NCBI RefSeq assembly: GCF_009695545.1
Contig: NZ_VUNS01000008.1
Location: 1-64,000, forward strand
Direction: 5' to 3'
Length of the DNA: 64,000 nt
Source of the DNA: Victivallis lenta
Lineage (GTDB): Bacteria > Verrucomicrobiota > Lentisphaeria > Victivallales > Victivallaceae
Both the position numbers and the translations under genes were made by a program. Positions 1-64,000 of the stretch are shown in pieces (within the stretch, counting starts at the first letter, position 1; the number at the start of each line of letters is the position of its first letter). Below the pieces are notes generated by a model. It had not been told where the DNA came from. It searched no databases and saw only the letters and a list, made by a program, of their open reading frames with translations.

Positions 1-5
1 GTTCA

Positions 6-27
6 GATCCCTGCTGGGACAGGGATC
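6..27. terminator. Hairpin after the repeat-protein gene
   Basis: Perfect 8-bp inverted repeat (GATCCCTG / CAGGGATC, 6-nt loop) about 20 bp downstream of the minus-strand stop at 48. No T-run is visible before the window ends, so it is a possible terminator only. Confidence 0.4.
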
Positions 28-47
28 ATATCGCCCCATTTACGGAA

Positions 48-716
48 CTACAGCGACAGGTCGTCATCGAACTTGAGATGATGGAACGGATGCCTGACCA
101 GATCGATCAGCTTCCGGAACTGCTCGCTGTTGCGTATCCGTGACTTCAACTTCGGTAGGATATTGAGTCTGCGCCAGTCCTCATCGCTGAATTGATCAAG
201 GCATGGACAGGCCGTCAGCAGCTCTGCGGAACTGTAAAGGATGCTCCACCACATCGGTTTCGTGAACTGTTCCCGGCTGGGACATTGAAACCACGTGCTC
301 GGATTATGCTTGACGACCCAGAACCAGTCGCCCAGAGTGAAGTCATGCGTGTCGATATCTGTGCTGAAATAACTATCGCTCGCCAGTAACCCACTCCGTA
401 TAGCCGGATGATCCGGTATCTCGCAGTAATGCAATAAGGTCGGTTGATGCTGTAACAGACGTTGCCATTTAACGGGGGTGAAATCATTCCAGTACGTACA
501 CCGCCATGCAAACGTTGGCTGCTTTTCAAGAGCGATGAGCCACTCGTCCGGGGTAAACTCGGAGAATGGACAAAACTCTTGAAGCTCCGGGTGTCGGGAG
601 ATGATGCGTGCCCACTGCTTCAGTGAAAGCGGAGCGGAAACAGATGGCTCTTCGGGAGTAAAAGCTGCACAGTTCCATTCCAGATCGAGGAATACGTTCA
701 GTTCTTGTTCGGTCAT
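48..716 (-). CDS. Tandem-repeat protein of unknown function (W-x8-P-x6-C type repeats)
   Basis: A 222-residue protein I do not recognise. It is built from about six units of roughly 25 residues with consensus F-T/S-x3-W-x3-L-x4-P-x6-C-P, running from about residue 29 to 190, with one unit (around residues 97-125) degenerate. There is no signal peptide or membrane segment, so it is probably cytoplasmic. The regular W, P and C spacing suggests a solenoid of short helical hairpins, the sort of fold used for protein binding. It lies 18 bp downstream of the replication-protein gene on the same strand and is probably co-transcribed with it, which makes it accessory cargo of a mobile element. The C-terminal 40 residues leave the repeat pattern. 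No function is claimed; the repeat description is directly visible. Confidence 0.75.
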   Translation of the reverse strand: MTEQELNVFLDLEWNCAAFTPEEPSVSAPLSLKQWARIISRHPELQEFCPFSEFTPDEWLIALEKQPTFAWRCTYWNDFTPVKWQRLLQHQPTLLHYCEIPDHPAIRSGLLASDSYFSTDIDTHDFTLGDWFWVVKHNPSTWFQCPSREQFTKPMWWSILYSSAELLTACPCLDQFSDEDWRRLNILPKLKSRIRNSEQFRKLIDLVRHPFHHLKFDDDLSL

Positions 717-734
717 GATGATTGCCTTTCAATG

Positions 735-1379
735 TTAATGTTGAATACGGGATGAGAATAGTTCCCGCTGGTGCTTGGGTGAGGAGTCCTTCTGGTTGAC
801 CTTGGCGAGGTAGCTGCAACGTCGGAAACACTGGTCGTATTTGCGTTCATATTCGGGATCATCCTTGCGGAGCATGACGCCGTTCTCCTGCGGCTGACCT
901 TGCCGGTTCCTCATACAATCGTCAATCAGTCCGTAGCTGGTTGCCCGTCCTGCGTCATCATGCTTCGGAGACAGGTTCAGCGTCTTCTCCCACAACCGTT
1001 CCGCTGTCTGAATATGGTCGTGGATGCTTTGGGTCTTGTGTCCGTCCAGCATCAAAGCAACGTGATAATGTTGATGTTTCTCTCTGGAACATTCCCGGAC
1101 TGCGATATACGCCGGGTCGTAACCTGCTCTCTTACGGTTCTTGATGAAGCTCTCCTGAAACTGGCTGAAGAGTTCGTTGTCATTCGGATGCCCGTAGCCT
1201 TGGGGGAATCGGACATCATATCGCATGAAGTAGACTTTGCTGTGACGGTTGCTCATGTCGGTCATCAGTTGATCGATCTTCTGCAATATCGATTCCTTAC
1301 AGCCAAGCTGTCTGGCTTTATCGGTCATGATGGGATGTCCCAGGTACTGGTCTTCGTAGGTGATTCTTTCGTTTCTCAT
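735..1379 (-). CDS. Inovirus Gp2 / YagK-YfjJ-type HUH replication protein
   Basis: A 214-residue protein resembling the YagK/YfjJ C-terminal or inovirus-type Gp2 family, which are rolling-circle replication initiators. Visible marks are the RHSKVYFMRYDVRFP strand near residues 45-59, the HUH-like metal site KHQHYHVALMLDG near residues 101-113, and a tyrosine in RRCSYLAKVNQ near residue 190 that could be the nicking residue. In this family such proteins nick one strand at a hairpin origin and stay covalently bound to the 5' end. A 15-bp perfect inverted repeat lies about 50 bp upstream of its start and is a natural origin candidate. A truncated relative occurs at 12.4-12.7 kb on the same strand. 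The gene looks intact and is followed by the repeat protein. Family assignment is fairly firm; activity and substrate are inferred. Confidence 0.78.
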   Translation of the reverse strand: MRNERITYEDQYLGHPIMTDKARQLGCKESILQKIDQLMTDMSNRHSKVYFMRYDVRFPQGYGHPNDNELFSQFQESFIKNRKRAGYDPAYIAVRECSREKHQHYHVALMLDGHKTQSIHDHIQTAERLWEKTLNLSPKHDDAGRATSYGLIDDCMRNRQGQPQENGVMLRKDDPEYERKYDQCFRRCSYLAKVNQKDSSPKHQRELFSSRIQH

Positions 1380-1430
1380 GCTGTTGTCTTTCTCTTGCTT
1401 ACTGTTTATTCTGTTTCTCTTTCTGTAGGG

Positions 1431-1472
1431 ATGAGCCCCCTGTGATGTCTAAAGCCCTCACAGGGGGCTCAT
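1431..1472. repeat. 15-bp perfect inverted repeat next to rep; candidate replication origin hairpin
   Basis: ATGAGCCCCCTGTGA and its exact reverse complement flank a 12-nt loop, 52 bp upstream of the HUH replication gene. A strong stem-loop beside such a gene is typical of a rolling-circle double-strand origin. It has no T-run, and it lies on the promoter side of rep, so a terminator role is less likely. An operator for rep is the main alternative. Confidence 0.5.
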
Positions 1473-1679
1473 ATAGGTACTACCAATTAACCTGTTTTTG
1501 ATAGCGTGAAACATGCCTGCTGGTGCAGAGACTTTTGAACCACGATCTCCAGCACAGCGTAGATGTTACTTTGACCGGATTATTCCCCGCATATGATATA
1601 CGACGCAATCAGGTAATTAATTCATATTTACCAGCTTCCCAACAAAACATGAAGAATCAAAGAGGTTGAGGCTACAATG

Positions 1680-1707
1680 TTGCATTCTTCAAACTGTGTG
1701 CTATATT
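1680..1707 (+). promoter_or_regulatory. Sigma70-like promoter for the DUF3791/DUF3990 operon
   Basis: TTGCAT at 1680, 16-bp spacer, TATATT at 1702-1707. Predicted start near 1714 gives a leader of about 29 nt to the ATG at 1743, with GAGG as ribosome binding site. The rest of the 1380-1742 gap shows only the inverted repeat at 1431-1472. Confidence 0.5.
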
Positions 1708-1742
1708 GATGCTAAGTAAATGAAACTATCGAGGTTTGACGC

Positions 1743-1961
1743 ATGAGTAAGTCCGCTCTTGAATTTGCTATTTTCTGTATTGAGGCAGTTGCACAGAGAC
1801 TGCACTTACCCGGCAACCGAGTGTACGATATGCTTGCGAAACAATCCGATATTCTGAATACCTATCTGATTCCTTCATTTGATGTGCTTCATACGCAAAG
1901 CAAGCAGTATATAGTCGATGACATTCTGTCATTGATGCGGGAACGCGGGGTGTTGCCGTGA
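1743..1961 (+). CDS. DUF3791 protein (first copy), probable antitoxin-like partner
   Basis: A 72-residue protein with the compact DUF3791 pattern: an N-terminal helix ALEFAIFCIEAVAQRL, a central 'vydmL' helix, then LHTQSKQYIVDDILSLMRERG. DUF3791 genes typically occur next to DUF3990 genes, as here. Its stop overlaps the start of the DUF3990 gene by 4 nt (GTGA), so translation is probably coupled. The small size and its place in front of a larger ADP-ribosyltransferase-like protein are typical of an antitoxin, but that role is inferred from context. A second DUF3791 gene follows DUF3990, so the operon has two paralogous partners around one enzyme. Promoter at 1680-1707. Confidence 0.75.
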   Translation: MSKSALEFAIFCIEAVAQRLHLPGNRVYDMLAKQSDILNTYLIPSFDVLHTQSKQYIVDDILSLMRERGVLP

Positions 1962-2455
1962 TCGAAGTGTATCATGGTTCTTTTATTGAAATCCGCAAGC
2001 CGGATATCTCGTTTTCGCGGCAAACCCTTGACTTCGGAAAAGGCTTTTATATCACTCCGCTTCGGGAACAGGCGGTCAGATGGGCGTTGCGTTGGCAACG
2101 ACGTGGCAAGAAAGCCGTCGTCAACACATATGTTTTCGATGACAGTTCCGATGCGTTGGGGAAACTTCGGGTAAAGGATTTCCCGGAATACGATTCTTCC
2201 TTGCTGCGTTTCATTATGGAGAACCGGAGCGGGCAAGCATCGGAATCTTACGACATTATTCGTGGTGGAGTGGCTAATGATAAGGTATTCAACACGCTGG
2301 AACTGTTTTTCGATGGTTTGATTTCCGAAGAGGAGGCATTGGGGCGACTGAAATTTGAAAAGCCGAATCACCAGATTTGTATCTGCCGTCAGGATTTGAT
2401 GGATCGGCTTCTGGTATTCCAATCATCCGAAGAGGTGTCTGATGGAAGCCAATAG
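1958..2455 (+). CDS. DUF3990 protein, ADP-ribosyltransferase-like, probable toxin
   Basis: A 165-residue protein starting at a GTG that overlaps the preceding stop. It matches DUF3990 by three blocks: VYHGS near residue 4, DFGKGFYITPLREQAVRWA near residues 25-43, and the YDIIRGGVANDKVFNTLELF block near residues 95-115, followed by SEEEALGRLKF. The H-G, G-F-Y-x-T and late polar blocks resemble the three motif regions of ADP-ribosyltransferase folds, so a NAD-dependent modification of a host target is plausible. It is flanked on both sides by DUF3791 genes with overlaps of 4 and 14 nt, forming a tight three-gene unit beside mobile-element genes. Toxin function is inferred, not shown; the family name is the firmer statement. 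Confidence 0.75.
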   Translation: MIEVYHGSFIEIRKPDISFSRQTLDFGKGFYITPLREQAVRWALRWQRRGKKAVVNTYVFDDSSDALGKLRVKDFPEYDSSLLRFIMENRSGQASESYDIIRGGVANDKVFNTLELFFDGLISEEEALGRLKFEKPNHQICICRQDLMDRLLVFQSSEEVSDGSQ

Positions 2456-2654
2456 CGTTCTATTGCAGAAGAAATATGCCCGGATTGTTGTGTTGTTCGC
2501 AGAACAGATGCAGCTTACCCTTGATGAGGCGCTGGAGTTTTTCTATCGTTCAGAAACCTATCAGGAACTGCGCGATGGAATTGCCGATCTGCACTGTCGA
2601 AGCGATCAGTATATTGTAGATGAACTGAAACTCGAATTTCAGTCTGCAAAATAA
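2442..2654 (+). CDS. DUF3791 protein (second copy)
   Basis: A 70-residue paralogue of the protein at 1743, sharing the Y-A-x-I-V-V-L-F-A-E helix, the ALEFFYRSETYQEL central block and the DQYIVDELKLEF ending, which parallels KQYIVDDILSLM of the first copy. It starts inside the last codons of the DUF3990 gene (14-nt overlap) and is therefore translationally coupled to it. Two divergent copies flanking one enzyme could mean a heterodimeric partner or one antitoxin and one adaptor; the sequence does not say which. After its stop lies about 200 bp of AT-rich DNA containing the promoter of the next gene. Confidence 0.7.
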   Translation: MEANSVLLQKKYARIVVLFAEQMQLTLDEALEFFYRSETYQELRDGIADLHCRSDQYIVDELKLEFQSAK

Positions 2655-2802
2655 CTGATTCTTAAAAAATCCATTCCTTCAAGTTATAGAAAGCGTAATA
2701 TACTTCGCTGTCTATACGTTCTTTCGTCTGATTCATGTATTGGATTTTTTGTTATTCGTGCCAATTTTGCAATATTAATCTCGTTTTATATATGTATTGT
2801 GT

Positions 2803-2831
2803 TTGAAAAATAGATTGTGTGATACTATATT
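2803..2831 (+). promoter_or_regulatory. Sigma70-like promoter for AAA/DUF4143 gene 1
   Basis: TTGAAA at 2803-2808, 17-bp spacer, TATATT at 2826-2831, followed by a leader of about 18 nt to the ATG at 2856. The second AAA/DUF4143 gene at 13155 has nearly the same promoter design (TTGAAA, 17 bp, TATACT). Confidence 0.55.
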
Positions 2832-2855
2832 GCCGTAAAAGAAAACCGGGAGATT

Positions 2856-4202
2856 ATGGAAATGATTGAGCGATTCATTCTGAAAGATTTAATTGCTTGG
2901 AAAAGCTCTTCTTATCGAAAACCATTGATTCTGCGAGGAGTACGGCAATGTGGAAAGACTTGGATTCTTCAAGAATTCGGCAGGCAACATTTTGAAAACA
3001 CTGCCTATTTCAATTTCGAGCGGCAGAATCGTTTAGGAGAAGTCTTTTCTGGTGAGCTTGATCCTAAGCGAATTCTGCTTGAGCTCGGTGTGCTGGCGCA
3101 CCAGAAAATAGAGCCCGGCAAGACGTTGGTCATTTTCGATGAGATTCAAGCATGTCCCCGGGCGTTGACCTCACTCAAATATTTTTGTGAGGAGACTCCG
3201 GAATACCACATCGCTGCCGCAGGCTCCCTGCTGGGAATCGCACTTGCAGCAACGGATGGTTTCCCTGTGGGTAAGGTAAATTTTCTGGAGTTGACGCCAT
3301 GCTGCTTTGCAGAATATTTGCAGACAGTGGATTCATCGTTGTTTGAATATACCAATTCACTTATTTCGCCCGAACCGATTCCAGGAATATTCGAAGAGCG
3401 TCTGGCAAAACATTTGAACGAATATCTGACCATCGGCGGCATGCCTGCCGTGCTTGAATCCTACCTGTCGAATCATGATCTTTCGCAAGCGGAGAATATT
3501 CTGGAAGATATTTTGAAAACGTATGAGCTGGACTTTTCCAAACATGCTCCGGTCAGAGATATTCCAAAACTCTTCTTGTTGTGGAAATCGATTCCGCAGC
3601 AGCTGGCGCGTGAAAACGCCCGGTTCATTTACGGAGAGGTGAAAAATGGAGCACGTGCAAAAGACTTGGAAGATGCGTTGCGCTGGCTGGAGAGTGCCAG
3701 CTTGATTCACAGGATTACCCGGATCGAGAAACCGGAGATACCATTAAGTGCTTACGAGGATCGTAAAAGCTTCAAACTCTATCTTGCTGATGTAGGATTG
3801 CTCCGGAAATTGGCGGAGATACCGGCGGCTTCCATTCTGGTGAATCCGGATATTTTCCGTGAATACCGGGGGCGGTTGGCAGAAAACTTTGTACTTCAGC
3901 AACTCGTTACCATGAGATTTTCTCCCATTCATTACTGGACCAGCGGGAATCTGGCAGAAGTGGATTTCGTGATACAGGATTCTGTCGATGTAGTGCCGAT
4001 TGAAGTGAAATCAGGATTGAACGTCAAAGCCAAGAGCCTTAAAAGCTATCGTGAAAAGTACCGTCCCAAGCAGGCTCTCCGCTTTTCCATGCAGAACCTG
4101 AAATTGGATGACGGCCTGCTGAATGTCCCGTTATATCTGCTCCATCGATTTCATGATTTTTTACATGTTGAAGCATGGAATAATAAGAATGGAGAGATGT
4201 GA
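2856..4202 (+). CDS. AAA family ATPase with DUF4143 C-terminal domain
   Basis: A 448-residue ATPase of the archaeal-ATPase-like AAA_14 plus DUF4143 family. The N-terminal third has a Walker A variant GVRQCGKTWI near residue 30, Walker B LVIFDEIQ near residue 94 and a sensor-like AAGSLLGIA near residue 123. The DUF4143 region follows, and the C-terminus carries AEVDFVIQ...VPIEVKSG near residues 370-390, a D-x(n)-E-x-K pattern reminiscent of PD-(D/E)XK nuclease folds. Members are common in accessory DNA and their cellular role is poorly defined. ATG at 2856 is preceded by GGGAG; an in-frame ATG two codons later is equally possible. It stands alone with its own promoter, between the DUF3990 operon and the integrase. 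Confidence 0.85.
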   Translation: MEMIERFILKDLIAWKSSSYRKPLILRGVRQCGKTWILQEFGRQHFENTAYFNFERQNRLGEVFSGELDPKRILLELGVLAHQKIEPGKTLVIFDEIQACPRALTSLKYFCEETPEYHIAAAGSLLGIALAATDGFPVGKVNFLELTPCCFAEYLQTVDSSLFEYTNSLISPEPIPGIFEERLAKHLNEYLTIGGMPAVLESYLSNHDLSQAENILEDILKTYELDFSKHAPVRDIPKLFLLWKSIPQQLARENARFIYGEVKNGARAKDLEDALRWLESASLIHRITRIEKPEIPLSAYEDRKSFKLYLADVGLLRKLAEIPAASILVNPDIFREYRGRLAENFVLQQLVTMRFSPIHYWTSGNLAEVDFVIQDSVDVVPIEVKSGLNVKAKSLKSYREKYRPKQALRFSMQNLKLDDGLLNVPLYLLHRFHDFLHVEAWNNKNGEM

Positions 4203-4220
4203 TTATAAATACCGCTTTTC

Positions 4221-4392
4221 TTCCCCGTTTCTTCCCCATTTTGACTTGAAAAAACGTTGAAAAATGGTATGTTTATTTATCTTCAAATTGACAGGGAAGC
4301 AGGTTTGATTCCCGGTTTGGAGATTGGCTGATTGGCATGCAAAAGTTCCCCATTTCTTCCCCGGGAAAAGGGATTTTCCCCGTTTTTTCCCC
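4221..4392. repeat. Cluster of three TTCCCC-RTTTYTTCCCC repeats
   Basis: Three near-identical units, TTCCCCGTTTCTTCCCC at 4221-4237, TTCCCCATTTCTTCCCC at 4346-4362 and TTCCCCGTTTTTTCCCC at 4376-4392, lie in the non-coding gap between the ATPase and integrase genes (4203-4632). The last two are close together and separated by a short CCGGGAAAAGGGATTT dyad. Iteron-like spacing near an integrase suggests binding sites for an integrase, excisionase or replication protein; this is inference. Confidence 0.5.
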
Positions 4393-4504
4393 ATAAAAGG
4401 GAAATCGGAAACCTGTGGAAGAAGTGCTATAAAGTGCCAAACTTGAGCTTGGAATGCTTAAAAACACGGGATTTTGAGGCGCAATCGGAGTGCCCGAACA
4501 CAGC

Positions 4505-4537
4505 CACCAGCTCCACCATTTTTGAAGTTAAAAAGCT
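4505..4537 (+). other. Candidate attachment site, left (degenerate direct repeat with 15898-15935)
   Basis: The segment CACCAGCTCCACCATTTTTG and what follows aligns with CACCAGCTTCACTGTTTTTT and its continuation at 15898, in the same orientation, with roughly three quarters of bases matching. It lies about 100 bp upstream of the integrase. CCAGCTCCACCA is also how a tmRNA gene commonly ends, a usual target for tyrosine integrases, but the upstream bases here do not form a T-arm. Low-confidence att call. Confidence 0.3.
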
Positions 4538-4632
4538 CAAAACGGTACCACAAAGTACCATTTCGAGCTTTCTTTTTGTCAAAACACGTCTATATTGGCT
4601 AAATCCGGTGCTCTCGTAAGAAAGGATCGAAA

Positions 4633-5887
4633 ATGGCCATCCAGAAAATTAAACTCGACATCGGAACCGTCTATCAGAAAGAGGAAGGCGGCGTCTACTG
4701 CTTCCGGTCTCAGATCAACGGAGCACGTAAGGTGATCAGCCTCAAAACCCGGAACCAGAAAGAAGCTCTGAAAGAGGCCAACAAGCAAATTCCGCTGCTG
4801 AAAGCGACCTCTACGGAGATTATTGCCGCCCATGTGCAGCACGCACGCGGCCTTATCACTCCGGAAAAGAATCTGCTGCTCTCCGAGGCGTGGGCAGTCT
4901 ATGAAAAGAGCCCGGAACGTGCAACTCCCGCAACTGTTGCGGAAGCCCAATCCTACCGCGCCACATTTCAGGAATTTCTGGATTGGCTCAATGATCCGCA
5001 GAAAAATATACGTGACATTACCCCGGAAATTGGAGAACAGTACGCCGAATATATGCGTAACCAGAAAATCGCCGTTTCCACCCATAACCGTAAAATCAAG
5101 CGAATCCGCCGTGTCTTTCATGTTCTCCGGGAATATTGGAGCGGCAGCAATCCGTTTCACTCCGCAACGCAACTGCGACGGGAGCGTGAAGAGCGTGAAC
5201 AGGATGTTCGCCGCCTTTCCTTCACTCGGGAGCAGGAACAACTGTTGCAGGCTGTCCTTGACGACGACAAGTACACGGTCATGAACAAATCGGAAGTCCG
5301 GGGGGGGTTACTATCTCGGCATGTTTACCGGCCAGCGGATGAAAGGCTGTGTACTGCTGCGTTGGAACAAAATCAATTTCAACCTGAAGCGGATATGGGT
5401 GAAGCAGTTTAAGACCGGCAAGGAAGTGACGATTCCGATTGCACCGAAGCTGCTGGAGGTTCTGCAGGGTGCTTTGGCGTGGAAGGCCGGAGAAACCGAT
5501 TACGTCTGTCCCAATATTGCCGCACGTTACAACAAGACCGACGCTCGCGGCAAGAACGTCGGCAACAACCTCGTGAACATCGACATGCTCCGGGTAATCC
5601 GCTGGATCGGCTTGGAGCCGTCCGTGGCCGTTCCCGGCAGGGATAAAAAGGTGACGGTCTACGGCTTCCATTCGCTACGGCATTTGTTCGCGTCCTATTG
5701 TGCTGAGGCCGGGGTGCCACAGGCAACGGTCCTTTCCATCCTCGGAGCCGATTCCGAAATCGTCAGCAAATTCTACACGCATGTTGGAAAGGTTTCTTCA
5801 GCTTTTTGGAAATTCCGCAACGGTCATCCCCATATTCAAATGTTACAGGATCTTCCAAATCCTCCTGCGCCACATCTGTCCAGGTAA
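4633..5887 (+). pseudogene. Tyrosine recombinase (phage-type integrase), frameshifted at a G8 tract and C-terminally altered
   Basis: The first frame (4633-5412) encodes the N-terminal arm-binding and SAM-like core-binding domains. A second frame, open to 5887, encodes the catalytic domain with GQRMKGCVLLRW (first Arg), KQFKTGKEVTIPI (Lys), FHSLRHLFASYCAEAG (H-x-x-R) and the tyrosine in SKFYTHVG. The frames meet at eight consecutive G at 5300-5307; removing one G restores EVRGGYYLGMFTGQRM, a normal family sequence. After FYTHVG at about 5780 the protein stops resembling integrases and reads the antisense of the convergent RepA-like gene, so the native C-terminus has been replaced. The A of AAAGGA near 4621 gives a good ribosome binding site. 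This was probably the integrase of the element occupying the left part of the window. The G-run may be real or a sequencing error. Confidence 0.85.
5300..5307 (+). other. G8 homopolymer at the integrase frameshift
   Basis: Eight consecutive G bases; seven would restore the integrase frame. Such tracts slip in replication and are also frequent sequencing errors. Confidence 0.8.
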
Positions 5888-6461
5888 GTTTCAGAGAAAG
5901 CGCCAACCCCTGGCACTTTTCTTTCAAGCCCTTTGCTTCACCTTCATGATTCACGTGATGAACGATCAGTATGGCAATGTTCCTGCTTCGCAGTTTATTC
6001 ATCAGATCTCTGAAATTACTCGGTATTTGCGGAGTTTCCCCATGAACAAATGCGGAATACGTGTCGATAACCAGAAGATCAACATCAACTCCCGGTGTTC
6101 CGGAGTTTTGCGCATCGTCAATCATGTCAAGCAACTTCTGATGATGTGCAGGAAGCGTCCAATCGATGTCGCTGCCACTCATATCCTTCATCAGCAAATC
6201 AGGACAATTCGCTGCATCAGGCAAATAGGCATCCTGAAATTTTGTTTGATTATTGCCTATATTCCCTTTGTTCTCAAAATCCAAATACAAAACCTTATGT
6301 TTTCCTTTAGCTGCCCACCATTGCTCCGGAACTACCATTTTACTTGCAGCACTATTTCCGGCGGCAACTCGCGCTGCAATACTGTACGTCAAAGCACTCT
6401 TTCCTGTTTTTTCTTTGGCATACAGCATTGTGACCTCCCCTCGAATCAGAATGGGATGCAT
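5763..6461 (-). pseudogene. RepA-like AAA_25 ATPase, truncated at the C-terminus
   Basis: A 232-residue open segment of a RepA/DnaB-like hexameric ATPase (AAA_25). Walker A is YAKEKTGKSALT near residue 14, a Walker B-like VLYLDFEN follows near residue 57, VDLLVIDTYSAF near residue 127 is the main Walker B, and ILIVHHVNHEG near residue 163 is the sensor block. Such proteins act in plasmid or phage DNA replication. After KKLKKPF (about position 5783) it runs into antisense of the integrase active-site region, so its own C-terminus is missing. Upstream of its first ATG the frame stays open for about 20 codons and reads KKSLTAISYV, which looks coding, so the gene probably begins further upstream in a shifted frame (see 6461-6670). 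Likely non-functional remnant. Confidence 0.72.
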
Positions 6462-6670
6462 TACATAACTGATTGCCGTGAGCGATTTTTTTCCTTTTCG
6501 ATCAAACGGGATTGTTCACCGCTGGAGTTTTCTTTTTCCCACCACTCCGCCGGTTTGGAATGGATAAACTCCACCGCTTTTTGATACTGGACCTCGAAAT
6601 CGGTATCGTTCTCCAACAAAAGCAGACTTTCCGGTTTGACTTCCGGTTTCCGGTTTCGGTAACAATCCAA
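6461..6670 (-). pseudogene. Probable N-terminal part of the RepA-like gene in another frame
   Basis: A 69-codon stretch ending in a TAATG overlap with the ATG of the RepA-like segment. Its last coding block (WWEKENSSGEQ) leads to an A7 run (T7 on the plus strand at 6486-6492), past which the plausible protein continues in the other frame as KKSLTAISYVMHPIL. The simplest reading is one gene broken by a single-base change at the A-run. The alternative is a small independent gene translationally coupled through TAATG. Nothing in its own sequence identifies a function. Confidence 0.45.
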
Positions 6671-6796
6671 TTCGGAACAAAGTTTGAAACGGGAACGGTA
6701 AGTCCAATGAAAATTCCGATGAATCAGCGCGAAGTCATTAGCTAATTCGGAGTTACTTTGATCAATCGTACAACCATTCCCATTCCAGTTGGAATG

Positions 6797-7195
6797 TTAC
6801 TTCAAATTGACTTTCGTGCGGGCTGAAGAGTCAGGAGAAACTTTCAACCGCCAACGTTCCGTGGTATGCCCCAGAGAATCGATGACGAATTGGCCATGGC
6901 CTACTTCAAATTCACGAAAGCTCCATTCCAGATTGACTTTGCCATCAGAAAATGAATGTGTCAATTGCCGGGCAAAAGGTTGAGGAAAAGGAAATATCCA
7001 ACAGGAGTCCTCCCTGCGTCCACACTTCATGAACGCAGGAAAGCGCTCGCCGGTACAGTTCGCCTCAATCAGCAAAGATGCACGTGCCTCCATACAGACT
7101 GAATCACGCCGGGCAGTATCCTCAGGAATATTGTCTGTCGAAACGAACTGTGTTTCTAAAAAATCTGACAGTTTCTCAATCGTACATACTTTCAT
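6797..7195 (-). CDS. Hypothetical protein upstream of the RepA-like remnant
   Basis: About 132 residues from the ATG at 7195; the frame is open upstream to 7252, but MKVCTIEKLSDFLE looks like a natural start. I do not recognise it. It contains four cysteines, an aromatic FPFPQPFARQ stretch near residue 68 and a basic C-terminus, with no signal peptide or membrane segment. It points the same way as the RepA-like remnant 130 bp downstream and shares its lower GC content, so it is probably cargo or an accessory replication gene of the same element. The composition is protein-like rather than shadow-like, but coding status is only moderately supported. Confidence 0.4.
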   Translation of the reverse strand: MKVCTIEKLSDFLETQFVSTDNIPEDTARRDSVCMEARASLLIEANCTGERFPAFMKCGRREDSCWIFPFPQPFARQLTHSFSDGKVNLEWSFREFEVGHGQFVIDSLGHTTERWRLKVSPDSSARTKVNLK

Positions 7196-7373
7196 CGTAC
7201 AAGTCCTTCTATTCACATCTACTGTTGTAAATAATTTTGAATGAAATAGCAATTGTCAGTTATCAAGTGACGATTTGCGATTGCTATCGCAGGAGCGCAA
7301 ATGTATCGGGAACCAACCGAAACATAACCTCCCGCAAACGGAAAAGGTTACTCACTCCGATTGGCGACCGCCA

Positions 7374-9602
7374 TCAGAGCGGACAGTGAAAACTGCCGTT
7401 GCCTCCCACCAGCTCCTGCCGGGAACCGTCGGGCAGATGGGCGACGCCCTTCAGATTCCGCGGCAAACGGGTCTTCAGGAAGAAGGAGCCTTTCCGCTTT
7501 TCCCACTCGACTTTGATCTCACCGGCCGGAACGCGGTAGGCGGCTTTGACGAAATCGACGCCTTCGGCGGCGAAGGGGCGCAACGTCAGTCGGGAGAAGC
7601 CCGGATGTTTTTCATCCGGCACGATTCCGGCCAGGAACTGCGTCATCCACGCCGCGACGTCGCCATACATGATATGGTTGCGCGACGCGGTCCCGATCCA
7701 GTGCTCCCAGAGGCCGCCCGCTCCCCGGTCGAGCCAGTGCATCCAGCCCGGATAGCCCGGCTGCGTCAGCACCCGGAACGCGGTATCGAAGTAGCCGTTG
7801 TTCGCCAGCGCGCGCGGCACATACTTGGCGCCGACGATGCCGAAGTCGGCGCGGCAGCGGCGAGTTTCCATATGCTTTGCGAGCTGCGCGGCGGCCTTGC
7901 GACGCTCCACTGGCGGACAGAGGCCGAATTCGAGCGCGATGGCCCCGGCGGTCGGCTCCCCTTTGGCGTAAGTGCCGTCGCCGTGATAGAAGGCGTCGTT
8001 GAAGGCGGCGGCAATTTCGGCGGCAAGAGCGGTGAGCTCGTCGGCATCCTCGCGGTTGGCGAGCAGCCGGGCGCACTTCGCCATGAGCGTCGTCAGATAG
8101 AAGTAGTAGGCGGTCGAAGTAACGCAAGCGTCCACCATCCGGCTTGGGTCGCAATGGCACCAGTCGCCGAGGCCGAATTTGACGATATGCCGCCGGTCGG
8201 CGAGTGTTCCGAGGTAGCGGATATACCGGAGCATCGGCTCGTAATTCATCTCGATGAGCGAATGGTTGCCGGTATAGAGATAAACATTCCAGGGAATCAC
8301 GATGAAGGCCGCGTCCCAGACCGGGCCGGAGCCCCAGTTGAACCCCCAGCCGCCGGTCGGAGCGATGCCGGGCAGCTGGCCGCTGGGGCGCTGACAATCC
8401 GCCATGGTCTGCATGAAAGCGGCGTAGGATTCGGCCAGGCCGTAGTTGAACAGCCCGGTTTCACAGGCGAGTTGCGCGTCGCCGGTCCAGCCGTTTTTCT
8501 CGCGGTGGGGACAGTCGATTGGAATGCCGGTGAAGTTGCCCTCGAAGCTGCGCCGGGTAAGTTGATGAAGCCGGTTCAGTTCCGGCATCGAGCACTCGAA
8601 GCCGCCGATGGAGTCGAATGCGGTACGGACCAGCCGCCCTTCGACTTCGAGAATCTCCGCCAGGCCCGATTCCACCGTCGCTTCCACGAAATTGAAGCCG
8701 TGATAGACGAAGCGCGGCTCCCACTCTTCCACGCCTTTGCCGCTCAAGGTGTAGCGGTCGGTCTGGAACTCGCCGCTCTTCACGAGTTGGTCGATATTCG
8801 ACGTGTCGATATTGTTGCCGTCGGCGTTGAGGAGTTCGGAGTAACGCAATTTTACTACCGCTCCCGCTTCCCCCCTCACCCTGATCCTTGCCCAGCCGGT
8901 GTAAGCTCCCCCCATATCGTAAATAACGCTGCCGTTGGCGGCGGGGAAGGTGCGCACCGGCTTGACGGTGCCGGTCACCTTGCAGGGCGGCATGGTCTGC
9001 AAAGTCAGGACTCCGCCGGGGCCGGGAATGAGTTCCGCGTTCTCCCAACCGGAATCGTCGAAACCGGTCGAGCTCCAGTTGGGCAGCTCTTTGCGCGCGT
9101 CGTAGAATTCACCGTTCCGGAGCGCGTTGAAGGTGATCGGCCCCTCCCGGCGCAGGCATTTCCAGGAGTCGTCGCTGGCCAGGACGGTTTTTCCATCGAT
9201 TTCCAGCTCGCAGATCAGCTTGGGGTAGTCCGCCCAGGAGACCTTGTCGAAATGCCAGCAGTCGGCGGTGGAAGGGTTGTACCAGCCATCGCCGAGAATC
9301 ACGCCGATGACGTTTTTTCCTTTCTTCAGCAAGCCGGTCAAATCGTATTCGACGTAGCGCGCCCGGCGGTCGTACTGCGTCACCACGGGATCGAGAACGC
9401 GGTCTCCCACCTTTTTGCCGTTGAGATAAAGCTCATAGTACCCGAGTCCGCAAAGATAAAGAACGGCTTCGCCTTGGGCGGAACAGTTGAATTCCTTGCG
9501 GAAATAGGGCGCGGGCAATGCCGGAGACTGCCAATTGAGATGGCAGAAACCGGCAGAAATCCAGCTGGCGTGCCACGAACGGGTTTCTTCGCAGGGGATC
9601 AT
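7374..9602 (-). CDS. Alpha-L-rhamnosidase, glycoside hydrolase family 78
   Basis: A 742-residue GH78 enzyme from the ATG at 9602. The frame is open well upstream, but that part reads antisense-like and overlaps the preceding gene. The order is rhamnosidase N-terminal sugar-binding domain (LYLNGKKVGDRVLDP near residue 52), a concanavalin-like beta domain, then the (alpha/alpha)6 barrel with the family signature DCPHREKNGWTGDAQ near residue 365, GLGDWCHCDP, TSTAYYFY and the acidic GGLWEHW block, and a C-terminal beta domain (PGFSRLTLRP). GH78 enzymes release terminal L-rhamnose by inversion. There is no signal peptide, so it should act in the cytoplasm on imported oligosaccharides. It starts 2 bp after the CE7 esterase stop and is the last gene of the captured operon. 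Its GC is much higher than that of the mobile-element DNA on its left. Confidence 0.9.
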   Translation of the reverse strand: MIPCEETRSWHASWISAGFCHLNWQSPALPAPYFRKEFNCSAQGEAVLYLCGLGYYELYLNGKKVGDRVLDPVVTQYDRRARYVEYDLTGLLKKGKNVIGVILGDGWYNPSTADCWHFDKVSWADYPKLICELEIDGKTVLASDDSWKCLRREGPITFNALRNGEFYDARKELPNWSSTGFDDSGWENAELIPGPGGVLTLQTMPPCKVTGTVKPVRTFPAANGSVIYDMGGAYTGWARIRVRGEAGAVVKLRYSELLNADGNNIDTSNIDQLVKSGEFQTDRYTLSGKGVEEWEPRFVYHGFNFVEATVESGLAEILEVEGRLVRTAFDSIGGFECSMPELNRLHQLTRRSFEGNFTGIPIDCPHREKNGWTGDAQLACETGLFNYGLAESYAAFMQTMADCQRPSGQLPGIAPTGGWGFNWGSGPVWDAAFIVIPWNVYLYTGNHSLIEMNYEPMLRYIRYLGTLADRRHIVKFGLGDWCHCDPSRMVDACVTSTAYYFYLTTLMAKCARLLANREDADELTALAAEIAAAFNDAFYHGDGTYAKGEPTAGAIALEFGLCPPVERRKAAAQLAKHMETRRCRADFGIVGAKYVPRALANNGYFDTAFRVLTQPGYPGWMHWLDRGAGGLWEHWIGTASRNHIMYGDVAAWMTQFLAGIVPDEKHPGFSRLTLRPFAAEGVDFVKAAYRVPAGEIKVEWEKRKGSFFLKTRLPRNLKGVAHLPDGSRQELVGGNGSFHCPL

Positions 9603-9604
9603 TT

Positions 9605-11317
9605 TTATTTCTGTTCCACGAGAAAGGACTGGGCTTTTTCCGGCACGAATCCGTGCGTGGAGCCCTGGACCCAGCTGATCTTCTTTTTCGCGGAACCGAG
9701 ATTGTTGTAAAGAATCGCAAGACCGGACGGCGGGCAAATATCGTCGCCGAGACCGGCGCGGGCGATATCGACCGGACATTTGACGCGTCTTGCATGGAAA
9801 ACAGCGTCGTAATAGTTGAGCGCCGGCACATAAGCGGGCCGCCACCCCTCGGGGCGCCCCCGGGCCGGCCCCGCCAAGTCGCAGCACCAGGTGATGATGG
9901 AAACCGCGTCCGTGACGTCCGGATCCAGCGCGGCCGCCCAGATGGTCTGAAGCCCGCCCTGACTTGCTCCGGAAGCGGAAAGAACTTTCCCATTCCATTG
10001 CGGCAGCTGTTTTATAAACTCAAGCAAACGCATGACGCGCAAAGCCATTCCGTTGAAATAGGCGGTTTCGGGATCGGAATTCTGCTTCGGGTCAAACGCG
10101 TAAATCGCTCCGTTCGACTTGATCTTCGCGAAGAAATCGTCGTAACAGGCTTTGTCTTTGCCGAGTTCATAGCCGTGGGCATTGACCTCGAAACGAAGCC
10201 GGTTGCCCGGTCCGTCTTTCGGAGGAACCTGAATGTTGGTTCCATAGCCGTGATAAGAGACGTAGGCGGGGAGCGATTTCTCCTTTGCGCCGACCGGAAC
10301 CGTGAGGTATCCCGTTACGGGACGCGGACCGGCGCAATCGACGGAAACAGCATAGATATCAACATTTTTACTGGAGCCGACTTGATCCATTTTGTACTTG
10401 ACGGGAATTGCGGCCAGCTTTGCCTTCTGTTTCGCCCAGAAGGCATCGAAATCCGCCGGTTCTTCGACCGCCGGTTGAAGTTTTTCCGGCTGAACGCCGG
10501 CGCCGCCGATGAAACAGATATCTTCCGGTCTTCCGGCCTGATTTTTTTTCTGGACAATCCGCCCTTTGCCGTCCGCCAGGTAGGCGACGATACGAACAAA
10601 TCCGGGAGTGTCGAGACTGCTTGTGATGACAACCGGCTTGCCGGGCGCGAACGGCTCCTTGCCGGTGGCGCGTTTTCCGTCCTCCCCGATCCGCTGCCAT
10701 TTGACGGAATAAGTTTCGGAAGGAACGGACTGCCCTCCGAAATCGGGCTCGATCAAAAACTTCATCTGTTCGCCGGGCTCATAGAGCACTTTATCGGAAG
10801 TTCCGTTGATCGTGATTTTTTGAGTGTCAAGCCCGGCAGCCTGATTGTCGGTTTCAGCGGTGGACGGCCGGATGGAGAACTCCCTGATTTCAAAAAATCC
10901 CTCCTGATTCCACGCATAGATCACACAGCTGAATGTCTTGCAGTCTTCGGGAATTGTAAAGGTTGCTTCATAACGATTCCAGTCATCGAAAACCCGGAAA
11001 AGACCTTGTTGGTCACTACAGTTTTTTCCATTGCTTTGAGGGAAAAATTCCAGATTGTTCACCGTTCCGCGAGCCAGGAATGAAACCTTGAAGGTCTCTC
11101 CCGGTTTGACGCCGGTGATGGAACGGGATTGGACCGCCAGGGCCCGGCGCTCGTTCTTCAGACAGGCCGCGGTGCATTTTTCCGCGGAAAACTCCACTTT
11201 GTAGTTGGGGTTGTCTTTGAACCATGTCGCCTGTAAATCCTGTTGGCTCATCAATTCCGCCCCAAGCGCAAGCGCGGAAAGACAGAATAACGAGAGTACG
11301 ATACTTTTTATTTTCAT
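9605..11317 (-). CDS. Secreted acetyl xylan esterase-like protein (CE7/AXE1) with N-terminal binding domains
   Basis: A 570-residue protein with signal peptide MKIKSIVLSLFCLSALALG. Residues about 20-155 look like a carbohydrate-binding jelly roll (FKVSFLARGT, WNRYEATFTIP), followed by an Ig-like strand region, and residues about 285-570 form an AXE1 alpha/beta hydrolase. Catalytic candidates are Ser in SASGASQGGLQ, Asp in GLGDDICPPS and His in GSTHGFVP. CE7 esterases remove acetyl groups from sugars. The start overlaps the stop of the upstream glycosidase (ATGA) and the stop lies 2 bp before GH78, so the three genes form one tight operon. It is a paralogue of the esterase at 23201-24913, with the same architecture. 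Signal peptide implies periplasmic or secreted action upstream of the cytoplasmic GH78. Confidence 0.88.
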   Translation of the reverse strand: MKIKSIVLSLFCLSALALGAELMSQQDLQATWFKDNPNYKVEFSAEKCTAACLKNERRALAVQSRSITGVKPGETFKVSFLARGTVNNLEFFPQSNGKNCSDQQGLFRVFDDWNRYEATFTIPEDCKTFSCVIYAWNQEGFFEIREFSIRPSTAETDNQAAGLDTQKITINGTSDKVLYEPGEQMKFLIEPDFGGQSVPSETYSVKWQRIGEDGKRATGKEPFAPGKPVVITSSLDTPGFVRIVAYLADGKGRIVQKKNQAGRPEDICFIGGAGVQPEKLQPAVEEPADFDAFWAKQKAKLAAIPVKYKMDQVGSSKNVDIYAVSVDCAGPRPVTGYLTVPVGAKEKSLPAYVSYHGYGTNIQVPPKDGPGNRLRFEVNAHGYELGKDKACYDDFFAKIKSNGAIYAFDPKQNSDPETAYFNGMALRVMRLLEFIKQLPQWNGKVLSASGASQGGLQTIWAAALDPDVTDAVSIITWCCDLAGPARGRPEGWRPAYVPALNYYDAVFHARRVKCPVDIARAGLGDDICPPSGLAILYNNLGSAKKKISWVQGSTHGFVPEKAQSFLVEQK

Positions 11318-12435
11318 TTTTTCACCTTGATTGTGATATCGTTTGCACCTTTGATTTCAGAGTCGATCATTTCCGATTCTTTTCCATTGACCAGCAACTG
11401 ATTGCTTGTGTGCCGCCTGACCGTTATATTCAGGCGGCTTTGGCGGTAGGGAAAATTCGATAATGTGATTTCATCGGTTCCTTCCGGCAGGTATGGCGAG
11501 AAAGCCAAACCGGCAGGCGAATATCGGACTCCCGGAAAAACGTTCAAAACCATATTGATGAATCCGCCGGCACACCAGGTCTGGCGGCGGCATGACAGCC
11601 ATTCGACTATTCCCCTTGCCTCGTCTTCCTGAATTCCGCCATAAGGCAATCCGGTTTCCGGATGATAGATTTCAGAAAAGATATAATCGCGGGCGGCTTT
11701 TTCCGCCAGCTTCATCATTTCGTCAAAAGCCATTTCGCGGTATCCCGCCCGGGCAAGAGCTTCGCACCAGGCGACGCAGACCTGGGGCCATATCACCCCG
11801 GAATGCCTGGCATAAACACCTTTCGTGCCGCCATACCTTTCATATTGCGGCCAGACGCACGGCAGCCCTTGAGGAGTGATGTGGATATTGCGGATCATTT
11901 TTTCTTCGCGATTCCCGCCGGCGATCCCGAACAAGAGCGCGAAAGCATGCCCGAGGCCCTCCTGCCGGGCTGGATTCGGATCATCCGCATCGAGCAGATA
12001 GCGGTAAGTTCCCGCCGCGTCATTCCAGAACTTTTCATTGATATGATTCCGCAGCCCGGAACTTTCTTTTGCCCAGCGTTCCGGCAATCCGGATTCTTTG
12101 CGCATATGATCCGCAACTTCATACGCCGCGAGATACAGGCAATTGGTGGAGAGCGCCTTGCAGGGAAGCCCAATCCCCTTGCCGGCAAGGAATTCCGGCC
12201 GGGGCTGATCGTAAACGCAATCGATAATGCCGCTTTTACGCTGACGGGATACCAATTTGTCGGGATATGCCGCAATTCCGTCCTGAAAACATGCTCCGCC
12301 GCGAAACAGGCCGTCTTTTTCGTCAAACTCGCCGCGAATCAATTGATCCAGGGTATTTTCAATTGCTTCAAGCGCCGTCTTGATAAATTCCCGTCTTCCG
12401 CTCCATGCGAACAATGTATTGCGGATCGAGTTCAC
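11314..12435 (-). pseudogene. MGH1-like / GH63-like glycosidase, N-terminally truncated and fused to rep debris
   Basis: The open frame encodes 373 residues matching only the C-terminal half of an (alpha/alpha)6-barrel glycosidase: FRGGACFQDGIAAYP near residue 45, WNDAAGTYRYLLDADDPN near residue 137, the glycine-rich YARHSGVIWPQ near residue 210 and GLPYGGIQEDEARG near residue 265. Family members are usually about twice as long. The apparent start is a GTG inside the replication-gene fragment at 12368-12688, and similarity to glycosidases begins only around FAWSGRREF (about 12410). The catalytic acid half is therefore probably missing. The stop overlaps the CE7 start, so this was the first retained gene of the operon. 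Residual transcription could come from rep-side sequence. Likely inactive. Confidence 0.75.
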
Positions 12436-12688
12436 GACTGACCAGCAGCCTCCGATATTGATCTAAGAAGCGAGAGAAAAGTTCCTTCTCGTTGTACCAA
12501 AGGATACGGTCCGGAAAGCGCAAATCCATACGGAAGAACAGGACTTGGGAATGCCGTTCCAGCATGCGGCTCAGCAATTCACGGTTACGATCAAGATAAT
12601 TGACGTAATATGGATACGGTTCCCCCATCCTCGGTGTTAGCACTGGTAAATCCTGGTATACGGCAAGCGGTTTGATTGGATTCCTCAT
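12368..12688 (-). pseudogene. Truncated Gp2/YagK-type replication protein
   Basis: A 106-codon fragment beginning at ATG 12688 with a good AAAGG ribosome binding site. It resembles the N-terminal half of the replication protein at 735-1379: both start MRN, share a RHSQVLFFRMDLRFP / RHSKVYFMRYDVRFP strand, an NEKELFSRF / DNELFSQF block and a LDPQYIV / YDPAYIA block. Just before the HUH motif would appear it switches, around 12405-12420, into the glycosidase gene out of frame and ends 13 codons later. No catalytic residues remain, so it cannot nick DNA. It marks the right-hand breakpoint of the captured operon. The two rep sequences are clearly diverged, so this is not a simple duplication of the left copy. 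Confidence 0.7.
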
Positions 12689-12703
12689 AGTATAACCTTT
12701 CAA

Positions 12704-13154
12704 TTCAGAGTTGGTTGCTATGAGATGATTCTCTTCTGTACTTTTTTACCAATGGGATTACCGATATAATATAGGGCAACCGGAGCGGGGATGAGGAGGG
12801 ATGAACTTTCCTCTTCCTCGTCTGGCATGCGGGACATGCCGACAGAAGCGAAGGTTTATGGAGAAAGCTATGGATATTACACTTATTCCGTATCGGACAG
12901 GTGAAGAACTTGAGGACGGCCGGCAACTATAGTCATGCGGCTGCCTTGCTTTCTCATTTGCGGAGTTAGGTACATCCGCAGAAATGGTATCCAATCTTTT
13001 TTTGCATAGACCGACATCGAATAAACTGCGTTTTCTGCTATTCCTCTATCCCGAGAAACAGCGGGAGACCGATAACAAATATTTTTGACATATATCATGA
13101 TCTTTTCTTGAAAAACAAAAGTTTTGAATGTATACTTTTAAAAATAGAGGGAGT
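12704..13154. other. Non-coding gap between broken rep and AAA/DUF4143 gene 2
   Basis: AT-rich DNA with no convincing gene. It holds a TATAAT at 12765-12770, a small hairpin (GGCATG/CATGCC, 12824-12840) that could be an origin remnant, a 24-codon frame starting at 12858 with no recognisable product, and the promoter of the next gene at 13108-13136. Confidence 0.5.
13108..13136 (+). promoter_or_regulatory. Sigma70-like promoter for AAA/DUF4143 gene 2
   Basis: TTGAAA at 13108-13113, 17-bp spacer, TATACT at 13131-13136. The -10 element covers the upstream in-frame ATG at 13128, which argues for the ATG at 13155 as the real start, with GAGGGAG just before it. Confidence 0.6.
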
Positions 13155-14372
13155 ATGAAAAATCGTCCGTTGTATCTGAAAGAACTGCAAAAGTACCGGG
13201 ATAAGAGCGTCATCAAAGTTGTGACCGGCATCCGGCGTTGCGGCAAATCAAGCTTGCTTCAGCTTTTTGTGGAGCATCTGAAAGAGCAGAAGGTTCCGGA
13301 GGGGCGGATACTCCAAATCAATTTCGAATCGCTTCAATACGATGGAATGACTTACCGGGAGCTTTACAATCAGGTGATGGAGAAAGCAAAAGCCGGCACT
13401 GGGAAGTTTTATCTGTTCCTTGATGAAATTCAGCGGGTGGAGCATTGGGAAAAGGCGATCAATTCCTTTCAGGTGGAGCTGGACGCCGACATCTACATCA
13501 CCGGTTCAAACGCCTATCTGCTCTCGTCGGACCTGGCGACTTATCTGGCCGGACGCTATGTTGAAATCAGAATGCTGCCGCTCTCTTTCCGGGAATTTCT
13601 GGACTTCCATACCTTTCCGGAACTTGTTTCCGCGGAGACGAAATTTGAACATTATCTCCGGTTCGGCGGTTTTCCCGGCCTGGCTGAATTCGATTTCAAT
13701 GAAAAACAGATTCATGAAGTTCTGGAAGGTATTTACGCTTCCGCCGTACTGAAAGACATCTATCAGCGGCTGGAAATCCGAAATTCCGACCTGCTGGATA
13801 AGGTATGCCGTTTCTTCGCCGACAATATCGGCAATACTTCAAGCGCCAACCGCGTCGCCGGGGTGTTGGAAGCGGAAGGCAATCTGCCCAAAGCGAAAAA
13901 AGGCATTTCCGCCGGGCTGGTTTCGGGGTATGTCGATGCGTTGGTGAACGCTTTCATTTTTTACCGTGCGGGCCGTTATGACATCAAGGGCAAGGAGTTG
14001 CTGAAAACGCTGTCGAAATGGTATATCGTGGATATGGGTTTCCGCAATCTGCTGCTCGGCTACCGCAATGCCGACCGGGGGCACATTCTGGAAAATCTCG
14101 TTTATCTGGAATTGCTCCGGCGCGGCTACACGGTTTCCATCGGCAAAATAGGATCGTTGGAAGTGGATTTCATTGCGACGAACCAAACGGAAAAACATTA
14201 TATTCAGGTCACGGAAACCATGCTCGGTGACGAAACCCGCGCCCGTGAACTGGAACCGCTGCGGAAGATTTCGGACAATTACCCCAAAACGGTTTTGACC
14301 ATGGACCGGAGTTTCCTGACCAACGAGGATGGCATTGAAATCGTCAATCTCATCGACTGGCTGCTCGGTTGA
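13155..14372 (+). CDS. AAA family ATPase with DUF4143 domain (second copy)
   Basis: A 405-residue ATPase of the same superfamily as 2856-4202 but only distantly related. Walker A is TGIRRCGKSSLL near residue 29, Walker B FYLFLDEIQR near residue 86, sensor YITGSNAYLLS near residue 113, then the DUF4143 helices, and a C-terminal LEVDFIATN...YIQVTETM block where the nuclease-like D and Q/E-x-T positions fall near residues 335-355. ATG at 13155 is chosen because the -10 element overlaps the earlier in-frame ATG. The gene is followed without a gap by a small coiled-coil protein. These ATPases are frequent in genomic islands; some authors suspect roles in defence or toxin-antitoxin systems, but none is established for this one. 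Confidence 0.85.
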   Translation: MKNRPLYLKELQKYRDKSVIKVVTGIRRCGKSSLLQLFVEHLKEQKVPEGRILQINFESLQYDGMTYRELYNQVMEKAKAGTGKFYLFLDEIQRVEHWEKAINSFQVELDADIYITGSNAYLLSSDLATYLAGRYVEIRMLPLSFREFLDFHTFPELVSAETKFEHYLRFGGFPGLAEFDFNEKQIHEVLEGIYASAVLKDIYQRLEIRNSDLLDKVCRFFADNIGNTSSANRVAGVLEAEGNLPKAKKGISAGLVSGYVDALVNAFIFYRAGRYDIKGKELLKTLSKWYIVDMGFRNLLLGYRNADRGHILENLVYLELLRRGYTVSIGKIGSLEVDFIATNQTEKHYIQVTETMLGDETRARELEPLRKISDNYPKTVLTMDRSFLTNEDGIEIVNLIDWLLG

Positions 14373-14584
14373 TGGACATCCTGTCGCAAAAGATCAAAGA
14401 GATTGAAAAGCGATTAACCGAAATCGCGACGGAACGAATTGCATTGGAGCAGGAGCTTATTTCTCTTCAACGGGGGTATCGAGCGATCGGTTATCGCATT
14501 TCCGATGAAAATGAATTACCTTTTCGGCTGGATGCATTCACCCATCCAATGATGCCTGACAACTTCGTCGAACACCTCTTATAG
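14372..14584 (+). CDS. Small coiled-coil protein coupled to the AAA/DUF4143 gene
   Basis: A 70-residue protein whose ATG overlaps the ATPase stop (TGATG), the classic translational-coupling arrangement. Residues 5-35 form a charged heptad-like helix (IKEIEKRLTEIATERIALEQ), followed by a short polar tail containing LPFRLDAF. I do not recognise a family. A close, coupled position suggests it binds or regulates the ATPase. The first ATPase gene at 2856 has no such partner. There is no visible ribosome binding site of its own, which fits coupling. Coding status is supported by the overlap and by the amphipathic helix; function is unknown. Confidence 0.55.
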   Translation: MDILSQKIKEIEKRLTEIATERIALEQELISLQRGYRAIGYRISDENELPFRLDAFTHPMMPDNFVEHLL

Positions 14585-14661
14585 ATTTCGGTCTTTTGCC
14601 AGGCGGACACGGACTTTTGAGGGAAAATGTCCGATTTGTCGTGTCCGGCTGAACCATAGTT

Positions 14662-14677
14662 CTGTCCGTTTGGACAG
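14662..14677. repeat. CTGTCC/GGACAG dyad in a GTCCG-rich gap
   Basis: Perfect 6-bp arms around GTTT. The 14585-14760 gap also holds several further GTCCG or CGGAC copies on either strand, an unusual density that may mark protein-binding half-sites. Confidence 0.35.
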
Positions 14678-14787
14678 TGGAATCGTCCGAAAGGAAGCAA
14701 CAGAAATCCGTCCAGACAGCACTTGTGTCCGTCGAAAAGCGGACTTTCAACAGAAATTCTGCCGAATTTGATTTTTTCGAAAATTAC

Positions 14788-14815
14788 ACGTATATTTTAT
14801 TGTAAAATAATACGT
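14788..14815. promoter_or_regulatory. Inverted repeat, probable toxin-antitoxin operator
   Basis: ACGTATATTTTA and TAAAATAATACGT form a near-perfect inverted repeat (one extra base in the second arm) around TTG, directly in front of the AAAGGA ribosome binding site of the antitoxin gene. The position fits autorepression by the antitoxin or the toxin-antitoxin complex. Confidence 0.55.
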
Positions 14816-14828
14816 ATAAAGGATTATC

Positions 14829-15095
14829 ATGGCAACGACAAAACTGACATTGAGCGTTGACCCGGAAGTGATCGCCAAGGCCCGCCGAATCTCGAAGCTG
14901 AGAAAGACGAGCGTGTCCGCGATGTTTTCGCGTTATATCGCCACCTTGGAGGAGAGCAAACAGAGGGAAACTCCCTTGCCGCCGATGACCAAGCGCGCTC
15001 TGGCGCTCGCGGCCGGAACCGCCCCGGTGCCGGAGAATTGGGATTATCGCGATGAGCTGAAAGATATTCTTGACGAAAGGTACGGCCTTAAATGA
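14829..15095 (+). CDS. DUF6364-type antitoxin
   Basis: An 88-residue protein beginning TTKLTLSVDPEVIAKARRISK, the typical short beta strand and helix of ribbon-helix-helix DNA-binding antitoxins of the DUF6364 type, with a C-terminal acidic tail NWDYRDELKDILDE that would wrap the toxin. It precedes a PIN-domain gene with a 4-nt ATGA overlap, the usual antitoxin-toxin order. The inverted repeat at 14788-14815 directly upstream is the likely autoregulatory operator. It should neutralise the PIN nuclease and repress the operon. The pair sits beside mobile-element remnants, where such modules commonly stabilise DNA. Confidence 0.8.
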   Translation: MATTKLTLSVDPEVIAKARRISKLRKTSVSAMFSRYIATLEESKQRETPLPPMTKRALALAAGTAPVPENWDYRDELKDILDERYGLK

Positions 15096-15505
15096 AGAAG
15101 GTATTCATCGATACCAGCATTCTGCTGGATGTCTTTTTGAATCGGGAATCTTTCGTGGAACCGGCGGCGGCAGTCTTTGCCGGCTGCGAGTCCGGCAAAG
15201 TCAAAGGCATCGTTTCGGCGATTTCTCTGAATAACTTGCATTATATTCTTTCCCGGCATATCGGGAAGAACAAGGCGTTGGAGGCGGTGCGGATTGTGCT
15301 GAACATTTTTACTGTTGCTGCTCTGGACGAAAAAATATTGCGCCTTGCCGCCGATCTGTCGCACAAGGGTTTCGAGGATGCGATCCAGTTCCATTCCGCA
15401 GTCGCGGCCGGAGCAACCTGCATCATTACGCGCGATGCCAGCCATTTCCCGAAGGATGAAGTTCCGGTTCTGTCACCCGCCGATTATCTGGAAATGAATT
15501 TGTAA
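15092..15505 (+). CDS. PIN-domain ribonuclease toxin (VapC-like)
   Basis: A 137-residue PIN domain protein. It starts KKVFIDTSILLDVFLNRE, giving the first conserved Asp near residue 7 and Asp near residue 13; FEDAIQFHSAVAAG near residue 95 supplies the middle acidic residues and CIITRDASHF near residue 112 the last Asp. Those residues bind metal for RNA cleavage in the family. It overlaps the antitoxin gene by 4 nt. Length is standard for VapC-type toxins and all acidic positions are present, so it looks active. No terminator is obvious directly downstream. Confidence 0.85.
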   Translation: MKKVFIDTSILLDVFLNRESFVEPAAAVFAGCESGKVKGIVSAISLNNLHYILSRHIGKNKALEAVRIVLNIFTVAALDEKILRLAADLSHKGFEDAIQFHSAVAAGATCIITRDASHFPKDEVPVLSPADYLEMNL

Positions 15506-15897
15506 GTTCGGATTTCAGGGAGACGATTTGATTTTAGCGAAATAACATCTATAGTAAAGCGGCACCGTAACATGTGCCGGGTTCATTATAGACAGGGTGC
15601 CACATCGGTACCGTTGATACTTGATTGCGATGCTGTTGAAAGGGGGAATTTTGAAATTTTCTTCCTATTTTCGCTCTTGATGGACAAACTGGGAGTCTCA
15701 TGCAGGAAAAACCCCTGAAACGGTATCGAAAACGAGGCGTCAAACAGTACCGTTTGGAGACTCGAAAGTGCCGAAAGGTGCCTTTTCAGGCAGGTTGAAG
15801 CGTTCGGGAATCAAAAAGCTAAATTGGAGAACGGCTTCTTGAAAGAGAACGTGTCAGACCATATTTCAAGCTCAGAATATGGAATTGGTCAGTTCAC

Positions 15898-15935
15898 ACC
15901 AGCTTCACTGTTTTTTGAAGTTTAAAGCCGCTCAG
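15898..15935 (+). other. Candidate attachment site, right (pairs with 4505-4537)
   Basis: Degenerate direct repeat of the site just upstream of the integrase. The two would bound an 11.4-kb segment with the integrase at its left end. The copies differ by several substitutions and indels, so any insertion would be old. Confidence 0.3.
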
Positions 15936-15957
15936 GAAAAGTCCGAGCGGTTTTTTT
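15928..15957 (+). terminator. Intrinsic terminator
   Basis: CCGCTC/GAGCGG stem with an 11-nt loop and seven T at 15951-15957. No gene ends close upstream on the plus strand (PIN gene stops at 15505), so it may serve the toxin operon or an unrecognised small RNA. Confidence 0.6.
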
Positions 15958-16211
15958 CGTGTCTGCCCGGCCGGAAGTGCGCCGGACAACCTTGGAGTGA
16001 GTTCCGTGCAGTTCAGATGCTTCACCGTACAGTCATCACAAGCTCTGAATTCAGGAAAGCGAGGAAAGTTCCGTGGAGCGAAAAGTCACGATGACGCCGC
16101 CTTTTCAACCGCAGGCGGCAGGATTCAGGCACTTTGCGCCCTCTTCCGCCGGAACCGGACGGCCCTTCCCCCCGGAAGCGCTTTATTTTCATGACGCATA
16201 GCCTTAAAAAC

Positions 16212-18092
16212 TCAAAGGCCACGGTCTGCTGCCGCATCGGTCTGTTCTCCGCAGCCGGAACAGCCGGGCCCGGCGTATACGATCATCCGGCAGCGCCGTC
16301 CGGGATCGGTCAGGCTGTTGTGCCGGCACTCGATGGCGTCACTGCCGAGAAACAGAATCGCACTGTATGACTCCCGCAGCCGGGAAATCTCCTCCCCGGA
16401 CAACTCCTTTCCGGAAAAATCGAGCCGGCTGCTGACATCCAGCCGGCCGATGGCGGCGGGATTGGAAAAGGGATGGAAGATCCGGTTGTTCGAAACCCGG
16501 GGATGCCGACTGTTGAAAACGGCGATTCCCGAACCAGCGTTGCAGTTGCGGATTTCATTGCCTGAAATGGTGATATTCTCCGCATTGACGACCGGCGTGA
16601 TCCGGTCTGCGGGCGGCGCACAGCAGCCGCACATGACCAGAATCGCCGCAAGGGCGGTATGCCCGAAAGCGCAGTCCGTCAGGGTATTGCCCTGAATCAC
16701 GATATTCCGGGGCATCGGACCCTCCAGCCAGAAGAACTCCGGCTTCAGGATGATTCCGTTGAGGGCCGTGCGTGAAATCCGGTTGTTCTCGATCCGGCAG
16801 TCGGCGGCTTTCAGCAGGATTCCGCGCACATGGCAGTCGTGAAGATCGTTATCGCGCAGCACTGCGCCGGAGCCGCAGCTGTCATAGTCGCACGCGAAGT
16901 CGCCCGGTTCCGTATCCAGCGGCCGGTCGAACCGGATCCGGCACAAAGAGCCGCCGGGGAAATTCTGAAGGACCATCCCGAATCTCCGGCCGTAAAGTTC
17001 CCTGACCCGCCGCAATCCCTCCTGTTCGCTCCCGGCGATCTCCAGCCGGGAGGCGACCGCGGCCCGGAATTTCTCCCGTCCATAGGGGGCGGAGAAAAAA
17101 GTCAGTTCCGTACCGGGCCGCAGACCGGTGCCGAAAGGGGTGACGATCAGCAGTTCATCTTCGGCGAGCTGTTCCACCGCCACATGAAAATAACCGTGGA
17201 TGTTCACGAGATCATCCATCGCCCAGGAAAATTCGCACTGTTCGATCAGCGGTCCGCGCCGCTGGTTCATCGAGTGGAAACAGTCGGCGGCGGAGGCCAG
17301 CAGCCGGTCCGTCCCCGGACGGCGGATCAGCCGGCAGCGGCGGTAAGTGTTGCCTCCCCCGCCGTGGCCGCTCTCGTAAAACGCGAAGCAGGGCGAAGCG
17401 TAGACCGTGACCGCCTCGAAGCACATGGTTTCGCAGCCGTCGACCAGCAGCATGCCGCCTTCATGGCGCATTCCCAGCACGATACGGTCGCCGGGACGGG
17501 GCACCCGCAGCTGGTAGCGCCAGTGGCGGGCGACCGGTTCCGATACCGGAACCAGCAGATTGCCCGCCGCGTCGAAAGAGAGTGTTTCCCGAGGAACAAT
17601 GAAGTCGAGATTGTCGATCTCATGCTCGCCCGCCGCATCGAGAAACATCAGCCGGAAGTGATCCTGATCCCGCTGTCCGTGAAAACGGCGGACAAAGTAC
17701 TCCTCCAGCCGGATCACCAGCCGAACATCTCCGACGTCAAGCAGAGTTCCCTGCAGAAACGGCAACTCCTCCATATCGAGGGCGAGGCCGGAAAGCCGGA
17801 CGTTGCGGCAGTTGCGGAAATGTACGCCCGCCGTGACTTCGGAGGAAAACCAGAAGGTCGCGCCCTCCGCTTCCAGAGAGATGTCCCGCAGGTTTTCCAG
17901 CAATATTCCCTCCCGGCCCGGAAAACGGTAGTCGCCGGGCGGAATGCGGACCGTGCCGGAGCTGTTCCGCCCGGCGCGCCTGATCCGTTCCAGCACTTCG
18001 CGCCCGGCGGCGGCCCGGCGCTCTTTTTCGTCTTCATCCCACGCGGAAACCTCCGCAGGAAACAATTGTGATATGGTGATCGTTTTCTTCAT
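16212..18092 (-). CDS. Right-handed parallel beta-helix protein, GH110-like
   Basis: A 626-residue protein without a signal peptide. It begins ISQLFPAEVSAWDEDEKERRAA, has TVRIPPGDYRF near residue 47, and a long run of beta-helix coils such as RNCRNVRLSGLALDMEELPF, VIQGNTLTDCAFGHTALAAI and ISGNEIRNCNAGSGIAVFNSRHPRVSNNRIF. The block EFSWAMDDLVNIHGYFHVAVE near residues 285-305 resembles the DD-x-x-N-x-H-G region of GH110 alpha-1,3-galactosidases, which supports a galactosidase-like role. Other beta-helix families (lyases, epimerases) remain possible. It is the last gene of the minus-strand operon driven from around 24.9 kb, about 80 bp after a pseudopilin gene. Lack of an export signal suggests a cytoplasmic role, or a start further upstream. 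Confidence 0.7.
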   Translation of the reverse strand: MKKTITISQLFPAEVSAWDEDEKERRAAAGREVLERIRRAGRNSSGTVRIPPGDYRFPGREGILLENLRDISLEAEGATFWFSSEVTAGVHFRNCRNVRLSGLALDMEELPFLQGTLLDVGDVRLVIRLEEYFVRRFHGQRDQDHFRLMFLDAAGEHEIDNLDFIVPRETLSFDAAGNLLVPVSEPVARHWRYQLRVPRPGDRIVLGMRHEGGMLLVDGCETMCFEAVTVYASPCFAFYESGHGGGGNTYRRCRLIRRPGTDRLLASAADCFHSMNQRRGPLIEQCEFSWAMDDLVNIHGYFHVAVEQLAEDELLIVTPFGTGLRPGTELTFFSAPYGREKFRAAVASRLEIAGSEQEGLRRVRELYGRRFGMVLQNFPGGSLCRIRFDRPLDTEPGDFACDYDSCGSGAVLRDNDLHDCHVRGILLKAADCRIENNRISRTALNGIILKPEFFWLEGPMPRNIVIQGNTLTDCAFGHTALAAILVMCGCCAPPADRITPVVNAENITISGNEIRNCNAGSGIAVFNSRHPRVSNNRIFHPFSNPAAIGRLDVSSRLDFSGKELSGEEISRLRESYSAILFLGSDAIECRHNSLTDPGRRCRMIVYAGPGCSGCGEQTDAAADRGL

Positions 18093-18170
18093 GGATCGGT
18101 GATGCTTTTCCCGGCATATTTTTCTGCTGCCGTATTATCGTACAGATTCGTATTGGGCGGAACCGGCCGC

Positions 18171-18860
18171 TTACAAGGAGTCCACGTATTCGAGGACGCT
18201 CCCCATCGGACTCCAGAAGGGATACCACGCTTCGCCCTTCCAGACCTCCCTCCGGGCGTATTTGGCCGCGGAACCGTCTGCCCGGACCATGGTGCTGAAG
18301 CCGGAATGGTGATCCGGATCGTAGTTCATGATCGTCCCGGAACAACATCCGTATACCAGCACCTGACGGCGGCATTTTGGGTAGGCAGGAAGCCGCTTGA
18401 AGACAAAAGCCCCCATTCCGTCGGAATAACTGTCGCGGCAGTAGTCATAATGAATCCGCCCCGCGTTGTCTTTGGAAAAAGCTTCGGGGAAAGCCGGACA
18501 CTGAAGGACCGCGGGCCGGTCGGAACCGTCTGCTTCCGGTATCAGTGAACTGCCTGCGGCGCTCCCCAGATAACCTGTTTTGGCGACAAGCATCAGTCCG
18601 GCGGCGTTTTTGTCGGTCTCATATTGGTTAGGGTTGCCGGGCCACCGTCCCAGCGAATAAGCGGTCGGAGGCAGCCGGTCGTTATAGTCGCCGCAGTACA
18701 TGGCAATCCCGAGGCCGATCTGCTTGAGATTGCCGATGCAGTTGTTGGTTTTGGCCGCACTCCGGGCTTTGTTGAGCGCCGGCAGCAGCATGGCCGCGAG
18801 AATCGCGATGATTGCAATCACAACGAGAAGTTCAATCAATGTAAAGAGAGTTCTTTTCAT
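18171..18860 (-). CDS. Prepilin-type pseudopilin with H-X9-DG motif
   Basis: A 229-residue protein starting [21 protein letters not shown], the class III prepilin signal and hydrophobic helix, cleaved after the residue before Phe in the family. [21 protein letters not shown] follows the helix. Near the C-terminus [15 protein letters not shown] fits H-X9-DG, the prepilin processing-associated motif common in Lentisphaerota and Planctomycetota. Such proteins are inserted in the inner membrane and processed by prepilin peptidase; they may form minor pilins of type II secretion-like machines. It lies between another pseudopilin and the beta-helix gene in the same operon and is thus tied to polysaccharide degradation. 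Function beyond the motif is inferred. Confidence 0.85.
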
Positions 18861-18927
18861 GCTTTTTCCTTATCTCTGCGTTCATATGACAATATCGTAT
18901 CGAGGAAACCTCCGATACCCGACATAT

Positions 18928-19539
18928 TCAGTAATTCCGATCTTTCCAATAAACTCCCGCAAGAAATCTGCAACCTGCCGCGTGTCCGTCAAGAAACGAG
19001 ATATTGTAAGCGAGGTTGTGAGCCAGTGCGGAAACCGCTTCGCCGATATCTGTTTTTTCCGCTCCCCTGTCGGCGATCAGGTAATACTTCGAGGGTTCCC
19101 TGACCCGGCTGACCTTTGTGACCGTCGGTGTCTGAGACATTCCGCTGCCGTTCCACTGCCAATCGGCTCTTCCCCAGATGTAACTGGTGGCCGGCAGGCC
19201 GTTGAAATTATCGTTCAGAGATTCCCAATACTGTTTGTCGGAAGGGCAGCGAAACAGAGTGGTTTTGTGCTCCTGGCCGCTGGCAACCAGCAGCTGATAC
19301 CCGACCGCATAGCCGAGATAAATATTGTCCACATTCTGTTGATAACCGGCGCAATAGTCGTCGTAGGCATTGGCATAGAGTATATTGCCGGTCATCAGCT
19401 GCTTCAATTGCGAGAGACAGGATGTGCCGTTCGCTTTTTCCCTGGCCCTGTTCAGGGCCGGCAGCAGCATGGACGCAAGAATTGCGATGATCGCAATTAC
19501 AATAAGGAGTTCAATCAGTGTAAAAAATCTGTTCTTCAT
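18928..19539 (-). CDS. Prepilin-type pseudopilin with H-X9-DG motif
   Basis: A 203-residue protein starting [21 protein letters not shown], then [21 protein letters not shown]. The C-terminal [17 protein letters not shown] fits H-X9-DG exactly, counting from the His of AHN. Its ATG overlaps the stop of the DUF4380 lipoprotein gene by 4 nt (ATGA), so the two are translated in a coupled way. The tandem arrangement with the pseudopilin at 18171 suggests that the two assemble together. The central region differs from the neighbouring pseudopilin, with a tryptophan-rich [12 protein letters not shown] loop near residue 134. Confidence 0.85.
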
Positions 19540-21002
19540 TCTTCTCTCCCGGATCTGTTGAAATATGTCTGCCGTCGGTCTGACTTTTCTTTTACATTGT
19601 CATCTCCCTTTGTCCGCAATGTCCAGAGTTCCCGCAGCGTGATCTTCCCGCCGGAAGGCAGCTCTGCAATCGCGGAATGATGTTCCAATTCCGTAAATTG
19701 CCGCGCCGCGTAGACATGATTCGGAAATTCGGCGCCATGTTCTTCCGGCGCTGCCTCCACGGCTAAAACGTCACCGGAAACCAGATGCGCCCGGATGGTC
19801 TGCCGCGGTCCCGGACTTTTGCGTTCCACGCTCTCCAACCGGTCAAACGGGATATCGGCAACCCGCAGAAAAGCGGAGTTTCCGTCGTTTATCCAATACT
19901 GCGCCGCTTCCGCCGGAGCGTCGGAGTGCCGGGTGGAACCGGGCAGCTCCAGTTTATCGATGCTTTCCGTCGGCAGGACCGCAACGCTCCAGATGCCGCA
20001 CGGCCGGGAGAAATCCCCGAGGTTGTGCAGAATGGTCGTCACTTCCAGCCGGTCGCCGCCCGGCCGCAGACGGAACCGGTATTCCGTCCGCAGCAGGAGG
20101 AAAAGGCTCGGGCGCGAGATCAGGATGCACTCGCCCTCCTCGCCGAAGCGGAGTTCATACGGCCCGAACAGATGCAGGTCTTCGCCGGGCAGGAAGTACC
20201 ACGCCGGTTCCGAACGGGCGAAGCGGGTGTGCTGCCGGTAATAGCTGCGTCCGCGCCGCAGATCCGCCGGCAGCGGATGCCGGGGCTGCTCGAGAACATT
20301 CTCCCCGCCGGCCCGCCGGAAACCGACCAGCCTGCCGCCGAACGAGGGCACGATCTCGTATTCAAGCACCCCGTTGCCGATCCGGAGAGCAGGACGCTCC
20401 CGCCAGACGAACGGTTCGACTTTGACCTCTTTCCATGCCGGAAGCGGCGGCAACGGCCCCGGCGGCAGCTCGCGCGCCATATCGGCCCGGTTGCGGCAGC
20501 GGACCAGATGCTCCTGAAACGCCGCCCGGTCACGCACCCGGAAATACGCTTCGGCGAAACACAGCGTCTGCGCCCTGTAGTCCGGCCCGTACTGCACGGA
20601 AAGCTCCAATTGCCGCGCCCCGGCCAGCGGAACGGAAATCCGCCGGCGCGGCGCTTCACGGGTGAAGCGGATGCTCTCTTTCAGCTTCCGGTCCACGATG
20701 ATATCCAGCCGGACTTCATCCCGGTATGCTTCTTCATCGATCCCCGCCTCGGCGGAAAAGGAGTCCGCCATACCGCCGAGATCGTAGACCAGGCTTCCGT
20801 AGGAATCGACGCAGACCGCGTCCGCGACCTCCCTTCCCGCCGCGCGCAGCGTCACGCCGCTGCGGAAACTGCCGTTGCGGATTTCACTGTCGCAATACGG
20901 CACTCCCGCCATCGGAATGCACTCCCCTGCCGCGCAGCCGGAAAGGCCGCAGCAGACTGCCGTCATCACCGTGAGAAGAAAGAGGTTCCGTTTGATCGAC
21001 AT
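19536..21002 (-). CDS. Lipoprotein with DUF4380-like (aldose epimerase fold) domain
   Basis: A 488-residue lipoprotein from ATG 21002, with signal ending LSGC as lipobox. Residues about 45-160 resemble a novel-putative carbohydrate-binding module ([23 protein letters not shown], then a [11 protein letters not shown] strand). From about residue 195 the protein has the DUF4380 pattern: [32 protein letters not shown], then [17 protein letters not shown] and GIWSVAVLP, a galactose mutarotase-like beta sandwich. A role in binding or epimerising sugars at the membrane surface is plausible. It begins 2 bp after the stop of the Asp-box gene and overlaps the following pseudopilin by 4 nt, so it is firmly inside the operon. 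Earlier in-frame codons exist but overlap the upstream gene and lack a signal. Confidence 0.75.
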
Positions 21003-21004
21003 TT

Positions 21005-23182
21005 TCACTCTGCCGTGTCCGGGGAGCCGTTTTCCGCAATGACCGCCCGCCACGCGCCGATGCCGTTCGTGCCGACATAAAGCCGGTTGCCGTCGTGCGG
21101 ATCGAGCGTCAGGCGCCACGCCATCCCTTCACCCGGCATATCGGACAGCCGCCGGTAGTTCACACCGCCGTCAACGGTCAGGTAAATACCCGGAATATTC
21201 TTATGGCTCGTCCACCACGGAGCGGCCACCGCGACGAACCAGCGGCTGGAATTCTTCGGGTCCACCGCGATCCCCTGACACATTTCCATGCCCGGCTGCG
21301 AGGCTCTGGTGAAACTCTTCCCCGCGTCGCGGCTGACGAAAAGACCGTTGTCGGTTCCCACCCAGAGCGAATCCGGAGCGGCGGGAATCGCTTCGATCGT
21401 ACGGACGGCAAGGCCCTTGAAGGCGTCCGTCCCGATCCGGCGCCATTGCCTCTCCCGGCGGTCGCAATGAAATATCCCCTGGTCAGTCGCCGTATAGATA
21501 TTGACGCCGTCGGTCGCCAAATTCGGCATTTTCGACCAGTTGTCGCCGAAGAGTCTGCCCTGCGGCAGGCCTGGGGCGAAAACCTCCCAGCTGCCGCCGC
21601 CGTTCCGGGTGTAATAGACGTTTCCGGAAGTCTTCGCGTTGCCGCCGCAGGCGGCGAGCAGTTCCGAATTGTCTCTGGAAAGCGAAACCAGTCCGGTCAG
21701 GAAGCTGTCCTGCCGGGGAATCCCGGAGGACTTCTCCTGCCAATGCCTGCCGCCGTCGGCGCTGACGTAAAAGCCGTTCACGGTCGGGTTCTGCCAGTCG
21801 ATGGTCATGGTCAGCGCCAGCTTGCGGTGATCGCTGCCGGCGATCAGCAGCCGGCTGGTCTCGTTGATCAGCATGTCTCCGGTCTTCTTATCATCCCGGA
21901 AAGGCCAGCTGAAGGTCCGGCCGCCGTCGGTGCTCTTGAACAGCCCGAGGTCGGCGGTATTCACATAAATGGTCTGCGCGTCAACGGGATCGACGACGAC
22001 CTGATACACGCACAAAGTATTGATGCCGTGCGGACAGGCAGTGAAATGCCGGCCTCCGTCGTCGCTGCGCCATACCGTGAAAAAATCGCCGACGAAAATC
22101 CGGTCGGGATCCGCAGGGTCGAACGTGATCTCGTAGACGCCGTTCAGGGCGCTGAAGCGCGTCCATTTCCGGGCGGCCATATACCAGTCACTCGGATACC
22201 GGAGCGCCTGTTTGAAATCTGCGGCGGGCTGTATCCAGCTTTTTCCGAAGTCGTCCGTATAATAGAGATGCGCACCCTCGCCCGGCACAGTCGCCCAGAT
22301 GCGCGGTTTGCGGCCCGGCTGGAATTTCACCTGATGAAAACGGGTCATCTCCTGCCGCACGGGAAGAGCGCGCCAGTTTCTGCCGCGGTCTTCGGAAAAG
22401 AGGATTCCTTCCTTTCCGCAGTTGGCCAGCAGCCAATCCGCCCGATAGACGGCACGATCCAGGCTGGTCACACTCTGTTCCAGCAGGCGGTTCCAGCTCT
22501 TTCCGCCGTCGCGGCTCTCGTAAAGACCGCCGCTGCGGTTGGAGTCCAGCGGCAGTTCCCGTGCCGAAACGAGAAGGCGATTCGCATCGTCCGGGTCGGT
22601 CAGCACGTTGGTCAGGAATTTGTCTCCAAATCCCACGAACTCCCAGTTGTCGCCCGCATCAGGGCTTTTCCAAAGCCCCTGATGGAAGGTCGCCGCATAG
22701 AGCGTGCCGTCCGGCGCGAAATTGAGCCGGTTGCCCCAGCCTTTACCGGGTTCACCTTCGCCGGGGAAGCCCAGAATTTTCCGTTCTTTCCAGCTTTCAC
22801 CGCCGTCGCTGCTGACCATCACGGCGCCGGGATACCAGAATTTCCACGCCCAGGGAGCATTGCCGACCGCCGCCACGAGCCGGTCCGGATTTTTCGGGTC
22901 GATCACCAGGTCGGAAACACCGTAGTGGGTCTCCCGGAAAAAGCCGCGATTCTTCATAACCCAGCTTTTCCCGCCGTCGTCGCTGCGGTGAATGCCGCCC
23001 TTGTCGGAAAGGCAGTAAACCCGGCCCGCACGGTTCGGATCGGTCACGATCCTGCCGATATAGCCGCCGCCGTCGAGATTGAGACGCTCCCAGCGGCAGG
23101 GAAGCTCCGGCGCCGGGGCGGCTGCATTGACCGCCAGACCGCACATCAGGCCGGCACCGGCAAGGAGGAGAGTGTTTTTCAT
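21005..23182 (-). CDS. Secreted Asp-box repeat protein, GH74/sialidase-like beta-propeller
   Basis: A 725-residue protein with signal peptide MKNTLLLAGAGLMCGLAVNAAA. It contains about a dozen Asp boxes spread over its length, for example SDDGGKSW, SSDGGESW, SRDGGKSW, STDGGRTF and SADGGRHW, each followed by a strand such as NPDRLVAAVG. This spacing is that of the tandem beta-propellers of GH74 xyloglucanases and of sialidase or sortilin-type repeats. The length suits a two-propeller GH74-like architecture. Which polysaccharide it acts on cannot be read from the sequence, and a non-catalytic sugar-binding role is possible. It starts 18 bp after the CE7 esterase stop and ends 2 bp before the DUF4380 lipoprotein. 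Confidence 0.78.
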   Translation of the reverse strand: MKNTLLLAGAGLMCGLAVNAAAPAPELPCRWERLNLDGGGYIGRIVTDPNRAGRVYCLSDKGGIHRSDDGGKSWVMKNRGFFRETHYGVSDLVIDPKNPDRLVAAVGNAPWAWKFWYPGAVMVSSDGGESWKERKILGFPGEGEPGKGWGNRLNFAPDGTLYAATFHQGLWKSPDAGDNWEFVGFGDKFLTNVLTDPDDANRLLVSARELPLDSNRSGGLYESRDGGKSWNRLLEQSVTSLDRAVYRADWLLANCGKEGILFSEDRGRNWRALPVRQEMTRFHQVKFQPGRKPRIWATVPGEGAHLYYTDDFGKSWIQPAADFKQALRYPSDWYMAARKWTRFSALNGVYEITFDPADPDRIFVGDFFTVWRSDDGGRHFTACPHGINTLCVYQVVVDPVDAQTIYVNTADLGLFKSTDGGRTFSWPFRDDKKTGDMLINETSRLLIAGSDHRKLALTMTIDWQNPTVNGFYVSADGGRHWQEKSSGIPRQDSFLTGLVSLSRDNSELLAACGGNAKTSGNVYYTRNGGGSWEVFAPGLPQGRLFGDNWSKMPNLATDGVNIYTATDQGIFHCDRRERQWRRIGTDAFKGLAVRTIEAIPAAPDSLWVGTDNGLFVSRDAGKSFTRASQPGMEMCQGIAVDPKNSSRWFVAVAAPWWTSHKNIPGIYLTVDGGVNYRRLSDMPGEGMAWRLTLDPHDGNRLYVGTNGIGAWRAVIAENGSPDTAE

Positions 23183-23200
23183 CTGGTTGGAACCCTTTCG

Positions 23201-24913
23201 TTATTTCGTATAGGTGTGGCGGGAAGCCGTGTCGTGGCTGTAGCCGGGATACCAAGCGTGGTCCAGCCCCTGATACATGGTCATGGAGGCCTTGCCTTTC
23301 AGGTTGTTGAAAAGTACCCAGACACCCGAGGGAGGACAAATCCAGTCCGAGAGGCCCGCATGTGTGATCGTGACCGGACAACTGACCCGCGACGCGAAAT
23401 TCACCGTATCGTAGTAGCCGAGGCCGGGAGCGTAATCCGGCCGCCAGCCGCGCAGCCGCCCGACTTCGACGCCGCCGAGGTCGCAGAGCCACGGAATACC
23501 GATTTCACAGCCGGTGATCCCGTCGGAAAGAGCCGCCACCGCCATCGTCTGGAAGGCGCCGTGGCTGCCTCCCTGAAGGTAAGTTTCCTTCCCGTTCCAT
23601 TCCGGCAGGGAGCGGGCGAACTCCAGCCCCCGCAGATTGCGCAGGATCATGTTCTTGAAATAGCAGGTATCCGGCTGCCGGTTTTCATCGTTTTTGAAAC
23701 CGTAACCGTTGAGTTCGCCCTTTGCCAGATTGCGGTAATACTCCGGTTCGCGGCCGTTCTCGATGCCGTGGGCGTTGATGAAAAAGTGAATTGCGTCTTT
23801 CGATTCGACGACTTCCGCGCTTTGCACGCCGTAACCGTGGAAATGAAGATACAGCGGCAGAGAGCCCGGCTTCGCGTCTTTCGGAACCGTCAGGCAGCCG
23901 GAAACCGGACGCTTGCCGACGGCGGCAACCTTGACGTCATAAACCCGGGAGATTTCCGTTTCCCTGACGAGTTTCTTTTCCTGCACCCGCATCGGGACGG
24001 CGGCCAGTTCCACCTTCGCCTTCCGCCAGAACGCATCGAAGTCGGCCGGTTCGGGGACGCCCTGCTTGAGTGCTTCCGGAGCGACGCAGGCGCCGAGGCC
24101 GAACTCCACCGGGCAGGAGCGGTTCGCCCAGGAGCGGTTGACGGTTTTCCCATCCCGGTCGAGCAGCACCGCCTTGACCATCACGAAGCCGGGTTGATCG
24201 AGCGAGGTGCGGCAGACAGCCGGAACGCCCGGCTTCGTCTCCATATCGAACGTCTCCGTTCTGCCGTCGTCGCCGTACCGGGTGATGCGGAGCTTTCCCG
24301 CCGCCGGCCTGCCGTCTTCCTGAAGCAGAAAGGAGAAACGCATCTCCTCGCCGGGCCGGTACCGGACATCGGTGCGGTCGGCAGAACCGGTGACCGTGCA
24401 GGCGGCATAATCCGGCAACGCTTCTTCGGTGACGGCGATATTGCGGAAGCGGGCGGTTCCGACAACCCAGTCGAGCCCGAGCACGATCGCCGCCGACTTC
24501 AGGTTTTCCGGGACCTTGACGGAAACCCGGCGCGTCGTCCAGTCCGCCGAACCGGCCGGGGTGGAGACCTGCGGCATATCCCGTCTGCCGTTTTCATCGA
24601 CCAGCTTCAGCGCCAGCCGGACGCCGTTCCACGGGTGCGGCCCGGGAGAAACGTTCACCTGGGAGATTTCACCGGAGAGCGTCACCGTCTTCCCCGCCAG
24701 CAGCGCGGGATCGACCGGAATGTCCACGGTATTTTCGCCGATGTCAGACGCCGAAAAATTCAAAACTGCCGTGTCCCCCTCTCCAGTGAAATACCGGCCG
24801 GCCCCCGGCTGAACCTGCTGCGTCAATTCCGGCTGATAAAGTTTCTCACCGGCCGAAAGTCCCGCCGCGGTCAGCAATACAGCCAGAGGAAATGAAAGAA
24901 AGGATTTCTTCAT
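23201..24913 (-). CDS. Secreted CE7/AXE1 acetyl esterase with N-terminal binding domains
   Basis: A 570-residue paralogue of 9605-11317. Signal peptide MKKSFLSFPLAVLLTAAGLSAG, an N-terminal jelly-roll-like region to about residue 155, an Ig-like region (YRPGEEMRFSFLLQEDG), and the AXE1 domain from about residue 295. The nucleophile elbow is GGSHGAFQT, the acid is in GLSDWICPPS and the His in GLDHAWYPG. The elbow has His before Gly where the other copy has Gln, a small difference within the family. It is the first gene of the minus operon and diverges from the AraC gene at 25085 across a 171-bp region with paired operator-like sites. It probably removes acetyl groups so that the downstream enzymes can reach the backbone. 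Confidence 0.88.
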   Translation of the reverse strand: MKKSFLSFPLAVLLTAAGLSAGEKLYQPELTQQVQPGAGRYFTGEGDTAVLNFSASDIGENTVDIPVDPALLAGKTVTLSGEISQVNVSPGPHPWNGVRLALKLVDENGRRDMPQVSTPAGSADWTTRRVSVKVPENLKSAAIVLGLDWVVGTARFRNIAVTEEALPDYAACTVTGSADRTDVRYRPGEEMRFSFLLQEDGRPAAGKLRITRYGDDGRTETFDMETKPGVPAVCRTSLDQPGFVMVKAVLLDRDGKTVNRSWANRSCPVEFGLGACVAPEALKQGVPEPADFDAFWRKAKVELAAVPMRVQEKKLVRETEISRVYDVKVAAVGKRPVSGCLTVPKDAKPGSLPLYLHFHGYGVQSAEVVESKDAIHFFINAHGIENGREPEYYRNLAKGELNGYGFKNDENRQPDTCYFKNMILRNLRGLEFARSLPEWNGKETYLQGGSHGAFQTMAVAALSDGITGCEIGIPWLCDLGGVEVGRLRGWRPDYAPGLGYYDTVNFASRVSCPVTITHAGLSDWICPPSGVWVLFNNLKGKASMTMYQGLDHAWYPGYSHDTASRHTYTK

Positions 24914-24962
24914 GCCTCAACTCTCCTGTTTATTTTATGGCAAATGATTCCGAAAAAGCAAC

Positions 24963-25056
24963 GCTCGATATCAATCCATCGTTTTTTGCTTTATTTTACG
25001 TCTTTTGAATTTTTATTCAACAAGTGCTACTTTAATATTATGACCTGATATCGAGC
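24963..25056. promoter_or_regulatory. Paired inverted sites, probable AraC-regulator operator
   Basis: GCTCGATATCA at 24963-24973 and its exact reverse complement TGATATCGAGC at 25046-25056 lie 72 bp apart between the divergent CE7 and AraC genes. Similarity extends to a shared CAT six bases further out (17-nt half-site). A short TTGAAT/ATTCAA dyad lies between them. Spaced half-sites suit an AraC dimer controlling both directions, possibly by looping. Confidence 0.55.
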
Positions 25057-25084
25057 AAAAAACAAGGGAAAAGGATTGTGTAAT

Positions 25085-25978
25085 ATGGCAAATGAAAATA
25101 CGTTTTCCGGTATTGACATTCCGACCCGGATCGTTTTTCGCTCCAACCGGAACTGCAACGACAGAATCGGAATGGGAATACAGAATAAACCGGAACCGGG
25201 TGACCGGATTACGACTCCGACCAGCTTTTCTTTTTTCTCCGTTTCCTGGCTGGCCCGCGGAAGCGGCTGTTATGAAAACAGCATCACGGGACAGCGTTAT
25301 CCGCTGGGCGCCGGTTCCGTTTTCCTGCGCCGGCCGGAGCTGGAGCACCTGATCCGGGTGGACGCCGAAAGCGGCTGGCTGGAATATTGGCTCCATCTCG
25401 GAAACTTCGCATGGCCGTTCTTCCGGAACTATCTTTCGCTCCGCGACGACAACCTGACCGGATATTTCGATCCGTCCCCGGAATGGTTTGCCCGTTTCGA
25501 CATGCTGCTGAACCGGCTCGAAACCGCGCCGGAAGATGCGCTGCTGGAGTGCGCCATGGAGCTCTGCACGTTCGCGGCCGACTGCGTCCGGCAGACCCGC
25601 GGCGGCGGCGAGGAGGAGGATATGATTCATCGCGGCTGCGAATTCCTCGGCACGAACTTTGCGGAAAACCGCGATCTGCACGCCTTCTGCCGCAAAAACG
25701 GCTGGGGCTATGAACGGTTCCGCAAGCTTTTCACGGACCGGATCGGCATCTCACCGAACCGTTACCGGATTCAGCGGCGGACGGCGGCCGCCAGATCGCT
25801 GCTGGCGCAGACCTACCGTTCGATCGAGAGCATCTCCCGTGAACTCGGCTACTGCTCCGTATTCGATTTCTCCGCCAAATTCAAATCCTACACGGGGCTC
25901 TCTCCTTCGGAATTCCGCCGGAAAGCCCAGGCGCCGTACCGGGATTTCTTCCACACCCCCCTGAACCTGATCAAATGA
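25085..25978 (+). CDS. AraC family transcriptional regulator
   Basis: A 297-residue regulator from ATG 25085; a TTG nine bases earlier is also possible. The N-terminal part is a sugar-sensing cupin-like domain (LGAGSVFLRRPELEHLIR near residue 75, WLEYWLHLGNF near residue 98). The C-terminal AraC domain has two helix-turn-helix units, DLHAFCRKNGWGYERFRKLF near residue 200 and SIESISRELGYCSVFDFSAKFKSYTGLSPSEFRR near residues 245-280. It is transcribed divergently from the CE7-led operon and stands upstream of the GH130-led cluster, so it is the probable activator for both. The perfect inverted sites in the divergent region are likely its operator. Confidence 0.9.
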   Translation: MANENTFSGIDIPTRIVFRSNRNCNDRIGMGIQNKPEPGDRITTPTSFSFFSVSWLARGSGCYENSITGQRYPLGAGSVFLRRPELEHLIRVDAESGWLEYWLHLGNFAWPFFRNYLSLRDDNLTGYFDPSPEWFARFDMLLNRLETAPEDALLECAMELCTFAADCVRQTRGGGEEEDMIHRGCEFLGTNFAENRDLHAFCRKNGWGYERFRKLFTDRIGISPNRYRIQRRTAAARSLLAQTYRSIESISRELGYCSVFDFSAKFKSYTGLSPSEFRRKAQAPYRDFFHTPLNLIK

Positions 25979-26112
25979 CGCAAAGCACCTCTCCCGAAAA
26001 CAGTCCGCCGATTTTGCCGCCGACGCAGCAAGCCGGTCCGGCCGGAACGGGCGGTCTGCAAACTCCATGTAAAAATATGTAAAAAAGAGAACGGTATTTG
26101 TTGCCGGAATCA

Positions 26113-26141
26113 TTGGCGTTATTCGTGTTTTTATCTATAAT
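26113..26141 (+). promoter_or_regulatory. Sigma70-like promoter for the GH130 operon
   Basis: TTGGCG at 26113-26118, 17-bp spacer, consensus TATAAT at 26136-26141. The leader of about 80 nt shows no obvious hairpin. Confidence 0.6.
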
Positions 26142-26230
26142 TACAAAGGATAAAGAATTCGGAACGATGCCGTATGACGGCCGTTCCGGGACGACGACGG
26201 CCAAATGCAACGCATGAAAGAGGTATTTAC

Positions 26231-27178
26231 ATGGTTTTTACAAAGTATTCCGGCAATCCGGTCCTGGGCCCGCAGGCTTTTCCGGGGGACATCATGTATG
26301 TTTTCAATCCGGGAGCGATCCGGTACAACGGGGAGTATCTGCTGATCGTCGACGCCGCCACCGCCGCCACGCCGATCGTTTTCTGGATCGCCCGCAGCAG
26401 GGACGGGATTCATTTCACGCCTGATCCGAAGCCGATTTCGGGCTGGCCCGCGCCGGAGAGCGGAGCCGAAAACTGCATTTACGACCCCCGGATCACCTTC
26501 ATCGACGGAGAGTACATTCTGATGTACGCGAGCCAGGCGCCCGGGCGCGGCGTCCGCACCGGCGTGGTCCGGACCCGTGATTTCCGCGTGTTCGAGCGGA
26601 TCGAACAGGCCGAGACCGGGCGGAACAACCGCAACTCGGTCCTGTTCCCGGAGAAGATCAACGGCCGGTACGTCCGCTTCGACCGCCCGATGGGCGACGA
26701 CGAGTGCGAACCCTGCGACATGTGCATCAGCTATTCGGACGACCTCCGCAACTGGAATGACACGAAGGTCCTGATGACGCCGCGCCCCGGCTGCTGGGAT
26801 TCCCACAAGATCGGCGGCGGCGCGGTTCCGATCCGGACGCCGGAAGGGTGGCTGGTCATCTATCACGGCGTGGACCTGACCTGCAACGGATTCATCTACC
26901 GGCTCGGCGTGATGCTGCTCGACCTCGAGGACCCCTCCCGCATCATCGCACGCGGCGGATTGCCGGTGCTCTGGCCGGACCAGCCCTACGAAATGTTCGG
27001 CCGGGTCATGAACGTGACGTTCGGCTGCAACGCGCTGCTCGAGGACGACGGCACGGTGCGGATCTATTACGGCGCGGCGGACACCTGCATCGGCCTTGCC
27101 ACGGCGAAGCTCGACGACCTGGTCGCCGCCTGCCGTGTCGGCAACCCGACCGCGGAACGGTTTTTCTCGGGCAAATAA
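26231..27178 (+). CDS. GH130 family beta-mannoside phosphorylase-like protein
   Basis: A 315-residue five-bladed beta-propeller enzyme. The ATG at 26231 follows AAAGAGG. Family marks are YSGNPVLGP near residue 5, VFNPGAIRYNGEYLL near residue 21, ENCIYDPRITFIDGEY near residue 82 with the catalytic Asp of the YDPR block, NRNSVLFPEKINGRYVRFDRP near residues 136-156, GGGAVPIRTPEGWLVIYHGV near residue 196 and a C-terminal DDGTVRIYYGAAD. GH130 members phosphorolyse or hydrolyse beta-1,2 or beta-1,4 mannosides. No signal peptide, so it should act in the cytoplasm on imported oligomers. It leads a plus-strand operon with a GH5, a pseudopilin and a second GH5, with gaps of 26, 18 and 16 bp. Confidence 0.88.
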   Translation: MVFTKYSGNPVLGPQAFPGDIMYVFNPGAIRYNGEYLLIVDAATAATPIVFWIARSRDGIHFTPDPKPISGWPAPESGAENCIYDPRITFIDGEYILMYASQAPGRGVRTGVVRTRDFRVFERIEQAETGRNNRNSVLFPEKINGRYVRFDRPMGDDECEPCDMCISYSDDLRNWNDTKVLMTPRPGCWDSHKIGGGAVPIRTPEGWLVIYHGVDLTCNGFIYRLGVMLLDLEDPSRIIARGGLPVLWPDQPYEMFGRVMNVTFGCNALLEDDGTVRIYYGAADTCIGLATAKLDDLVAACRVGNPTAERFFSGK

Positions 27179-27204
27179 CGGAATCAGCGAAAGCAGAAGA
27201 CAGT

Positions 27205-28335
27205 ATGCGCATGAAAACGATGATGTCCGGCATGGCCGCGGCCTTCCTGCTCGCGGCGGGAACCGTGCTGCCGGCCGCCGAAGCCGGCAAACCGTGGCCG
27301 GAATTCCGGCTGCGCGGAATCGATACCGCGATCTGCGTCCCGACGGAATCGGGATTTCTCGACGAGGCGTTTTTTCGGCGCCTGGCGGAGTGGAACGTGA
27401 ATGTGGTCCGGGTCGCCTTCTCGGTCGACCGCAAGTCGCCGTGGGACGTCAAGGCGGGCGACCCGGTGCCGCCGGTTCCGGCCGACAACCCCATGCTGCC
27501 CTACCGGAAAAATCTCGAAGGGCTCGAGCAGGTCGTCCGGTTCGCAAAGAAGTACAACATCTATGTGGTTCCGGCGCTGTTCAACGTGGTCGGCCGCCAG
27601 GGGGACTTCATGCTCCGTTTCAAGGACGGCGACGAAGGGTATTACGCCAATGTTGCCCCGGTCTGGGAGCATCTCGCGCGCAGATACAGGAATGAGAAGC
27701 AGGTGCTGGCCTACGACATCCTGAACGAGCCGAACGGACATCACGCCAGAGTGTGGCGCGACCGGTTCGCGCAGGAGACCGTCGACCGGATCCGGGCCGT
27801 TGACCCCGACACCTGGATCATCTACGAACCGCCGCCGTGGTCGCTGCCCGACCAGGCGTTCGAGGAGATCGAGCCGCTTGCGGGCGACCGGCTGGTCTAC
27901 TCGTTCCACTTCTATTATCCGCACAGCTACACGCATCAGGGAATCGGCGGCTACCGGAAGCCCGAGTTCCGCAGGCCCTATCCGGGCATGCTGCGCAATT
28001 TCTCCGACAACAAGCCGCAACTGTGGGATAAGGCGATGCTGGAGAAGTCGATGCGGAACGTGATCGAATTCCGGAAAAAGCACGGCGTGAAGATCTTCGT
28101 CGGGGAGTTCGGCGTCATCCGCTGGGCCGAAGGCAGCGACCGCTGGCTGAAGGACGCCATCGAGCTCTTCGAGGCAAACGGCTGGGACTGGACCTTCCAC
28201 TCCTACTACGAATGGAACGGCTGGAACCCGACCTGCTCCGCCGATGACCCGCCGGCCGGCACCGGGGACGGCGGCAGAAACACCCCGATGCTGCAGGTGC
28301 TCACCGGTTACTGGAAACAGAATCAATCTTTATAA
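27205..28335 (+). CDS. Secreted GH5 glycoside hydrolase
   Basis: A 376-residue GH5 (cellulase/mannanase superfamily) enzyme from ATG 27205, with signal peptide MRMKTMMSGMAAAFLLAAGT ending near PAAEA. The catalytic domain starts at RLRGIDTAICVPTESGF and has NVNVVRVAF, the acid/base Glu in AYDILNEPNG near residue 178, YSFHFYYPHSYTHQG, and the nucleophile Glu in IFVGEFGVIRW near residue 297. The final third has DWTFHSYYEWNGWNP. Unlike the other GH5 proteins here it has no N-terminal jelly-roll domain. Activity could be endoglucanase or mannanase; the neighbouring GH130 slightly favours mannan. Confidence 0.9.
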   Translation: MRMKTMMSGMAAAFLLAAGTVLPAAEAGKPWPEFRLRGIDTAICVPTESGFLDEAFFRRLAEWNVNVVRVAFSVDRKSPWDVKAGDPVPPVPADNPMLPYRKNLEGLEQVVRFAKKYNIYVVPALFNVVGRQGDFMLRFKDGDEGYYANVAPVWEHLARRYRNEKQVLAYDILNEPNGHHARVWRDRFAQETVDRIRAVDPDTWIIYEPPPWSLPDQAFEEIEPLAGDRLVYSFHFYYPHSYTHQGIGGYRKPEFRRPYPGMLRNFSDNKPQLWDKAMLEKSMRNVIEFRKKHGVKIFVGEFGVIRWAEGSDRWLKDAIELFEANGWDWTFHSYYEWNGWNPTCSADDPPAGTGDGGRNTPMLQVLTGYWKQNQSL

Positions 28336-28353
28336 GGAAAGGAATACAGAAAT

Positions 28354-29055
28354 ATGTCCCGTAAACCATTCACTCTGATCGAACTGCTCGTAGTGATCGC
28401 GATCATCGCGATTCTCGCCTCCATGCTGCTGCCGGCGCTGAACCAGGCGCGAAGCCGGGGGCAGGCCGCCAACTGCATCAACAACCAGAAACAGATCGGG
28501 CAGGCATTGTCGCTTTATGCCGGGGACAACCGGGATTTTCTGCCGCTCGTGCGCCTTAACAATGAGGCCAATTACTGGAGCAAGACTCTCGCGCCTCATC
28601 TCGGGCTTTCGAAACTGGACGGGGTGACGGTCCGATACGACAAGGTGCTGAATTGCGGTTCCTCGAAAGAGATTGAAACGTATGCGAACAATTATACCTA
28701 CAACGGCAATTACGCTTATAACAACGCAATCGGGAATGTCGGCGGAAGCAGCTGGCAATATCCCGGGGCAACAACCAAAGCGCCGCGTATGCTCGGCCGT
28801 TTCCGGCAGCCGTCCCAGGGGGTGACGCTGGCGGAATATTCGCGGGTGGGGAATTCCTCGGACGGAGGCAATGCGTTTGATGAAAAATGGTCCGGCTGGG
28901 AGGCCATGACGGCACCCGGCAGGGTTGACCGGTTCCGTCACGGAAATCAATCCAATTACCTGTTCGCCGACGGGCATGCGGCGGCGGAGCAGTACACCCG
29001 TTTTGTGACGGAGTCATTTGCGGGCTTTCTGCTTTCCCAGACGATTTACCGGTAA
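28354..29055 (+). CDS. Prepilin-type pseudopilin with H-X9-DG motif
   Basis: A 233-residue protein beginning [21 protein letters not shown], then [22 protein letters not shown]. The C-terminal block [17 protein letters not shown] fits H-X9-DG. Its ribosome binding site AAGGAAAGG lies just upstream. It is sandwiched between two secreted GH5 genes with gaps of 18 and 16 bp, so it belongs to the same transcript. This direct nesting between secreted enzymes supports a role in their export or surface assembly. An asparagine- and tyrosine-rich [19 protein letters not shown] region near residue 110 is unlike the other copies. Confidence 0.88.
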
Positions 29056-29071
29056 CATAGTGAGGGTGCAT

Positions 29072-30604
29072 ATGAAAAAAGCTGGAATGGCGATGGTGTT
29101 GCTGACGATGGCGGTATTTCATGTTTTTTCGGCGGACGACGTCGTTTTTTCGGAGGGCTTCGATACGCCGGAGGCGGTGGCGAAATACGGGCCGGGCGAT
29201 GGGATTTCGTTCGTGCCGGAGGGCGGCGCCGGCGGCAGCGGCTGCATCCGCTTTCACCGCGATACGGTGGGAGACAGCTGGCTGCTGATTCCGATCGATC
29301 CGGCCGAACTGCGCGGCCGGGCGATTCAGGTCGAGGCGATGATGAAGGCGGAGAAGATCGCCAAGCCGTCCCCCGGCTACATGGGGCCGAAACTCATGCT
29401 GAATCTGCAAAGTCCGGGCGAAAACAGCCACTCCGAGCAGGAGAAGGTGCACGGAACCTATGACTGGCGGAAGTTCCAGGTGTTCGCGCAGGCCGCGTCC
29501 GACGTAGAAAAGGCGGTTCTGGCCATCGGCATCCAGCACGGACAGGGAACGCTCTATATGGATGACGTGAAGATCACGCTGGTGCCGACCGGGGAAACCG
29601 AGGCGTTCGTGCCGCCCGCCGCTCCGCTGCCGACCCGGACGAAGTACCGCGGCATGATGTCCGGCTACGATCTCAGGGAGGCGGACATCCGCGACTTCGC
29701 GCTCGATTTCGGCGGCAACCTGCTGCGCTGGCAGCTGCTGCGCGGCAAGGCCGACACCAGCACGCCGGAACTCTACCGCGCCTGGCTCGACGCCGAGCTC
29801 GACAAGCTCGACGCGGTCATGCCAGCCCTGAAGAAGTACGGCGTGAAGGTCGCGATCGACCTGCACGGCGGCCCCGGCACGAATCAGGACCGGTTCCTGA
29901 CGAACCAGCTGAGCTGGGATGTTCCGAACCAGAATCTTTTCGTCGAGACCTGGGAGAAGATCGCCCGGCGCTACAAGGGCAATCCGATGATCTACGGCTA
30001 CGACCTGCTGAACGAACCGCGCGAAGACAACTACGTCTACGAACCGGACGGCGCGCTGGAGTGGAACCGGCTGGCGCTGCGCACTGCGAAGGCGATCCGG
30101 GCCATCGACGCCGAGGTGCCGATCATCATCGAGAGCGCCAAGGGCGGCGGACCGGCCGGACTCAAGACGCTGCGCCCGGTCAATCTGCCGAACATCATTT
30201 ACAGCGTCCACATTTACAGCCCGCACACCTACACCCACCAGGGAATCACGGCGGCGGGGCGGGAGAGCCGGGTGGTCTATCCCGGCAGCATCGACGGCGT
30301 GGAGTGGAACCGCGACAAACTCAGGCAGACGGTGCAGGTCGTCCGCGATTTCCAGCTGAAATACAACGTTCCGATTTTCATCGGCGAATTCTCGGCCATC
30401 GCCTGGGCGCCGGGCGCGGAGCGGTATCTGGAGGATTGCATTTCGATCTTCGAGGAGTACGGCTGGGACTGGACCTACCACGCATTCCGGGAGTGGACCG
30501 GCTGGAGCGTCGAACACGGCGGCGTGTTCGAAAACCAGTTCCCGGTTGAGAATTCGCCGCGCAAGCAGGTGCTGAAGAAGTACTTCGAGCGCAACCGCGA
30601 GTGA
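29072..30604 (+). CDS. Secreted GH5 with N-terminal jelly-roll binding domain
   Basis: A 510-residue protein from ATG 29072, with TGAGGGTG as ribosome binding site and signal peptide MKKAGMAMVLLTMAVFHVFS. Residues about 22-175 form a CBM4/9-like jelly roll (FSEGFDTPEAVAKYGPGDG, DWRKFQVFAQAASDVEKAVL, GTLYMDDVKITL). The GH5 domain begins at TKYRGMMSGYDLREADI; acid/base Glu is in YGYDLLNEPREDN and nucleophile Glu in IFIGEFSAIAWAPG. The ending EYGWDWTYHAFREWTGWSVEHGG is shared with the GH5 trio at 46.9-51.8 kb, to which it is paralogous. It is the last gene of the plus-strand GH130 operon. Confidence 0.9.
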   Translation: MKKAGMAMVLLTMAVFHVFSADDVVFSEGFDTPEAVAKYGPGDGISFVPEGGAGGSGCIRFHRDTVGDSWLLIPIDPAELRGRAIQVEAMMKAEKIAKPSPGYMGPKLMLNLQSPGENSHSEQEKVHGTYDWRKFQVFAQAASDVEKAVLAIGIQHGQGTLYMDDVKITLVPTGETEAFVPPAAPLPTRTKYRGMMSGYDLREADIRDFALDFGGNLLRWQLLRGKADTSTPELYRAWLDAELDKLDAVMPALKKYGVKVAIDLHGGPGTNQDRFLTNQLSWDVPNQNLFVETWEKIARRYKGNPMIYGYDLLNEPREDNYVYEPDGALEWNRLALRTAKAIRAIDAEVPIIIESAKGGGPAGLKTLRPVNLPNIIYSVHIYSPHTYTHQGITAAGRESRVVYPGSIDGVEWNRDKLRQTVQVVRDFQLKYNVPIFIGEFSAIAWAPGAERYLEDCISIFEEYGWDWTYHAFREWTGWSVEHGGVFENQFPVENSPRKQVLKKYFERNRE

Positions 30605-30647
30605 GGGCGCCTCCGGGAACAAACGGGAAACAGGTGCAGCCGCAGGG

Positions 30648-30675
30648 TTGATAAAACGAAAACACGTGCTATATT
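30648..30675 (+). promoter_or_regulatory. Sigma70-like promoter for the MATE gene
   Basis: TTGATA at 30648-30653, 16-bp spacer, TATATT at 30670-30675, giving a leader of over 100 nt to the ATG at 30791. Confidence 0.5.
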
Positions 30676-30790
30676 ACGGATTTTCGTTTTCTGATGCACG
30701 TCGCCACCCGCCGCAGGGCCTGAAGCTGCAGCGCAACTCTTCGTGCAGCACCGGATTCGCCGCTTCAGGAAGTATGAGTATCAACCCGTT

Positions 30791-32227
30791 ATGGCTTCTT
30801 CACTCTCCGAACAAATGACGCATGAACTCGGCACGCAGTCGATTTTCCGGCTGCTGCTGCGTTTCAGCATTCCGTCGCTCATCAGCAATTTTCTGTTTAC
30901 GATCTACAATGTCGTCGACCGCGTATTCATCAGCTGGAAGCTCGGCACCGACGCAATCGCCGGCGTCGGAATCACCTTCTATCTCTTCATGATCTTCATC
31001 GCGGTCGGCATGATGTTCGGCATCGGCGGCGGCACGCTCGTGTCGCTGAAGCTCGGCGAGCAGGACAAGGCCGGGGCCGAACGGATTCTCGGCAACGTGA
31101 TCATGATTTTTCTGGTCGGCGGCGCACTGACCACACTGCTCGGCTTCCTGTTCCTGAAGCCGCTGCTCTACTGTTTCGGTGCGAGCGACATCACCTATCC
31201 GTATGCGGCGGAGTATTTCCGCATCCTGCTCTGGTTCATGGCCGCCGACTTCCTGTCGATGGGAACGACGAACATCATCCGCGCCGAAGGCAGCCCGAAC
31301 TTCTCGATGTGGTATATCGCGGCCGGCTGCTTTGTGAACATCGGGCTGGACTACCTCTTCATCATGGAATTCGGCTGGGGAATCGCCGGGGCGGCGTGGG
31401 CGACCGGGATTTCAAAGGTGCTGTCGACCGTCCTCATGTTCTGGCACTTTTCGGTCGGGCCGTTCCGCTACCTGACGCTGCACTGGCGGAATCTGCGGAT
31501 CGACTGGAAATACCTGACGGCAATGAGCGCGATCGGACTTTCCCCGCTGATTCTGCAGAGCATCAACTCCGTGCTGAACGCGCTGATCAACACGACGCTG
31601 CTGCGGAACGGCGGCGACAAGGCCGTCGCGTCGATGACCTGCATTTCGACGATCATCATGCTGCTGATGATTCCGACCTTCGGCGTCATGATGGGCTACC
31701 AGCCGATCGTCGGCTACAACTACGGCGCCCGGCAGTTCCGCCGCGTCGCGCAGACGCTGAAGGGGGCGTTTCTGATGAGCGGCGGCGCGACGCTGTTGCT
31801 CTATGTGCCGGTCATGCTCTATGCGCCGGTCATCGTCGGCTGGTTCTGCAACGGCGACCCCGGCGTGGTGCCGATGGCGTCGCACGGACTGCGGATCTTC
31901 TTCCTGCTGTTCCCGCTCTGGCCGATCTTCTGCATCGGCTCGAATTTCTTCCAGGCGACCGGGCGGCCGAAAAAGACGATCTTCCTGACCGTATTCCGGA
32001 ACGGGCTCTGCTTTCTCGGGTGCATCCTCATCCTGCCGCGATTCTTCGGGCTCGACGGCGTCTGGGCGACGGCCCCGATCGCGGACGGCCTGGCCGCCGC
32101 CGTGATCTTTCTCCTGCTGGTGCGCGAATTTGCGGTCCTCCGTCAGATGGAGGCGGAAGCCGCCGCGCAGAGGGATGCGGAAAAAACCCCGGCAGCTCCG
32201 TCCTTCGAAGCCGCCGGAACAGCCTGA
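30791..32227 (+). CDS. MATE family multidrug/cation antiporter
   Basis: A 478-residue inner-membrane protein with about twelve hydrophobic helices in two halves, starting near LLLRFSIPSLISNFLFTIYNVVDRVFISWKLG (residues 20-51), the usual first MATE helix with the Asn-x-Val-Asp-Arg-x-Phe feature. The middle LQSINSVLNALINTTLLRNGGD block starts the second half, and MPTFGVMMGYQPIVGYNYGA-like sequence near residue 295 is the conserved second repeat. MATE proteins export drugs or metabolites in exchange for Na+ or H+. The ATG at 30791 is chosen since upstream codons lack hydrophobic or conserved sequence; its ribosome binding site is weak. It has its own promoter. Confidence 0.9.
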   Translation: MASSLSEQMTHELGTQSIFRLLLRFSIPSLISNFLFTIYNVVDRVFISWKLGTDAIAGVGITFYLFMIFIAVGMMFGIGGGTLVSLKLGEQDKAGAERILGNVIMIFLVGGALTTLLGFLFLKPLLYCFGASDITYPYAAEYFRILLWFMAADFLSMGTTNIIRAEGSPNFSMWYIAAGCFVNIGLDYLFIMEFGWGIAGAAWATGISKVLSTVLMFWHFSVGPFRYLTLHWRNLRIDWKYLTAMSAIGLSPLILQSINSVLNALINTTLLRNGGDKAVASMTCISTIIMLLMIPTFGVMMGYQPIVGYNYGARQFRRVAQTLKGAFLMSGGATLLLYVPVMLYAPVIVGWFCNGDPGVVPMASHGLRIFFLLFPLWPIFCIGSNFFQATGRPKKTIFLTVFRNGLCFLGCILILPRFFGLDGVWATAPIADGLAAAVIFLLLVREFAVLRQMEAEAAAQRDAEKTPAAPSFEAAGTA

Positions 32228-32394
32228 CCGCACCCCTTGCCCCGGAGCGGATTTCCGGAACCGGCCATGCTCCGGAACCGTCCGGACCGTTTTGCCGGAA
32301 ACATATCGCGTATCTCCTGAACAGAAACAGTTTGCGCTTTTTCCGAAATCCGGTCAAAAAAAGATGATTTTTTTGAAAAAAATGCCATAACTGC

Positions 32395-32423
32395 TTGCAA
32401 TTTACCGGAGATAAGGGTATTTT
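32395..32423 (+). promoter_or_regulatory. Probable rpsA promoter
   Basis: TTGCAA at 32395-32400, 17-bp spacer, TATTTT at 32418-32423. The leader to the ATG is about 85 nt. The rest of the 288-bp gap shows nothing else definite. Confidence 0.45.
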
Positions 32424-32515
32424 AACAGAATGTGGCCCCCGGTGTCGGCGATTCGCGCCGGGATTCGGGGGATAATATTAACCGGTAACCAACAAAAACA
32501 AGAACACAAAACAAC

Positions 32516-34255
32516 ATGGCAGAAGAAAACAAATTCGCGGACAGTTTCCTGGACTTCTCGAACATCCCGGGCTCGATGGAAGAGCTTCTGGCGTCCGCCG
32601 AAAGCACGAATGCTTTCAACAAGGGCAAGATCGTTGAAGGTACGGTTGTCGCGAAGCGTCCGGACGGCGCGCTCGTGGACATCGGCTACAAAGCCGAGGG
32701 CTTCGTTCCGGCATCTGAGTTCCTCAAGTTCGATGAAGTCGCGATCGGCGACAAGATCGACGTCTATCTCGAAGAGATCGAAAACCGCAACAACATGCCG
32801 GAACTCAGCCTCGAAAAGGCCAACTCGATCAAGGCCTGGAACCGCATCACGACCGAATACGGCGAAGGCTATGTTGTCAAAGGTTTCATGCGCCACCGCG
32901 TCAAGGGCGGCATCATGGTCGATGTCGAAGGCTTCCCGGCCTTCCTGCCCGGCTCGCAGCTCGACGTGGGCCCGGTGCACAATATGGACGATTACATCGG
33001 CAAAGAGTTCGACGTCAAGATCATCAAGATCAATCAGGACCGCCGCAACATCGTCGTTTCGCGCCGTGAACTCCTCGAGGAGTCCCTCCGCGAGTCGCGC
33101 AGCAAGCTGCTGAGCGAAATGAAGGTCGACGACCTGCGCAAGGGCATGGTCAAGAACATCACCGACTTCGGCGCGTTCATCGACCTCGGCGGCGTGGACG
33201 GCCTGCTGCACATCACCGATATCTCCTGGGGCCGGATCTCGCATCCGTCCGAGGTGCTTTCGGTCGGTCAGGAACTCGAAGTCGTCATCATCGGCATCGA
33301 CAAGGAGAAGGAGCGCGTCTCCCTCGGCCTCAAGCAGAAGACCCGCAATCCGTGGGATGACGTGGTCGCGAAGTATCCGAAGGGCAGCAAGATCAACGGC
33401 AAGGTCGTCAACATCATGCCGTACGGCGCGTTCGTCGAGATCGAAACCGGCGTCGAGGGCCTGATCCACGTCTCCGAAATGAGCTGGACCAAGCGCGTCA
33501 GCAAGGCGAGCGATGTCCTGAACATCGGCGACGAGGTCGAAGCCGTCGTGCTCGACATCGACCGCGACAGCCGCAAGATTTCGCTCGGCCTGCGCCAGAA
33601 GGAGCGCAATCCGTGGGAAGTCCTGGCCGAGAAATATCCGGTCGGCCGCCGCATCAAGGGCAAGGTCCGCAACATGACCAGCTACGGCGCGTTCGTCGAA
33701 ATCGAGAACGACATCGACGGCATGATCCACGTCTCCGACATGAGCTGGACCCGCAAGATCAACAATCCGAACGAGGTCCTGAAGCCGGGCATGGAGGTCG
33801 AGGCCGTGATTCTCGACATCAATCCGGAGCAGCAGCGCATCTCCCTCGGTCTCAAGCAGGCCGAGTCCGACCCGTGGGCGAGCATCAACGATCTCTACAA
33901 GGTCGGCGACGTCGTCAAGGGCAAGGTCACGAAGATCGCGGCGTTCGGTGCGTTCGTCGAGCTCTCCAACAAGATCGACGGCCTGATCCACATTTCGCAG
34001 CTGAGCCGCGACCATGTCGAGAAGGTCAAGGACGTCCTGAACGTCGGCGACGAAGTCGAAGCGCGCGTGATCAAGGTCGATACCGACGAACGCCGGATCG
34101 GTCTCTCGATCAAGGCGGTCGGCGAAAACTTCTCCGACGAGGACCTGAAGGCGGCCGAAGAGGAATACACCGCCGCGCTGAAGCCGGGCGAAGCCATGGT
34201 CGACATGGGCGAAGTCTTCAGCAGCGAGTCCCTCGCGGGCCTCAAGCTCGACTGA
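32516..34255 (+). CDS. rpsA: 30S ribosomal protein S1
   Basis: A 579-residue protein made of six S1 (OB-fold) domains, typical for bacterial S1. Domain starts are visible at KIVEGTVVAKRPDGALVDIG (near 38), GEGYVVKGFMRHRVKGGIMV (near 120), LRKGMVKNITDFGAFIDLGG (near 206), GSKINGKVVNIMPYGAFVEI (near 292), GRRIKGKVRNMTSYGAFVEI (near 379) and GDVVKGKVTKIAAFGAFVEL (near 464). The last four are the RNA-binding type with the G-A-F-V/I signature. S1 brings mRNA to the 30S subunit and unwinds its leader. It is one of the core genes anchoring this region to the chromosome and is followed by a good intrinsic terminator. The highly regular coding sequence leaves a long spurious open frame on the opposite strand. 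Confidence 0.97.
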   Translation: MAEENKFADSFLDFSNIPGSMEELLASAESTNAFNKGKIVEGTVVAKRPDGALVDIGYKAEGFVPASEFLKFDEVAIGDKIDVYLEEIENRNNMPELSLEKANSIKAWNRITTEYGEGYVVKGFMRHRVKGGIMVDVEGFPAFLPGSQLDVGPVHNMDDYIGKEFDVKIIKINQDRRNIVVSRRELLEESLRESRSKLLSEMKVDDLRKGMVKNITDFGAFIDLGGVDGLLHITDISWGRISHPSEVLSVGQELEVVIIGIDKEKERVSLGLKQKTRNPWDDVVAKYPKGSKINGKVVNIMPYGAFVEIETGVEGLIHVSEMSWTKRVSKASDVLNIGDEVEAVVLDIDRDSRKISLGLRQKERNPWEVLAEKYPVGRRIKGKVRNMTSYGAFVEIENDIDGMIHVSDMSWTRKINNPNEVLKPGMEVEAVILDINPEQQRISLGLKQAESDPWASINDLYKVGDVVKGKVTKIAAFGAFVELSNKIDGLIHISQLSRDHVEKVKDVLNVGDEVEARVIKVDTDERRIGLSIKAVGENFSDEDLKAAEEEYTAALKPGEAMVDMGEVFSSESLAGLKLD

Positions 34256-34273
34256 GCGTAAAATCGCCTCGAA

Positions 34274-34308
34274 AGGCCGGGAGAACGAAAGTTCGACCGG
34301 TCTTTTTT
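34274..34308 (+). terminator. Intrinsic terminator of rpsA
   Basis: Stem AGGCCGG / CCGGTCT (one G-T pair), 16-nt loop that can itself pair (GAACG/CGTTC-like), followed by T6 at 34303-34308. Confidence 0.8.
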
Positions 34309-34386
34309 ATTTCCTTCCCGCGCGGTTCCGGGCCGGCGGGACACCGGTTTTGCAAGAATTTCATCTGTTATTCATTTGAGAATGAT

Positions 34387-34415
34387 TTGCATTTCATCCG
34401 GGGAATGGCTATATT
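34387..34415 (+). promoter_or_regulatory. Sigma70-like promoter for the kinase/HAD pair
   Basis: TTGCAT at 34387-34392, 17-bp spacer, TATATT at 34410-34415, about 80 nt before the ATG at 34499. An AATGATTTGCATTT stretch over the -35 element is faintly Fur-box-like but not convincing. Confidence 0.5.
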
Positions 34416-34498
34416 GAAGGGAACGAGTCAATGAGAGAGGAGCCGGAATTGCGGAAGCCGATCGGCCTCCGGCCGTTCCGGACGCCAGGGGAGCGGAC

Positions 34499-35515
34499 AT
34501 GTGGAAAAAATATCTGGGGCACCTGCCGGAGCGGGACCCGCTTTTTCAGTACCTGAAGCATGAGATTCAGCCGCAGCTGGGCGGCTTCCTGAATCATCCG
34601 GATTACCGTGTCTTCCAGCTGCACGGGTCGAACGCCGTTTATCTGTACGAAGAGAAGCATCGCGGCACGCTGGTAATCGGCAAATTTTTCCTGTCGGACC
34701 GGGAACGCGACCCGGCCGCCGCTTCGCGGAAACTCGAACGCGAATACCACAACCTCGCAATGATGCACGGCAGCGGCTTTTCCGGCAGCCCGCATTACAT
34801 CGCCCGTCCGCTCGGGCGCAACGATTGGCTGAACCGGCTGCTGGTGATCGAATACTGCTACGGGGAACTGCTGAGCAGCATCATCATGCGGGCGATCCGG
34901 AACCGCGACAGCGGTCTGCTCTATGCGAAGCTGACCGCGCTCGCCTACTTCCTGGCCCGGTTCCACAACAATACGGCGTCGGGCTGGAGGATCGATTTCA
35001 ATGAAGCGGCGGCGTATATGGATTCGCTGACCGGGCGGCTGCAGTTCCAGAACCAGATCGGCGCCAACGGCGCGAACGAGCTTTATTATCTGCGCGACCG
35101 CTGGCGGGAACAGCCGAAGATGTGGGAGGATTGCCAGGTGTTCGTGCACGGCGACGCCACGCCGGATAATTTCCTGTTCGGGGACGGCCTTGCGGTCATC
35201 TCCTTCGACCTCGAACGGCTCAAGCGCGCCGACCGGGTGTTCGACACCGGGCGGGTCGCTGCGGAGCTCATGCACTTCTTTCTGCTGATGACCGGGAACA
35301 AATACGCGGCCGAGCCGTTCATCGGCCACTTCCTCTGGGAATACGCCTGCCATTTTCCGGACCGGGAGCGGACGTTCGAGCAGACGACGCGCCGGGTGCC
35401 GTTCTATATGGGGACGACGCTGCTGCGCATCGCCCGGAACCCCTGGCTCGACTGGAATTACCGGCTCCGGCTGATCCATGAAGCGAAACAATGTCTGAGG
35501 AGGTGGTATCTGTGA
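34499..35515 (+). CDS. Phosphotransferase of the aminoglycoside/choline kinase-like family
   Basis: A 338-residue protein-kinase-fold phosphotransferase. It has a beta-strand Lys region LVIGKFF near residue 60, EREYHNLAMMHG near residue 80, a hinge LVIEYCYGELL near residue 118, the catalytic loop VFVHGDATPDNFLFGDG near residue 215 (H-G-D with downstream N) and a metal-binding VISFDLERLKRADR near residue 237, in place of the usual D-F-E. It probably phosphorylates a small molecule. The last 4 nt overlap the next gene's GTG start, so it is coupled to a HAD phosphatase. A kinase and a phosphatase in one operon suggest a metabolite salvage or repair step, with an unknown substrate. Confidence 0.75.
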   Translation: MWKKYLGHLPERDPLFQYLKHEIQPQLGGFLNHPDYRVFQLHGSNAVYLYEEKHRGTLVIGKFFLSDRERDPAAASRKLEREYHNLAMMHGSGFSGSPHYIARPLGRNDWLNRLLVIEYCYGELLSSIIMRAIRNRDSGLLYAKLTALAYFLARFHNNTASGWRIDFNEAAAYMDSLTGRLQFQNQIGANGANELYYLRDRWREQPKMWEDCQVFVHGDATPDNFLFGDGLAVISFDLERLKRADRVFDTGRVAAELMHFFLLMTGNKYAAEPFIGHFLWEYACHFPDRERTFEQTTRRVPFYMGTTLLRIARNPWLDWNYRLRLIHEAKQCLRRWYL

Positions 35516-36255
35516 TCCGGGGACTGATATTCGACATCAACGGGACCGTCATCGACATCCTGACCAACGAGGGGGAGGAGAACATCTACCGCGTCCTCTC
35601 CAACTTTCTCGACTACCAGGGAATTGCACTGAGTCCGGACGAGCTCCGGCGGCTCTATTTCGAGATCAACAAACGGCAGCGCCGCGAAAGCGCGGAGGAG
35701 TACCCCGAGTTCGATGTGAAGGCGCTTTTTGCGGAAATCGTCGACCGGCACGCCACGGCATTCACGCATGCGCTGCCGAAGCCGAAGCGGAAAGTGCTGC
35801 CCGAGGTGCTGGCCGAACTCTTCCGCGCCGCCTCCCGCTTCCGGCTCGAGCCTTATCCCGATGTCCGGCGCGTGCTGGACGAGCTGCGCGAGGATTACCG
35901 GCTTGCGGCGCTTTCGGACGGGCAGAGCCTCTGGGCGCTCCCCGAACTGCGTTCAGCCGGGCTGGCCGGTTATTTCGATCCGGTCCTGATTTCGAGCGAC
36001 CTCGGCTACCGCAAGCCGGATAAGCGGATGTTCGAACTCATGCTGGTCAAGATGGATCTGGCTCCCTCCGAAGTGCTGTTTGTCGGCAACGACATGTACC
36101 GCGACGTCTTCGGCGCGAACCGGCTCGGCATCCGGACCGTATTTTTCAAATCGAACCAGGGCGACCATCGCAAGTCGGGCGCCGAGCCGGACTACATTAT
36201 CTACAACTTTTCGGAGCTGCCCGAAGCGGTCCGTTTTCTGTCGAACCGCGCCTGA
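35512..36255 (+). CDS. HAD superfamily hydrolase
   Basis: A 247-residue HAD phosphatase. I place the start at the GTG at 35512, since GGAGG lies about 8 nt before it and it overlaps the kinase stop (GTGA); the in-frame ATG at 35491 lies inside the kinase gene. Motif I is IFDINGTVID near residue 5, with Asn in the position usually taken by the second Asp-x-Asp region variation (D-x-N-G-T), motif II LAALSDGQS near residue 130, motif III Lys in YRKPDKRMF near residue 170 and motif IV VGNDMYRDVFGA near residue 192. The substrate cannot be read. Its last 55 bp overlap the 3' end of the convergent AraC gene. Confidence 0.85.
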   Translation: MIRGLIFDINGTVIDILTNEGEENIYRVLSNFLDYQGIALSPDELRRLYFEINKRQRRESAEEYPEFDVKALFAEIVDRHATAFTHALPKPKRKVLPEVLAELFRAASRFRLEPYPDVRRVLDELREDYRLAALSDGQSLWALPELRSAGLAGYFDPVLISSDLGYRKPDKRMFELMLVKMDLAPSEVLFVGNDMYRDVFGANRLGIRTVFFKSNQGDHRKSGAEPDYIIYNFSELPEAVRFLSNRA

Positions 36256-37106
36256 CGGTATTCGCGCGGCGGCATCCGGTATTTTCGCGAGAAGAGCTTT
36301 GTGAAGTAGTTGCTGTCGCAGAAACCGCAGCGCATGGCGACCTCCGTGACCGTCAGCGCGGTGTCGCGCAGCAGTTCGGCGGCGCGTTCAAGCCTCAGCT
36401 CGAGCAGATAGCCGATCGGCGTGCAGTTGTAGGCGCGCCGGAACATCCGGATCAGCGTGCATTTCGAACGGCTGCCGATTTTCGAGAGTCCGTCGAGCGT
36501 CAACGGCTCGGCATAGTGGGCTTCGATGTAATCGGTGACCTGCGACAATCGATCGAATTCGTCCTCGCTCGCCCCGGTTCTTTCGGGATACGCCCGGCAG
36601 ACCAGACCGAGAAGCGCCATGAAGTGAAGCTGCAGGAAGAAGCTCCAGCCCGGATTCCGGTGCTGCTGCTCAATCAGCATCGCGCTCATCTCCTCCTCCG
36701 CCCGGCGAAGCTGGGAATCGTTCAACGCCAGATGGTTCAGCCCGGAACCGCCGCCGGAAAACCGGCGGACGGGCGGAAAGAGCAGGTGATATCCTTCCGT
36801 CTCGGCCAGCTCCGAGACAGGCAGCCGGAGCTCCTCCGGGACGAACAGCACATTCGCGATTTCGAGCGACTCCACGCTGCTGTAAGTATGCATGACGCCA
36901 GGCGGAATCAGGAACACGTCGCCGCGCCGGATCGGACTCTCGCCGTTTTCGGTCAGATGGACGCCGCGCCCGCGCCGGACAAGCACGAGCTCATGAAAGT
37001 TATGTTCGTGCGGAATCTCGTTCGGCTGGCGGAAATTGAAAATCCGCAGCGGAAGGCCGGGCAGCACCTCCTTCCGGTCGATCAGTGTAATTCCATCGTT
37101 GTTCAT
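36201..37106 (-). CDS. AraC family transcriptional regulator
   Basis: A 301-residue regulator. The ATG at 37106 (MNNDGITLIDRK) is preferred to an earlier one at 37139. The N-terminal cupin has PHEHNFHELVLVRRGRGVHL near residue 26 and DVFLIPPGVMHTY near residue 63, the metal- or sugar-binding jelly roll. The C-terminal double helix-turn-helix is LSKIGSRSKCTLIRMFRRAY near residue 210 and VTEVAMRCGFCDSNYFTKLF near residue 255. It diverges from the GH78 gene at 37215 over 108 bp and probably activates it. Its 3' end overlaps the convergent HAD gene by 55 bp. Confidence 0.9.
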   Translation of the reverse strand: MNNDGITLIDRKEVLPGLPLRIFNFRQPNEIPHEHNFHELVLVRRGRGVHLTENGESPIRRGDVFLIPPGVMHTYSSVESLEIANVLFVPEELRLPVSELAETEGYHLLFPPVRRFSGGGSGLNHLALNDSQLRRAEEEMSAMLIEQQHRNPGWSFFLQLHFMALLGLVCRAYPERTGASEDEFDRLSQVTDYIEAHYAEPLTLDGLSKIGSRSKCTLIRMFRRAYNCTPIGYLLELRLERAAELLRDTALTVTEVAMRCGFCDSNYFTKLFSRKYRMPPREYRQARFDRKRTASGSSEKL

Positions 37107-37143
37107 TGAATAGTTCCGGTTTTGATCATAATATACCATACAC

Positions 37144-37157
37144 TGATAATTTTATCA
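37144..37157. promoter_or_regulatory. TGATAA-TT-TTATCA dyad between divergent AraC and GH78 genes
   Basis: Perfect 6-bp arms, placed about 25 bp upstream of a TATAAT (37182-37187) that could be the -10 element for the GH78 gene. Candidate operator. Confidence 0.35.
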
Positions 37158-37214
37158 AGGTTTTTTACGTCATCCGGATTTATAATGGGTGCGTGACAAT
37201 CGCATCGGGACCAT

Positions 37215-38861
37215 ATGAACGGGAACAGTATGAAAAAAATCGCCTATGCCAATGCCGTTGCGGACGACAAGGTCCGCAGGTTCGTGCCGCCGGTCCGGGT
37301 CGTCCGGGAATCGGCCGGCGTCTCGGATTCCGCCGCTTTGCTCGACGGAGTGCACACTCAGAGCTTCGTACACTTCAATCCGCGCGAGTGCGTTCTGCCG
37401 CCCGGCGGAGAGATCATTCTCGATTTCGGCCTCGAACTGCACGGGCTGCTGACCGTCACCACCGGCTGCATGAAGCTCTCCCGGGCGCGCATCACCTTCG
37501 GCGAATCGGTGTCGGAGACGCTGGGCACGCCGACGCAGGATCACGCGATCCATCAGGAACTTCTTTCGCTGCCGCAGCTGGGGCAGGTCAACTTCGGACA
37601 GACCGCCTTCCGCTTCGTCCGGCTCGAAATTCCTGCCGACGCGCCGGAAGTCCGGCTGATCGGCGTCGTCGCGACCGCGATCTACCGCGACTGGGAGTAC
37701 CGCGGAACCTTCCTCTCCGACGACGAGCGGCTGAACCGCATCTGGGAGGTCGGCGCCTACACCGTTCACCTGAACTGCCAGGACTACATCTACGACGGCG
37801 TCAAGCGCGACCGGCTGGTCTGGATGGGCGACCTTTATCCCGAGATCCGCACGATCCTCGCGGCATTCGACGAAACCGCCCTGGTCGAAAAGAGCCTCGA
37901 CTTCGTCCGCGACCACACCCCCGACGACAAATGGATGAACACCGCGTCGAGCTATTCGTGCTGGTGGGTCATCTGCCAGCGCGACTTCTATCTCTACCGC
38001 GGCAATTACGCCTATCTGCGCGAGCAGAAGAGCGCACTCTCGAAGCTGCTGAACCGGCTTCTGGCCTGCGTCGCCCCGGACGGCTCCGAGGCGCTGACCG
38101 AATGGCGTTTTCTCGACTGGTCGACGGCCGATGACGATACGCTCAAACACGCCGGTTTGCAGGGGCTGCTGGCCTGGACCTTCGACTGCGGCGCCGATCT
38201 CGCTTCAGAGCTGAACGATCCGCGCCTCGCGCTCCGCTGCCGTGTGGCGGCTTCGAAGCTGCGCACGGTCGCGCCGGACTGCCGCGGCAACAAGATCGCC
38301 GCGGCGATGCAGATTCTCGGCGGCGTCGGCGACGCCCGGAAGCTGAACGACGAAATCATGCGGAACCGGCCCGATCACGGCATCAGCACCTTCTACGGCT
38401 ACTTCGTGCTGCTGGCCCGCGCCGAGGCCGGCGATGTCGCCGGCGCGCTCGACGTGATCCGCAGCTACTGGGGCGGCATGCTCGACTTCGGCGCGACGAC
38501 CTTCTGGGAGGACTTCGATCTGGAGTGGACGCGCAACGCCTACGGCATCGACCAGTTGCCGGTTCCGGGCAAGGACGATATCCACGGCGATTTCGGCAAG
38601 CACTGCTACACGGGGCTGCGCCACAGCCTCTGCCACGGCTGGGCCGGCGGACCGGCCGCGTTCCTGACCGAAAAGGTGCTCGGCATCCGTCCCGCCGCCC
38701 CCGGGTTCGTACAGGCCAAAATCGAACCGTGCCTCGGCGGGCTCACCCGGGTCGAGGGGAGCCAGCCCACGCCCTTCGGTGAAATCGAGCTTTCGGTCCG
38801 CAAAATCGGCAACAAGGAGCGACGGCTCCTGAAGCTTCCGAAGGAGGTCCGTGAAGTTTAG
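37215..38861 (+). CDS. GH78-like alpha-L-rhamnosidase, cytoplasmic
   Basis: A 548-residue GH78-family protein lacking most of the N-terminal extra domains of 7374-9602. Residues about 55-160 form a beta-sandwich (PGGEIILDFGLELHGLLTV, FVRLEIP), followed by the (alpha/alpha)6 barrel. Marks are YDGVKRDRLVWMGDLYPE near residue 193, the equivalent of the DGPKRD...GD signature, TEWRFLDWS near residue 295, and GATTFWEDFDLEW near residue 425 with catalytic acidic residues, then a C-terminal beta domain. No signal peptide. ATG 37215 and 37230 are both plausible starts, each with a GGGA behind it. It stands alone next to its AraC regulator, so it is a one-enzyme regulon for a rhamnose-containing substrate. 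Confidence 0.85.
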   Translation: MNGNSMKKIAYANAVADDKVRRFVPPVRVVRESAGVSDSAALLDGVHTQSFVHFNPRECVLPPGGEIILDFGLELHGLLTVTTGCMKLSRARITFGESVSETLGTPTQDHAIHQELLSLPQLGQVNFGQTAFRFVRLEIPADAPEVRLIGVVATAIYRDWEYRGTFLSDDERLNRIWEVGAYTVHLNCQDYIYDGVKRDRLVWMGDLYPEIRTILAAFDETALVEKSLDFVRDHTPDDKWMNTASSYSCWWVICQRDFYLYRGNYAYLREQKSALSKLLNRLLACVAPDGSEALTEWRFLDWSTADDDTLKHAGLQGLLAWTFDCGADLASELNDPRLALRCRVAASKLRTVAPDCRGNKIAAAMQILGGVGDARKLNDEIMRNRPDHGISTFYGYFVLLARAEAGDVAGALDVIRSYWGGMLDFGATTFWEDFDLEWTRNAYGIDQLPVPGKDDIHGDFGKHCYTGLRHSLCHGWAGGPAAFLTEKVLGIRPAAPGFVQAKIEPCLGGLTRVEGSQPTPFGEIELSVRKIGNKERRLLKLPKEVREV

Positions 38862-39001
38862 TCCGGATGTCGCATGAGAACGTCTCAACTTCTCTCCGTT
38901 CCGGCACGTTTTCAGGCAATGTCCGGGCCGGCACCCGGATATGAGGACCCGGGAAAGGCGGCAGCGAGCCCGCAGGCCGGGGGGCCCGCCGCACAGTCAG
39001 A

Positions 39002-40021
39002 TCAGGGAAGGACGGGCTTCTCCTGACGTCCCTTCACGAACTGGTTCGGGTCGTTTTCGACGTTCTGCGTGAACTCCTGCAGCTGCCGCAGCGAATTGTC
39101 GAGACGGGTCAGGGTCATTTCAAGCCGCAGCTTCAATGCGGCGGCGTCGTCGCTGAGCTTTGCGCCGCCCGCCTCGGCCTTTTTGATCGCGGCGGAAGCG
39201 TCGGTCAGGAACGTATTCAGGCTTCTGACCATGGTGCCGAGCTCGGGGCTGTCGCCGAACTTGCGCAGCGAGAGAATTCCGGCATCGAGGTTGTCGATCG
39301 CGCGATTGACCTTCTGCACGTTCTCTTCGGAGAGCGCGGCCTGCAGCCGCCGGCTTGAAGTTTCGAGGTTCGAACAGATCTGATTGATGTTGTTCAACGT
39401 GCTTTTGAGTTCGCCGCGATTCAGGATTTCGCTCATGTTGTCGAGCGTTTCATTCAGCTTGTCGGCGAGCTGGATGAAGTTGACTTTCTCGAGTTCGTCC
39501 AGCATGCGGCTGATGTTCTGGATCGCATTGCCGATGTGCGACGGACGCGACGGGATGTAGATGACGCCGTCGCCGGGCTGGACGTCGAGATGCGGCATCG
39601 CCGGAGGCAGCGAATCGCTGACCGACAGCTCAAGATAGGCGCCGCCCATGATGCCGGCCGCGTTGATGAAGCAGCTCATATTCTTCTTGCGCATGACGGT
39701 CGCGAAGTTCGTGCCGCCCGGCGCATAGTCTCCGGCGAGATCGTCGTCCTGTTCGACCGCCGACGGGAAAATGTCGAAGTAAACCGCGATGTAGCCGTCC
39801 TTCTGGCGCATGGTCATGGCGGTGATTTTGCCGACCGGGAGCCCGAGATACTTGACCGGAGAACCGACCGCCAGCCCCTCCACCGACGTGTTCAGGACCG
39901 TCATGGCCCGGTAGCGCGGCTCGAACAGCTTGCCGACGCCGACCGAAATGAAACCGATGACGAGGAGAGCGATCGAGATCAGCAGGAATCCCCCGAGTTT
40001 CAACCGATTTGCTTCATTCAT
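39002..40021 (-). CDS. mlaD: MlaD-like MCE domain protein
   Basis: A 339-residue protein with one N-terminal transmembrane helix (LGGFLLISIALLVIGFISVG, residues 9-28) and an MCE domain from about residue 38 (YRAMTVLNTSVEGLAVGSPVKYLGLPVGKITAM), the signature substrate-binding domain of Mla phospholipid transporters. The C-terminal 160 residues are helical and coiled-coil-like, forming the tube that spans the periplasm in related proteins. It moves phospholipid between the two membranes in a diderm envelope. It lies 18 bp after mlaE in an operon with a lipoprotein, but no ATPase (mlaF) gene is in the operon. Confidence 0.9.
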   Translation of the reverse strand: MNEANRLKLGGFLLISIALLVIGFISVGVGKLFEPRYRAMTVLNTSVEGLAVGSPVKYLGLPVGKITAMTMRQKDGYIAVYFDIFPSAVEQDDDLAGDYAPGGTNFATVMRKKNMSCFINAAGIMGGAYLELSVSDSLPPAMPHLDVQPGDGVIYIPSRPSHIGNAIQNISRMLDELEKVNFIQLADKLNETLDNMSEILNRGELKSTLNNINQICSNLETSSRRLQAALSEENVQKVNRAIDNLDAGILSLRKFGDSPELGTMVRSLNTFLTDASAAIKKAEAGGAKLSDDAAALKLRLEMTLTRLDNSLRQLQEFTQNVENDPNQFVKGRQEKPVLP

Positions 40022-40039
40022 GATTCGATATTCCCGTGA

Positions 40040-40861
40040 TTAACTTACAAAACTGAACAGCGCGGTCATGGCGGCATCGGTGACCACGATCAGAAAAATC
40101 GACGTGACGACCGCGCCCGTGGTCGCCTTGCCGACCCCCTGCGCATCACGTTCGGCACTGACGCCTTTCCAACAGCCGACCGCGGCGACGATGACCGCGA
40201 ACAGCATGCTCTTGACGATCCCCTGCGCAAGATCGACCGGCTGGATGACCTCAAAGGTCTTGCTCAGATACTCCGCGATGGATGTATTCAGCATCGAACA
40301 GACGATGAACATGCCGCCGACAATGCCGCAGACATCCGATATGATCGTCAGCCCCGGCATGACGAAAATCAGCGCAATGAGCTTCGGAACAAGCTCGAAG
40401 CGGCCGACATCGAGTCCGAGCGTGACCATCGCATCGAGCTCCTCGCGCGATTTCATGAGCCCGAGCTCGGAGGCGAAGGAGGAGCCGGTACGCCCGGCCA
40501 GCACGACCGCCGTGACCAGCGGCGCCAGCTCGGTCACAATGACCGTTCCGACCAGGTTCACCACGAAATTGTCCACGCCGAAGCGGCTGAGCTGAACAAT
40601 CGCCTGGAACGCGAGGATGACGCCGATCAGGAACCCGAGCAGCGCGATGATCGGCATCGCATCGGAACCGCAGCTGTCCATATAATAGCAGACGCTGCGC
40701 CACTTCAGCTGCCGCGGGTGCCGCAGCGACTGCGAGGTGGAACGGAGAAGCTGGTGTGAAAAGCCGAGGAAACCGAAGAACTCGTTCCACATCGCAATCG
40801 ACGAGTCGGCGATCTGCAGACAGAGCTCCCGCAGCGACCGTTCGCGCTTGATTCCGTCCAT
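40040..40861 (-). CDS. mlaE: MlaE-like ABC transporter permease
   Basis: A 273-residue MlaE/YrbE family permease with about five membrane helices. Visible marks are MPIIALLGFLIGVILAFQA near residue 70, VTELAPLVTAVVLAGRTGSSFASELG near residues 108-134 and the coupling loop MKSREELDAMVTLGLD near residue 136, which contacts the ATPase in the family. Its ATG overlaps the lipoprotein stop (TAATG). Together with the MCE protein it forms the inner-membrane core of a lipid transporter. The ATPase must be encoded elsewhere. Confidence 0.92.
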   Translation of the reverse strand: MDGIKRERSLRELCLQIADSSIAMWNEFFGFLGFSHQLLRSTSQSLRHPRQLKWRSVCYYMDSCGSDAMPIIALLGFLIGVILAFQAIVQLSRFGVDNFVVNLVGTVIVTELAPLVTAVVLAGRTGSSFASELGLMKSREELDAMVTLGLDVGRFELVPKLIALIFVMPGLTIISDVCGIVGGMFIVCSMLNTSIAEYLSKTFEVIQPVDLAQGIVKSMLFAVIVAAVGCWKGVSAERDAQGVGKATTGAVVTSIFLIVVTDAAMTALFSFVS

Positions 40862-41397
40862 TACCGGACATCCCCGAGTTCGGTGCGGCTCCAGAGCGCA
40901 AGACGGTCAGCCAGCCGGCCGACCGCCACGCCGGCGGCCCGGGCCACGGCTTCGGCGGAATCTTCCTCGACCGGAACCGAGAAATCGAAGCGGAACTCCC
41001 TCCGGTCGTCCGGCAGCGACCAGCTGCCGGCCAGACGGAACTCCTTCCGCGCCGAGTCCACTTCAAAAACCTCGAGCGTTCCGGCTACGGGGACCGGCAC
41101 GGCCGACTCCGAATCCGGCCGCAGTGCAAGATTCAACGCGCGGGCGACCAGCTGTTCGGGCGGCAATGCCCAGCGGTTGTAGGGGTCGCGGATGACCCGG
41201 CCGGAGGCGTCGCGCGACTGCATCCGGCTCCCGGCGGTCGAATCGTTGCGGAATTCGAGCATGCGGAGCGCACGACCCGTCTTTTCGGCCTTTTCGAGCG
41301 TAAGATCGAATTCCCCAACCGGCCGGTAAGATTCGAAAAAACAGCCGGAAAACAGCAACACCGCCAGACATGCGGCGAAAACAACGAGCGATTTCAT
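40861..41397 (-). CDS. ABC-type transport auxiliary lipoprotein (Mla operon)
   Basis: A 178-residue lipoprotein from ATG 41397, with signal MKSLVVFAACLAVLLFSGC and lipobox Cys at 19. The mature part (PLRALRMLEFRND, FRLAGSWSLPDDRREFRFDFSVP) resembles the ABC-type transport auxiliary lipoproteins that sit beside MCE transporters (PqiC/LplC-like). Earlier in-frame codons to 41493 lack a signal. It overlaps mlaE by one base (TAATG), making a lipoprotein-mlaE-mlaD operon. It probably anchors the MCE tube at the outer membrane. It diverges from dxs over about 165 bp. Confidence 0.75.
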   Translation of the reverse strand: MKSLVVFAACLAVLLFSGCFFESYRPVGEFDLTLEKAEKTGRALRMLEFRNDSTAGSRMQSRDASGRVIRDPYNRWALPPEQLVARALNLALRPDSESAVPVPVAGTLEVFEVDSARKEFRLAGSWSLPDDRREFRFDFSVPVEEDSAEAVARAAGVAVGRLADRLALWSRTELGDVR

Positions 41398-41562
41398 GAT
41401 CCCGGACTCCCCCTTCGTTAAAAACAGACCGGCCTCCATTAATAAAATACCCGTCCGGCGCGCGAATTTCAAGAAGCGGAGATTGTAAAACACGTATTCC
41501 GATGGTATTTTATGCAGGAATAATAGTGGAATGGAATCCGCATTCAGGAGAGATTACGCGGA

Positions 41563-43407
41563 ATGTATCTGGAACAAATCGATTCCCCGGCGGACCTGAA
41601 AAAACTTCCGCCTGACGCGCTCTGCGCATTGGCGAAGGAGATCCGGGAGCTCATCATCGACACGGTCAGCGAAAACGGCGGCCACCTCGGCGCCAACCTC
41701 GGCACGGTCGAGCTGACCATTGCGCTGCATTATATTTTCGACATCCCGGCCGATTCGCTCGTATTCGACGTCGGTCATCAGGCCTACACGCATAAGATAC
41801 TGACCGGACGTCGGGAATTCTTCCGCACCCTGAGGCGATTCGGCGGATGCGCCGGTTTCCCGCATCCGCGCGAGTCGAAATTCGACGCGAGCGTGGCCGG
41901 GCACGCCGGAACCGCGATTTCGACCGCGCTCGGCATTTCGACCGCGCTCGGCGCCGCGTCGAACCCGCACAAGGCGATCGCGGTGGTCGGAGACGGCTCG
42001 CTGAACTGCGGCATTTCGCTTGAAGGGCTCAACAACGCCCACGCCGGCGGGAAAAATCTCATCATCATCCTGAACGACAATAAAATGTCGATCTCGCGGA
42101 ATGTCGGCGGCCTCGCCCGGTCGCTGAACCATATTATATCAGGGAGCTTTTACAACCGGTTCAAAACCGCCGCCAAGCGGCTGCTGTTTTCGCTGCCGCG
42201 TCACAAAACGCTGCACAAGATGATCCGGCGGTTTGAGGAGACGGTCAAATACCTGATCCTGCCGGGCGGGCTCTTCGAAGAGCTCGGCATCCGTTACATC
42301 GGGCCGATCGACGGTCATTCGATTCCGGATCTGCTCTATCACCTGCGTCACCTCGAAAGCCAGCAGGCCGGCCCCGTGCTCCTGCATGTCACAACCGAAA
42401 AGGGGCGCGGCTATGAACATGCACGGCAGAATCCGGCCCGCTACCACGGCGTTCCCGGCTTCTGCAAGGCGACCGGCGCAATCGCCTCGTCCGGCAAACC
42501 GTCCTTCTCGAGCGTGTTCGGCGAAGCGGCGGTCGAGCTGGCCGCTCGCCACCCCGAGATCCACGCGATCACGGCGGCCATGAAAGACGGTACGGGGCTC
42601 ACTCCGTTCGCGGAAGCGCACTGGGACCGTTTTCATGACGTCGGCATCGCCGAAGAGCATGCGGTGACCTATGCCGCCGGGCTGGCGATCGGCGGCCTGC
42701 GGCCGATCTGCGCGATCTATGCGACCTTCATGCAGCGGGCGCTCGACTGCGTCTATCACGACGTGGTGCTGCCGCAGCTGCCGGTGATCTTCACGCTGGA
42801 CCGGGCCGGGGCGGTCGAAGACGGACCGACGCACCACGGCATCTACGACCTCGGTTTCCTGCGCGCACTGCCGGGCCTGACCGTCATGGCGCCGCGCTCC
42901 GGAGCGGAGCTGCGCAGAATGCTCGAATTCGCCTACGAGCTGAAGCGGCCGGTCGCTATCCGCTATCCGCGCGGCGGCAGCAACGTGCCGCCCGGCGCCT
43001 GCGTGCCGGAACTGCAGTTCGGCCGGGCCGATGTGGTCCGGGCGGGTGCGGGGCCGGTGATCTGGGCCATGGGGCCCGAAGTCGACACGGCGCTGGCGGC
43101 GGCGGAACTGCTCAATATGGATTGCTGCGTCGTCAACGCGCGCTTCCTTTCTCCGTTCGACGCGGAACTGGCGCGGAAGCTCGCCGAGGGGCGGACGACC
43201 ATTTCAATCGAGGACCATGTGCTCTCGGGCGGACTCGGCACGGCGCTCGACGAAGCGCTGTCCGGAACGCCTCATGGCGGAATCCTGCACTTCGGCTGGC
43301 CGGCCGACCGGCCGGTTCCGCACGGAAAAGTCGGCTGCCTGCGGCGCGAGTTCGGCCTGACGCCGGAAGCGATCGCGGAAACCGTGCGGAAAACGGCCGC
43401 GCCATGA
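41563..43407 (+). CDS. dxs: 1-deoxy-D-xylulose-5-phosphate synthase
   Basis: A 614-residue thiamine-diphosphate enzyme condensing pyruvate and glyceraldehyde-3-phosphate into DXP, the first step of the MEP isoprenoid pathway and a feeder for thiamine and pyridoxal synthesis. Family marks include NGGHLGANLGTVELTIALHY near residue 39, VFDVGHQAYTHKIL near residue 67, the ThDP motif VVGDGSLNCGISLEGLNNAH near residue 142, and the catalytic Glu block IAEEHAVTYAAGLA near residue 360, then the GPTHHGIYDLGFL region near residue 425. Length is near the usual 620-640. It is a core gene; the start ATG is preceded by GGAGAG. Confidence 0.95.
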   Translation: MYLEQIDSPADLKKLPPDALCALAKEIRELIIDTVSENGGHLGANLGTVELTIALHYIFDIPADSLVFDVGHQAYTHKILTGRREFFRTLRRFGGCAGFPHPRESKFDASVAGHAGTAISTALGISTALGAASNPHKAIAVVGDGSLNCGISLEGLNNAHAGGKNLIIILNDNKMSISRNVGGLARSLNHIISGSFYNRFKTAAKRLLFSLPRHKTLHKMIRRFEETVKYLILPGGLFEELGIRYIGPIDGHSIPDLLYHLRHLESQQAGPVLLHVTTEKGRGYEHARQNPARYHGVPGFCKATGAIASSGKPSFSSVFGEAAVELAARHPEIHAITAAMKDGTGLTPFAEAHWDRFHDVGIAEEHAVTYAAGLAIGGLRPICAIYATFMQRALDCVYHDVVLPQLPVIFTLDRAGAVEDGPTHHGIYDLGFLRALPGLTVMAPRSGAELRRMLEFAYELKRPVAIRYPRGGSNVPPGACVPELQFGRADVVRAGAGPVIWAMGPEVDTALAAAELLNMDCCVVNARFLSPFDAELARKLAEGRTTISIEDHVLSGGLGTALDEALSGTPHGGILHFGWPADRPVPHGKVGCLRREFGLTPEAIAETVRKTAAP

Positions 43408-43481
43408 ACCGGAAATGACGCCATGAAGCGTCCGCCGGAGGGAGGACGAAACGCCTCCCCGCCGCCGCAACGCCGCCGGAG

Positions 43482-45002
43482 TCAGCGCAGGAAACAGGCC
43501 GGCGTGCAGCTCCAGGCGTGACAGGCGCTGTTGATGAGGGCGTCGCCGTACGGCGACAGGAAATCGTCGCCCGGCACATAGACTTCCCAGAAGGTGTCCG
43601 CACCGAGCCGCACCATGCCGCCCCAGTACGAATCGATCCACGCCTCCGCCTTTTCGCGCAGGCCGGCAAAGCAATACGCTTCGAGCAAATGGTGGTGCAT
43701 ATACGGTGTAACCGGACGCTGCGCGCCCGGAACTTGTTCGACCGCCAGCAGGATTTCACGCGCCTCCTCCGGCGTAAAGACTCCGGCCAGGATCGGCCAG
43801 ATCTGCCCGGCCCAGGAGACCTCGCCTTCAGGTCCGGAGAGGATCAGCTTCCGGTCCGCGTCGTAACGGAACCGCCGGAGCGCCTGCGCCAGACGCTCCG
43901 CTTCCGCGCGGCGGAGCTGCGCCTCCTCCGCATAGCCGAAACGCTCCGCCAGGCGCGCCAGCGCCCGCAGGCTGTAGATTGCGACCCCCTGCATCGGCAT
44001 CTGCCGGTCGAAAGCGGCCCAGTCGATGAATGCCCAGCCCTCCATGTCGTACCGGACCAGTCCGTCCGCATCGATTCCGGGGCGGAACAGCTCGTACTGC
44101 CGGACCGCCAGCGGATACAAATCCCTGCCGAGCTCGACATCCCCGGTTTCGCGGACCAGGTCTTCGAGCGTCGGGGCGAAGAGCAGCGCATAGTCGACCG
44201 TATCGTTGCCGTGGCGCAGCTCCGGCTCGGTATAGATGCAGCCGGGAACACGCCCGTCGTCATCGCTCGCCGCCGCCAGCAGCAGGAGAGAACGCTCGAT
44301 GAGATCGAAGCGGCGGAAGCTCGCCGCATTGGCCCGCGCCTGAAGCCGCAGGTCGCCGAGCCAGAGCCGCCGATCCCGCTTCGGGCCGTCTTCCATGACC
44401 GTCTGCATGCAGTTGCGGAGCGTCCGCAGGGCGACGCGGTCGATCGCCGCCCGTTCCGGAGAAAGCGCCGCCGGCGGCTCCGGCAAATCGCGCACCGCCG
44501 CCTCGGCGATCACCTCGACCGCGTCGAAAACGACCTGCTCGGCGACGCAGAGGATTTCGATTTTCAGATACCGCAACGAATAGCGGCGCGGCAGCACAAA
44601 TTCACCGGGGAGGATGTCGAAGTTCACAACCTCGTCCTGCAGCCACGCCCGGCTGAGGCCGCCGTGATAACCGGAAAAATCCGCCGACGCCTCGTACGGC
44701 AGTTCGGCCGCGGTCAGCCGCAGCCGCAGCGGCGAATCGTTCCTGCCGACCGGACGCATGCGGAGCCGCAGCCGCCCGACCACGCTTTCGCCGAAATCGA
44801 CAGTGAAGGAGTCCCCGCCGCCGAATGCACGCTCCCGCAAAGCCGCGGCCGGCGCGAGGTCGCGCATCCGGCACTTCTGCCAGGCGTCCTCACAGAATTC
44901 CGGCTCCACCAGAGCCCGCGGCTCCACGGCCCAATGTTCAAGCTCCGGCTTCAGCGATTCCGCGCGTTCCAGCCATTCGGCACGACGATCCCAATCTCTC
45001 AT
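43482..45002 (-). CDS. GH78-like glycosidase without signal peptide
   Basis: A 506-residue protein resembling the catalytic half of GH78 rhamnosidases. Residues about 60-180 are beta-rich (SFTVDFGESVVGRLRLRMRP, YLKIEILCVAEQVVFD), then the barrel has MEDGPKRDRRLWLGDLRLQA near residue 206, corresponding to the GH78 signature, YDMEGWAFIDWAAF near residue 320, and GADTFWEVYVPGDD near residue 470. The C-terminal beta domain of other GH78 enzymes is absent; the protein stops at AWSCTPACFLR. A paralogue of the GH78 at 37215 by the shared GDL and TFWE blocks. It has no export signal. It points away from the GntR regulator gene and has a plain 150-bp divergent gap. Confidence 0.75.
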   Translation of the reverse strand: MRDWDRRAEWLERAESLKPELEHWAVEPRALVEPEFCEDAWQKCRMRDLAPAAALRERAFGGGDSFTVDFGESVVGRLRLRMRPVGRNDSPLRLRLTAAELPYEASADFSGYHGGLSRAWLQDEVVNFDILPGEFVLPRRYSLRYLKIEILCVAEQVVFDAVEVIAEAAVRDLPEPPAALSPERAAIDRVALRTLRNCMQTVMEDGPKRDRRLWLGDLRLQARANAASFRRFDLIERSLLLLAAASDDDGRVPGCIYTEPELRHGNDTVDYALLFAPTLEDLVRETGDVELGRDLYPLAVRQYELFRPGIDADGLVRYDMEGWAFIDWAAFDRQMPMQGVAIYSLRALARLAERFGYAEEAQLRRAEAERLAQALRRFRYDADRKLILSGPEGEVSWAGQIWPILAGVFTPEEAREILLAVEQVPGAQRPVTPYMHHHLLEAYCFAGLREKAEAWIDSYWGGMVRLGADTFWEVYVPGDDFLSPYGDALINSACHAWSCTPACFLR

Positions 45003-45104
45003 TCCGACCCTCCGGATTGTTTCATTATCACCGACATTCTGTTTAAACTAGCCCTGCAAAACCGTCCCGGCAAGTTCTTTTCACCATTTCTTGACATTTT
45101 TGCC

Positions 45105-45132
45105 TTGACATTTTAAAATTTTTTGGTATAAT
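45105..45132 (+). promoter_or_regulatory. Consensus sigma70 promoter of the GntR-type regulator
   Basis: TTGACA at 45105-45110, 16-bp spacer, TATAAT at 45127-45132: both hexamers match consensus. Confidence 0.75.
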
Positions 45133-45138
45133 ATAAGT

Positions 45139-45164
45139 GTATCTTATGTGTATACATGAGATAC
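45139..45164. promoter_or_regulatory. Operator dyad at the regulator's transcription start
   Basis: GTATCTTATGT-GTAT-ACATGAGATAC: 11-bp arms with one mismatch, directly at the predicted start of transcription. It covers the in-frame ATG at 45156, which argues for translation from 45192 and for autorepression. Confidence 0.6.
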
Positions 45165-45191
45165 CAGAACAAATCTAACAGTATTTTAACA

Positions 45192-46229
45192 ATGATACAA
45201 CCAAAGCTCAAAATCACCAAACACTCCACTCCGGCCGAATATCAGCAGATCCGGAAATACGTGATCGACTCGGTGCTGGAGTCCGGCTGTGCACCGAAGC
45301 GGCTGGCTTCGATGCGGGAGATGGCGGGCTTCTTCAAGGTCAGCACCGCCACGGTCCAGCGCGCGCTGAAAGAGCTTGTCGACGACGATTACCTGACCGT
45401 AAAGCCCGGAATCGGGCTTTTTACGAACCCTGACCGCGGCTGGCTGCGCGAAAAGACCGAAGTCATCGGCGTGCTGGCCGCCGACGGGCGCCAGATCTAC
45501 TATGAGAATTTTCTGTGGGATCTCCTGTCGGCCGTCGGGCGCCGGATCACGTCGGGCCGGAAACTGCTGTACCCGATCAATCTGTTCCACACGGCCGGCC
45601 ATGTGCCGGAGAGCCTCGCGTTTCTCTCCATGACCGGGCTGATCTGGCTCGGGCCGGACTTCGCGCCGTCCGCCGCGGCGGACGCTTTCTTCGCGGCTCT
45701 GACCGTTCCGGCGGTCACCGTCAACGATCCGCGGGCCGGACACTCCTGCATCAGTTACGACATGGAGCTCGAGGGGTATCAGGTCGGCCGGAAACTGCTG
45801 GGAGAGGGACGCCGGTCGCCGGTCGTCATCGCCAAGCGGCCCGATATGCCGCAGATCGCCGGGCTGCGCCGCGCCTTCTCCGAATCGGGAACGCCGTTCA
45901 ACGACAGGCTGCTCGTGCTGCGCAATCCCGGTATGGCCGACCGTCTCCACACGATCTTCGACCTGCTCGAAATGCCCGAGGCGATCTATGCGGTCGGCGG
46001 CATGCTGCGCGACATCGAGCCGGTTCTCCGGGAGCGCCGGCCCGACTTCGACCGCTGCCGCCTGATCGGGGAGTCCTCGGTCTGGAAACCCGACTTCCGG
46101 GGCTGGGTCGTCGGCCATGAATACGAGCTTCTGGCGGAAACCGCCTGCAGCCAGCTTTTTGCGGAGATCGACGGCGGCCCCCGCAGGGACCACCGGATTC
46201 CGAGAAAAATCAAGTTGCACCATCCATAA
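45192..46229 (+). CDS. GntR/LacI-type hybrid transcriptional regulator
   Basis: A 345-residue regulator. The winged helix is at the N-terminus: [15 protein letters not shown] near residue 19, [25 protein letters not shown] near residues 39-63 and [14 protein letters not shown], the GntR pattern. The remainder looks like a periplasmic-binding-protein fold effector domain ([40 protein letters not shown]). Such regulators bind a sugar and release DNA. The ATG at 45192 is chosen because an upstream ATG sits inside the operator dyad. It is followed at 16 bp by a pseudopilin and then a GH5, which it likely controls along with itself. Confidence 0.82.
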
Positions 46230-46245
46230 CCAAGGGAGAGTTCTC

Positions 46246-46968
46246 ATGAAACCGCTGAAACCATTCACACTGATCGAACTTCTGGTCGTCATTGCGATCA
46301 TCGCAATCCTGGCTTCGATGCTGCTGCCCGCGCTGAACCAGGCGCGCGACCGGGCCAAAACCATCAAATGCACCTCCAACCAGAAGCAGCTCGGCACCTA
46401 TGTGCAGATGTACACCGACCAGAACAACGGCATCGTCATGAACGACGACGGCAACATCAAGCCCGCCAACAACGGCAAATGGCAGTCGATGCTGATGATG
46501 CTCTACATGCCGGGTTCCGAGATCAAAGACTGGGGATTCTACGACGAACAGCTCAAGCGGCCCTACGGCATTTTCGCCTGCCCGGCCGGCGCCGACGGAA
46601 TGCCGAACCCGGACGGGTCGCGCCACTACGGCATCAACCGCCACTACGCCTCCTATGAAGGCGGCGGCGGCCGGATCATGCGCAAAACCGCCTCGATCCG
46701 CCGACCCTCCGCGCGCATGATGCTGATGGACATCGACCGGACCATCGCCTGGGCGACGCCGTGCGCGGCCAACGCCGCCGACCTCTCCGGCAACGCGACC
46801 GCCGGAGGCGTCTGGTGGAAGCACGGCAACGGCGCGAACGTGACCTTCGCCGACGGCCACTCCGAATGGAAGTCCCGCAACGACGTCCCGGCCGACGGCT
46901 GGACGCCCGACCTGACCAGCCCCCGCTACTTCTGGGGCACCGCCAACATCCAGTATGCGCAGCAGTAA
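46246..46968 (+). CDS. Prepilin-type pseudopilin with H-X9-DG motif
   Basis: A 240-residue protein from ATG 46246 with AGGGAGAG as ribosome binding site. It starts [22 protein letters not shown] and continues [22 protein letters not shown]. The C-terminal [17 protein letters not shown] fits H-X9-DG. It lies between the GntR-type regulator (16 bp upstream) and a secreted GH5 (14 bp downstream), so all three are probably co-transcribed. Of the five copies its ending is closest to the one at 28354. Confidence 0.9.
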
Positions 46969-46982
46969 AGGGAGGACCCGGG

Positions 46983-48509
46983 TTGAAACAGCTTCTTTTC
47001 ACTCTCGCCGTGCTCTCGGCGCTGCTGCCGGCGGCGGCCCGGGAGACGGTCGGCGGCAATTACGCCGCCCTGCCGTGGAAAAGCACGGACGGCACCGGAC
47101 GGATCGAAACCGTCGACGGGCGCCGCATCGCCGTCATCGACGTGCCGGAAGGTTCCGAAAAGGGACAGCACTGGCTGACCGCGCCGGTCGATCTTACGCC
47201 GTTCCTCGACCGGCGCGTGACCATGTCGGTCCGCTGCCGCTGGAGCGGCGTCACGCCGCCGCTCGAACCGTGGAACGGCGTCAAATTCATGCTCGACTAC
47301 GTCGGCGGCAACGGCGCCCATTTCTGGTGCCACCCGCAGAAACTCTGGAACAGCCGCGACTGGGGCGAAATCTCCGTCGTCATCGAACCGCCGGAACCGG
47401 GTTCGCACTCCGGGCGGCTCGTGCTCGGGCTTGAAAGCAGCTCCGGCCGGGTCGAATTCGACCTCGATTCGCTCCGGACTTTCGTCATGTTCAGCCCGCA
47501 GGACCGGGTCAACCTCGACTACAAAGCAAGCTACCCGGAGAAGATCGCCGGCGGCCCGCGCCGCCGCGGCGTCATGTCGCCGCACCGCATGACCGAAGAG
47601 GATTTCAAAACGCTGAAGGAGTGGAACGTGAATCTGGTCCGCTTCCAGCTCATGCGCAACTGGGGCAGGCTCGGAACCGAACTCGACCTCGCCGATTACG
47701 ACCGCTGGATCAACGCCCGGCTGGACCGGCTCGCCGGGGAGCTCGACCTTGCGGCGCGGTACGGAATCAAAGCGGTCATCGACCTCCATACCCCGCCCGG
47801 CGGCTCCACCGACGGCAAAAACATGCTCATGTTCTTTGACAAAAAGTACCACGACCACTTCATCGAAGTCTGGAAACGGATCGCGAAACGGTTCAGGGGC
47901 CACCCGGCCGTCTGGGCCTACGACCTCATCAACGAACCGACGCAGGTGACGCCCGCGCCGTTCGACTACTGGACGACCCAGAAGAACGCGGCGGAGGCGG
48001 TCCGCGCCATCGATCCGGACACCCCGGTCATAATCGAATCGAACGAGGCGGACCGCCCGCAGACCTATCCGTATCTGTCGCCGCTGGCGATGGACAATGT
48101 GATCTATGAGGTCCACATGTATATGCCGACGGGATTCACTCACCAGGGGGTTGAAGCGCCCGAACCGTACCGGAGTTATCCGGGATCGATCTACGGAACT
48201 GTGTGGGACAAGGAGAAAATCCGCGAAACCCTTCAGCCGGTGCGCGACTTCCAGCTCCGCCACAACGCGAAGATCTACGTCGGCGAATTCTCCGCCGTGA
48301 TCTGGGCGCCCGGCGCCGACCGATATCTCGAAGATTGCATCGAAATCTTCGAAGAATACGGCTGGGACTGGAGTTACCACGCCTTCCGGGAATGGAACGG
48401 CTGGAGCCTCGAACATGAGGGTGAAAGCCACGTCTCCATGCGCCCGTCACCGGACAACGCCCGCAAGCGCGTGCTGCTCAAATACTTTTCGCGCAACACC
48501 GCCGAATAG
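46983..48509 (+). CDS. Secreted GH5 with N-terminal jelly-roll domain
   Basis: A 508-residue enzyme starting at TTG 46983, chosen because GGGAGG lies 7 nt before it and the signal peptide KQLLFTLAVLSALLPAAARE begins there. Residues about 25-165 are a jelly-roll (WNGVKFMLDYVGGNG, VEFDLDSLRTFVMF). GH5 starts near GGPRRRGVMSPHRMTEED; acid/base Glu is in AYDLINEPTQV and nucleophile Glu in IYVGEFSAVIWAPG. It has close paralogues at 48649 and 50249 on the opposite strand, with a shared NVIYEVHMYMP and CIEIFEEYGWDW. It ends before a strong terminator at 48524. Confidence 0.9.
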   Translation: MKQLLFTLAVLSALLPAAARETVGGNYAALPWKSTDGTGRIETVDGRRIAVIDVPEGSEKGQHWLTAPVDLTPFLDRRVTMSVRCRWSGVTPPLEPWNGVKFMLDYVGGNGAHFWCHPQKLWNSRDWGEISVVIEPPEPGSHSGRLVLGLESSSGRVEFDLDSLRTFVMFSPQDRVNLDYKASYPEKIAGGPRRRGVMSPHRMTEEDFKTLKEWNVNLVRFQLMRNWGRLGTELDLADYDRWINARLDRLAGELDLAARYGIKAVIDLHTPPGGSTDGKNMLMFFDKKYHDHFIEVWKRIAKRFRGHPAVWAYDLINEPTQVTPAPFDYWTTQKNAAEAVRAIDPDTPVIIESNEADRPQTYPYLSPLAMDNVIYEVHMYMPTGFTHQGVEAPEPYRSYPGSIYGTVWDKEKIRETLQPVRDFQLRHNAKIYVGEFSAVIWAPGADRYLEDCIEIFEEYGWDWSYHAFREWNGWSLEHEGESHVSMRPSPDNARKRVLLKYFSRNTAE

Positions 48510-48523
48510 CGCGGACAATCCAA

Positions 48524-48566
48524 GCCCCCGCAAACGGGATTTCTCCATTTGCGGGGGCCGTTTTTT
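48524..48566 (+). terminator. Intrinsic terminator after the plus-strand GH5
   Basis: Perfect 11-bp stem GCCCCCGCAAA / TTTGCGGGGGC, 13-nt loop, then T6 at 48561-48566. Confidence 0.9.
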
Positions 48567-48648
48567 ATTCAGAAAGGGAAAAACCTCCCGTTCTCACCTG
48601 CCTCCGAGATGCCTCGCTCCCGGGGGAGAGAGGAGCTTCCTTCAGCTT

Positions 48649-50193
48649 TTACCGGTTCCGGCTGAAATACTTCAGCAGGACCTTCTTCCGGGGGGTATCC
48701 TCCTTCGCGGGCTTCAGGTCGGATGGATTCGTCCCTTCATGCTCGACGCTCCAGCCGGACCACTCGCGAAATGCGTGATAGGTCCAGTCCCAGCCGTACT
48801 CCTCGAAGATTTCGATGCAGTCGTTGATGTACTTCTCCGCGCCCGGCGCCCAGGCGATGGCGGAAAATTCGCCGACGTAGATCTCCGCGTTGTGGCGGAG
48901 CTGGAAGTCGCGCACCGGCTGAAGGGTTTCGCGGATTTTCTCCTTGTCCCACTTCTCCCCTTCGAGCACGCCGGGATAGACGCTGGACGGCCCTTCGCCG
49001 CGCAGCCGCTGGTGTGTGTAGGTCAGCGGGAAATACATATGAACCTTGTAGATGATGTTGTCCATCGCCAGCGGCGACAGATACGGATAGGTCTGCGGCC
49101 GGTCGGATTCGTTCGACTCGATCATGATCGGCGTATCCGGGTCGATCTCCCGGATCGCCTCGGCGGCCATGCGCTGCAGATTCCAGTAATCGTACGGCGC
49201 GGGCATCGCCTGCACCGGTTCGTTCACGAGATCGTAGGCATAAAGCTGCGGATGGTCCTTGAACCGCTTTGCGATCCGTCTCCAGACCTCGATGAAATGG
49301 TCGGCGTACTTCTTCTCAAAGAACATGCGCATGTTGCTGCTCGAAATCTTGCCGCCCGGCGGCGTATGCAGATCAATGACGAATTTGATGTCGTACTCCT
49401 TCGCCTGATCCATCGCTTTCTCAAGGTTGTCGAGTTTGCCGTTCAGCCACTGGTCATACTCGGCGAGATCGACTTCCGTCCCGATCGCTCCCCAGTTGCG
49501 GGTCTGCTGGGCGCGGATCAGATTCACATTCCACTCCTTCAGGGTTTTGAGGTCCTCGGGGCGGATGGTTCCCGGCGACATGACGCCGCGCTGGCGGCGA
49601 TGATTCGCGATGCGCTCCGGATATTTGACCTTGTAATCGAGGTTGACCCGGTCCTCCGGCGAAAACAGGATTCCGGCCTGAAGCGAATCGAGGTCGAACT
49701 CGATCCGTCCCGAACTGTCCTGCAATCCGAGCGACAGCACGCCGGTTTCGGCCGTATCGCGGAACGTCACATTGAACGCAAGCGGCTGCCAGCCGTCGGT
49801 CGAACCGAATGCGCCGTTCGAGCCGGGCCACTGCATCGGCGCCTCCGGCCCCGGCTTGTAGGCCAGCATGAACTTCACGCCGTTGTACGGCTGCGGCGGT
49901 TTCGACACATCGGTGCACCGGTAGCGGACGAAAAAGGTGATGGTTCTGCCGCGATACGGTTTCAGGTCGAGCTCCCGCTCGAACCAGTGGTGTCCGGACG
50001 CTTTGTCCTTCGGGACGTCGGTGACCAGCACGCTCCTGCCGTCGACGGTCTCAATCCGGCTGTATCCGCCGGCCGGCTTCCACTCCAGCTTCGAAAGTTC
50101 CGGGCCGACCGGCCGCAGCCGCGCCTCGGCGGCCGGAAGCGTCACAACCGCGAACACCATCGCGGCAAAAACCGAAAACAGTTTTTTCAACAT
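48649..50193 (-). CDS. Secreted GH5 with N-terminal jelly-roll domain
   Basis: A 514-residue enzyme from ATG 50193. GGAGG is at 50198-50203, and the upstream in-frame ATG at 50205 sits in the terminator T-run. Signal peptide MLKKLFSVFAAMVFAVVTLPAAEA. Jelly roll to about residue 165 (PYNGVKFMLAYKPGPEAPM, IEFDLDSLQAG), then GH5 from RQRGVMSPGTIRPEDL. Acid/base Glu is in AYDLVNEPVQAM, nucleophile Glu in IYVGEFSAIAWAPG, and the last third has DWTYHAFREWSGWSVEHEG. A strong intrinsic terminator lies between this gene and the upstream GH5 with no room for a promoter, so expression must come through readthrough. Confidence 0.9.
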   Translation of the reverse strand: MLKKLFSVFAAMVFAVVTLPAAEARLRPVGPELSKLEWKPAGGYSRIETVDGRSVLVTDVPKDKASGHHWFERELDLKPYRGRTITFFVRYRCTDVSKPPQPYNGVKFMLAYKPGPEAPMQWPGSNGAFGSTDGWQPLAFNVTFRDTAETGVLSLGLQDSSGRIEFDLDSLQAGILFSPEDRVNLDYKVKYPERIANHRRQRGVMSPGTIRPEDLKTLKEWNVNLIRAQQTRNWGAIGTEVDLAEYDQWLNGKLDNLEKAMDQAKEYDIKFVIDLHTPPGGKISSSNMRMFFEKKYADHFIEVWRRIAKRFKDHPQLYAYDLVNEPVQAMPAPYDYWNLQRMAAEAIREIDPDTPIMIESNESDRPQTYPYLSPLAMDNIIYKVHMYFPLTYTHQRLRGEGPSSVYPGVLEGEKWDKEKIRETLQPVRDFQLRHNAEIYVGEFSAIAWAPGAEKYINDCIEIFEEYGWDWTYHAFREWSGWSVEHEGTNPSDLKPAKEDTPRKKVLLKYFSRNR

Positions 50194-50204
50194 GGTTTCC
50201 TCCA

Positions 50205-50234
50205 TAAAAAAGGCCGTTCCACAAAAACGGCCTT
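50205..50234 (-). terminator. Intrinsic terminator or attenuator between two GH5 genes
   Basis: On the minus strand AAGGCCGTT / AACGGCCTT with a 7-nt loop is followed by TTTTTT, then after only a few bases by GGAGG and the ATG at 50193. About 12 bp separate the T-run and the start codon. Confidence 0.85.
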
Positions 50235-50248
50235 CCTCGGTTGACGGG

Positions 50249-51829
50249 TTATTTTTCGACGCCGCGCCGGAACGCTTCGAGCAGCGCGTCCTTGCGGTCG
50301 TTGCCTTTCGAGGGGGAGAGCCTGCCGGGCATGCCTTCATGCTCGACGCTCCAGCCGTCCCATTCGCGGAAGGCGTGGTAGGTCCAATCCCAGCCGTACT
50401 CCTCGAAAACGTCGATGCAGTCGCGGATGTAGTCGGCCGCGCCCGGCGCCCAGGCGATGGCGGAGAATTCGCCGACGTAGATGCGGGCGTTGTGCCGGAG
50501 CTGGAAATCGCGCACCGGCTTCAGGTGCTTCCGGATCATCTCCTTATCCCACTTCTCGCTGCCGATCATGCCGGGATATTTGATGAGGTCGGCCTTGCTG
50601 CCCTGTTCCCCGAAGGCATTGTGGACAAACTGGTGCGTGAACTGGCCCGGAGCGTACATATGAACCTGATAGATCACATTGTCCATCGCCAGCGGCGACA
50701 GATAGGAGTAGGTCGGAGCCGAATCCCAGTCGTTCGATTCGATCATGATCGGAGTATCCGGGTCAATCCGGCGGACCGCTTCGGCGGCCATGCGCTGGAT
50801 GTTCCAGTAATCGTACTTGGCCGGACGGGTCTGAAACGGTTCGTTGACAAGATCATAGGCCCAGACCGACGGGTTGCCCTTGAACCGCTTCGCGATGCGT
50901 TCCCACACATTCACGAAGTGATCGGCATACTTCTTGTCGAAGAACATCGTCATGTTGCGGTCCTCGCCGCGGCCGCCCGGAGGCGAATGCAGGTCGATGA
51001 CGAACCTGATGCCGTACTTCTCGGCGCGCCTGAACACGTCCTCGAGGTGATCGAGCTTGCCGTTCAGCCACTTGTCGTATTCGGCAAGATCGCGGTCGGT
51101 GTTCGACTTGCCCCAGTCGCGGGTGATCTGCGCGCGAACGAGCTTGACATTCCAGTCATGCAGCGTCCTGAGATCGTCGTCCGTAAAGGTGTGCGGAGAC
51201 ATCACGCCGCGCAGGACCGGCGTCTCGGCAACCTCCTTCGGGTACTTCACCTTGTAATTCTGGTTGACGCGCGGAAAGAGCCGGAAGACCCGCAATGTGG
51301 AGAGATCGAACTCGACCTCGCCCGAACTGTCCTGCAACCCGAGCTGCAGCCGGCCCTTGCCGGCGGAGTCCGATACCGATACCGTGAAACTGGTCTCCCG
51401 CCAGTCGAAGGTGCCCTTCAGATTCGACGGATGGTGCCAGAATTCCCGGCCGTCGCCGTCCTTGTAGTTCAGCATGAACTTGACGCCGTTGTAGCTCTGT
51501 CTCGGCGTGGAGACGTCCTTCGCCCGTACCCGGATCATGAAGCAGAGCGATTCGCCGCGGAACTTGCTGAGGTCGACCTGCGTTTCGGCGCAGTTCATGC
51601 CGCTCTTATCGGGGCTGTCGGCCGGAACGGTGACGGTCAGGAAGGTCCTGCCGTCCTTTGCGGATTCTCTGCCGTACTTGCCGAGACTCCATTTCGCCTT
51701 CGCCAGACCGCTGAATTCGGGGATCGCCGGCGGCAGCGCGTCTTCCGCCGCCACGGACAATGCGAACACTCCCGCCGCGGCGCAGGCCGCAAGCTTGAAT
51801 GTCCGGGTGAAAAGCCGTTTGAACCGCAT
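50249..51829 (-). CDS. Secreted GH5 with N-terminal jelly-roll domain
   Basis: A 526-residue enzyme from ATG 51829 with AAAGGAGG as ribosome binding site and signal peptide MRFKRLFTRTFKLAACAAAG. Jelly roll to about residue 180 (SYNGVKFMLNYKDGDGREFW, VEFDLSTLRVFRLF). GH5 from VLRGVMSPHTFTDDDL; acid/base Glu in AYDLVNEPFQTR, nucleophile Glu in IYVGEFSAIAWAPG. It is closest to the 48649 copy, and both probably arose by tandem duplication. A 165-bp repeat in two tandem copies begins 21 bp upstream of its start codon and must hold or adjoin its promoter. Confidence 0.9.
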   Translation of the reverse strand: MRFKRLFTRTFKLAACAAAGVFALSVAAEDALPPAIPEFSGLAKAKWSLGKYGRESAKDGRTFLTVTVPADSPDKSGMNCAETQVDLSKFRGESLCFMIRVRAKDVSTPRQSYNGVKFMLNYKDGDGREFWHHPSNLKGTFDWRETSFTVSVSDSAGKGRLQLGLQDSSGEVEFDLSTLRVFRLFPRVNQNYKVKYPKEVAETPVLRGVMSPHTFTDDDLRTLHDWNVKLVRAQITRDWGKSNTDRDLAEYDKWLNGKLDHLEDVFRRAEKYGIRFVIDLHSPPGGRGEDRNMTMFFDKKYADHFVNVWERIAKRFKGNPSVWAYDLVNEPFQTRPAKYDYWNIQRMAAEAVRRIDPDTPIMIESNDWDSAPTYSYLSPLAMDNVIYQVHMYAPGQFTHQFVHNAFGEQGSKADLIKYPGMIGSEKWDKEMIRKHLKPVRDFQLRHNARIYVGEFSAIAWAPGAADYIRDCIDVFEEYGWDWTYHAFREWDGWSVEHEGMPGRLSPSKGNDRKDALLEAFRRGVEK

Positions 51830-51849
51830 GACATGACCTCCTTTGTTCC

Positions 51850-52014
51850 CCGAAAAGTTGCCACCTTCCTCCTTCGCCGAGGCTGCGGAGGACAAGCCGG
51901 GCTTGTCATCCACAGCATTTGCGCGGCGGATGACACTCTCCGGGAGCCCCGCTCTACGGTGTTCCGTGCGGCTCCGCCGTACTCACACCTCCGAGAAAGG
52001 CATTGTTAATATTT
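51850..52014. repeat. 165-bp tandem repeat, copy 1
   Basis: Nearly identical to 52017-52182 (a single-base insertion and a few substitutions). It contains the perfect dyad GACAAGCC-G-GGCTTGTC near 51890 and ends in CATTGTTAATATTT. It lies just upstream of the ribosome binding site of the minus-strand GH5 at 51829. The unit resembles a dispersed intergenic palindromic element. Confidence 0.85.
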
Positions 52015-52016
52015 TT

Positions 52017-52182
52017 CCGAAAAGTTGCCACCCTTCCTCCTTCGCCGAGGCTGCGGAGGACAAGTCGGGCTTGTCATCCACAGCATTTGCGCGGCGGATG
52101 ACACTCTCCGGGAGCCCCGCTCTGCGGTGTTCCGTGCGGCTCCGCCGTACTCACACCTCCGAGAAAGGCATTGTTAATATTT
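52017..52182. repeat. 165-bp tandem repeat, copy 2
   Basis: Same orientation and sequence as copy 1, with the dyad changed to GACAAGTC-G-GGCTTGTC (G-T pair), a compensatory-like difference that keeps the hairpin. Neither copy encodes a convincing protein. Confidence 0.85.
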
Positions 52183-52209
52183 CGATGGCATCAACATGCC
52201 GTCTCTTTC

Positions 52210-52226
52210 ATCGAAAACGTTTCGAT
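52210..52226. promoter_or_regulatory. ATCGAAA-ACG-TTTCGAT dyad, possible LacI-family operator
   Basis: Perfect 7-bp arms with a 3-bp centre in the gap between divergent GH5 (51829) and lipoprotein (52409) genes. It resembles LacI-family sites but with odd spacing. It could serve the LacI regulator at 57030-58043. Confidence 0.45.
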
Positions 52227-52331
52227 TACCATGTTAACCCAGGATATGAATTCACTATAGCGCGCGGAAAATGAAATGTCAAACCGCAAACCGCAAATTC
52301 GGCGTTTTTTCCGGGAACGGGTCGCGCCGCC

Positions 52332-52359
52332 TTGACTTTTTCAAAAAATGCATTACAGT
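52332..52359 (+). promoter_or_regulatory. Possible promoter of the small lipoprotein gene
   Basis: TTGACT, 16-bp spacer, TACAGT, giving a leader of about 43 nt to the ATG at 52409. Confidence 0.4.
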
Positions 52360-52408
52360 TATCGGACAGTTACCCGTTATTGTTTTCGATGCAGAGAGGA
52401 TACGCCAG

Positions 52409-52789
52409 ATGACCGCCAAACGAATTTTCGCCGGTTTGTTCGCCCTTATCACCCTTCTGACGCTCGCGGGCTGCACGTCGCCGCGCCTGCCGGAGGGCCG
52501 CTACACCGCCGCCGGGCGCGACGACTTCGCCCTCGTCAACAACGACCTGATCTTCCTTCACATCACGACGCCGGCCGAGAATCCTTCACCGTTCGCGTTC
52601 TGGGACTGGGCCGGCGGCTATTCGCTGTCGCCGGAAGGCGTCCTGACGCCGGATATGGAGACGGAGCTCCTGAAGAAGTGGAGTTTCTATTACAGCTTCC
52701 GGTATGAAAAAAACATACTGAAGGTCATCGACAAGGGCGAAGGGCGCCCGGTTCTTTCGCTGATCCTCGAAGCCCCCGCCCGCCGGTAA
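52409..52789 (+). CDS. Small lipoprotein of unknown function
   Basis: A 126-residue protein from ATG 52409, preceded by AGAGAGGA. The signal MTAKRIFAGLFALITLLTLAGC ends in a clear LAGC lipobox, so it should be a membrane-anchored lipoprotein. The mature part (PRLPEGRYTAAGRDDFALVNNDLIFLHI) is mostly beta strands, and WDWAGGYSLSPEGVLTP is a short distinctive turn. I do not recognise a family. It is a lone gene between the GH5 pair and the convergent GH39-like gene, with a 10-bp-stem hairpin after it. The reading frame before 52409 is open but lacks a signal. Confidence 0.65.
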   Translation: MTAKRIFAGLFALITLLTLAGCTSPRLPEGRYTAAGRDDFALVNNDLIFLHITTPAENPSPFAFWDWAGGYSLSPEGVLTPDMETELLKKWSFYYSFRYEKNILKVIDKGEGRPVLSLILEAPARR

Positions 52790-52805
52790 TCCCCGGGACA
52801 TCAGA

Positions 52806-52830
52806 GCCGGAGAGGCATTTCCTCTCCGGC
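52806..52830. terminator. Hairpin between convergent genes
   Basis: Perfect 10-bp stem GCCGGAGAGG / CCTCTCCGGC with a 5-nt loop between the lipoprotein stop (52789) and the GH39-like stop (52839). No T-run, so possibly a weak bidirectional terminator. Confidence 0.55.
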
Positions 52831-52838
52831 CTGCCGGA

Positions 52839-55800
52839 CTATTCGAGTTCGATCAGGTTGAACAGCCGATCGCTCTTGCCGTCCGCAATGCCGCTCCCCC
52901 AGGACAGGTATCCGTCGCGGCCGCGGCCGGAGTCGCTGTTGACCAGCACCGCCGAACCGATCTTCGAACCGGGCTTCAATACAAGGCCGAGCTCCTTCGC
53001 ATCGAACCGGAGCTCATAGAACGAACCGGCTCCGTCGTGCCGGAAATCCAGCGCGGAAGCGCCGAGCAGGCCGGCCGGCGATCCGATATGGCGGAAGAGC
53101 GCGTTGCCGGAGCGGCAGTTCGCCGCCGTGATTTCGTTCCAGCGCGGGTTGGCTGCGGGCGGCATGCCGTCCGCACCGCGCTGCTGGAGGGTCAGCTGGA
53201 CAGAGTCGCCGCGCCACGCCTCTTCCGCCCCGTGGCTGTTGTGATGCGACGGGTCGTCAACCTTCACCTGCATGATCAATTCTCCAGGCGTGTAGAACAC
53301 ACGCAGCTTTGCCCCGATGTTCGGCGACATCGCGCCGCCCGGCCAGGTCGTCCAGCGCTGCTGGCCGCCGAAGTCGAGCCAGCCGCCCTCATCCCCCATC
53401 GCAGAAGCCGGGCGCGCCTTCACCGTCTCCACCCGGTAAGGCCGAACCGAAAAGGCGATCGGGGTCGCCATCCCGCCCCGGTCCTTGAGTACGACCGTGC
53501 GGAACTGCTTCGGCGTCTCCGCCGGGTCGATTGAGATGCGGAATCCGACTACCGCGCTCCCGCGCCGCGGCACGGCCGTCTCTTCCGGCGCGGCCAGCAG
53601 CTTCGCTCCCTCCGGCAGCTCGATTCCGGGCCGGAATACGATCTCCTCCCCGCTGAAGTTATTGATTTTCACCTTGAATTCCATCTCGCCGGATCTCACA
53701 TAAAAGCCGTACGTGTTGACCAGAAAACCGCTGATATCGCCAACCGGCTGCAGCACGAGCGGCTTTGCGGCACGCGGAACCGGCTTGTACTCTTTCGCCA
53801 TGCGATAAAGCTTCATCGCGCCGGTTCCGGCATCGACGAACCTGCTTCGCGCCGTCTTCGGCAAATATACATAGGCGATTCCGTCGCCGAGCGGAATCTG
53901 CGAACCGCGCACCTCAAACGGCCGTCCGTCCGCGCCGGCGGCGCGCAGCACGGGCAGACCGGCCGGCAGCGCAAGCGATGTACGGCGGTTCTCCCCCACG
54001 CCGCAGTAGAGAACGGCGACCAGGTCGCCGGAACCCTCGAAAACACGGGCGCGGACCGCCTCGGTTCCCTTCAGGTCCCCGATATAACCGCGATGCGCCA
54101 GAACGCGCGCCAGGTGTCCGTAAGCGGCCATCGACCGCATCGGCGTATACTTGTCGTCCATCATGCCGAAGTTGTTCTGCCGTTCGTCATAATACTTGTA
54201 CTCGAATGCGAAGAAGCGTTCCAGTCCGAGCGCGCGCAGTTCGACCGCCTTGCCGGTGATCTCGGCGGCGCTGTTGATGTCGCCGGACACGGAGGAACGG
54301 TAGCCGCCGCGCGGCCACGGCTTGCCGCATTCGGTAATCCAGAGCGGAATGCCGGGCCGGTAGCCGTACTTCGCTTCAACGGCGCGCAGCGCGGCGACCT
54401 CCTGCTCCATGGCGGGCGTGTCGGCATAGGAGTGATAGCTGATGACGTCGGAGTCGTCCAGCAGGCCGTTGCGGACATAGGTATCGTAAAAGCCGGTATT
54501 CGGCCGCGTGTTCGCAAATACGCCGCCGACCACCAGCCGGTTCAGCCCGCGTTCGGAAAAGGCGCGCGAAACCGCTTTGGTGAAGGCCGTGACGTATGCT
54601 GCCGGGAAGTGGTTGCCGAAGCCGATATCCGGCTCGTTCCAGACCTCGAGAGCATCGACCGTGTCGCTCCAGTAGCCGACGATCGTCGCCAGGCCGCGAC
54701 CGGCCGCAAGCAGGTCCTCCGGATAGAGGTTCGCATGCGGTCCGACCGAATCACGATGACGCGGGTCGGCGCCGCTCCAGGCCGGGGCGTCATGAAACGT
54801 ATCGAGCGTTTTAATCCCCTCTTCCGCCGCAAGGCGGCGATAGAGGCCGAAACGGCCGCCGAAATCGAATCCCTCCGCCTGCGGCTCGATCCCTTTCCAG
54901 CTGAGCCGGTCGCGGTTCCAGACGATGCCGTTATCCTTCAGAATGCGCAGATAACTGCGGATGCCGGCTTCGTCGCCGGGTTTGCCGCCCCAGCTGAACG
55001 AGCCGTCCACAGCGAAATATTCGTCTGCTTTCGCCGGAGGCGCATCGTCAACCGCCACGCCGATGCGAATTTTCAATTCAGGATAGGCCAGCTCGTAAAA
55101 TCCGCGTCCCGGCGGCGGCGGGGCCAGCAGCAGACCGGCAGCCTCGTCGTAACGGGCATTGCCGGTCAGGCACTCGCCGCCGGAGTAATCGTAATAGACG
55201 AAACCGGAGTCTCCGGGAACCCGCTTCGTCCGGAAGGAAACCCGGACTGCGACCGGCGTCTCATCGCCGGGGCGGCGAAACAGCGACTCCGGCGACGGAA
55301 CACTCCATGAGAGCGCATAAATGCGCGGATCGGAGGTATCGACCGAGATGCCGGAAAACTCGACCGCCCCCTGCTTCGCTCCCAGATCCCCCCTGTGAAC
55401 AACCAGCGCATAACCGGTGACCGGCCCCGTGAACCTGCCGTCATTCGGACCGCCCCAGTGGTGTTCGGGGGAACCCTTCGCCGCGACCGAGAAGCTGCGC
55501 GGTTCGCCATCCTTCGCCGCGACCTTGAAAAAATGCTGGTGGGTCTGGCCGCTCGAATCGAAGAAACGCACAGCCACATTGCCGGCAACGCCCTTCACCG
55601 TGAAATTCAGTTTCCCGATCTCGACCGGAACCGGCAGCTTTCGCTGAACTGCGACATAACTGCCGCCGCCGCGGAAGTCGGCATTCATCAGGAGCCTGCC
55701 GTCCTTGATTTCGAATGAACCTTTCGCACCCGGATATTCCGGGCCGCAGGAGAAGCTCCACTCGCCGCCGTCGAGCGGATCGGCCACCCGGGCTTCGGCC

Positions 55801-55880
55801 ATCGCCGCTTCTCCCCGGGCCGGCGAAAGCAGCCCCGTGAACAGAAGAGCGGCACAGAGAACGCAGGAATGAATTTTCAT
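52839..55880 (-). CDS. Large secreted glycosidase of clan GH-A (GH39-like) with C-terminal CBM9-like domain
   Basis: A 1013-residue protein with signal peptide MKIHSCVLCAALLFTGLLSPARG. Residues about 30-200 are a jelly-roll binding domain. The TIM-barrel part runs from about 290 to 590, with KDNGIVWNRDRLSWKGIEPQ near residue 315, a catalytic acid in DALEVWNEPDIGFGNH near residue 415 and a nucleophile in PLWITECGKPWPR near residue 508. A beta-rich region follows. The C-terminal 170 residues (GWLDFGGQQRWTTWPGG, LIMQVKVDDPSHHNSHGAEEAW) resemble a CBM9/DOMON-like module. GH39 members cleave xylosides or iduronides; the exact activity is unclear. It lies 90 bp downstream of a pseudopilin in a minus-strand group led by a LacI regulator. 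Confidence 0.8.
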   Translation of the reverse strand: MKIHSCVLCAALLFTGLLSPARGEAAMAEARVADPLDGGEWSFSCGPEYPGAKGSFEIKDGRLLMNADFRGGGSYVAVQRKLPVPVEIGKLNFTVKGVAGNVAVRFFDSSGQTHQHFFKVAAKDGEPRSFSVAAKGSPEHHWGGPNDGRFTGPVTGYALVVHRGDLGAKQGAVEFSGISVDTSDPRIYALSWSVPSPESLFRRPGDETPVAVRVSFRTKRVPGDSGFVYYDYSGGECLTGNARYDEAAGLLLAPPPPGRGFYELAYPELKIRIGVAVDDAPPAKADEYFAVDGSFSWGGKPGDEAGIRSYLRILKDNGIVWNRDRLSWKGIEPQAEGFDFGGRFGLYRRLAAEEGIKTLDTFHDAPAWSGADPRHRDSVGPHANLYPEDLLAAGRGLATIVGYWSDTVDALEVWNEPDIGFGNHFPAAYVTAFTKAVSRAFSERGLNRLVVGGVFANTRPNTGFYDTYVRNGLLDDSDVISYHSYADTPAMEQEVAALRAVEAKYGYRPGIPLWITECGKPWPRGGYRSSVSGDINSAAEITGKAVELRALGLERFFAFEYKYYDERQNNFGMMDDKYTPMRSMAAYGHLARVLAHRGYIGDLKGTEAVRARVFEGSGDLVAVLYCGVGENRRTSLALPAGLPVLRAAGADGRPFEVRGSQIPLGDGIAYVYLPKTARSRFVDAGTGAMKLYRMAKEYKPVPRAAKPLVLQPVGDISGFLVNTYGFYVRSGEMEFKVKINNFSGEEIVFRPGIELPEGAKLLAAPEETAVPRRGSAVVGFRISIDPAETPKQFRTVVLKDRGGMATPIAFSVRPYRVETVKARPASAMGDEGGWLDFGGQQRWTTWPGGAMSPNIGAKLRVFYTPGELIMQVKVDDPSHHNSHGAEEAWRGDSVQLTLQQRGADGMPPAANPRWNEITAANCRSGNALFRHIGSPAGLLGASALDFRHDGAGSFYELRFDAKELGLVLKPGSKIGSAVLVNSDSGRGRDGYLSWGSGIADGKSDRLFNLIELE

Positions 55881-55970
55881 GAATACCTCACATTATGCTG
55901 GATAAAACAGATGCCGGCCGCCTGCCCGTCGCCGAAGCGGGACGGCGGCAGATCAATACAGATGGAGAAC

Positions 55971-56699
55971 CTACTCTTTCCCGCCTGCCGAGTTGTAGGA
56001 AACCGTCACCGCGGAACCCGTGGCACGCAGTCCGCTCTTATCGAGGGAGACACAGTGCCCGTCATAGAAGAGGACATTGCCGCGCCCGGCATGCCGCCGC
56101 ATGAAACCGATCTCCTGCGACTCCTTGTAAGCGGAAGGAGTGAAATACCAGGCGCCGTTCTGGTAAGCAGTGTTGTAGGTATCGCCGTAGGAGATGGTGT
56201 CGGAGGGATGATTCAACCGGCCGATCTTGTAAAACCGCATATCATTGCGGCCATCATGCCTGACGAGGAAATTCCGGCCGATATAGTCGCCTTTGCCGAC
56301 GCCGTTGCCCATATCCCGGTTGCCGGTATAATCGGCGTCATAATTGTATTCCGCCATGCCGGAGATGCCGAAGCAGGCGGTATAGAGCATTTTTTTTGCG
56401 TCGGACGGACACTGCGCCGTCTCCCATGCCGCATAGCGGGTGGCATCCTTGTCGCTCAGGATGCGCTGCGTCCAGGCCCTGAAACTGCCGCCCTCGTTAT
56501 CCTGAAAAACCAGAAAGTCGTCGTTGTCATCGACATAGAGCCGGAATGCCATTCCCATCTGCTTCATGTTGTTCATGCACGCGGAGCTGCGCGCCTTTTC
56601 CCGCGCCTGATTCAATGCGGGCAGCAGCATCGAAGCCAGGATCGCGATGATCGCAATAACGACCAGCAGTTCAATCAGCGTAAAACCTTTTCTTTGCAT
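55971..56699 (-). CDS. Prepilin-type pseudopilin with H-X9-DG motif
   Basis: A 242-residue protein from ATG 56699 with GGAGGAAAT as ribosome binding site. It starts [21 protein letters not shown], then [22 protein letters not shown]. The C-terminal [19 protein letters not shown] fits H-X9-DG, counting from the second residue of the RRH group. It is downstream of a LacI regulator and upstream of the large GH39-like enzyme. It is the fifth copy here, and like the others sits directly next to a secreted glycosidase. Confidence 0.9.
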
Positions 56700-57029
56700 G
56701 ATTTCCTCCGTCCGATAATAGTTAATAAGTGAAGCGGAGGCGAATTCATTGCCGCCCGGCAAAAAAGCGCGGCAGGAGGAAAACGCTGCACGATGACATA
56801 CCCGCCGCATGAGCGTAAGAAATGGGGCGCAGAGAAAAGATATTCCCCCACGAAGCTCCGGGCAAAACATGCAGACGTTGCGGACAGAACGCGGCCGGAA
56901 TACAGCCGCCGCCGGAGACCGGAAGAGAGGCCGGCAACTCCAGTGCAGGCGATAATCGGCTGAACAGAAATGGATTACGTAAATGGCACCAGGTGTCGCT
57001 TACATAACATACTAACTATTATAAGACTC
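56700..57029. other. Non-coding gap between pseudopilin and LacI genes
   Basis: No gene is visible. It contains GGCACC-A-GGTGTC at 56984-56996, nearly self-complementary, and at its edge ATAAGA-C-TCTTAT (57021-57033), perfect 6-bp arms overlapping the LacI stop. Either could be a regulator site for the pseudopilin/GH39-like transcript; no clear promoter hexamers are seen. Confidence 0.4.
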
Positions 57030-58043
57030 TTATTCTTCCCCGGCGACAACCAGGCCGGGGCGGACGAGCAGGTCGGCGGCACAGGCGGACGGATTCTCGA
57101 TCCGCCAGAGCAAGCCGTCGACGGCACGCGATGCAATCTCCTGAATATGCAGATCGACCTCCGGGACGGGGGGATTGAACCCTTTCAGCAGAAAAGTGTT
57201 GTCGCAGGAGATGATTTCGAGTTCGCCCGGGCGGCGGACCAGGCCGAGAAAGTCGAGCGTCAGACAGATCCGGTAGGCGAGCAAATCGTTGAATGCGAAG
57301 ATGCCGAGACGGTTCCCGAACCGGTCGAGCAACGCTTTGAAGCGCCCGGTCACACTGCCGGAGCTTTCCGCATAATCGCAGCGCAGCTCCGTCACCGGAA
57401 TCCTCTCCGTTTTCATGCGGTTGCGAAATCCCTGGAGCCGCGGGTTCGTCTCGGGGCGGAACGACATCGGCTCCCCGTAAACCAGCAGAGTCTGCGCAAA
57501 TCCGCGACCGATCAGATATTCCGCCGCCAGCTCCCCCGCCTGAAGATCGTTGGCTTTATATAGGTCCCACGGCCCGATGCCGAGCTCTTCATTCATGACC
57601 GACGCATGGGGATGACCGGCAAACAGGCGGCACTGTTCCGGTTTGCAGGAGTAGTCCGAAAGAATCCCCCGGCAGTCGTCCAGCAGCGCCGGTTCCGCCT
57701 CAAGCCGTTCGAACGGAACCACCTCAAAGGGAACCTTCCGCTCATTCAGCCGCTGAAGAACGCTGCTGCGGATCAAAGCCGCCACCGGGTCGCTGTCGCT
57801 GAAATAGCTGCCCTTCACCACCGCAATCCTGCCCTGAAGCGTTCCGGCGGCGGAGCTGCCGCGACGCTGCGGATAGCGCCGGGTGCGGAATCCGTGTTCC
57901 GCCGCAATCCGGGCCACCCTGCTCCGGAGTTCTTTCGATACCTGCGGCGAACCACGCAACGCAAGGGAGACCGCAACCGTGCTGATACCAAGCTGTTCGG
58001 CGATATCCGCCATTTTCATCGCCGGTGAAGCTTTCCCCGCCAT
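57030..58043 (-). CDS. LacI family transcriptional regulator
   Basis: A 337-residue repressor from ATG 58043. The LacI helix-turn-helix MADIAEQLGISTVAVSLALRG is near residues 11-31, with the hinge-helix RSRVARIAAEHGFRTRRYPQ after it. The effector domain has GRIAVVKGSYFSDSDPVAALI, LVYGEPMSFRPETNPRLQGF near residue 195 and IFAFNDLLAYRICLTLDFLG near residue 250, the typical sugar-binding fold. It has a consensus promoter with a dyad at its start site, so it is probably autoregulated. It is upstream of a pseudopilin and the GH39-like enzyme, the likely targets. Confidence 0.9.
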   Translation of the reverse strand: MAGKASPAMKMADIAEQLGISTVAVSLALRGSPQVSKELRSRVARIAAEHGFRTRRYPQRRGSSAAGTLQGRIAVVKGSYFSDSDPVAALIRSSVLQRLNERKVPFEVVPFERLEAEPALLDDCRGILSDYSCKPEQCRLFAGHPHASVMNEELGIGPWDLYKANDLQAGELAAEYLIGRGFAQTLLVYGEPMSFRPETNPRLQGFRNRMKTERIPVTELRCDYAESSGSVTGRFKALLDRFGNRLGIFAFNDLLAYRICLTLDFLGLVRRPGELEIISCDNTFLLKGFNPPVPEVDLHIQEIASRAVDGLLWRIENPSACAADLLVRPGLVVAGEE

Positions 58044-58068
58044 TTTGCGCGGCCCTTTCCGATTTCGT

Positions 58069-58081
58069 TTTGTTTCACAAA
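58069..58081. promoter_or_regulatory. TTTGT-TTC-ACAAA dyad at the LacI gene start site
   Basis: Perfect 5-bp arms about 5 bp downstream of the -10 element, placed to block transcription of the LacI gene; probable autoregulatory operator. Confidence 0.5.
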
Positions 58082-58085
58082 TATA

Positions 58086-58114
58086 ATTATACCAGAAAAT
58101 CTCCGTTTTGTCAA
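58086..58114 (-). promoter_or_regulatory. Consensus sigma70 promoter of the LacI gene
   Basis: On the minus strand TTGACA (58109-58114), 17-bp spacer, TATAAT (58086-58091): a perfect match with ideal spacing. Confidence 0.85.
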
Positions 58115-58301
58115 CCGTTTTTTGAAAAAACTTTATATTTTCTTTCAATTTTAATATTTAAAGTAAACATATATTTTTAAAGCTAAAAGCCGCCTCAGCA
58201 GGAGCCGGACGGACATCAGGCGGAAATGTTGGGGACTCAGTGGCGGCAAAACCGCGAATTCCGCCGGAACGCGGGTATTCGGCTTCTCGGCCCGTTCCGC
58301 G

Positions 58302-58643
58302 TCAAAGGATGATGCGCACAATGCAGAGGAAAAAGACAAACAAGGCGGCAGCTTCCGCCGACACTGCCGCTGCCAGCAGAATCCGGCAGGCCGAAACGCT
58401 GCCGCGCCGGTCGAGAATCAGCCAGGCGGCCACCCAGGCCACCGTGAAAAAAATCATGATCCCGGAATAGCCGCCGTTAACCGCCAGACGGGTCAGAAGC
58501 GGCAGCAGACGGAACATGTCACCCCATCCTCGCCGGAGGAACGCCTCTCCGAGACTGCCGAACAGGAAGGCGACGAACCAGGCGGTCAGAAAAAAGACCG
58601 CGACCTTTGCAATGCCGGTGTTGCCGTCTTCCGCCATGATCAC
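58302..58643 (-). CDS. Small inner-membrane protein coupled to the PL8 lyase
   Basis: About 113 residues with three hydrophobic segments: VAVFFLTAWFVAFLFGSLG, SGIMIFFTVAWVAAWLIL and LLAAAVSAEAAALFVFFLC. No family recognised. A GTG at 58643 overlaps the lyase stop (GTGA), while an ATG at 58637 is also possible, so the two genes are translationally coupled. That coupling suggests a role in lyase export or in handling its products, or simply a hitch-hiking membrane gene. It ends 260 bp before the LacI start. Confidence 0.6.
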   Translation of the reverse strand: MIMAEDGNTGIAKVAVFFLTAWFVAFLFGSLGEAFLRRGWGDMFRLLPLLTRLAVNGGYSGIMIFFTVAWVAAWLILDRRGSVSACRILLAAAVSAEAAALFVFFLCIVRIIL

Positions 58644-60610
58644 CGCTCGGCCGGAACGGATACCGTACGGCCGGCCTCCGCTCCCTGCGGAAACGGAAGC
58701 CGGTACTTCCGGCCGGCCAGCACGACGTCGAGAATCTTCCGCTTCCGGCCGGGATCGGCGGCATAAATCCGGCCGTTCCGCAGCATCACGAGGGCAGGCT
58801 GCTTCGCCTCAAGCACCGTACCGTCCGGCAGAGTGACCGTTCCCGCTTCATGGAAGGCGGCCATGACCGCGTCTTTTCCGGCGACGGCATGAATCGACTC
58901 CGAACCGGTTTCCAGCAGCTTCGCGGAACACTCCGCCGCCTGCGGCAGATAGACGACCTGATAGGCGTAGAATGCGTTCTCCGGCTTCCGGCCGTGATTG
59001 ATGGCGCACGTAAAAATCCGTCCCCTGACCGGGGCATCCGACAGCGCTTCCGTGACCCGTTTCCAGTTGCCGGTCCGCTCCTCGCTCCCGGCGCTCAGCT
59101 TGCCGTCGGTTTTCAGAATCCGGTAGAGAAAGGCCCCGTTGGCGACCTCGGTCCCCTCCAAGTCGCCGAACCGGTGAACGGCCACCTCCTCATCGGTGCG
59201 CATCTGCGCAATCGTCGTGACAACCGGAGCATCGACGCCGCTCCGGATATCGCTGCCGACCGCGATCATCCCGGGCCCGAAGAAGAAGAAACTCTTCTTC
59301 GCCGCGACCTCCCCGTTATCGAAATCCATCGCGCAGAAGCCGATTTCATCGTCGGAGAGGCCGCCGACCCAGCCGCACTTGTTCCGGAGTCCCGGATTTT
59401 TGCAGACAAGCGGAGAATCGTCCTGCACGGAGGTGACGCCCGGAATCTGCCGCCACTCCCAGAGGGCGCCGATATCGACCAGCTCGCCGCGGCCGCTCAT
59501 AAACATGGTCGCGCCATGCCCGGCCAGGCGGCCGAGCAGATTCTCGGAATTGACCGTTTCACTCGGAACCGTGCGGCTTGAACTCATTTTGACCGACCAG
59601 TAACAATCGCCGCCGTTGCGCTGTACATAGAAGTCGCTGTCCGGAAAATACCGGCTGCCGGAGAATCGGAAATCATTCTCCGTCACCCGATGCCGGACGC
59701 CGAGCACCCGGTTCAGCCGGGCCGCCGTTCCGGTCACCGAACGGTACTTGGCCCGCACCTGTCCGCCGTTGATCTGCCGCCCGCAGGCGCTGAAATCCAT
59801 CTGCCGGTCGAACAGGACCCAGCGCAGACCATGATGATAGTACGAAGTCAGGATCTCTGCCTTCTCCTCCGGCAGCGCAAACCGGGTTCCGTGCAGAATA
59901 GCGAGCCATTTCGTCATCTCGCTGAAATAGGCGAGCCCGTAATTGCCGAACTGAAGCTGCGGACCGTGCTGGTGAAAGCTCCAGTCCGGCTGGATGCCCT
60001 CCATGCCCGGCGCGGCGACGTGAAGCTCTGCGGAAACGGCATCCGCCCCCTCCCGGACCCATTCCGGCTGTTCAAAAATCGCCCCTTTCAGAAGCTGGAT
60101 GCCGGCCAGCCAGACCCGGTTCTGCGCCGTCATGCCGGGTTCGGAACGGTCGAGAATCGGTCTCAGCTCCGCAAGCACCTCCGAAGGAAGCCCGTCCCCC
60201 AGCAGCAGAATCGCGGAACAGAGCTCCATCGGAGTTCCGATGCTCTGATGCCACCAGTTCGGACTCGTGCAATCCCGGGCCGCCCAGAAGCCGAGGGCTT
60301 TCACCGCCGCGTCGCGCAGTTTTGCGTCGGCGGCGCCTTTCTCCCTGCCGCGCCGGTACTCCGCGGCAAGCACGACCGCACGGCTCAGGTGACGGCGCGG
60401 CGCCCAGTGGCCGCGGTTCCGGTCGGCGTAATTCACATCCCGCCAGGAACCGTCCGGCTGCTGCGTTTCCAGCGCCCGCCGCGCTTCCGACGCAGTGCCG
60501 CTGCCGGAAAACCAGGCGGCGGCCTGTTCGCGTATTTTTCGTAAATCGGCATCGGCGGCAAAGAGATTCGTCAGAAGAACCATGATCAGCATCACTCCGA
60601 ATAATCGCAT
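58640..60610 (-). CDS. Secreted polysaccharide lyase family 8-like enzyme
   Basis: A 656-residue protein with signal peptide MRLFGVMLIMVLLTNLFAADAD. It has an N-terminal (alpha/alpha) toroid: SRAVVLAAEYRRG near residue 80, NWWHQSIGTPMEL near residue 125 with the catalytic Asn, QPDWSFHQHGPQLQFGNYG near residue 207 with catalytic His and Tyr positions. Then comes an antiparallel beta domain (DFYVQRNGGDCYWSVKMSSSR, FFFFGPGMIAVGSDI). The pattern is that of PL8 lyases acting on hyaluronan, chondroitin or xanthan by beta-elimination, a mode typical for uronic-acid polymers such as host glycosaminoglycans. It is somewhat shorter than most members. It is followed by a coupled membrane protein. Confidence 0.85.
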   Translation of the reverse strand: MRLFGVMLIMVLLTNLFAADADLRKIREQAAAWFSGSGTASEARRALETQQPDGSWRDVNYADRNRGHWAPRRHLSRAVVLAAEYRRGREKGAADAKLRDAAVKALGFWAARDCTSPNWWHQSIGTPMELCSAILLLGDGLPSEVLAELRPILDRSEPGMTAQNRVWLAGIQLLKGAIFEQPEWVREGADAVSAELHVAAPGMEGIQPDWSFHQHGPQLQFGNYGLAYFSEMTKWLAILHGTRFALPEEKAEILTSYYHHGLRWVLFDRQMDFSACGRQINGGQVRAKYRSVTGTAARLNRVLGVRHRVTENDFRFSGSRYFPDSDFYVQRNGGDCYWSVKMSSSRTVPSETVNSENLLGRLAGHGATMFMSGRGELVDIGALWEWRQIPGVTSVQDDSPLVCKNPGLRNKCGWVGGLSDDEIGFCAMDFDNGEVAAKKSFFFFGPGMIAVGSDIRSGVDAPVVTTIAQMRTDEEVAVHRFGDLEGTEVANGAFLYRILKTDGKLSAGSEERTGNWKRVTEALSDAPVRGRIFTCAINHGRKPENAFYAYQVVYLPQAAECSAKLLETGSESIHAVAGKDAVMAAFHEAGTVTLPDGTVLEAKQPALVMLRNGRIYAADPGRKRKILDVVLAGRKYRLPFPQGAEAGRTVSVPAER

Positions 60611-60804
60611 TGGTCACTTTTCCTTTCCATTGATAAAATAACCTGCGGAACATACTGCGTCAATCCGTCTGCCGCCGGCCGGAACAAGAAAAAACGAGAA
60701 ATATTTACAAAACCAATATAATATTAAATTCCGAATTATCGTTATATCCGGTGTAGTCCGATCGGATACGGAACCAGACAACCATTCAAACAGGAGCAAC
60801 CGAT

Positions 60805-61107
60805 ATGAACAAGAGCTTGAAAGTCATGCTGCTGGCGGGAGTGCTTGCCGCCGGGGCGTTCGGGGCCGAAGCACGGGACCGGGGACCGGGCGACGGCGTA
60901 CAGATCACCCGGGCCATCGTCGGCGGAATCGTGCAGGTGTTGAGCCCGCGCCCATGCCGGCCGATGCCGCCGCCTCCGCCTCCGAACTGGTGCCCTCCAC
61001 CGCCGCCGCGCCATCATTGCCGCCGGCCGCGGTTCGACCGCCCGCCGCGACCGGCCGTCATTGAGCGGACGGTCATCATCGAACGGCCGCACGGCGGTCG
61101 CCGCTGA
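60805..61107 (+). CDS. Proline-rich exported protein
   Basis: A 100-residue protein with signal peptide MNKSLKVMLLAGVLAAGAFGAEA, then a short GDGVQITRAIVGGIVQVLSP segment and a low-complexity tail of six or more prolines, two Cys-Pro motifs, and a basic VIERTVIIERPHGGRR end. It is preceded by AGGAG at 60794. I do not recognise a family; periplasmic or envelope location is likely. It converges on the nitroreductase fusion gene across a hairpin at 61123. Confidence 0.6.
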   Translation: MNKSLKVMLLAGVLAAGAFGAEARDRGPGDGVQITRAIVGGIVQVLSPRPCRPMPPPPPPNWCPPPPPRHHCRRPRFDRPPRPAVIERTVIIERPHGGRR

Positions 61108-61122
61108 GGGCGCAAGCCGATC

Positions 61123-61152
61123 GGGATGCGGAAGATACGTCTTCCGCATCCC
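61123..61152. terminator. Perfect hairpin between convergent genes
   Basis: 13-bp stem GGGATGCGGAAGA / TCTTCCGCATCCC with a TACG tetraloop, placed between the proline-rich gene (stop 61107) and the minus-strand fusion gene (stop 61153). No T-run, but it is likely to act in both directions. Confidence 0.7.
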
Positions 61153-61809
61153 TCACTTCACCGGATACGGCAGGCCCCACTGCTGCAGGAAAATCCGTTC
61201 CGGCCTGTATTTGTCCTTCGGCTTCTCCACGCCGGTCGGCCGGCCGACCGAAACGATGCTGAACGGGATGATATCGTCCGGCAAACCGAGTACCGAAGCG
61301 ACTCCGGCGGAACGCTCCCTGTACGGAAAAACACCGAGCCAGACCGCGCCGAGGCCGGTTCCTTCGGCCGCCAGCAGAATGTTTTCGGTCGCAGCCGAGC
61401 AATCCTGCACCCACATTTCACGCGCCTCGCCGGTGCGGAACTGCGACGAAACACCGCAGACCACAACCGCGCCGGGCGCACTCTTCAGCATCTTCCCGTA
61501 CGGCATGACCTCAGCCAGCGCATCGAGCTTCGCCCGGTCGGTCACGATGATGAACGCCCACGGCTGTGCATTCGCTCCGGTCGGCGCCGCAAATCCGGCG
61601 CGGACGAGCGTTTCGAGCTCCGGCAGCGTCACCGGCTCCTTCGTGTATGCACGGACGCTTTTGCGGGAGTGGATGACCTCCAGCACATCCGGCCGCCGTT
61701 CCGGTTCCACGGGAGTGCCGCCGCCGGAAGCCGCCGCCCCTCCGGGACGGATCAATGCCAGCGCCAGCAGCAACAGCAGCGCCAGAATCACAACTCGTTC
61801 GAAATTCAT
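61153..61809 (-). other. Possible separate translation of the nitroreductase domain from an internal start
   Basis: Within the fusion gene an in-frame ATG at 61809 is preceded by GGAGGT at ideal spacing and begins a 218-residue product with its own hydrophobic N-terminal helix. This could produce a free nitroreductase as well as the fusion, or show that two genes lost the stop codon between them. Confidence 0.55.
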
Positions 61810-62892
61810 TTTGGTACCTCCATCCAACGGTTTGGGTTTCAAATCTGTGCGGCAGAAAAAATCGAGCAGCGCGCCGCAGGAGCAGAACCAGCGGCACCAG
61901 AGCCGCGGCCGAAAAAGGGAGAGCGCGACCAGCAGGAACGCCGAAAGAATCATCCACCACGACGCACCGGGCGCGAACGCCGGAAACGGCTCATAGGGCA
62001 GAAACGGGATACCGCAGACCAACGCAAGAACAGTCGCTCCGAGCACAATCCGGCGCAGGCGGGAACCGAACCGGAACGACCCCGGCCGCTGCGGCACACC
62101 GACGGCACGACCGAGCTTCGCGGTCAGTTCCTGCGCACAGCCGAACGGACAGACGCCGGAACAGTAAAAATTTTTCCCGCGCGCCAGCGCCAGCAGAATC
62201 ACCGCCGAAAACAGCAGCAGCGGAACCGAAAGGGTCCAATGCGGCGAGCTCCGGACCCACCCCGCAACCTGGGCCAGCGACAGCCCGCCATGCGCCAGGA
62301 AACCGAGCAGAAACAGATTGGCCGTCAGCTGAATCTGCCGGTAACGGCCGCGCAGCGGCCGGAAAAACCAGTAAAGATTGCCGAGCAGCAGCAGAATCAC
62401 CGCCGCATCGGTCCGGTTCCAGCGAATGGAAGGACGAACCGGCGGCGGCAGGGCGGCAGCTTCGGCCAGCCGCTCCCGGATCGTCTCCTGTGCGGCGCGC
62501 GACGAAAAGGTTGCGCCGGTCACGACATCGATCGGCAGCGCCGCCGCTTCGGCGGGGGTCAGATTCCGGTATCGGTCAAATACGCCGGAGGCGAGGACCT
62601 GCCGCCAGTATTCCGGGTCCTCCGCATTCGGGGGGAACTCGATCCGGTCGATTTTTCCGGACGCGGAGTCGAGAACGATCCGGGCCGGCACCGGGCCGCC
62701 GAAACCGGCGATCCGGTCATACTTCGGGCTCGTCGACAAAATATTCGGGGAAGTCTCCGGCGCCGGTGCGGCAATTTCCGCATTGCGCAAGTTTCGAGCA
62801 TACCAGAAAACGGCCAGCACCAATACGGCGAAAACCAAATTTCCGCAACGCCTTCCCGGCGGCGACAGCAATATGGATCGGATCTTCTTCAA
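61153..62892 (-). CDS. FMN-binding / 4Fe-4S membrane / nitroreductase fusion protein
   Basis: A 579-residue predicted fusion from a TTG at 62892, chosen because GGGAGGAG lies a few bases before it; earlier starts overlap the neighbour's terminator. Residues 20-40 are a membrane helix; residues 55-135 an FMN-binding RnfG/NosR-like domain with VVTGATFSS near 124-131. Residues 165-345 have several membrane helices plus two cysteine clusters of NapH/NosR type, CSGVCPFGC (244-252) and CRWFCSCGALLDFFC (333-347), for iron-sulfur centres. From residue 362 (MNFERVVILALLLLLALAL, a membrane or signal helix) a nitroreductase domain follows with IHSRKSVRAYTKEPVTLPELE and PTGANAQPWAFIIVTD. Electron transfer across the membrane to a flavin reductase is implied. 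An internal ribosome binding site suggests a second product. Confidence 0.8.
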   Translation of the reverse strand: MKKIRSILLSPPGRRCGNLVFAVLVLAVFWYARNLRNAEIAAPAPETSPNILSTSPKYDRIAGFGGPVPARIVLDSASGKIDRIEFPPNAEDPEYWRQVLASGVFDRYRNLTPAEAAALPIDVVTGATFSSRAAQETIRERLAEAAALPPPVRPSIRWNRTDAAVILLLLGNLYWFFRPLRGRYRQIQLTANLFLLGFLAHGGLSLAQVAGWVRSSPHWTLSVPLLLFSAVILLALARGKNFYCSGVCPFGCAQELTAKLGRAVGVPQRPGSFRFGSRLRRIVLGATVLALVCGIPFLPYEPFPAFAPGASWWMILSAFLLVALSLFRPRLWCRWFCSCGALLDFFCRTDLKPKPLDGGTKMNFERVVILALLLLLALALIRPGGAAASGGGTPVEPERRPDVLEVIHSRKSVRAYTKEPVTLPELETLVRAGFAAPTGANAQPWAFIIVTDRAKLDALAEVMPYGKMLKSAPGAVVVCGVSSQFRTGEAREMWVQDCSAATENILLAAEGTGLGAVWLGVFPYRERSAGVASVLGLPDDIIPFSIVSVGRPTGVEKPKDKYRPERIFLQQWGLPYPVK

Positions 62893-62976
62893 CCTCACTC
62901 CTCCCGGATATAACCTACCCGCCCCATCGTATTTTTCAACTCCGTCATCCGCTTTTCCGCGGAATTTTCCGGGCAT

Positions 62977-63012
62977 GAAAAAACCCTCCGGACGGAAATC
63001 CGCCGGAGGGTT
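62977..63012 (-). terminator. Intrinsic terminator of the repeat surface protein gene
   Basis: On the minus strand AACCCTCCGG / CCGGAGGGTT (10-bp perfect stem, 11-nt loop), followed by a run of T (plus-strand A run 62977-62983), 16 bp after the stop at 63029. Confidence 0.9.
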
Positions 63013-63028
63013 GACAGCATCACGCCTG

Positions 63029-64000
63029 TTACGCGAGCTTCGAGATCGCCAGGTCGTAGCCGGTCCAATGCTTTTTCTCGTTTGCGATTTCAACCGAAAC
63101 CGCATACTTCGTATTGGCTTCCAGAATGTCGACCGAGGTCAAGGCGTCGTCCAGCTTGATCTTCTTGCCGGTGGCCATGTCGTACAGGTTGATCTTCACA
63201 TCCTTACCGAACCGCAGGTCCTTGTTGTAGTAATTCAGATCGAGATCGACCTTCGAGGCCGAGTCAAGCTCAAATGCGAAGAAGTCCTTCGCATCGCCGT
63301 AGCCGACCCACTCGTTCGACAGCGCCGCCGTGCCGGTGGCGGAGTCGAAGTTGACGGTCCGCGCCGCAGCAAGCTCGTTGTTGCCGGTATCGCCCTTCGG
63401 GAAATACTCATTGACCGCAACACTGATGGAGTAGTCGCTGTTCTGCTTGCCCTTGCCCTTGTCGCCGGACTCCACGACCAGATAGGTCTGCCCGGTCAGC
63501 AGCTCCTTGTCGAAGAACAGCATATCCGATCCCTTGACGCTCCAGGTCTTGATCTTCTTCTGATTCGCATCATAGAGACTGACCTTGAGTTTTTTGTCCG
63601 GATCGACGCCGTTGATCGAGATCGAGAAGCTGCCCGGACCGGTCGCCATGAGCTTGTAGTAGTCATAGCCGTCCTGATAGCCGACCCAGCCCGAAATACT
63701 CGTATTGACCGTGGTGGAGAGTTTGATCTCCTCCGCCTCGGCAAAGCTGTTGTTCGCCACGGTCTCGGTCGGGAAGTACTTGTCGTTGATCGTGATATCG
63801 TAGTAGCTGTTCTGCTTGCCCTTGCCTTTGTCGCCGGACTCCACCGACAGGTACGCAGCGCCCGGAACCAGCAGCTTCTCAAACGCCGTCTTGTCGCTGG
63901 AGACCGTCACGCTCTTGAGCTTCTTGCCCTGCTCGTCGTAGAGCGTCACCTTCAGCTTGGCCGTGACATTGCTCAGCGTCACCGTCATCTCGCCGGGGCC
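63029..64000 (-). CDS. C-terminal part of a repeat surface protein (pre-peptidase C-terminal-like repeats), partial
   Basis: The gene runs off the right edge of the window; only the C-terminal 320 or so residues are present. They hold about two and a half repeats of roughly 120 residues with a shared block, SVESGDKGKGKQNSYYDITI then KYFPTETVANNSFAEAEEI, and VVESGDKGKGKQNSDYSISV then EYFPKGDTGNNELAAARTV. The blocks GYQDGYDYYKLMATGPGSFSISI and GYGDAKDFFAFELDSASKVDLDL resemble the bacterial pre-peptidase C-terminal beta-sandwich pattern (D-x-x-Y/F strand). The DNA repeats as well as the protein. Such proteins are typically large secreted or surface adhesins or proteases; what the missing N-terminus carries is unknown. 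Confidence 0.75.
   Translation of the reverse strand, partial: GPGEMTVTLSNVTAKLKVTLYDEQGKKLKSVTVSSDKTAFEKLLVPGAAYLSVESGDKGKGKQNSYYDITINDKYFPTETVANNSFAEAEEIKLSTTVNTSISGWVGYQDGYDYYKLMATGPGSFSISINGVDPDKKLKVSLYDANQKKIKTWSVKGSDMLFFDKELLTGQTYLVVESGDKGKGKQNSDYSISVAVNEYFPKGDTGNNELAAARTVNFDSATGTAALSNEWVGYGDAKDFFAFELDSASKVDLDLNYYNKDLRFGKDVKINLYDMATGKKIKLDDALTSVDILEANTKYAVSVEIANEKKHWTGYDLAISKLA

Follow-up and report, generated by a model that had tools for sequence, protein, structure and literature searches.

Layout of the locus

The window, that is the whole stretch of DNA analysed here, comprises the first 64 kb of contig C8 (188,756 bases) in a Victivallis genome of 5.5 Mb and 78 contigs. Three minus-strand open reading frames for sugar degradation lie end to end in it: a glycosidase (12435-11314), an esterase (11317-9605) and a rhamnosidase (9602-7374). 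The first gene of this operon is a six-hairpin, MGH1-like glycosidase, recognized by PF22422 and by its relatives, of which 11314-12396 is retained and about 115 N-terminal residues are missing. The two genes downstream retain their domains. The CE7-type esterase (9605-11317, minus strand) is an intact reading frame with an AXE1 domain (PF05448, E 1.6e-26, 93.3 bits against a cut-off of 21), and the GH78 alpha-L-rhamnosidase (7374-9602, minus strand) carries all four of its Pfam domains (PF08531, PF05592, PF17389, PF17390), with the N-terminal, concanavalin-like, six-hairpin and C-terminal domains each above the Pfam cut-off. The ATG of the esterase overlaps the stop codon of the glycosidase, with an AGGTGA stretch shortly upstream of the esterase start. 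In scans for promoters and terminators there was no excess over expectation (promoters: 4 found, 3.5 expected). CE7-type esterases are expanded in this genome, where the window esterase has 12 matches, some of which cover no more than its N-terminal part.

Upstream of the operon, the 5' part of a YagK/Gp2-type rep gene (12397-12688, minus strand) runs directly into the glycosidase. It is followed to the right by an AAA_14/DUF4143 gene and a DUF6364/PIN pair, neither of which is diagnostic of a mobile element; the pair, at 14829-15505, has a toxin-antitoxin-like arrangement.

On the left side, a gutted AAA_25 helicase gene (5814-7195, minus strand) begins 178 bases past the rhamnosidase stop. 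Its N-terminal part (7183-6836) and AAA part (6524-5814) match residues 3-125 and 488-741 of intact proteins of 808-811 aa encoded on contigs C26, C37 and C42 of the same genome, so that the middle is lost and the frame is changed. Next to it lies a tyrosine integrase gene (4633-5791, plus strand) with a frameshift at 5302-5308 and without approximately its last 50 residues, which is 51% and 70-73% identical to the intact 432-aa integrases of L105 and L107. The two genes abut at 5791-5814, each without its 3' end, at a second join within this debris. No relatives of the AAA_25 fragment were confirmed in viral contigs. Further left, at 1958-2455, a DUF3990 protein is encoded (E 1e-45), with a relative at L157 521-1036. 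The original prediction had placed mobile-element debris on both sides of the operon; this holds for the left side, with its frameshifted integrase and reduced helicase gene, but on the right the debris is mainly the rep fragment itself.

A truncated glycosidase joined to a truncated rep gene

The glycosidase matches PF22422 with E 1.8e-12 and 47.9 bits, well above the gathering score of 27, but only over profile positions 172-350 of 356, and it is thus a fragment of a family member and not a complete barrel. With the fragment as query, close relatives were found in three other genomes of the 78 family genomes searched (G072, G016 and G071). The relatives P0005 (472 aa), P0006 (497 aa) and P0007 are 44-49% identical to the fragment, and each has about 115 further N-terminal residues. 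Measured against full-length relatives the loss amounts to about 115 of 472 residues, or roughly 24%, so the gene is truncated as claimed, but by a quarter and not by half. The relative in G071 (L021 8230-9643) is itself frame-broken near its end.

To obtain a wider set of relatives, 387 genomes of the phylum were searched and GTDB contigs were screened by alignment, the latter giving 35 loci; a first scan of GTDB contigs with P0001 had given no match. No homologue was found that starts at the same GTG and keeps the full family length. When counted from the preceding stop codon, at least 104 residues lie upstream of the cut in 42 of the 43 relative reading frames. In the sole exception, L113 1498-2647 in G259, the frame changes between residues 11-69 and the part that starts at residue 148; with about 80 residues of the N-terminal part lost as well, it is broken too. 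Since the 35 GTDB loci were picked by patterns inside the missing part, they could only be full-length and provide no independent test. The unbiased relatives are those found with the fragment itself, and of the nine reading frames measured in this way eight extend past the cut. This fragment-based set left out L110 and L114 (duplicates of L139 and L138) and L118-L125, and L072 gave no row.

The missing part holds 19 columns conserved at 90% or more among the relatives, including a W-T-R-D run. The retained part keeps 42 of 43 conserved columns, which equals the median of intact relatives, and reads through about 360 codons without a stop. As judged from these positions the retained part is without visible decay, which fits a recent event, and continued selection on the fragment as well. 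The fragment is nevertheless predicted to be inactive, because 19 highly conserved columns of the barrel fold are gone. A search of the genome with a full-length relative as query returned the window copy as the sole match (query 90-443 covered), and the lost N-terminal part was found nowhere else in the genome. Solved structures gave only weak matches.

The rep side of the junction was mapped against the rep protein of L107 (G003), its closest intact relative, with which the fragment shares 39% identity over 100 aa (E 6e-19). The similarity stops at nucleotide 12386 (residue 101); in the L107 protein an HUH-type PHLHVEM stretch follows within three residues. The HUH motif is absent from the window fragment, confirming that a YagK/Gp2-type rep gene is cut just before it; beyond the break the rep reading frame (P0002, 12688-12368) continues to 12368 by chance. 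P0002 on its own gave no relevant match in Pfam, PHROGs or NCBIfam and did not match PF11726, a profile that is matched by its full-length relatives, the L107 rep and P0008, a second rep in the window (735-1379). No C-terminal remnant of the cut gene was detected beyond the operon, or elsewhere in the genome with an intact-type rep as query, and what is left would be unable to act as a Rep. Matches to the fragment occur in 17 of 78 family genomes, this one included, and its relatives within this genome are only 32-36% identical. None were found in phages and plasmids, and no relatives of the neighbouring P0008 were confirmed in viral contigs.

Both reading frames are on the minus strand and in different frames, as had been predicted for an out-of-frame fusion. 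Residue-by-residue scores against the L107 rep and against P0005, P0006 and P0007 place the junction zone at 12386-12403. The best-scoring breakpoint, with both frames scored against relatives, is 12388-12396, somewhat to the left of the predicted 12405-12420. Rep similarity ends at 12386 and glycosidase similarity begins at about 12399-12390 in the other frame; thus some 15 nucleotides can be claimed by either gene and the breakpoint cannot be assigned to a single base. The first 13 codons or so of the 11314-12435 reading frame come from the rep gene, and the GTG at 12435, being part of this rep-derived sequence, is consequently no family start of the glycosidase. The fusion is not a conserved arrangement: it occurs in one of the 78 family genomes, namely this one, and G016, G071 and G072 contain no rep match at all. 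The junction 38-mer had no match in viral contigs, and direct or inverted repeats flanking the operon were limited to short, chance-like pairs.

Genomic context and origin of the operon

Shared synteny with related genomes starts at a beta-helix gene on the right flank (16212-18092, minus strand), which has 75-85% protein identity to its counterparts in G073, G074 and G075. The DNA similarity to these three genomes ends at 16255 or 16396, at the 3' end of the beta-helix gene. Left of about 16.2 kb everything differs and the operon is absent; G073 and G074 have a common flank there, and G075 has another. One esterase match in G075 (35%) is on the other side of the beta-helix gene. The loss of synteny together with the absence of the operon in the relatives places the operon within a lineage-specific segment that spans at least 16 kb and extends past the contig start on its left, so that the island is visible in part only. 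No tRNA that could serve as integration site was found in the 64-kb window. Next to the syntenic flank, G073 carries what we take, from its sequence, to be a threonine-synthase-like gene (L166 11335-12864); it had no match in the genome of the window, and the empty answer of that search carries no weight.

Base composition changes along the segment. The GC content is 44-53% in the debris genes, 52.6% in the glycosidase fragment, 54.6% in the esterase, 61.9% in the rhamnosidase and 62.1% in the right-flank host gene. At third codon positions it is 43-65% in the element genes to the left and in the rep fragment, 57% in the glycosidase, 63% in the esterase, 78.7% in the rhamnosidase and 74.8% in the right-flank host gene. 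The GC shift of the original prediction is thus present between debris and host DNA, but the operon is not low-GC foreign DNA, as its GC climbs towards the host value.

Several other element copies were seen in the course of the analysis. Contigs C8 and C34 have a common starting point in an element segment of 1.6 kb (window 1-1597 and L022 1-1597, 90% identical) that carries a YagK-type rep and a 222-aa protein, and the 222-aa gene recurs on C9, C11 and C50, there next to a rep that is more distant. At L105 4508-13564 lies an element copy that appears to be intact; it encodes an integrase, a YagK-type rep, a 236-aa protein and a PD-(D/E)XK nuclease, together with a 460-aa protein that matches no Pfam family and is presumably DnaN-like. 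L155, L156 and L157 (on C37, C26 and C42) represent a family of their own, made up of two-gene units that closely resemble one another, each consisting of a 408-413 aa protein and the 808-811 aa AAA_25 protein.

The operon could in principle be true cargo of a YagK-type element, picked up elsewhere, brought here and later cut. Element genes on the same strand do enclose it (the rep 5' part on one side, the AAA_25 gene on the other), and it is absent at this place in the three syntenic relatives; this absence fits either capture or local rearrangement. On the other hand, ten stretches with element DNA, drawn from this genome and G003, lack the operon and hold no relatives of its three proteins, except for one distant GH78-like match in L156 that lies outside the element genes. 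The esterase and the rhamnosidase have paralogues in the host genome (60% at C7:145320 and 68% at C12:79211, respectively), and the rhamnosidase is host-like in its third codon positions. Neither paralogue neighbourhood contains the other operon genes. An intact glycosidase-CE7-GH78 operon was sought in related genomes, as the original prediction had suggested, but was not found among the relatives searched, nor was a sister strain with an unbroken glycosidase. Genes for CE7 or GH78 relatives adjoin the glycosidase in none of the 35 GTDB loci, and in wider neighbourhoods CE7-type genes occur near it only in L138 (G113). We therefore regard cargo as possible but unproven, and on balance as unlikely. 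Of the predicted captured operon cut by rearrangement, the cut at element DNA stands, but the capture lacks an intact operon and an element copy carrying it.

A probable rearrangement scar and its likeness to known systems

We consider it highly probable that the junction is a scar at which the first gene of the operon and the rep gene of an element were both truncated by an illegitimate join. The Victivallis-type three-gene operon resides in 16 kb or more of DNA that holds mobile-element debris, and a deletion or non-homologous recombination would have brought approximately the first 300 bases of a rep gene of the YagK/Gp2 type up against codon 116 or so of the glycosidase. Such a join, probably of the deletion type, would have removed the N-terminal quarter of the glycosidase and the HUH catalytic part of the rep, and the original promoter of the operon was presumably lost with the 5' end. 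Read-through from the rep side may still allow the esterase and rhamnosidase to be produced, each from its own ribosome site.

Could the fragment instead be a working shortened enzyme, or one domain of it, made either from the GTG at 12435 or off a rep transcript? Its long open frame and nearly complete set of conserved positions are what such an enzyme would show, and the copy in G259 is also shortened, though its frame is broken. However, the GTG belongs to rep-derived sequence, the 19 conserved columns of the missing part are gone and there is no promoter excess, which makes a functional short form very unlikely. We give slightly less weight still to an assembly chimera, in which the assembler linked two unrelated pieces. 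In its favour, the genome is split into 78 contigs and element copies recur in it, and the analysis covered the assembly only. Against this, a contig of 188,756 bases runs through the junction, and with no second glycosidase copy and only distant rep relatives in the genome there is no repeat to mislead an assembler; the breaks in the neighbouring integrase and AAA_25 genes moreover show real decay. That the YagK-type rep family, with several copies here, uses one-ended rolling-circle action to mobilise host operons next to it, the junction being a capture scar, is scarcely credible.

The preferred reading, truncation of both genes by an illegitimate join, has a practical side, since automatic annotation would take 11314-12435 for a glycosidase with its start at the GTG and would count the operon as working. 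The locus is a clean example of element traffic eroding Victivallis sugar-degradation operons and raises no new question. Going by titles and the opening lines of abstracts, literature searches gave nothing on this locus.

In comparison with known systems, the truncation is real but is an ordinary gene-truncation scar of genome rearrangement. It resembles truncations at the borders of integrated elements or genomic islands: the integrase is broken, the helicase gene is gutted, the GC content shifts and synteny is lost on one side. Nothing distinctive sets it apart; the left edge of the island is beyond the contig. The rep fragment can be aligned with the N-terminal region of members, such as L107, of the YagK/YfjJ (PF11726) and REP_ORF2-G2P (PF23343) HUH Reps of inovirus-like elements, but unlike these it is cut before the HUH motif. 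Compared with MGH1-like six-hairpin glycosidases (PF22422), the kept part corresponds to the C-terminal half of the profile with nearly all conserved residues present, whereas the first 115 or so residues, which the full-length relatives have, are missing from the window copy.

Follow-up and report, generated by a model that had tools for sequence, protein, structure and literature searches.

A fused FMN-binding, NapH-like, and nitroreductase frame in Victivallis lenta with a candidate internal start

A 64,000-nucleotide stretch of Victivallis lenta DNA (contig NZ_VUNS01000008.1, positions 1 to 64,000; hereafter the window) contains a frame in which an FMN-binding domain, NapH-like iron-sulfur motifs, and a nitroreductase (NTR) domain follow one another, with a candidate ribosome binding site inside. 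Does this frame encode one membrane reductase for electron transfer, or did two genes lose the stop codon between them while keeping dual translation? A preliminary description had raised both possibilities. Nitroreductases are usually regarded as NAD(P)H enzymes of the cytosol. Few partners of flavinylated NapH-like proteins are known, and an in-frame fusion would give direct evidence of which enzyme accepts the electrons.

The fused frame and its domains

The frame from 62892 to 61153 on the reverse strand was a single open frame of 579 residues with zero internal stops. All three domains of the preliminary description were recovered by Pfam over cut-off: FMN_bind at residues 63-140 (4e-7), Fer4_5 twice (7e-13), and Nitroreductase from residue 407 (1e-24). 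The coordinates of the features are collected in Table 1. Upstream of TTG 62892, the same frame stays open as far as ATG 63105; TTG 62892 is the likely start because of the GGAGG 7 nt upstream of it. A sequencing or assembly error at the junction was ruled out, because four distant genomes and two other Victivallis-family loci (L002 and L003) have the same open junction. The hairpin right after the stop is probably a terminator common to the fused gene and a convergent open reading frame (60805-61107, plus strand). The source genome is 5.5 Mb and congeneric with Victivallis vadensis. Neither the fused nor the two-gene loci had conserved neighbor genes. The window also encodes, on the minus strand, a polysaccharide lyase family 8 protein with three PL8 domains in Pfam (58640-60610) and a repetitive protein with several similar "GYxDxxDYYKL..." segments (63029-64000), which runs past the window edge and has no Pfam match in the 319 residues inside the window.

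Table 1. Positions of the fused gene, its domains, and its signals in the window
Feature	Position	Strand	Details
Shine-Dalgarno GGAGG for TTG	62900..62904	-	7 nt spacing; SD:anti-SD -10.3 kcal/mol
Fused gene	61153..62892	-	TTG 62892, 579 codons plus TGA 61155-61153; open frame, Pfam domains
Transmembrane helix 1, residues 17-35	62788..62844	-	Hydropathy, flanking charges; helix 11-40 in fold model
FMN_bind domain, residues 63-140	62473..62706	-	PF04205; motif D122-VVTGAT128
First Cys motif, C244xxxC248 (then P), NapH-like Fer4_5	62149..62163	-	PF12801; both Cys invariant
Second Cys motif, C333xxxC337, Fer4_5	61882..61896	-	PF12801, second stretch; both Cys invariant
Linker, 15 codons, basic	61810..61854	-	45 nt, equal length in two other Victivallis-family fusions
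Internal Shine-Dalgarno GGAGGT	61816..61821	-	SD:anti-SD -10.7 kcal/mol; same site in L002 and L003
Internal ATG, residue 362	61807..61809	-	GGAGG 7 nt ahead; hydrophobic helix follows
Transmembrane helix ahead of NTR, residues 364-381	61750..61803	-	Hydropathy 2.44, basic N-side flank; same in fold model
NTR domain, residues about 407-573	61174..61674	-	PF00881
Hairpin right after stop	61123..61152	-	Perfect 13 pairs, -25 kcal/mol, z -6.9; without T run

In the upstream half, D122, G126, A127, and T128 of the FMN_bind domain and all four motif cysteines (C244, C248, C333, and C337) were invariant among nine aligned relatives. The domain thus carries the D-x-x-x-G-A-T attachment motif, and, going by ApbE substrates, we take D122-VVTGAT128 to be the likely covalent FMN site. 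The genome has a single ApbE (7e-73), with an N-terminal membrane helix that would make it available on the extracytoplasmic side; its gene lies elsewhere in the genome, outside the neighborhood of the fused locus. The N-terminus ahead of the first helix is predicted to lie inside the cytoplasm. The NCBIfam models for NosR (NF046105), NapH (NF007013), and NapH/MauN (TIGR02163) scored 37, 18, and 26 bits against cut-offs of 1000, 234, and 213, and those for NfsA, BluB, and the C-terminal part of FbiB scored 56, 47, and 50 bits against curated cut-offs of 223, 150, and 250. Because all these matches were below cut-off, none of the names NosR, NapH, NfsA, FbiB, or BluB would apply to the fused protein. 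Two other arrangements of FMN_bind were seen. A frame elsewhere in the same genome (G000:C6:133013-133687; L043 and L044) has two tandem FMN_bind domains, like published multi-flavinylated proteins. Long frames of 1,280-1,650 codons, such as L151:519-5456 (G209), carry FMN_bind and Fer4_5 at their far end; their first ~1,200 residues have no Pfam match, and frames of this kind are spread over many families of the phylum.

In the downstream half, the closest solved chains by both sequence and fold were 3m5k, 3kwk, and 3e10. The NTR domain fold matches FMN-containing chains, and the flavin-site segments RKSVR, N-x-x-PW, and GLGAVW were invariant or nearly so among eight relatives. Helix 364-381 would cross from inside to outside, and it is followed by a Pro/Ala/Thr-rich spacer typical of exported proteins. 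The fold model of the whole fusion had a pLDDT of 77, indicating good local confidence, and a pTM of 0.48, at which domain placement is unreliable. Its best structural matches were soluble NTRs; no similar solved structure was found for the NapH-like half.

Fused and two-gene relatives

The same fusion was present in six genomes besides the window. An intact pair of the two parts was found in 12 Lentisphaeria genomes, as one frame in seven and as two adjacent genes in five, so that relatives with a stop codon between the domains exist alongside fused ones. The fused genomes span three families. Three are Victivallis-family genomes, namely the window and two of another genus (g7), G031 (L002, 586-codon frame) and G014 (L003, 580 codons), in which the frames are open through both parts with a stop only at the gene end. 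The other four (G119, G120, G123, and G124; loci L055, L058, L059, and L065) belong to two distant families and carry frames of 602-645 codons, and each one scanned against Pfam showed the same three domains. No ATG or Shine-Dalgarno sequence was found at the junction of these four distant fusions; therefore, a single protein must be the predicted product there.

The two-gene relatives differ in how the genes meet. In Victivallis vadensis DSM 14823 (G007, NZ_QEKH01000020.1), a TGA is followed 17 nt on by a new start. In G001, of the same genus as V. vadensis, the genes are joined by an ATGA overlap, and in three genomes of genus g16, they overlap in a different frame. One further genome (G012) has the upstream module without an NTR, and in another (G125), contig ends cut between the two parts. 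These counts come from a search of 78 genomes of the family, with the upstream FMN-NapH module in nine, and of 197 genomes of the class, with the module at E up to 1e-20 in 33. A scan of genome contigs with two peptide patterns gave 10 loci; the distant fusions were missed by these patterns. No fusion outside the class Lentisphaeria was found among the loci read from 387 genomes of the phylum.

The helix-bearing NTRs (n = 13) formed one clade (98/98), with the soluble stand-alone NTRs of the class outside it. Twelve of the 13 were fused to or directly beside an FMN-NapH module, and the 13th was severed by contig ends. We therefore read the NTR as an enzyme fed by the module. A single origin of the module-NTR pairing across the class is supported by the NTR tree (98/98) but weakly opposed by the upstream-module tree (AU P = 0.044).

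We also considered in which direction the gene structure has changed. That the three Victivallis-family fusions form one clade descended from a single ancestral fusion was rejected (AU P = 0.0197). On a tree of 12 rows, at least three changes between the fused and split states are required, and an ancestral fusion with three splits costs about as much as two ancestral genes with repeated fusion. The spacer from the [DE]FF motif to the ATG is 45 nt and in register in all three Victivallis-family fusions, versus 32, 38, and 40 nt, out of frame, across the three types of two-gene relatives. Because the two-gene spacers are shorter and out of frame, splitting by small deletions fits better than repeated loss of a stop. 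Taken alone, these five spacer lengths would favor an ancestral fusion with later splits. If true, the fused, nested, and split forms among close relatives provide a compact case of conversion between operon and fusion.

The candidate internal start site

At the junction, the codons read GAT GGA GGT ACC AAA ATG. The GGAGGT-ATG and hydrophobic helix that had been noticed ahead of the NTR domain were thus confirmed, and ATG 61809 aligns with the start codon of the separate NTR gene in all five two-gene relatives. As a background, 1,253 in-frame internal ATGs were collected from sampled stretches of the same genome totaling 464 kb. Only 1.0% reached the Shine-Dalgarno energy of the window site, and GGAGG at 4-10 nt occurred in 1.3%. 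The energies in the Victivallis-family fusions were -10.7 (window), -11.4 (G031), and -10.9 kcal/mol (G014), and those in the two-gene relatives, in which this start has to function, were -9.5 in V. vadensis and -4.9 kcal/mol in the others. No RNA structure occluding the internal start was found (z 0.78).

The two g7 fusions share 64% of their residues, and about half of the identical residues use the same codon. The longest identical DNA run between them over 1.7 kb is 20 nt (AAAGAACTTTCCAAAGGAGG) and ends on the internal GGAGG, with other identical runs reaching up to 17 nt. This run provides moderate evidence that the DNA at the internal start site is conserved. On balance, the internal start in the Victivallis-family fusions appears likely to be used, which would also give a free NTR.

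The main competing explanation is that the full-length fusion alone matters and that the GGAGG-ATG is a leftover of, or preadaptation to, the two-gene layout, or marks a pause ahead of the final helix. The four distant fusions suggest that a fused product may suffice, and a Gly-Gly pair in the linker can yield GGAGG by chance, as 13.6% of the Gly-Gly pairs sampled from the genome begin with the codon GGA. However, the three Victivallis-family fusions have stronger sites than every two-gene relative, the conservation between L002 and L003 is of DNA, beyond that of protein, and the internal Met lies exactly where two-gene relatives start their NTR. We regard a purely full-length product as unlikely, although it deserves more weight than the two explanations considered below.

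A more specific version of internal initiation can be put forward tentatively, with rather less confidence than the use of the start itself. The gene may be nested, coding for a relay plus extra anchored NTR from a selected internal start, with the split operons having arisen via out-of-frame linker deletions that would have depended on that start. The relay itself would be self-contained, running from quinol to nitroreductase at the outer face of the membrane.

A proposed membrane-fed nitroreductase and the systems it resembles

The reading that we favor, with moderate confidence, is a one-gene membrane reductase in which the module feeds an extracytoplasmic NTR, with the Victivallis-family form probably also making a free NTR. 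The NapH-like flavinylated module would draw electrons at the membrane side, probably from quinol or a cytosolic donor. The Fe-S core would relay these electrons to an FMN that ApbE has attached to Thr128 outside the cytoplasm, from which they would pass to the FMN of the NTR-type domain. An extra transmembrane helix would tether the NTR domain at the same outer face as the FMN domain, where, with no requirement for NAD(P)H, it may reduce some extracytoplasmic acceptor. Fused or split, the genes would be alternative packagings of a single system, and in the Victivallis-family fusions, the internal ATG may yield some separate membrane-anchored NTR. For this model, we infer the topology, the FMN attachment, the direction of electron flow, the substrate, and that the internal start is used. 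Judging from flanking charges, the FMN domain would be outside and the two Cys motifs and the linker inside; one more helix would then bring the NTR out to the side of the FMN domain. In the two-gene NTRs, the helix-flanking charges are ambiguous by themselves. If the model is true, gut bacteria with such a membrane-fed NTR could differ in how they reduce quinones or the nitro compounds of diet or drugs.

The opposite orientation was also weighed, in which a cytosolic NTR oxidizes NAD(P)H and sends electrons outward, via the Fe-S core, to the FMN outside, with the final acceptor elsewhere. NAD(P)H is the electron source for most characterized NTR-family enzymes, and the soluble stand-alone relatives of the class have no helix. 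Nevertheless, a cytosolic NTR requires an even number of crossings past the second Cys motif, where there is one strong helix with a basic inner flank; the spacer after this helix resembles those of exported proteins, and lone relatives carry an N-terminal export signal or anchor. We therefore consider this orientation improbable. Least probable of all is that a stop was recently lost between two genes whose free NTR and free FMN-NapH proteins are the working products, the fusion being a tolerated by-product: adjacent gene pairs in V. vadensis, G001, and g16 and the failure of the Victivallis-family fused rows to form a clade speak for it, but the 45-nt linker is in register in the window and g7 fusions as opposed to the shorter out-of-frame spacers, a free FMN-NapH protein is not expected once the stop is gone, and the g7 frame is still open across 36% amino-acid divergence.

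The favored membrane reductase extends a known architecture. FMN_bind and a NapH-like part occur within one protein in 1,926 gene clusters of a published survey (Meheust et al. 2021, PMC8238504), so the earlier view that the three parts are normally separate proteins does not hold. In that survey, flavinylated NapH-like proteins combine membrane Fe-S centers with an N-terminal extracytosolic FMN domain; electrons are proposed to leave a donor such as quinol and reach the outer side via the Fe-S core, and proteins of this type supply several extracytosolic oxidoreductases (PMC8238504). The fused protein resembles such systems (characterized kin PceC and NosR) in having an N-terminal FMN_bind domain, predicted to be extracytosolic, and a membrane Fer4_5 core in one protein, a putative extracytosolic oxidoreductase coded alongside, and ApbE in the genome. 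It differs in that the partner is an anchored nitroreductase-family flavoprotein, in frame in seven genomes, ApbE is non-adjacent, and a C-terminal ferredoxin domain is absent. Because FMN_bind and NapH-like parts are already commonly joined, what is new is confined to the nitroreductase as partner, the fact that it is fused, and the internal start that has been kept. Of the two possibilities raised at the outset, a new membrane reductase made as a genuine single protein is supported by the three-domain frame in seven genomes, four of them in distant families, with the reservation that two of its three parts were already commonly joined. Dual translation draws support from the five two-gene relatives and the strong internal Shine-Dalgarno sequence, but does not extend to the distant fusions, which have no internal start.

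The word nitroreductase is absent from PMC8238504. Literature searches found no periplasmic nitroreductase and no link of Victivallis with flavinylation, and flavinylation with nitroreductase retrieved reviews of ApbE only. The FMN-NapH-NTR fusion was not found in the searchable literature, the coverage of which is incomplete.

The downstream half shares its fold, FMN-site residues, and a C-terminal K..KY....W with the subgroup of 3m5k, 3kwk, and 3e10 (Parabacteroides, Bacteroides, and Clostridium), but these are soluble single domains in the structures, whereas the present NTR comes after an electron-transfer module and a membrane helix. In animals, iodotyrosine deiodinase is likewise an NTR-fold flavoprotein, with a weak sequence match (E about 5e-7 to 1e-6), and its N-terminal helix anchors the enzyme in the membrane. 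Nested genes with in-frame internal starts also have a strong Shine-Dalgarno sequence and ATG inside a longer frame with a whole domain downstream. Such nested genes yield a short product besides the full-length one; the present unit, by contrast, is carried as two genes by close relatives, and its two products are predicted.

Two nitroreductases that stand alone, L141:1568-2275 (G446) and L144:1343-2110 (G165), carry an export signal or membrane anchor at the N-terminus, which suggests that exported members may be more general in this NTR group. Another Lentisphaeria frame, L143:1011-2051 (G132), joins a cytidylyltransferase-like domain (PF01467) to a following nitroreductase in one frame of 347 codons. 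Many genomes of family f21 have NTR frames of ~340-380 codons, and the PF01467-nitroreductase fusion may be common in that family.
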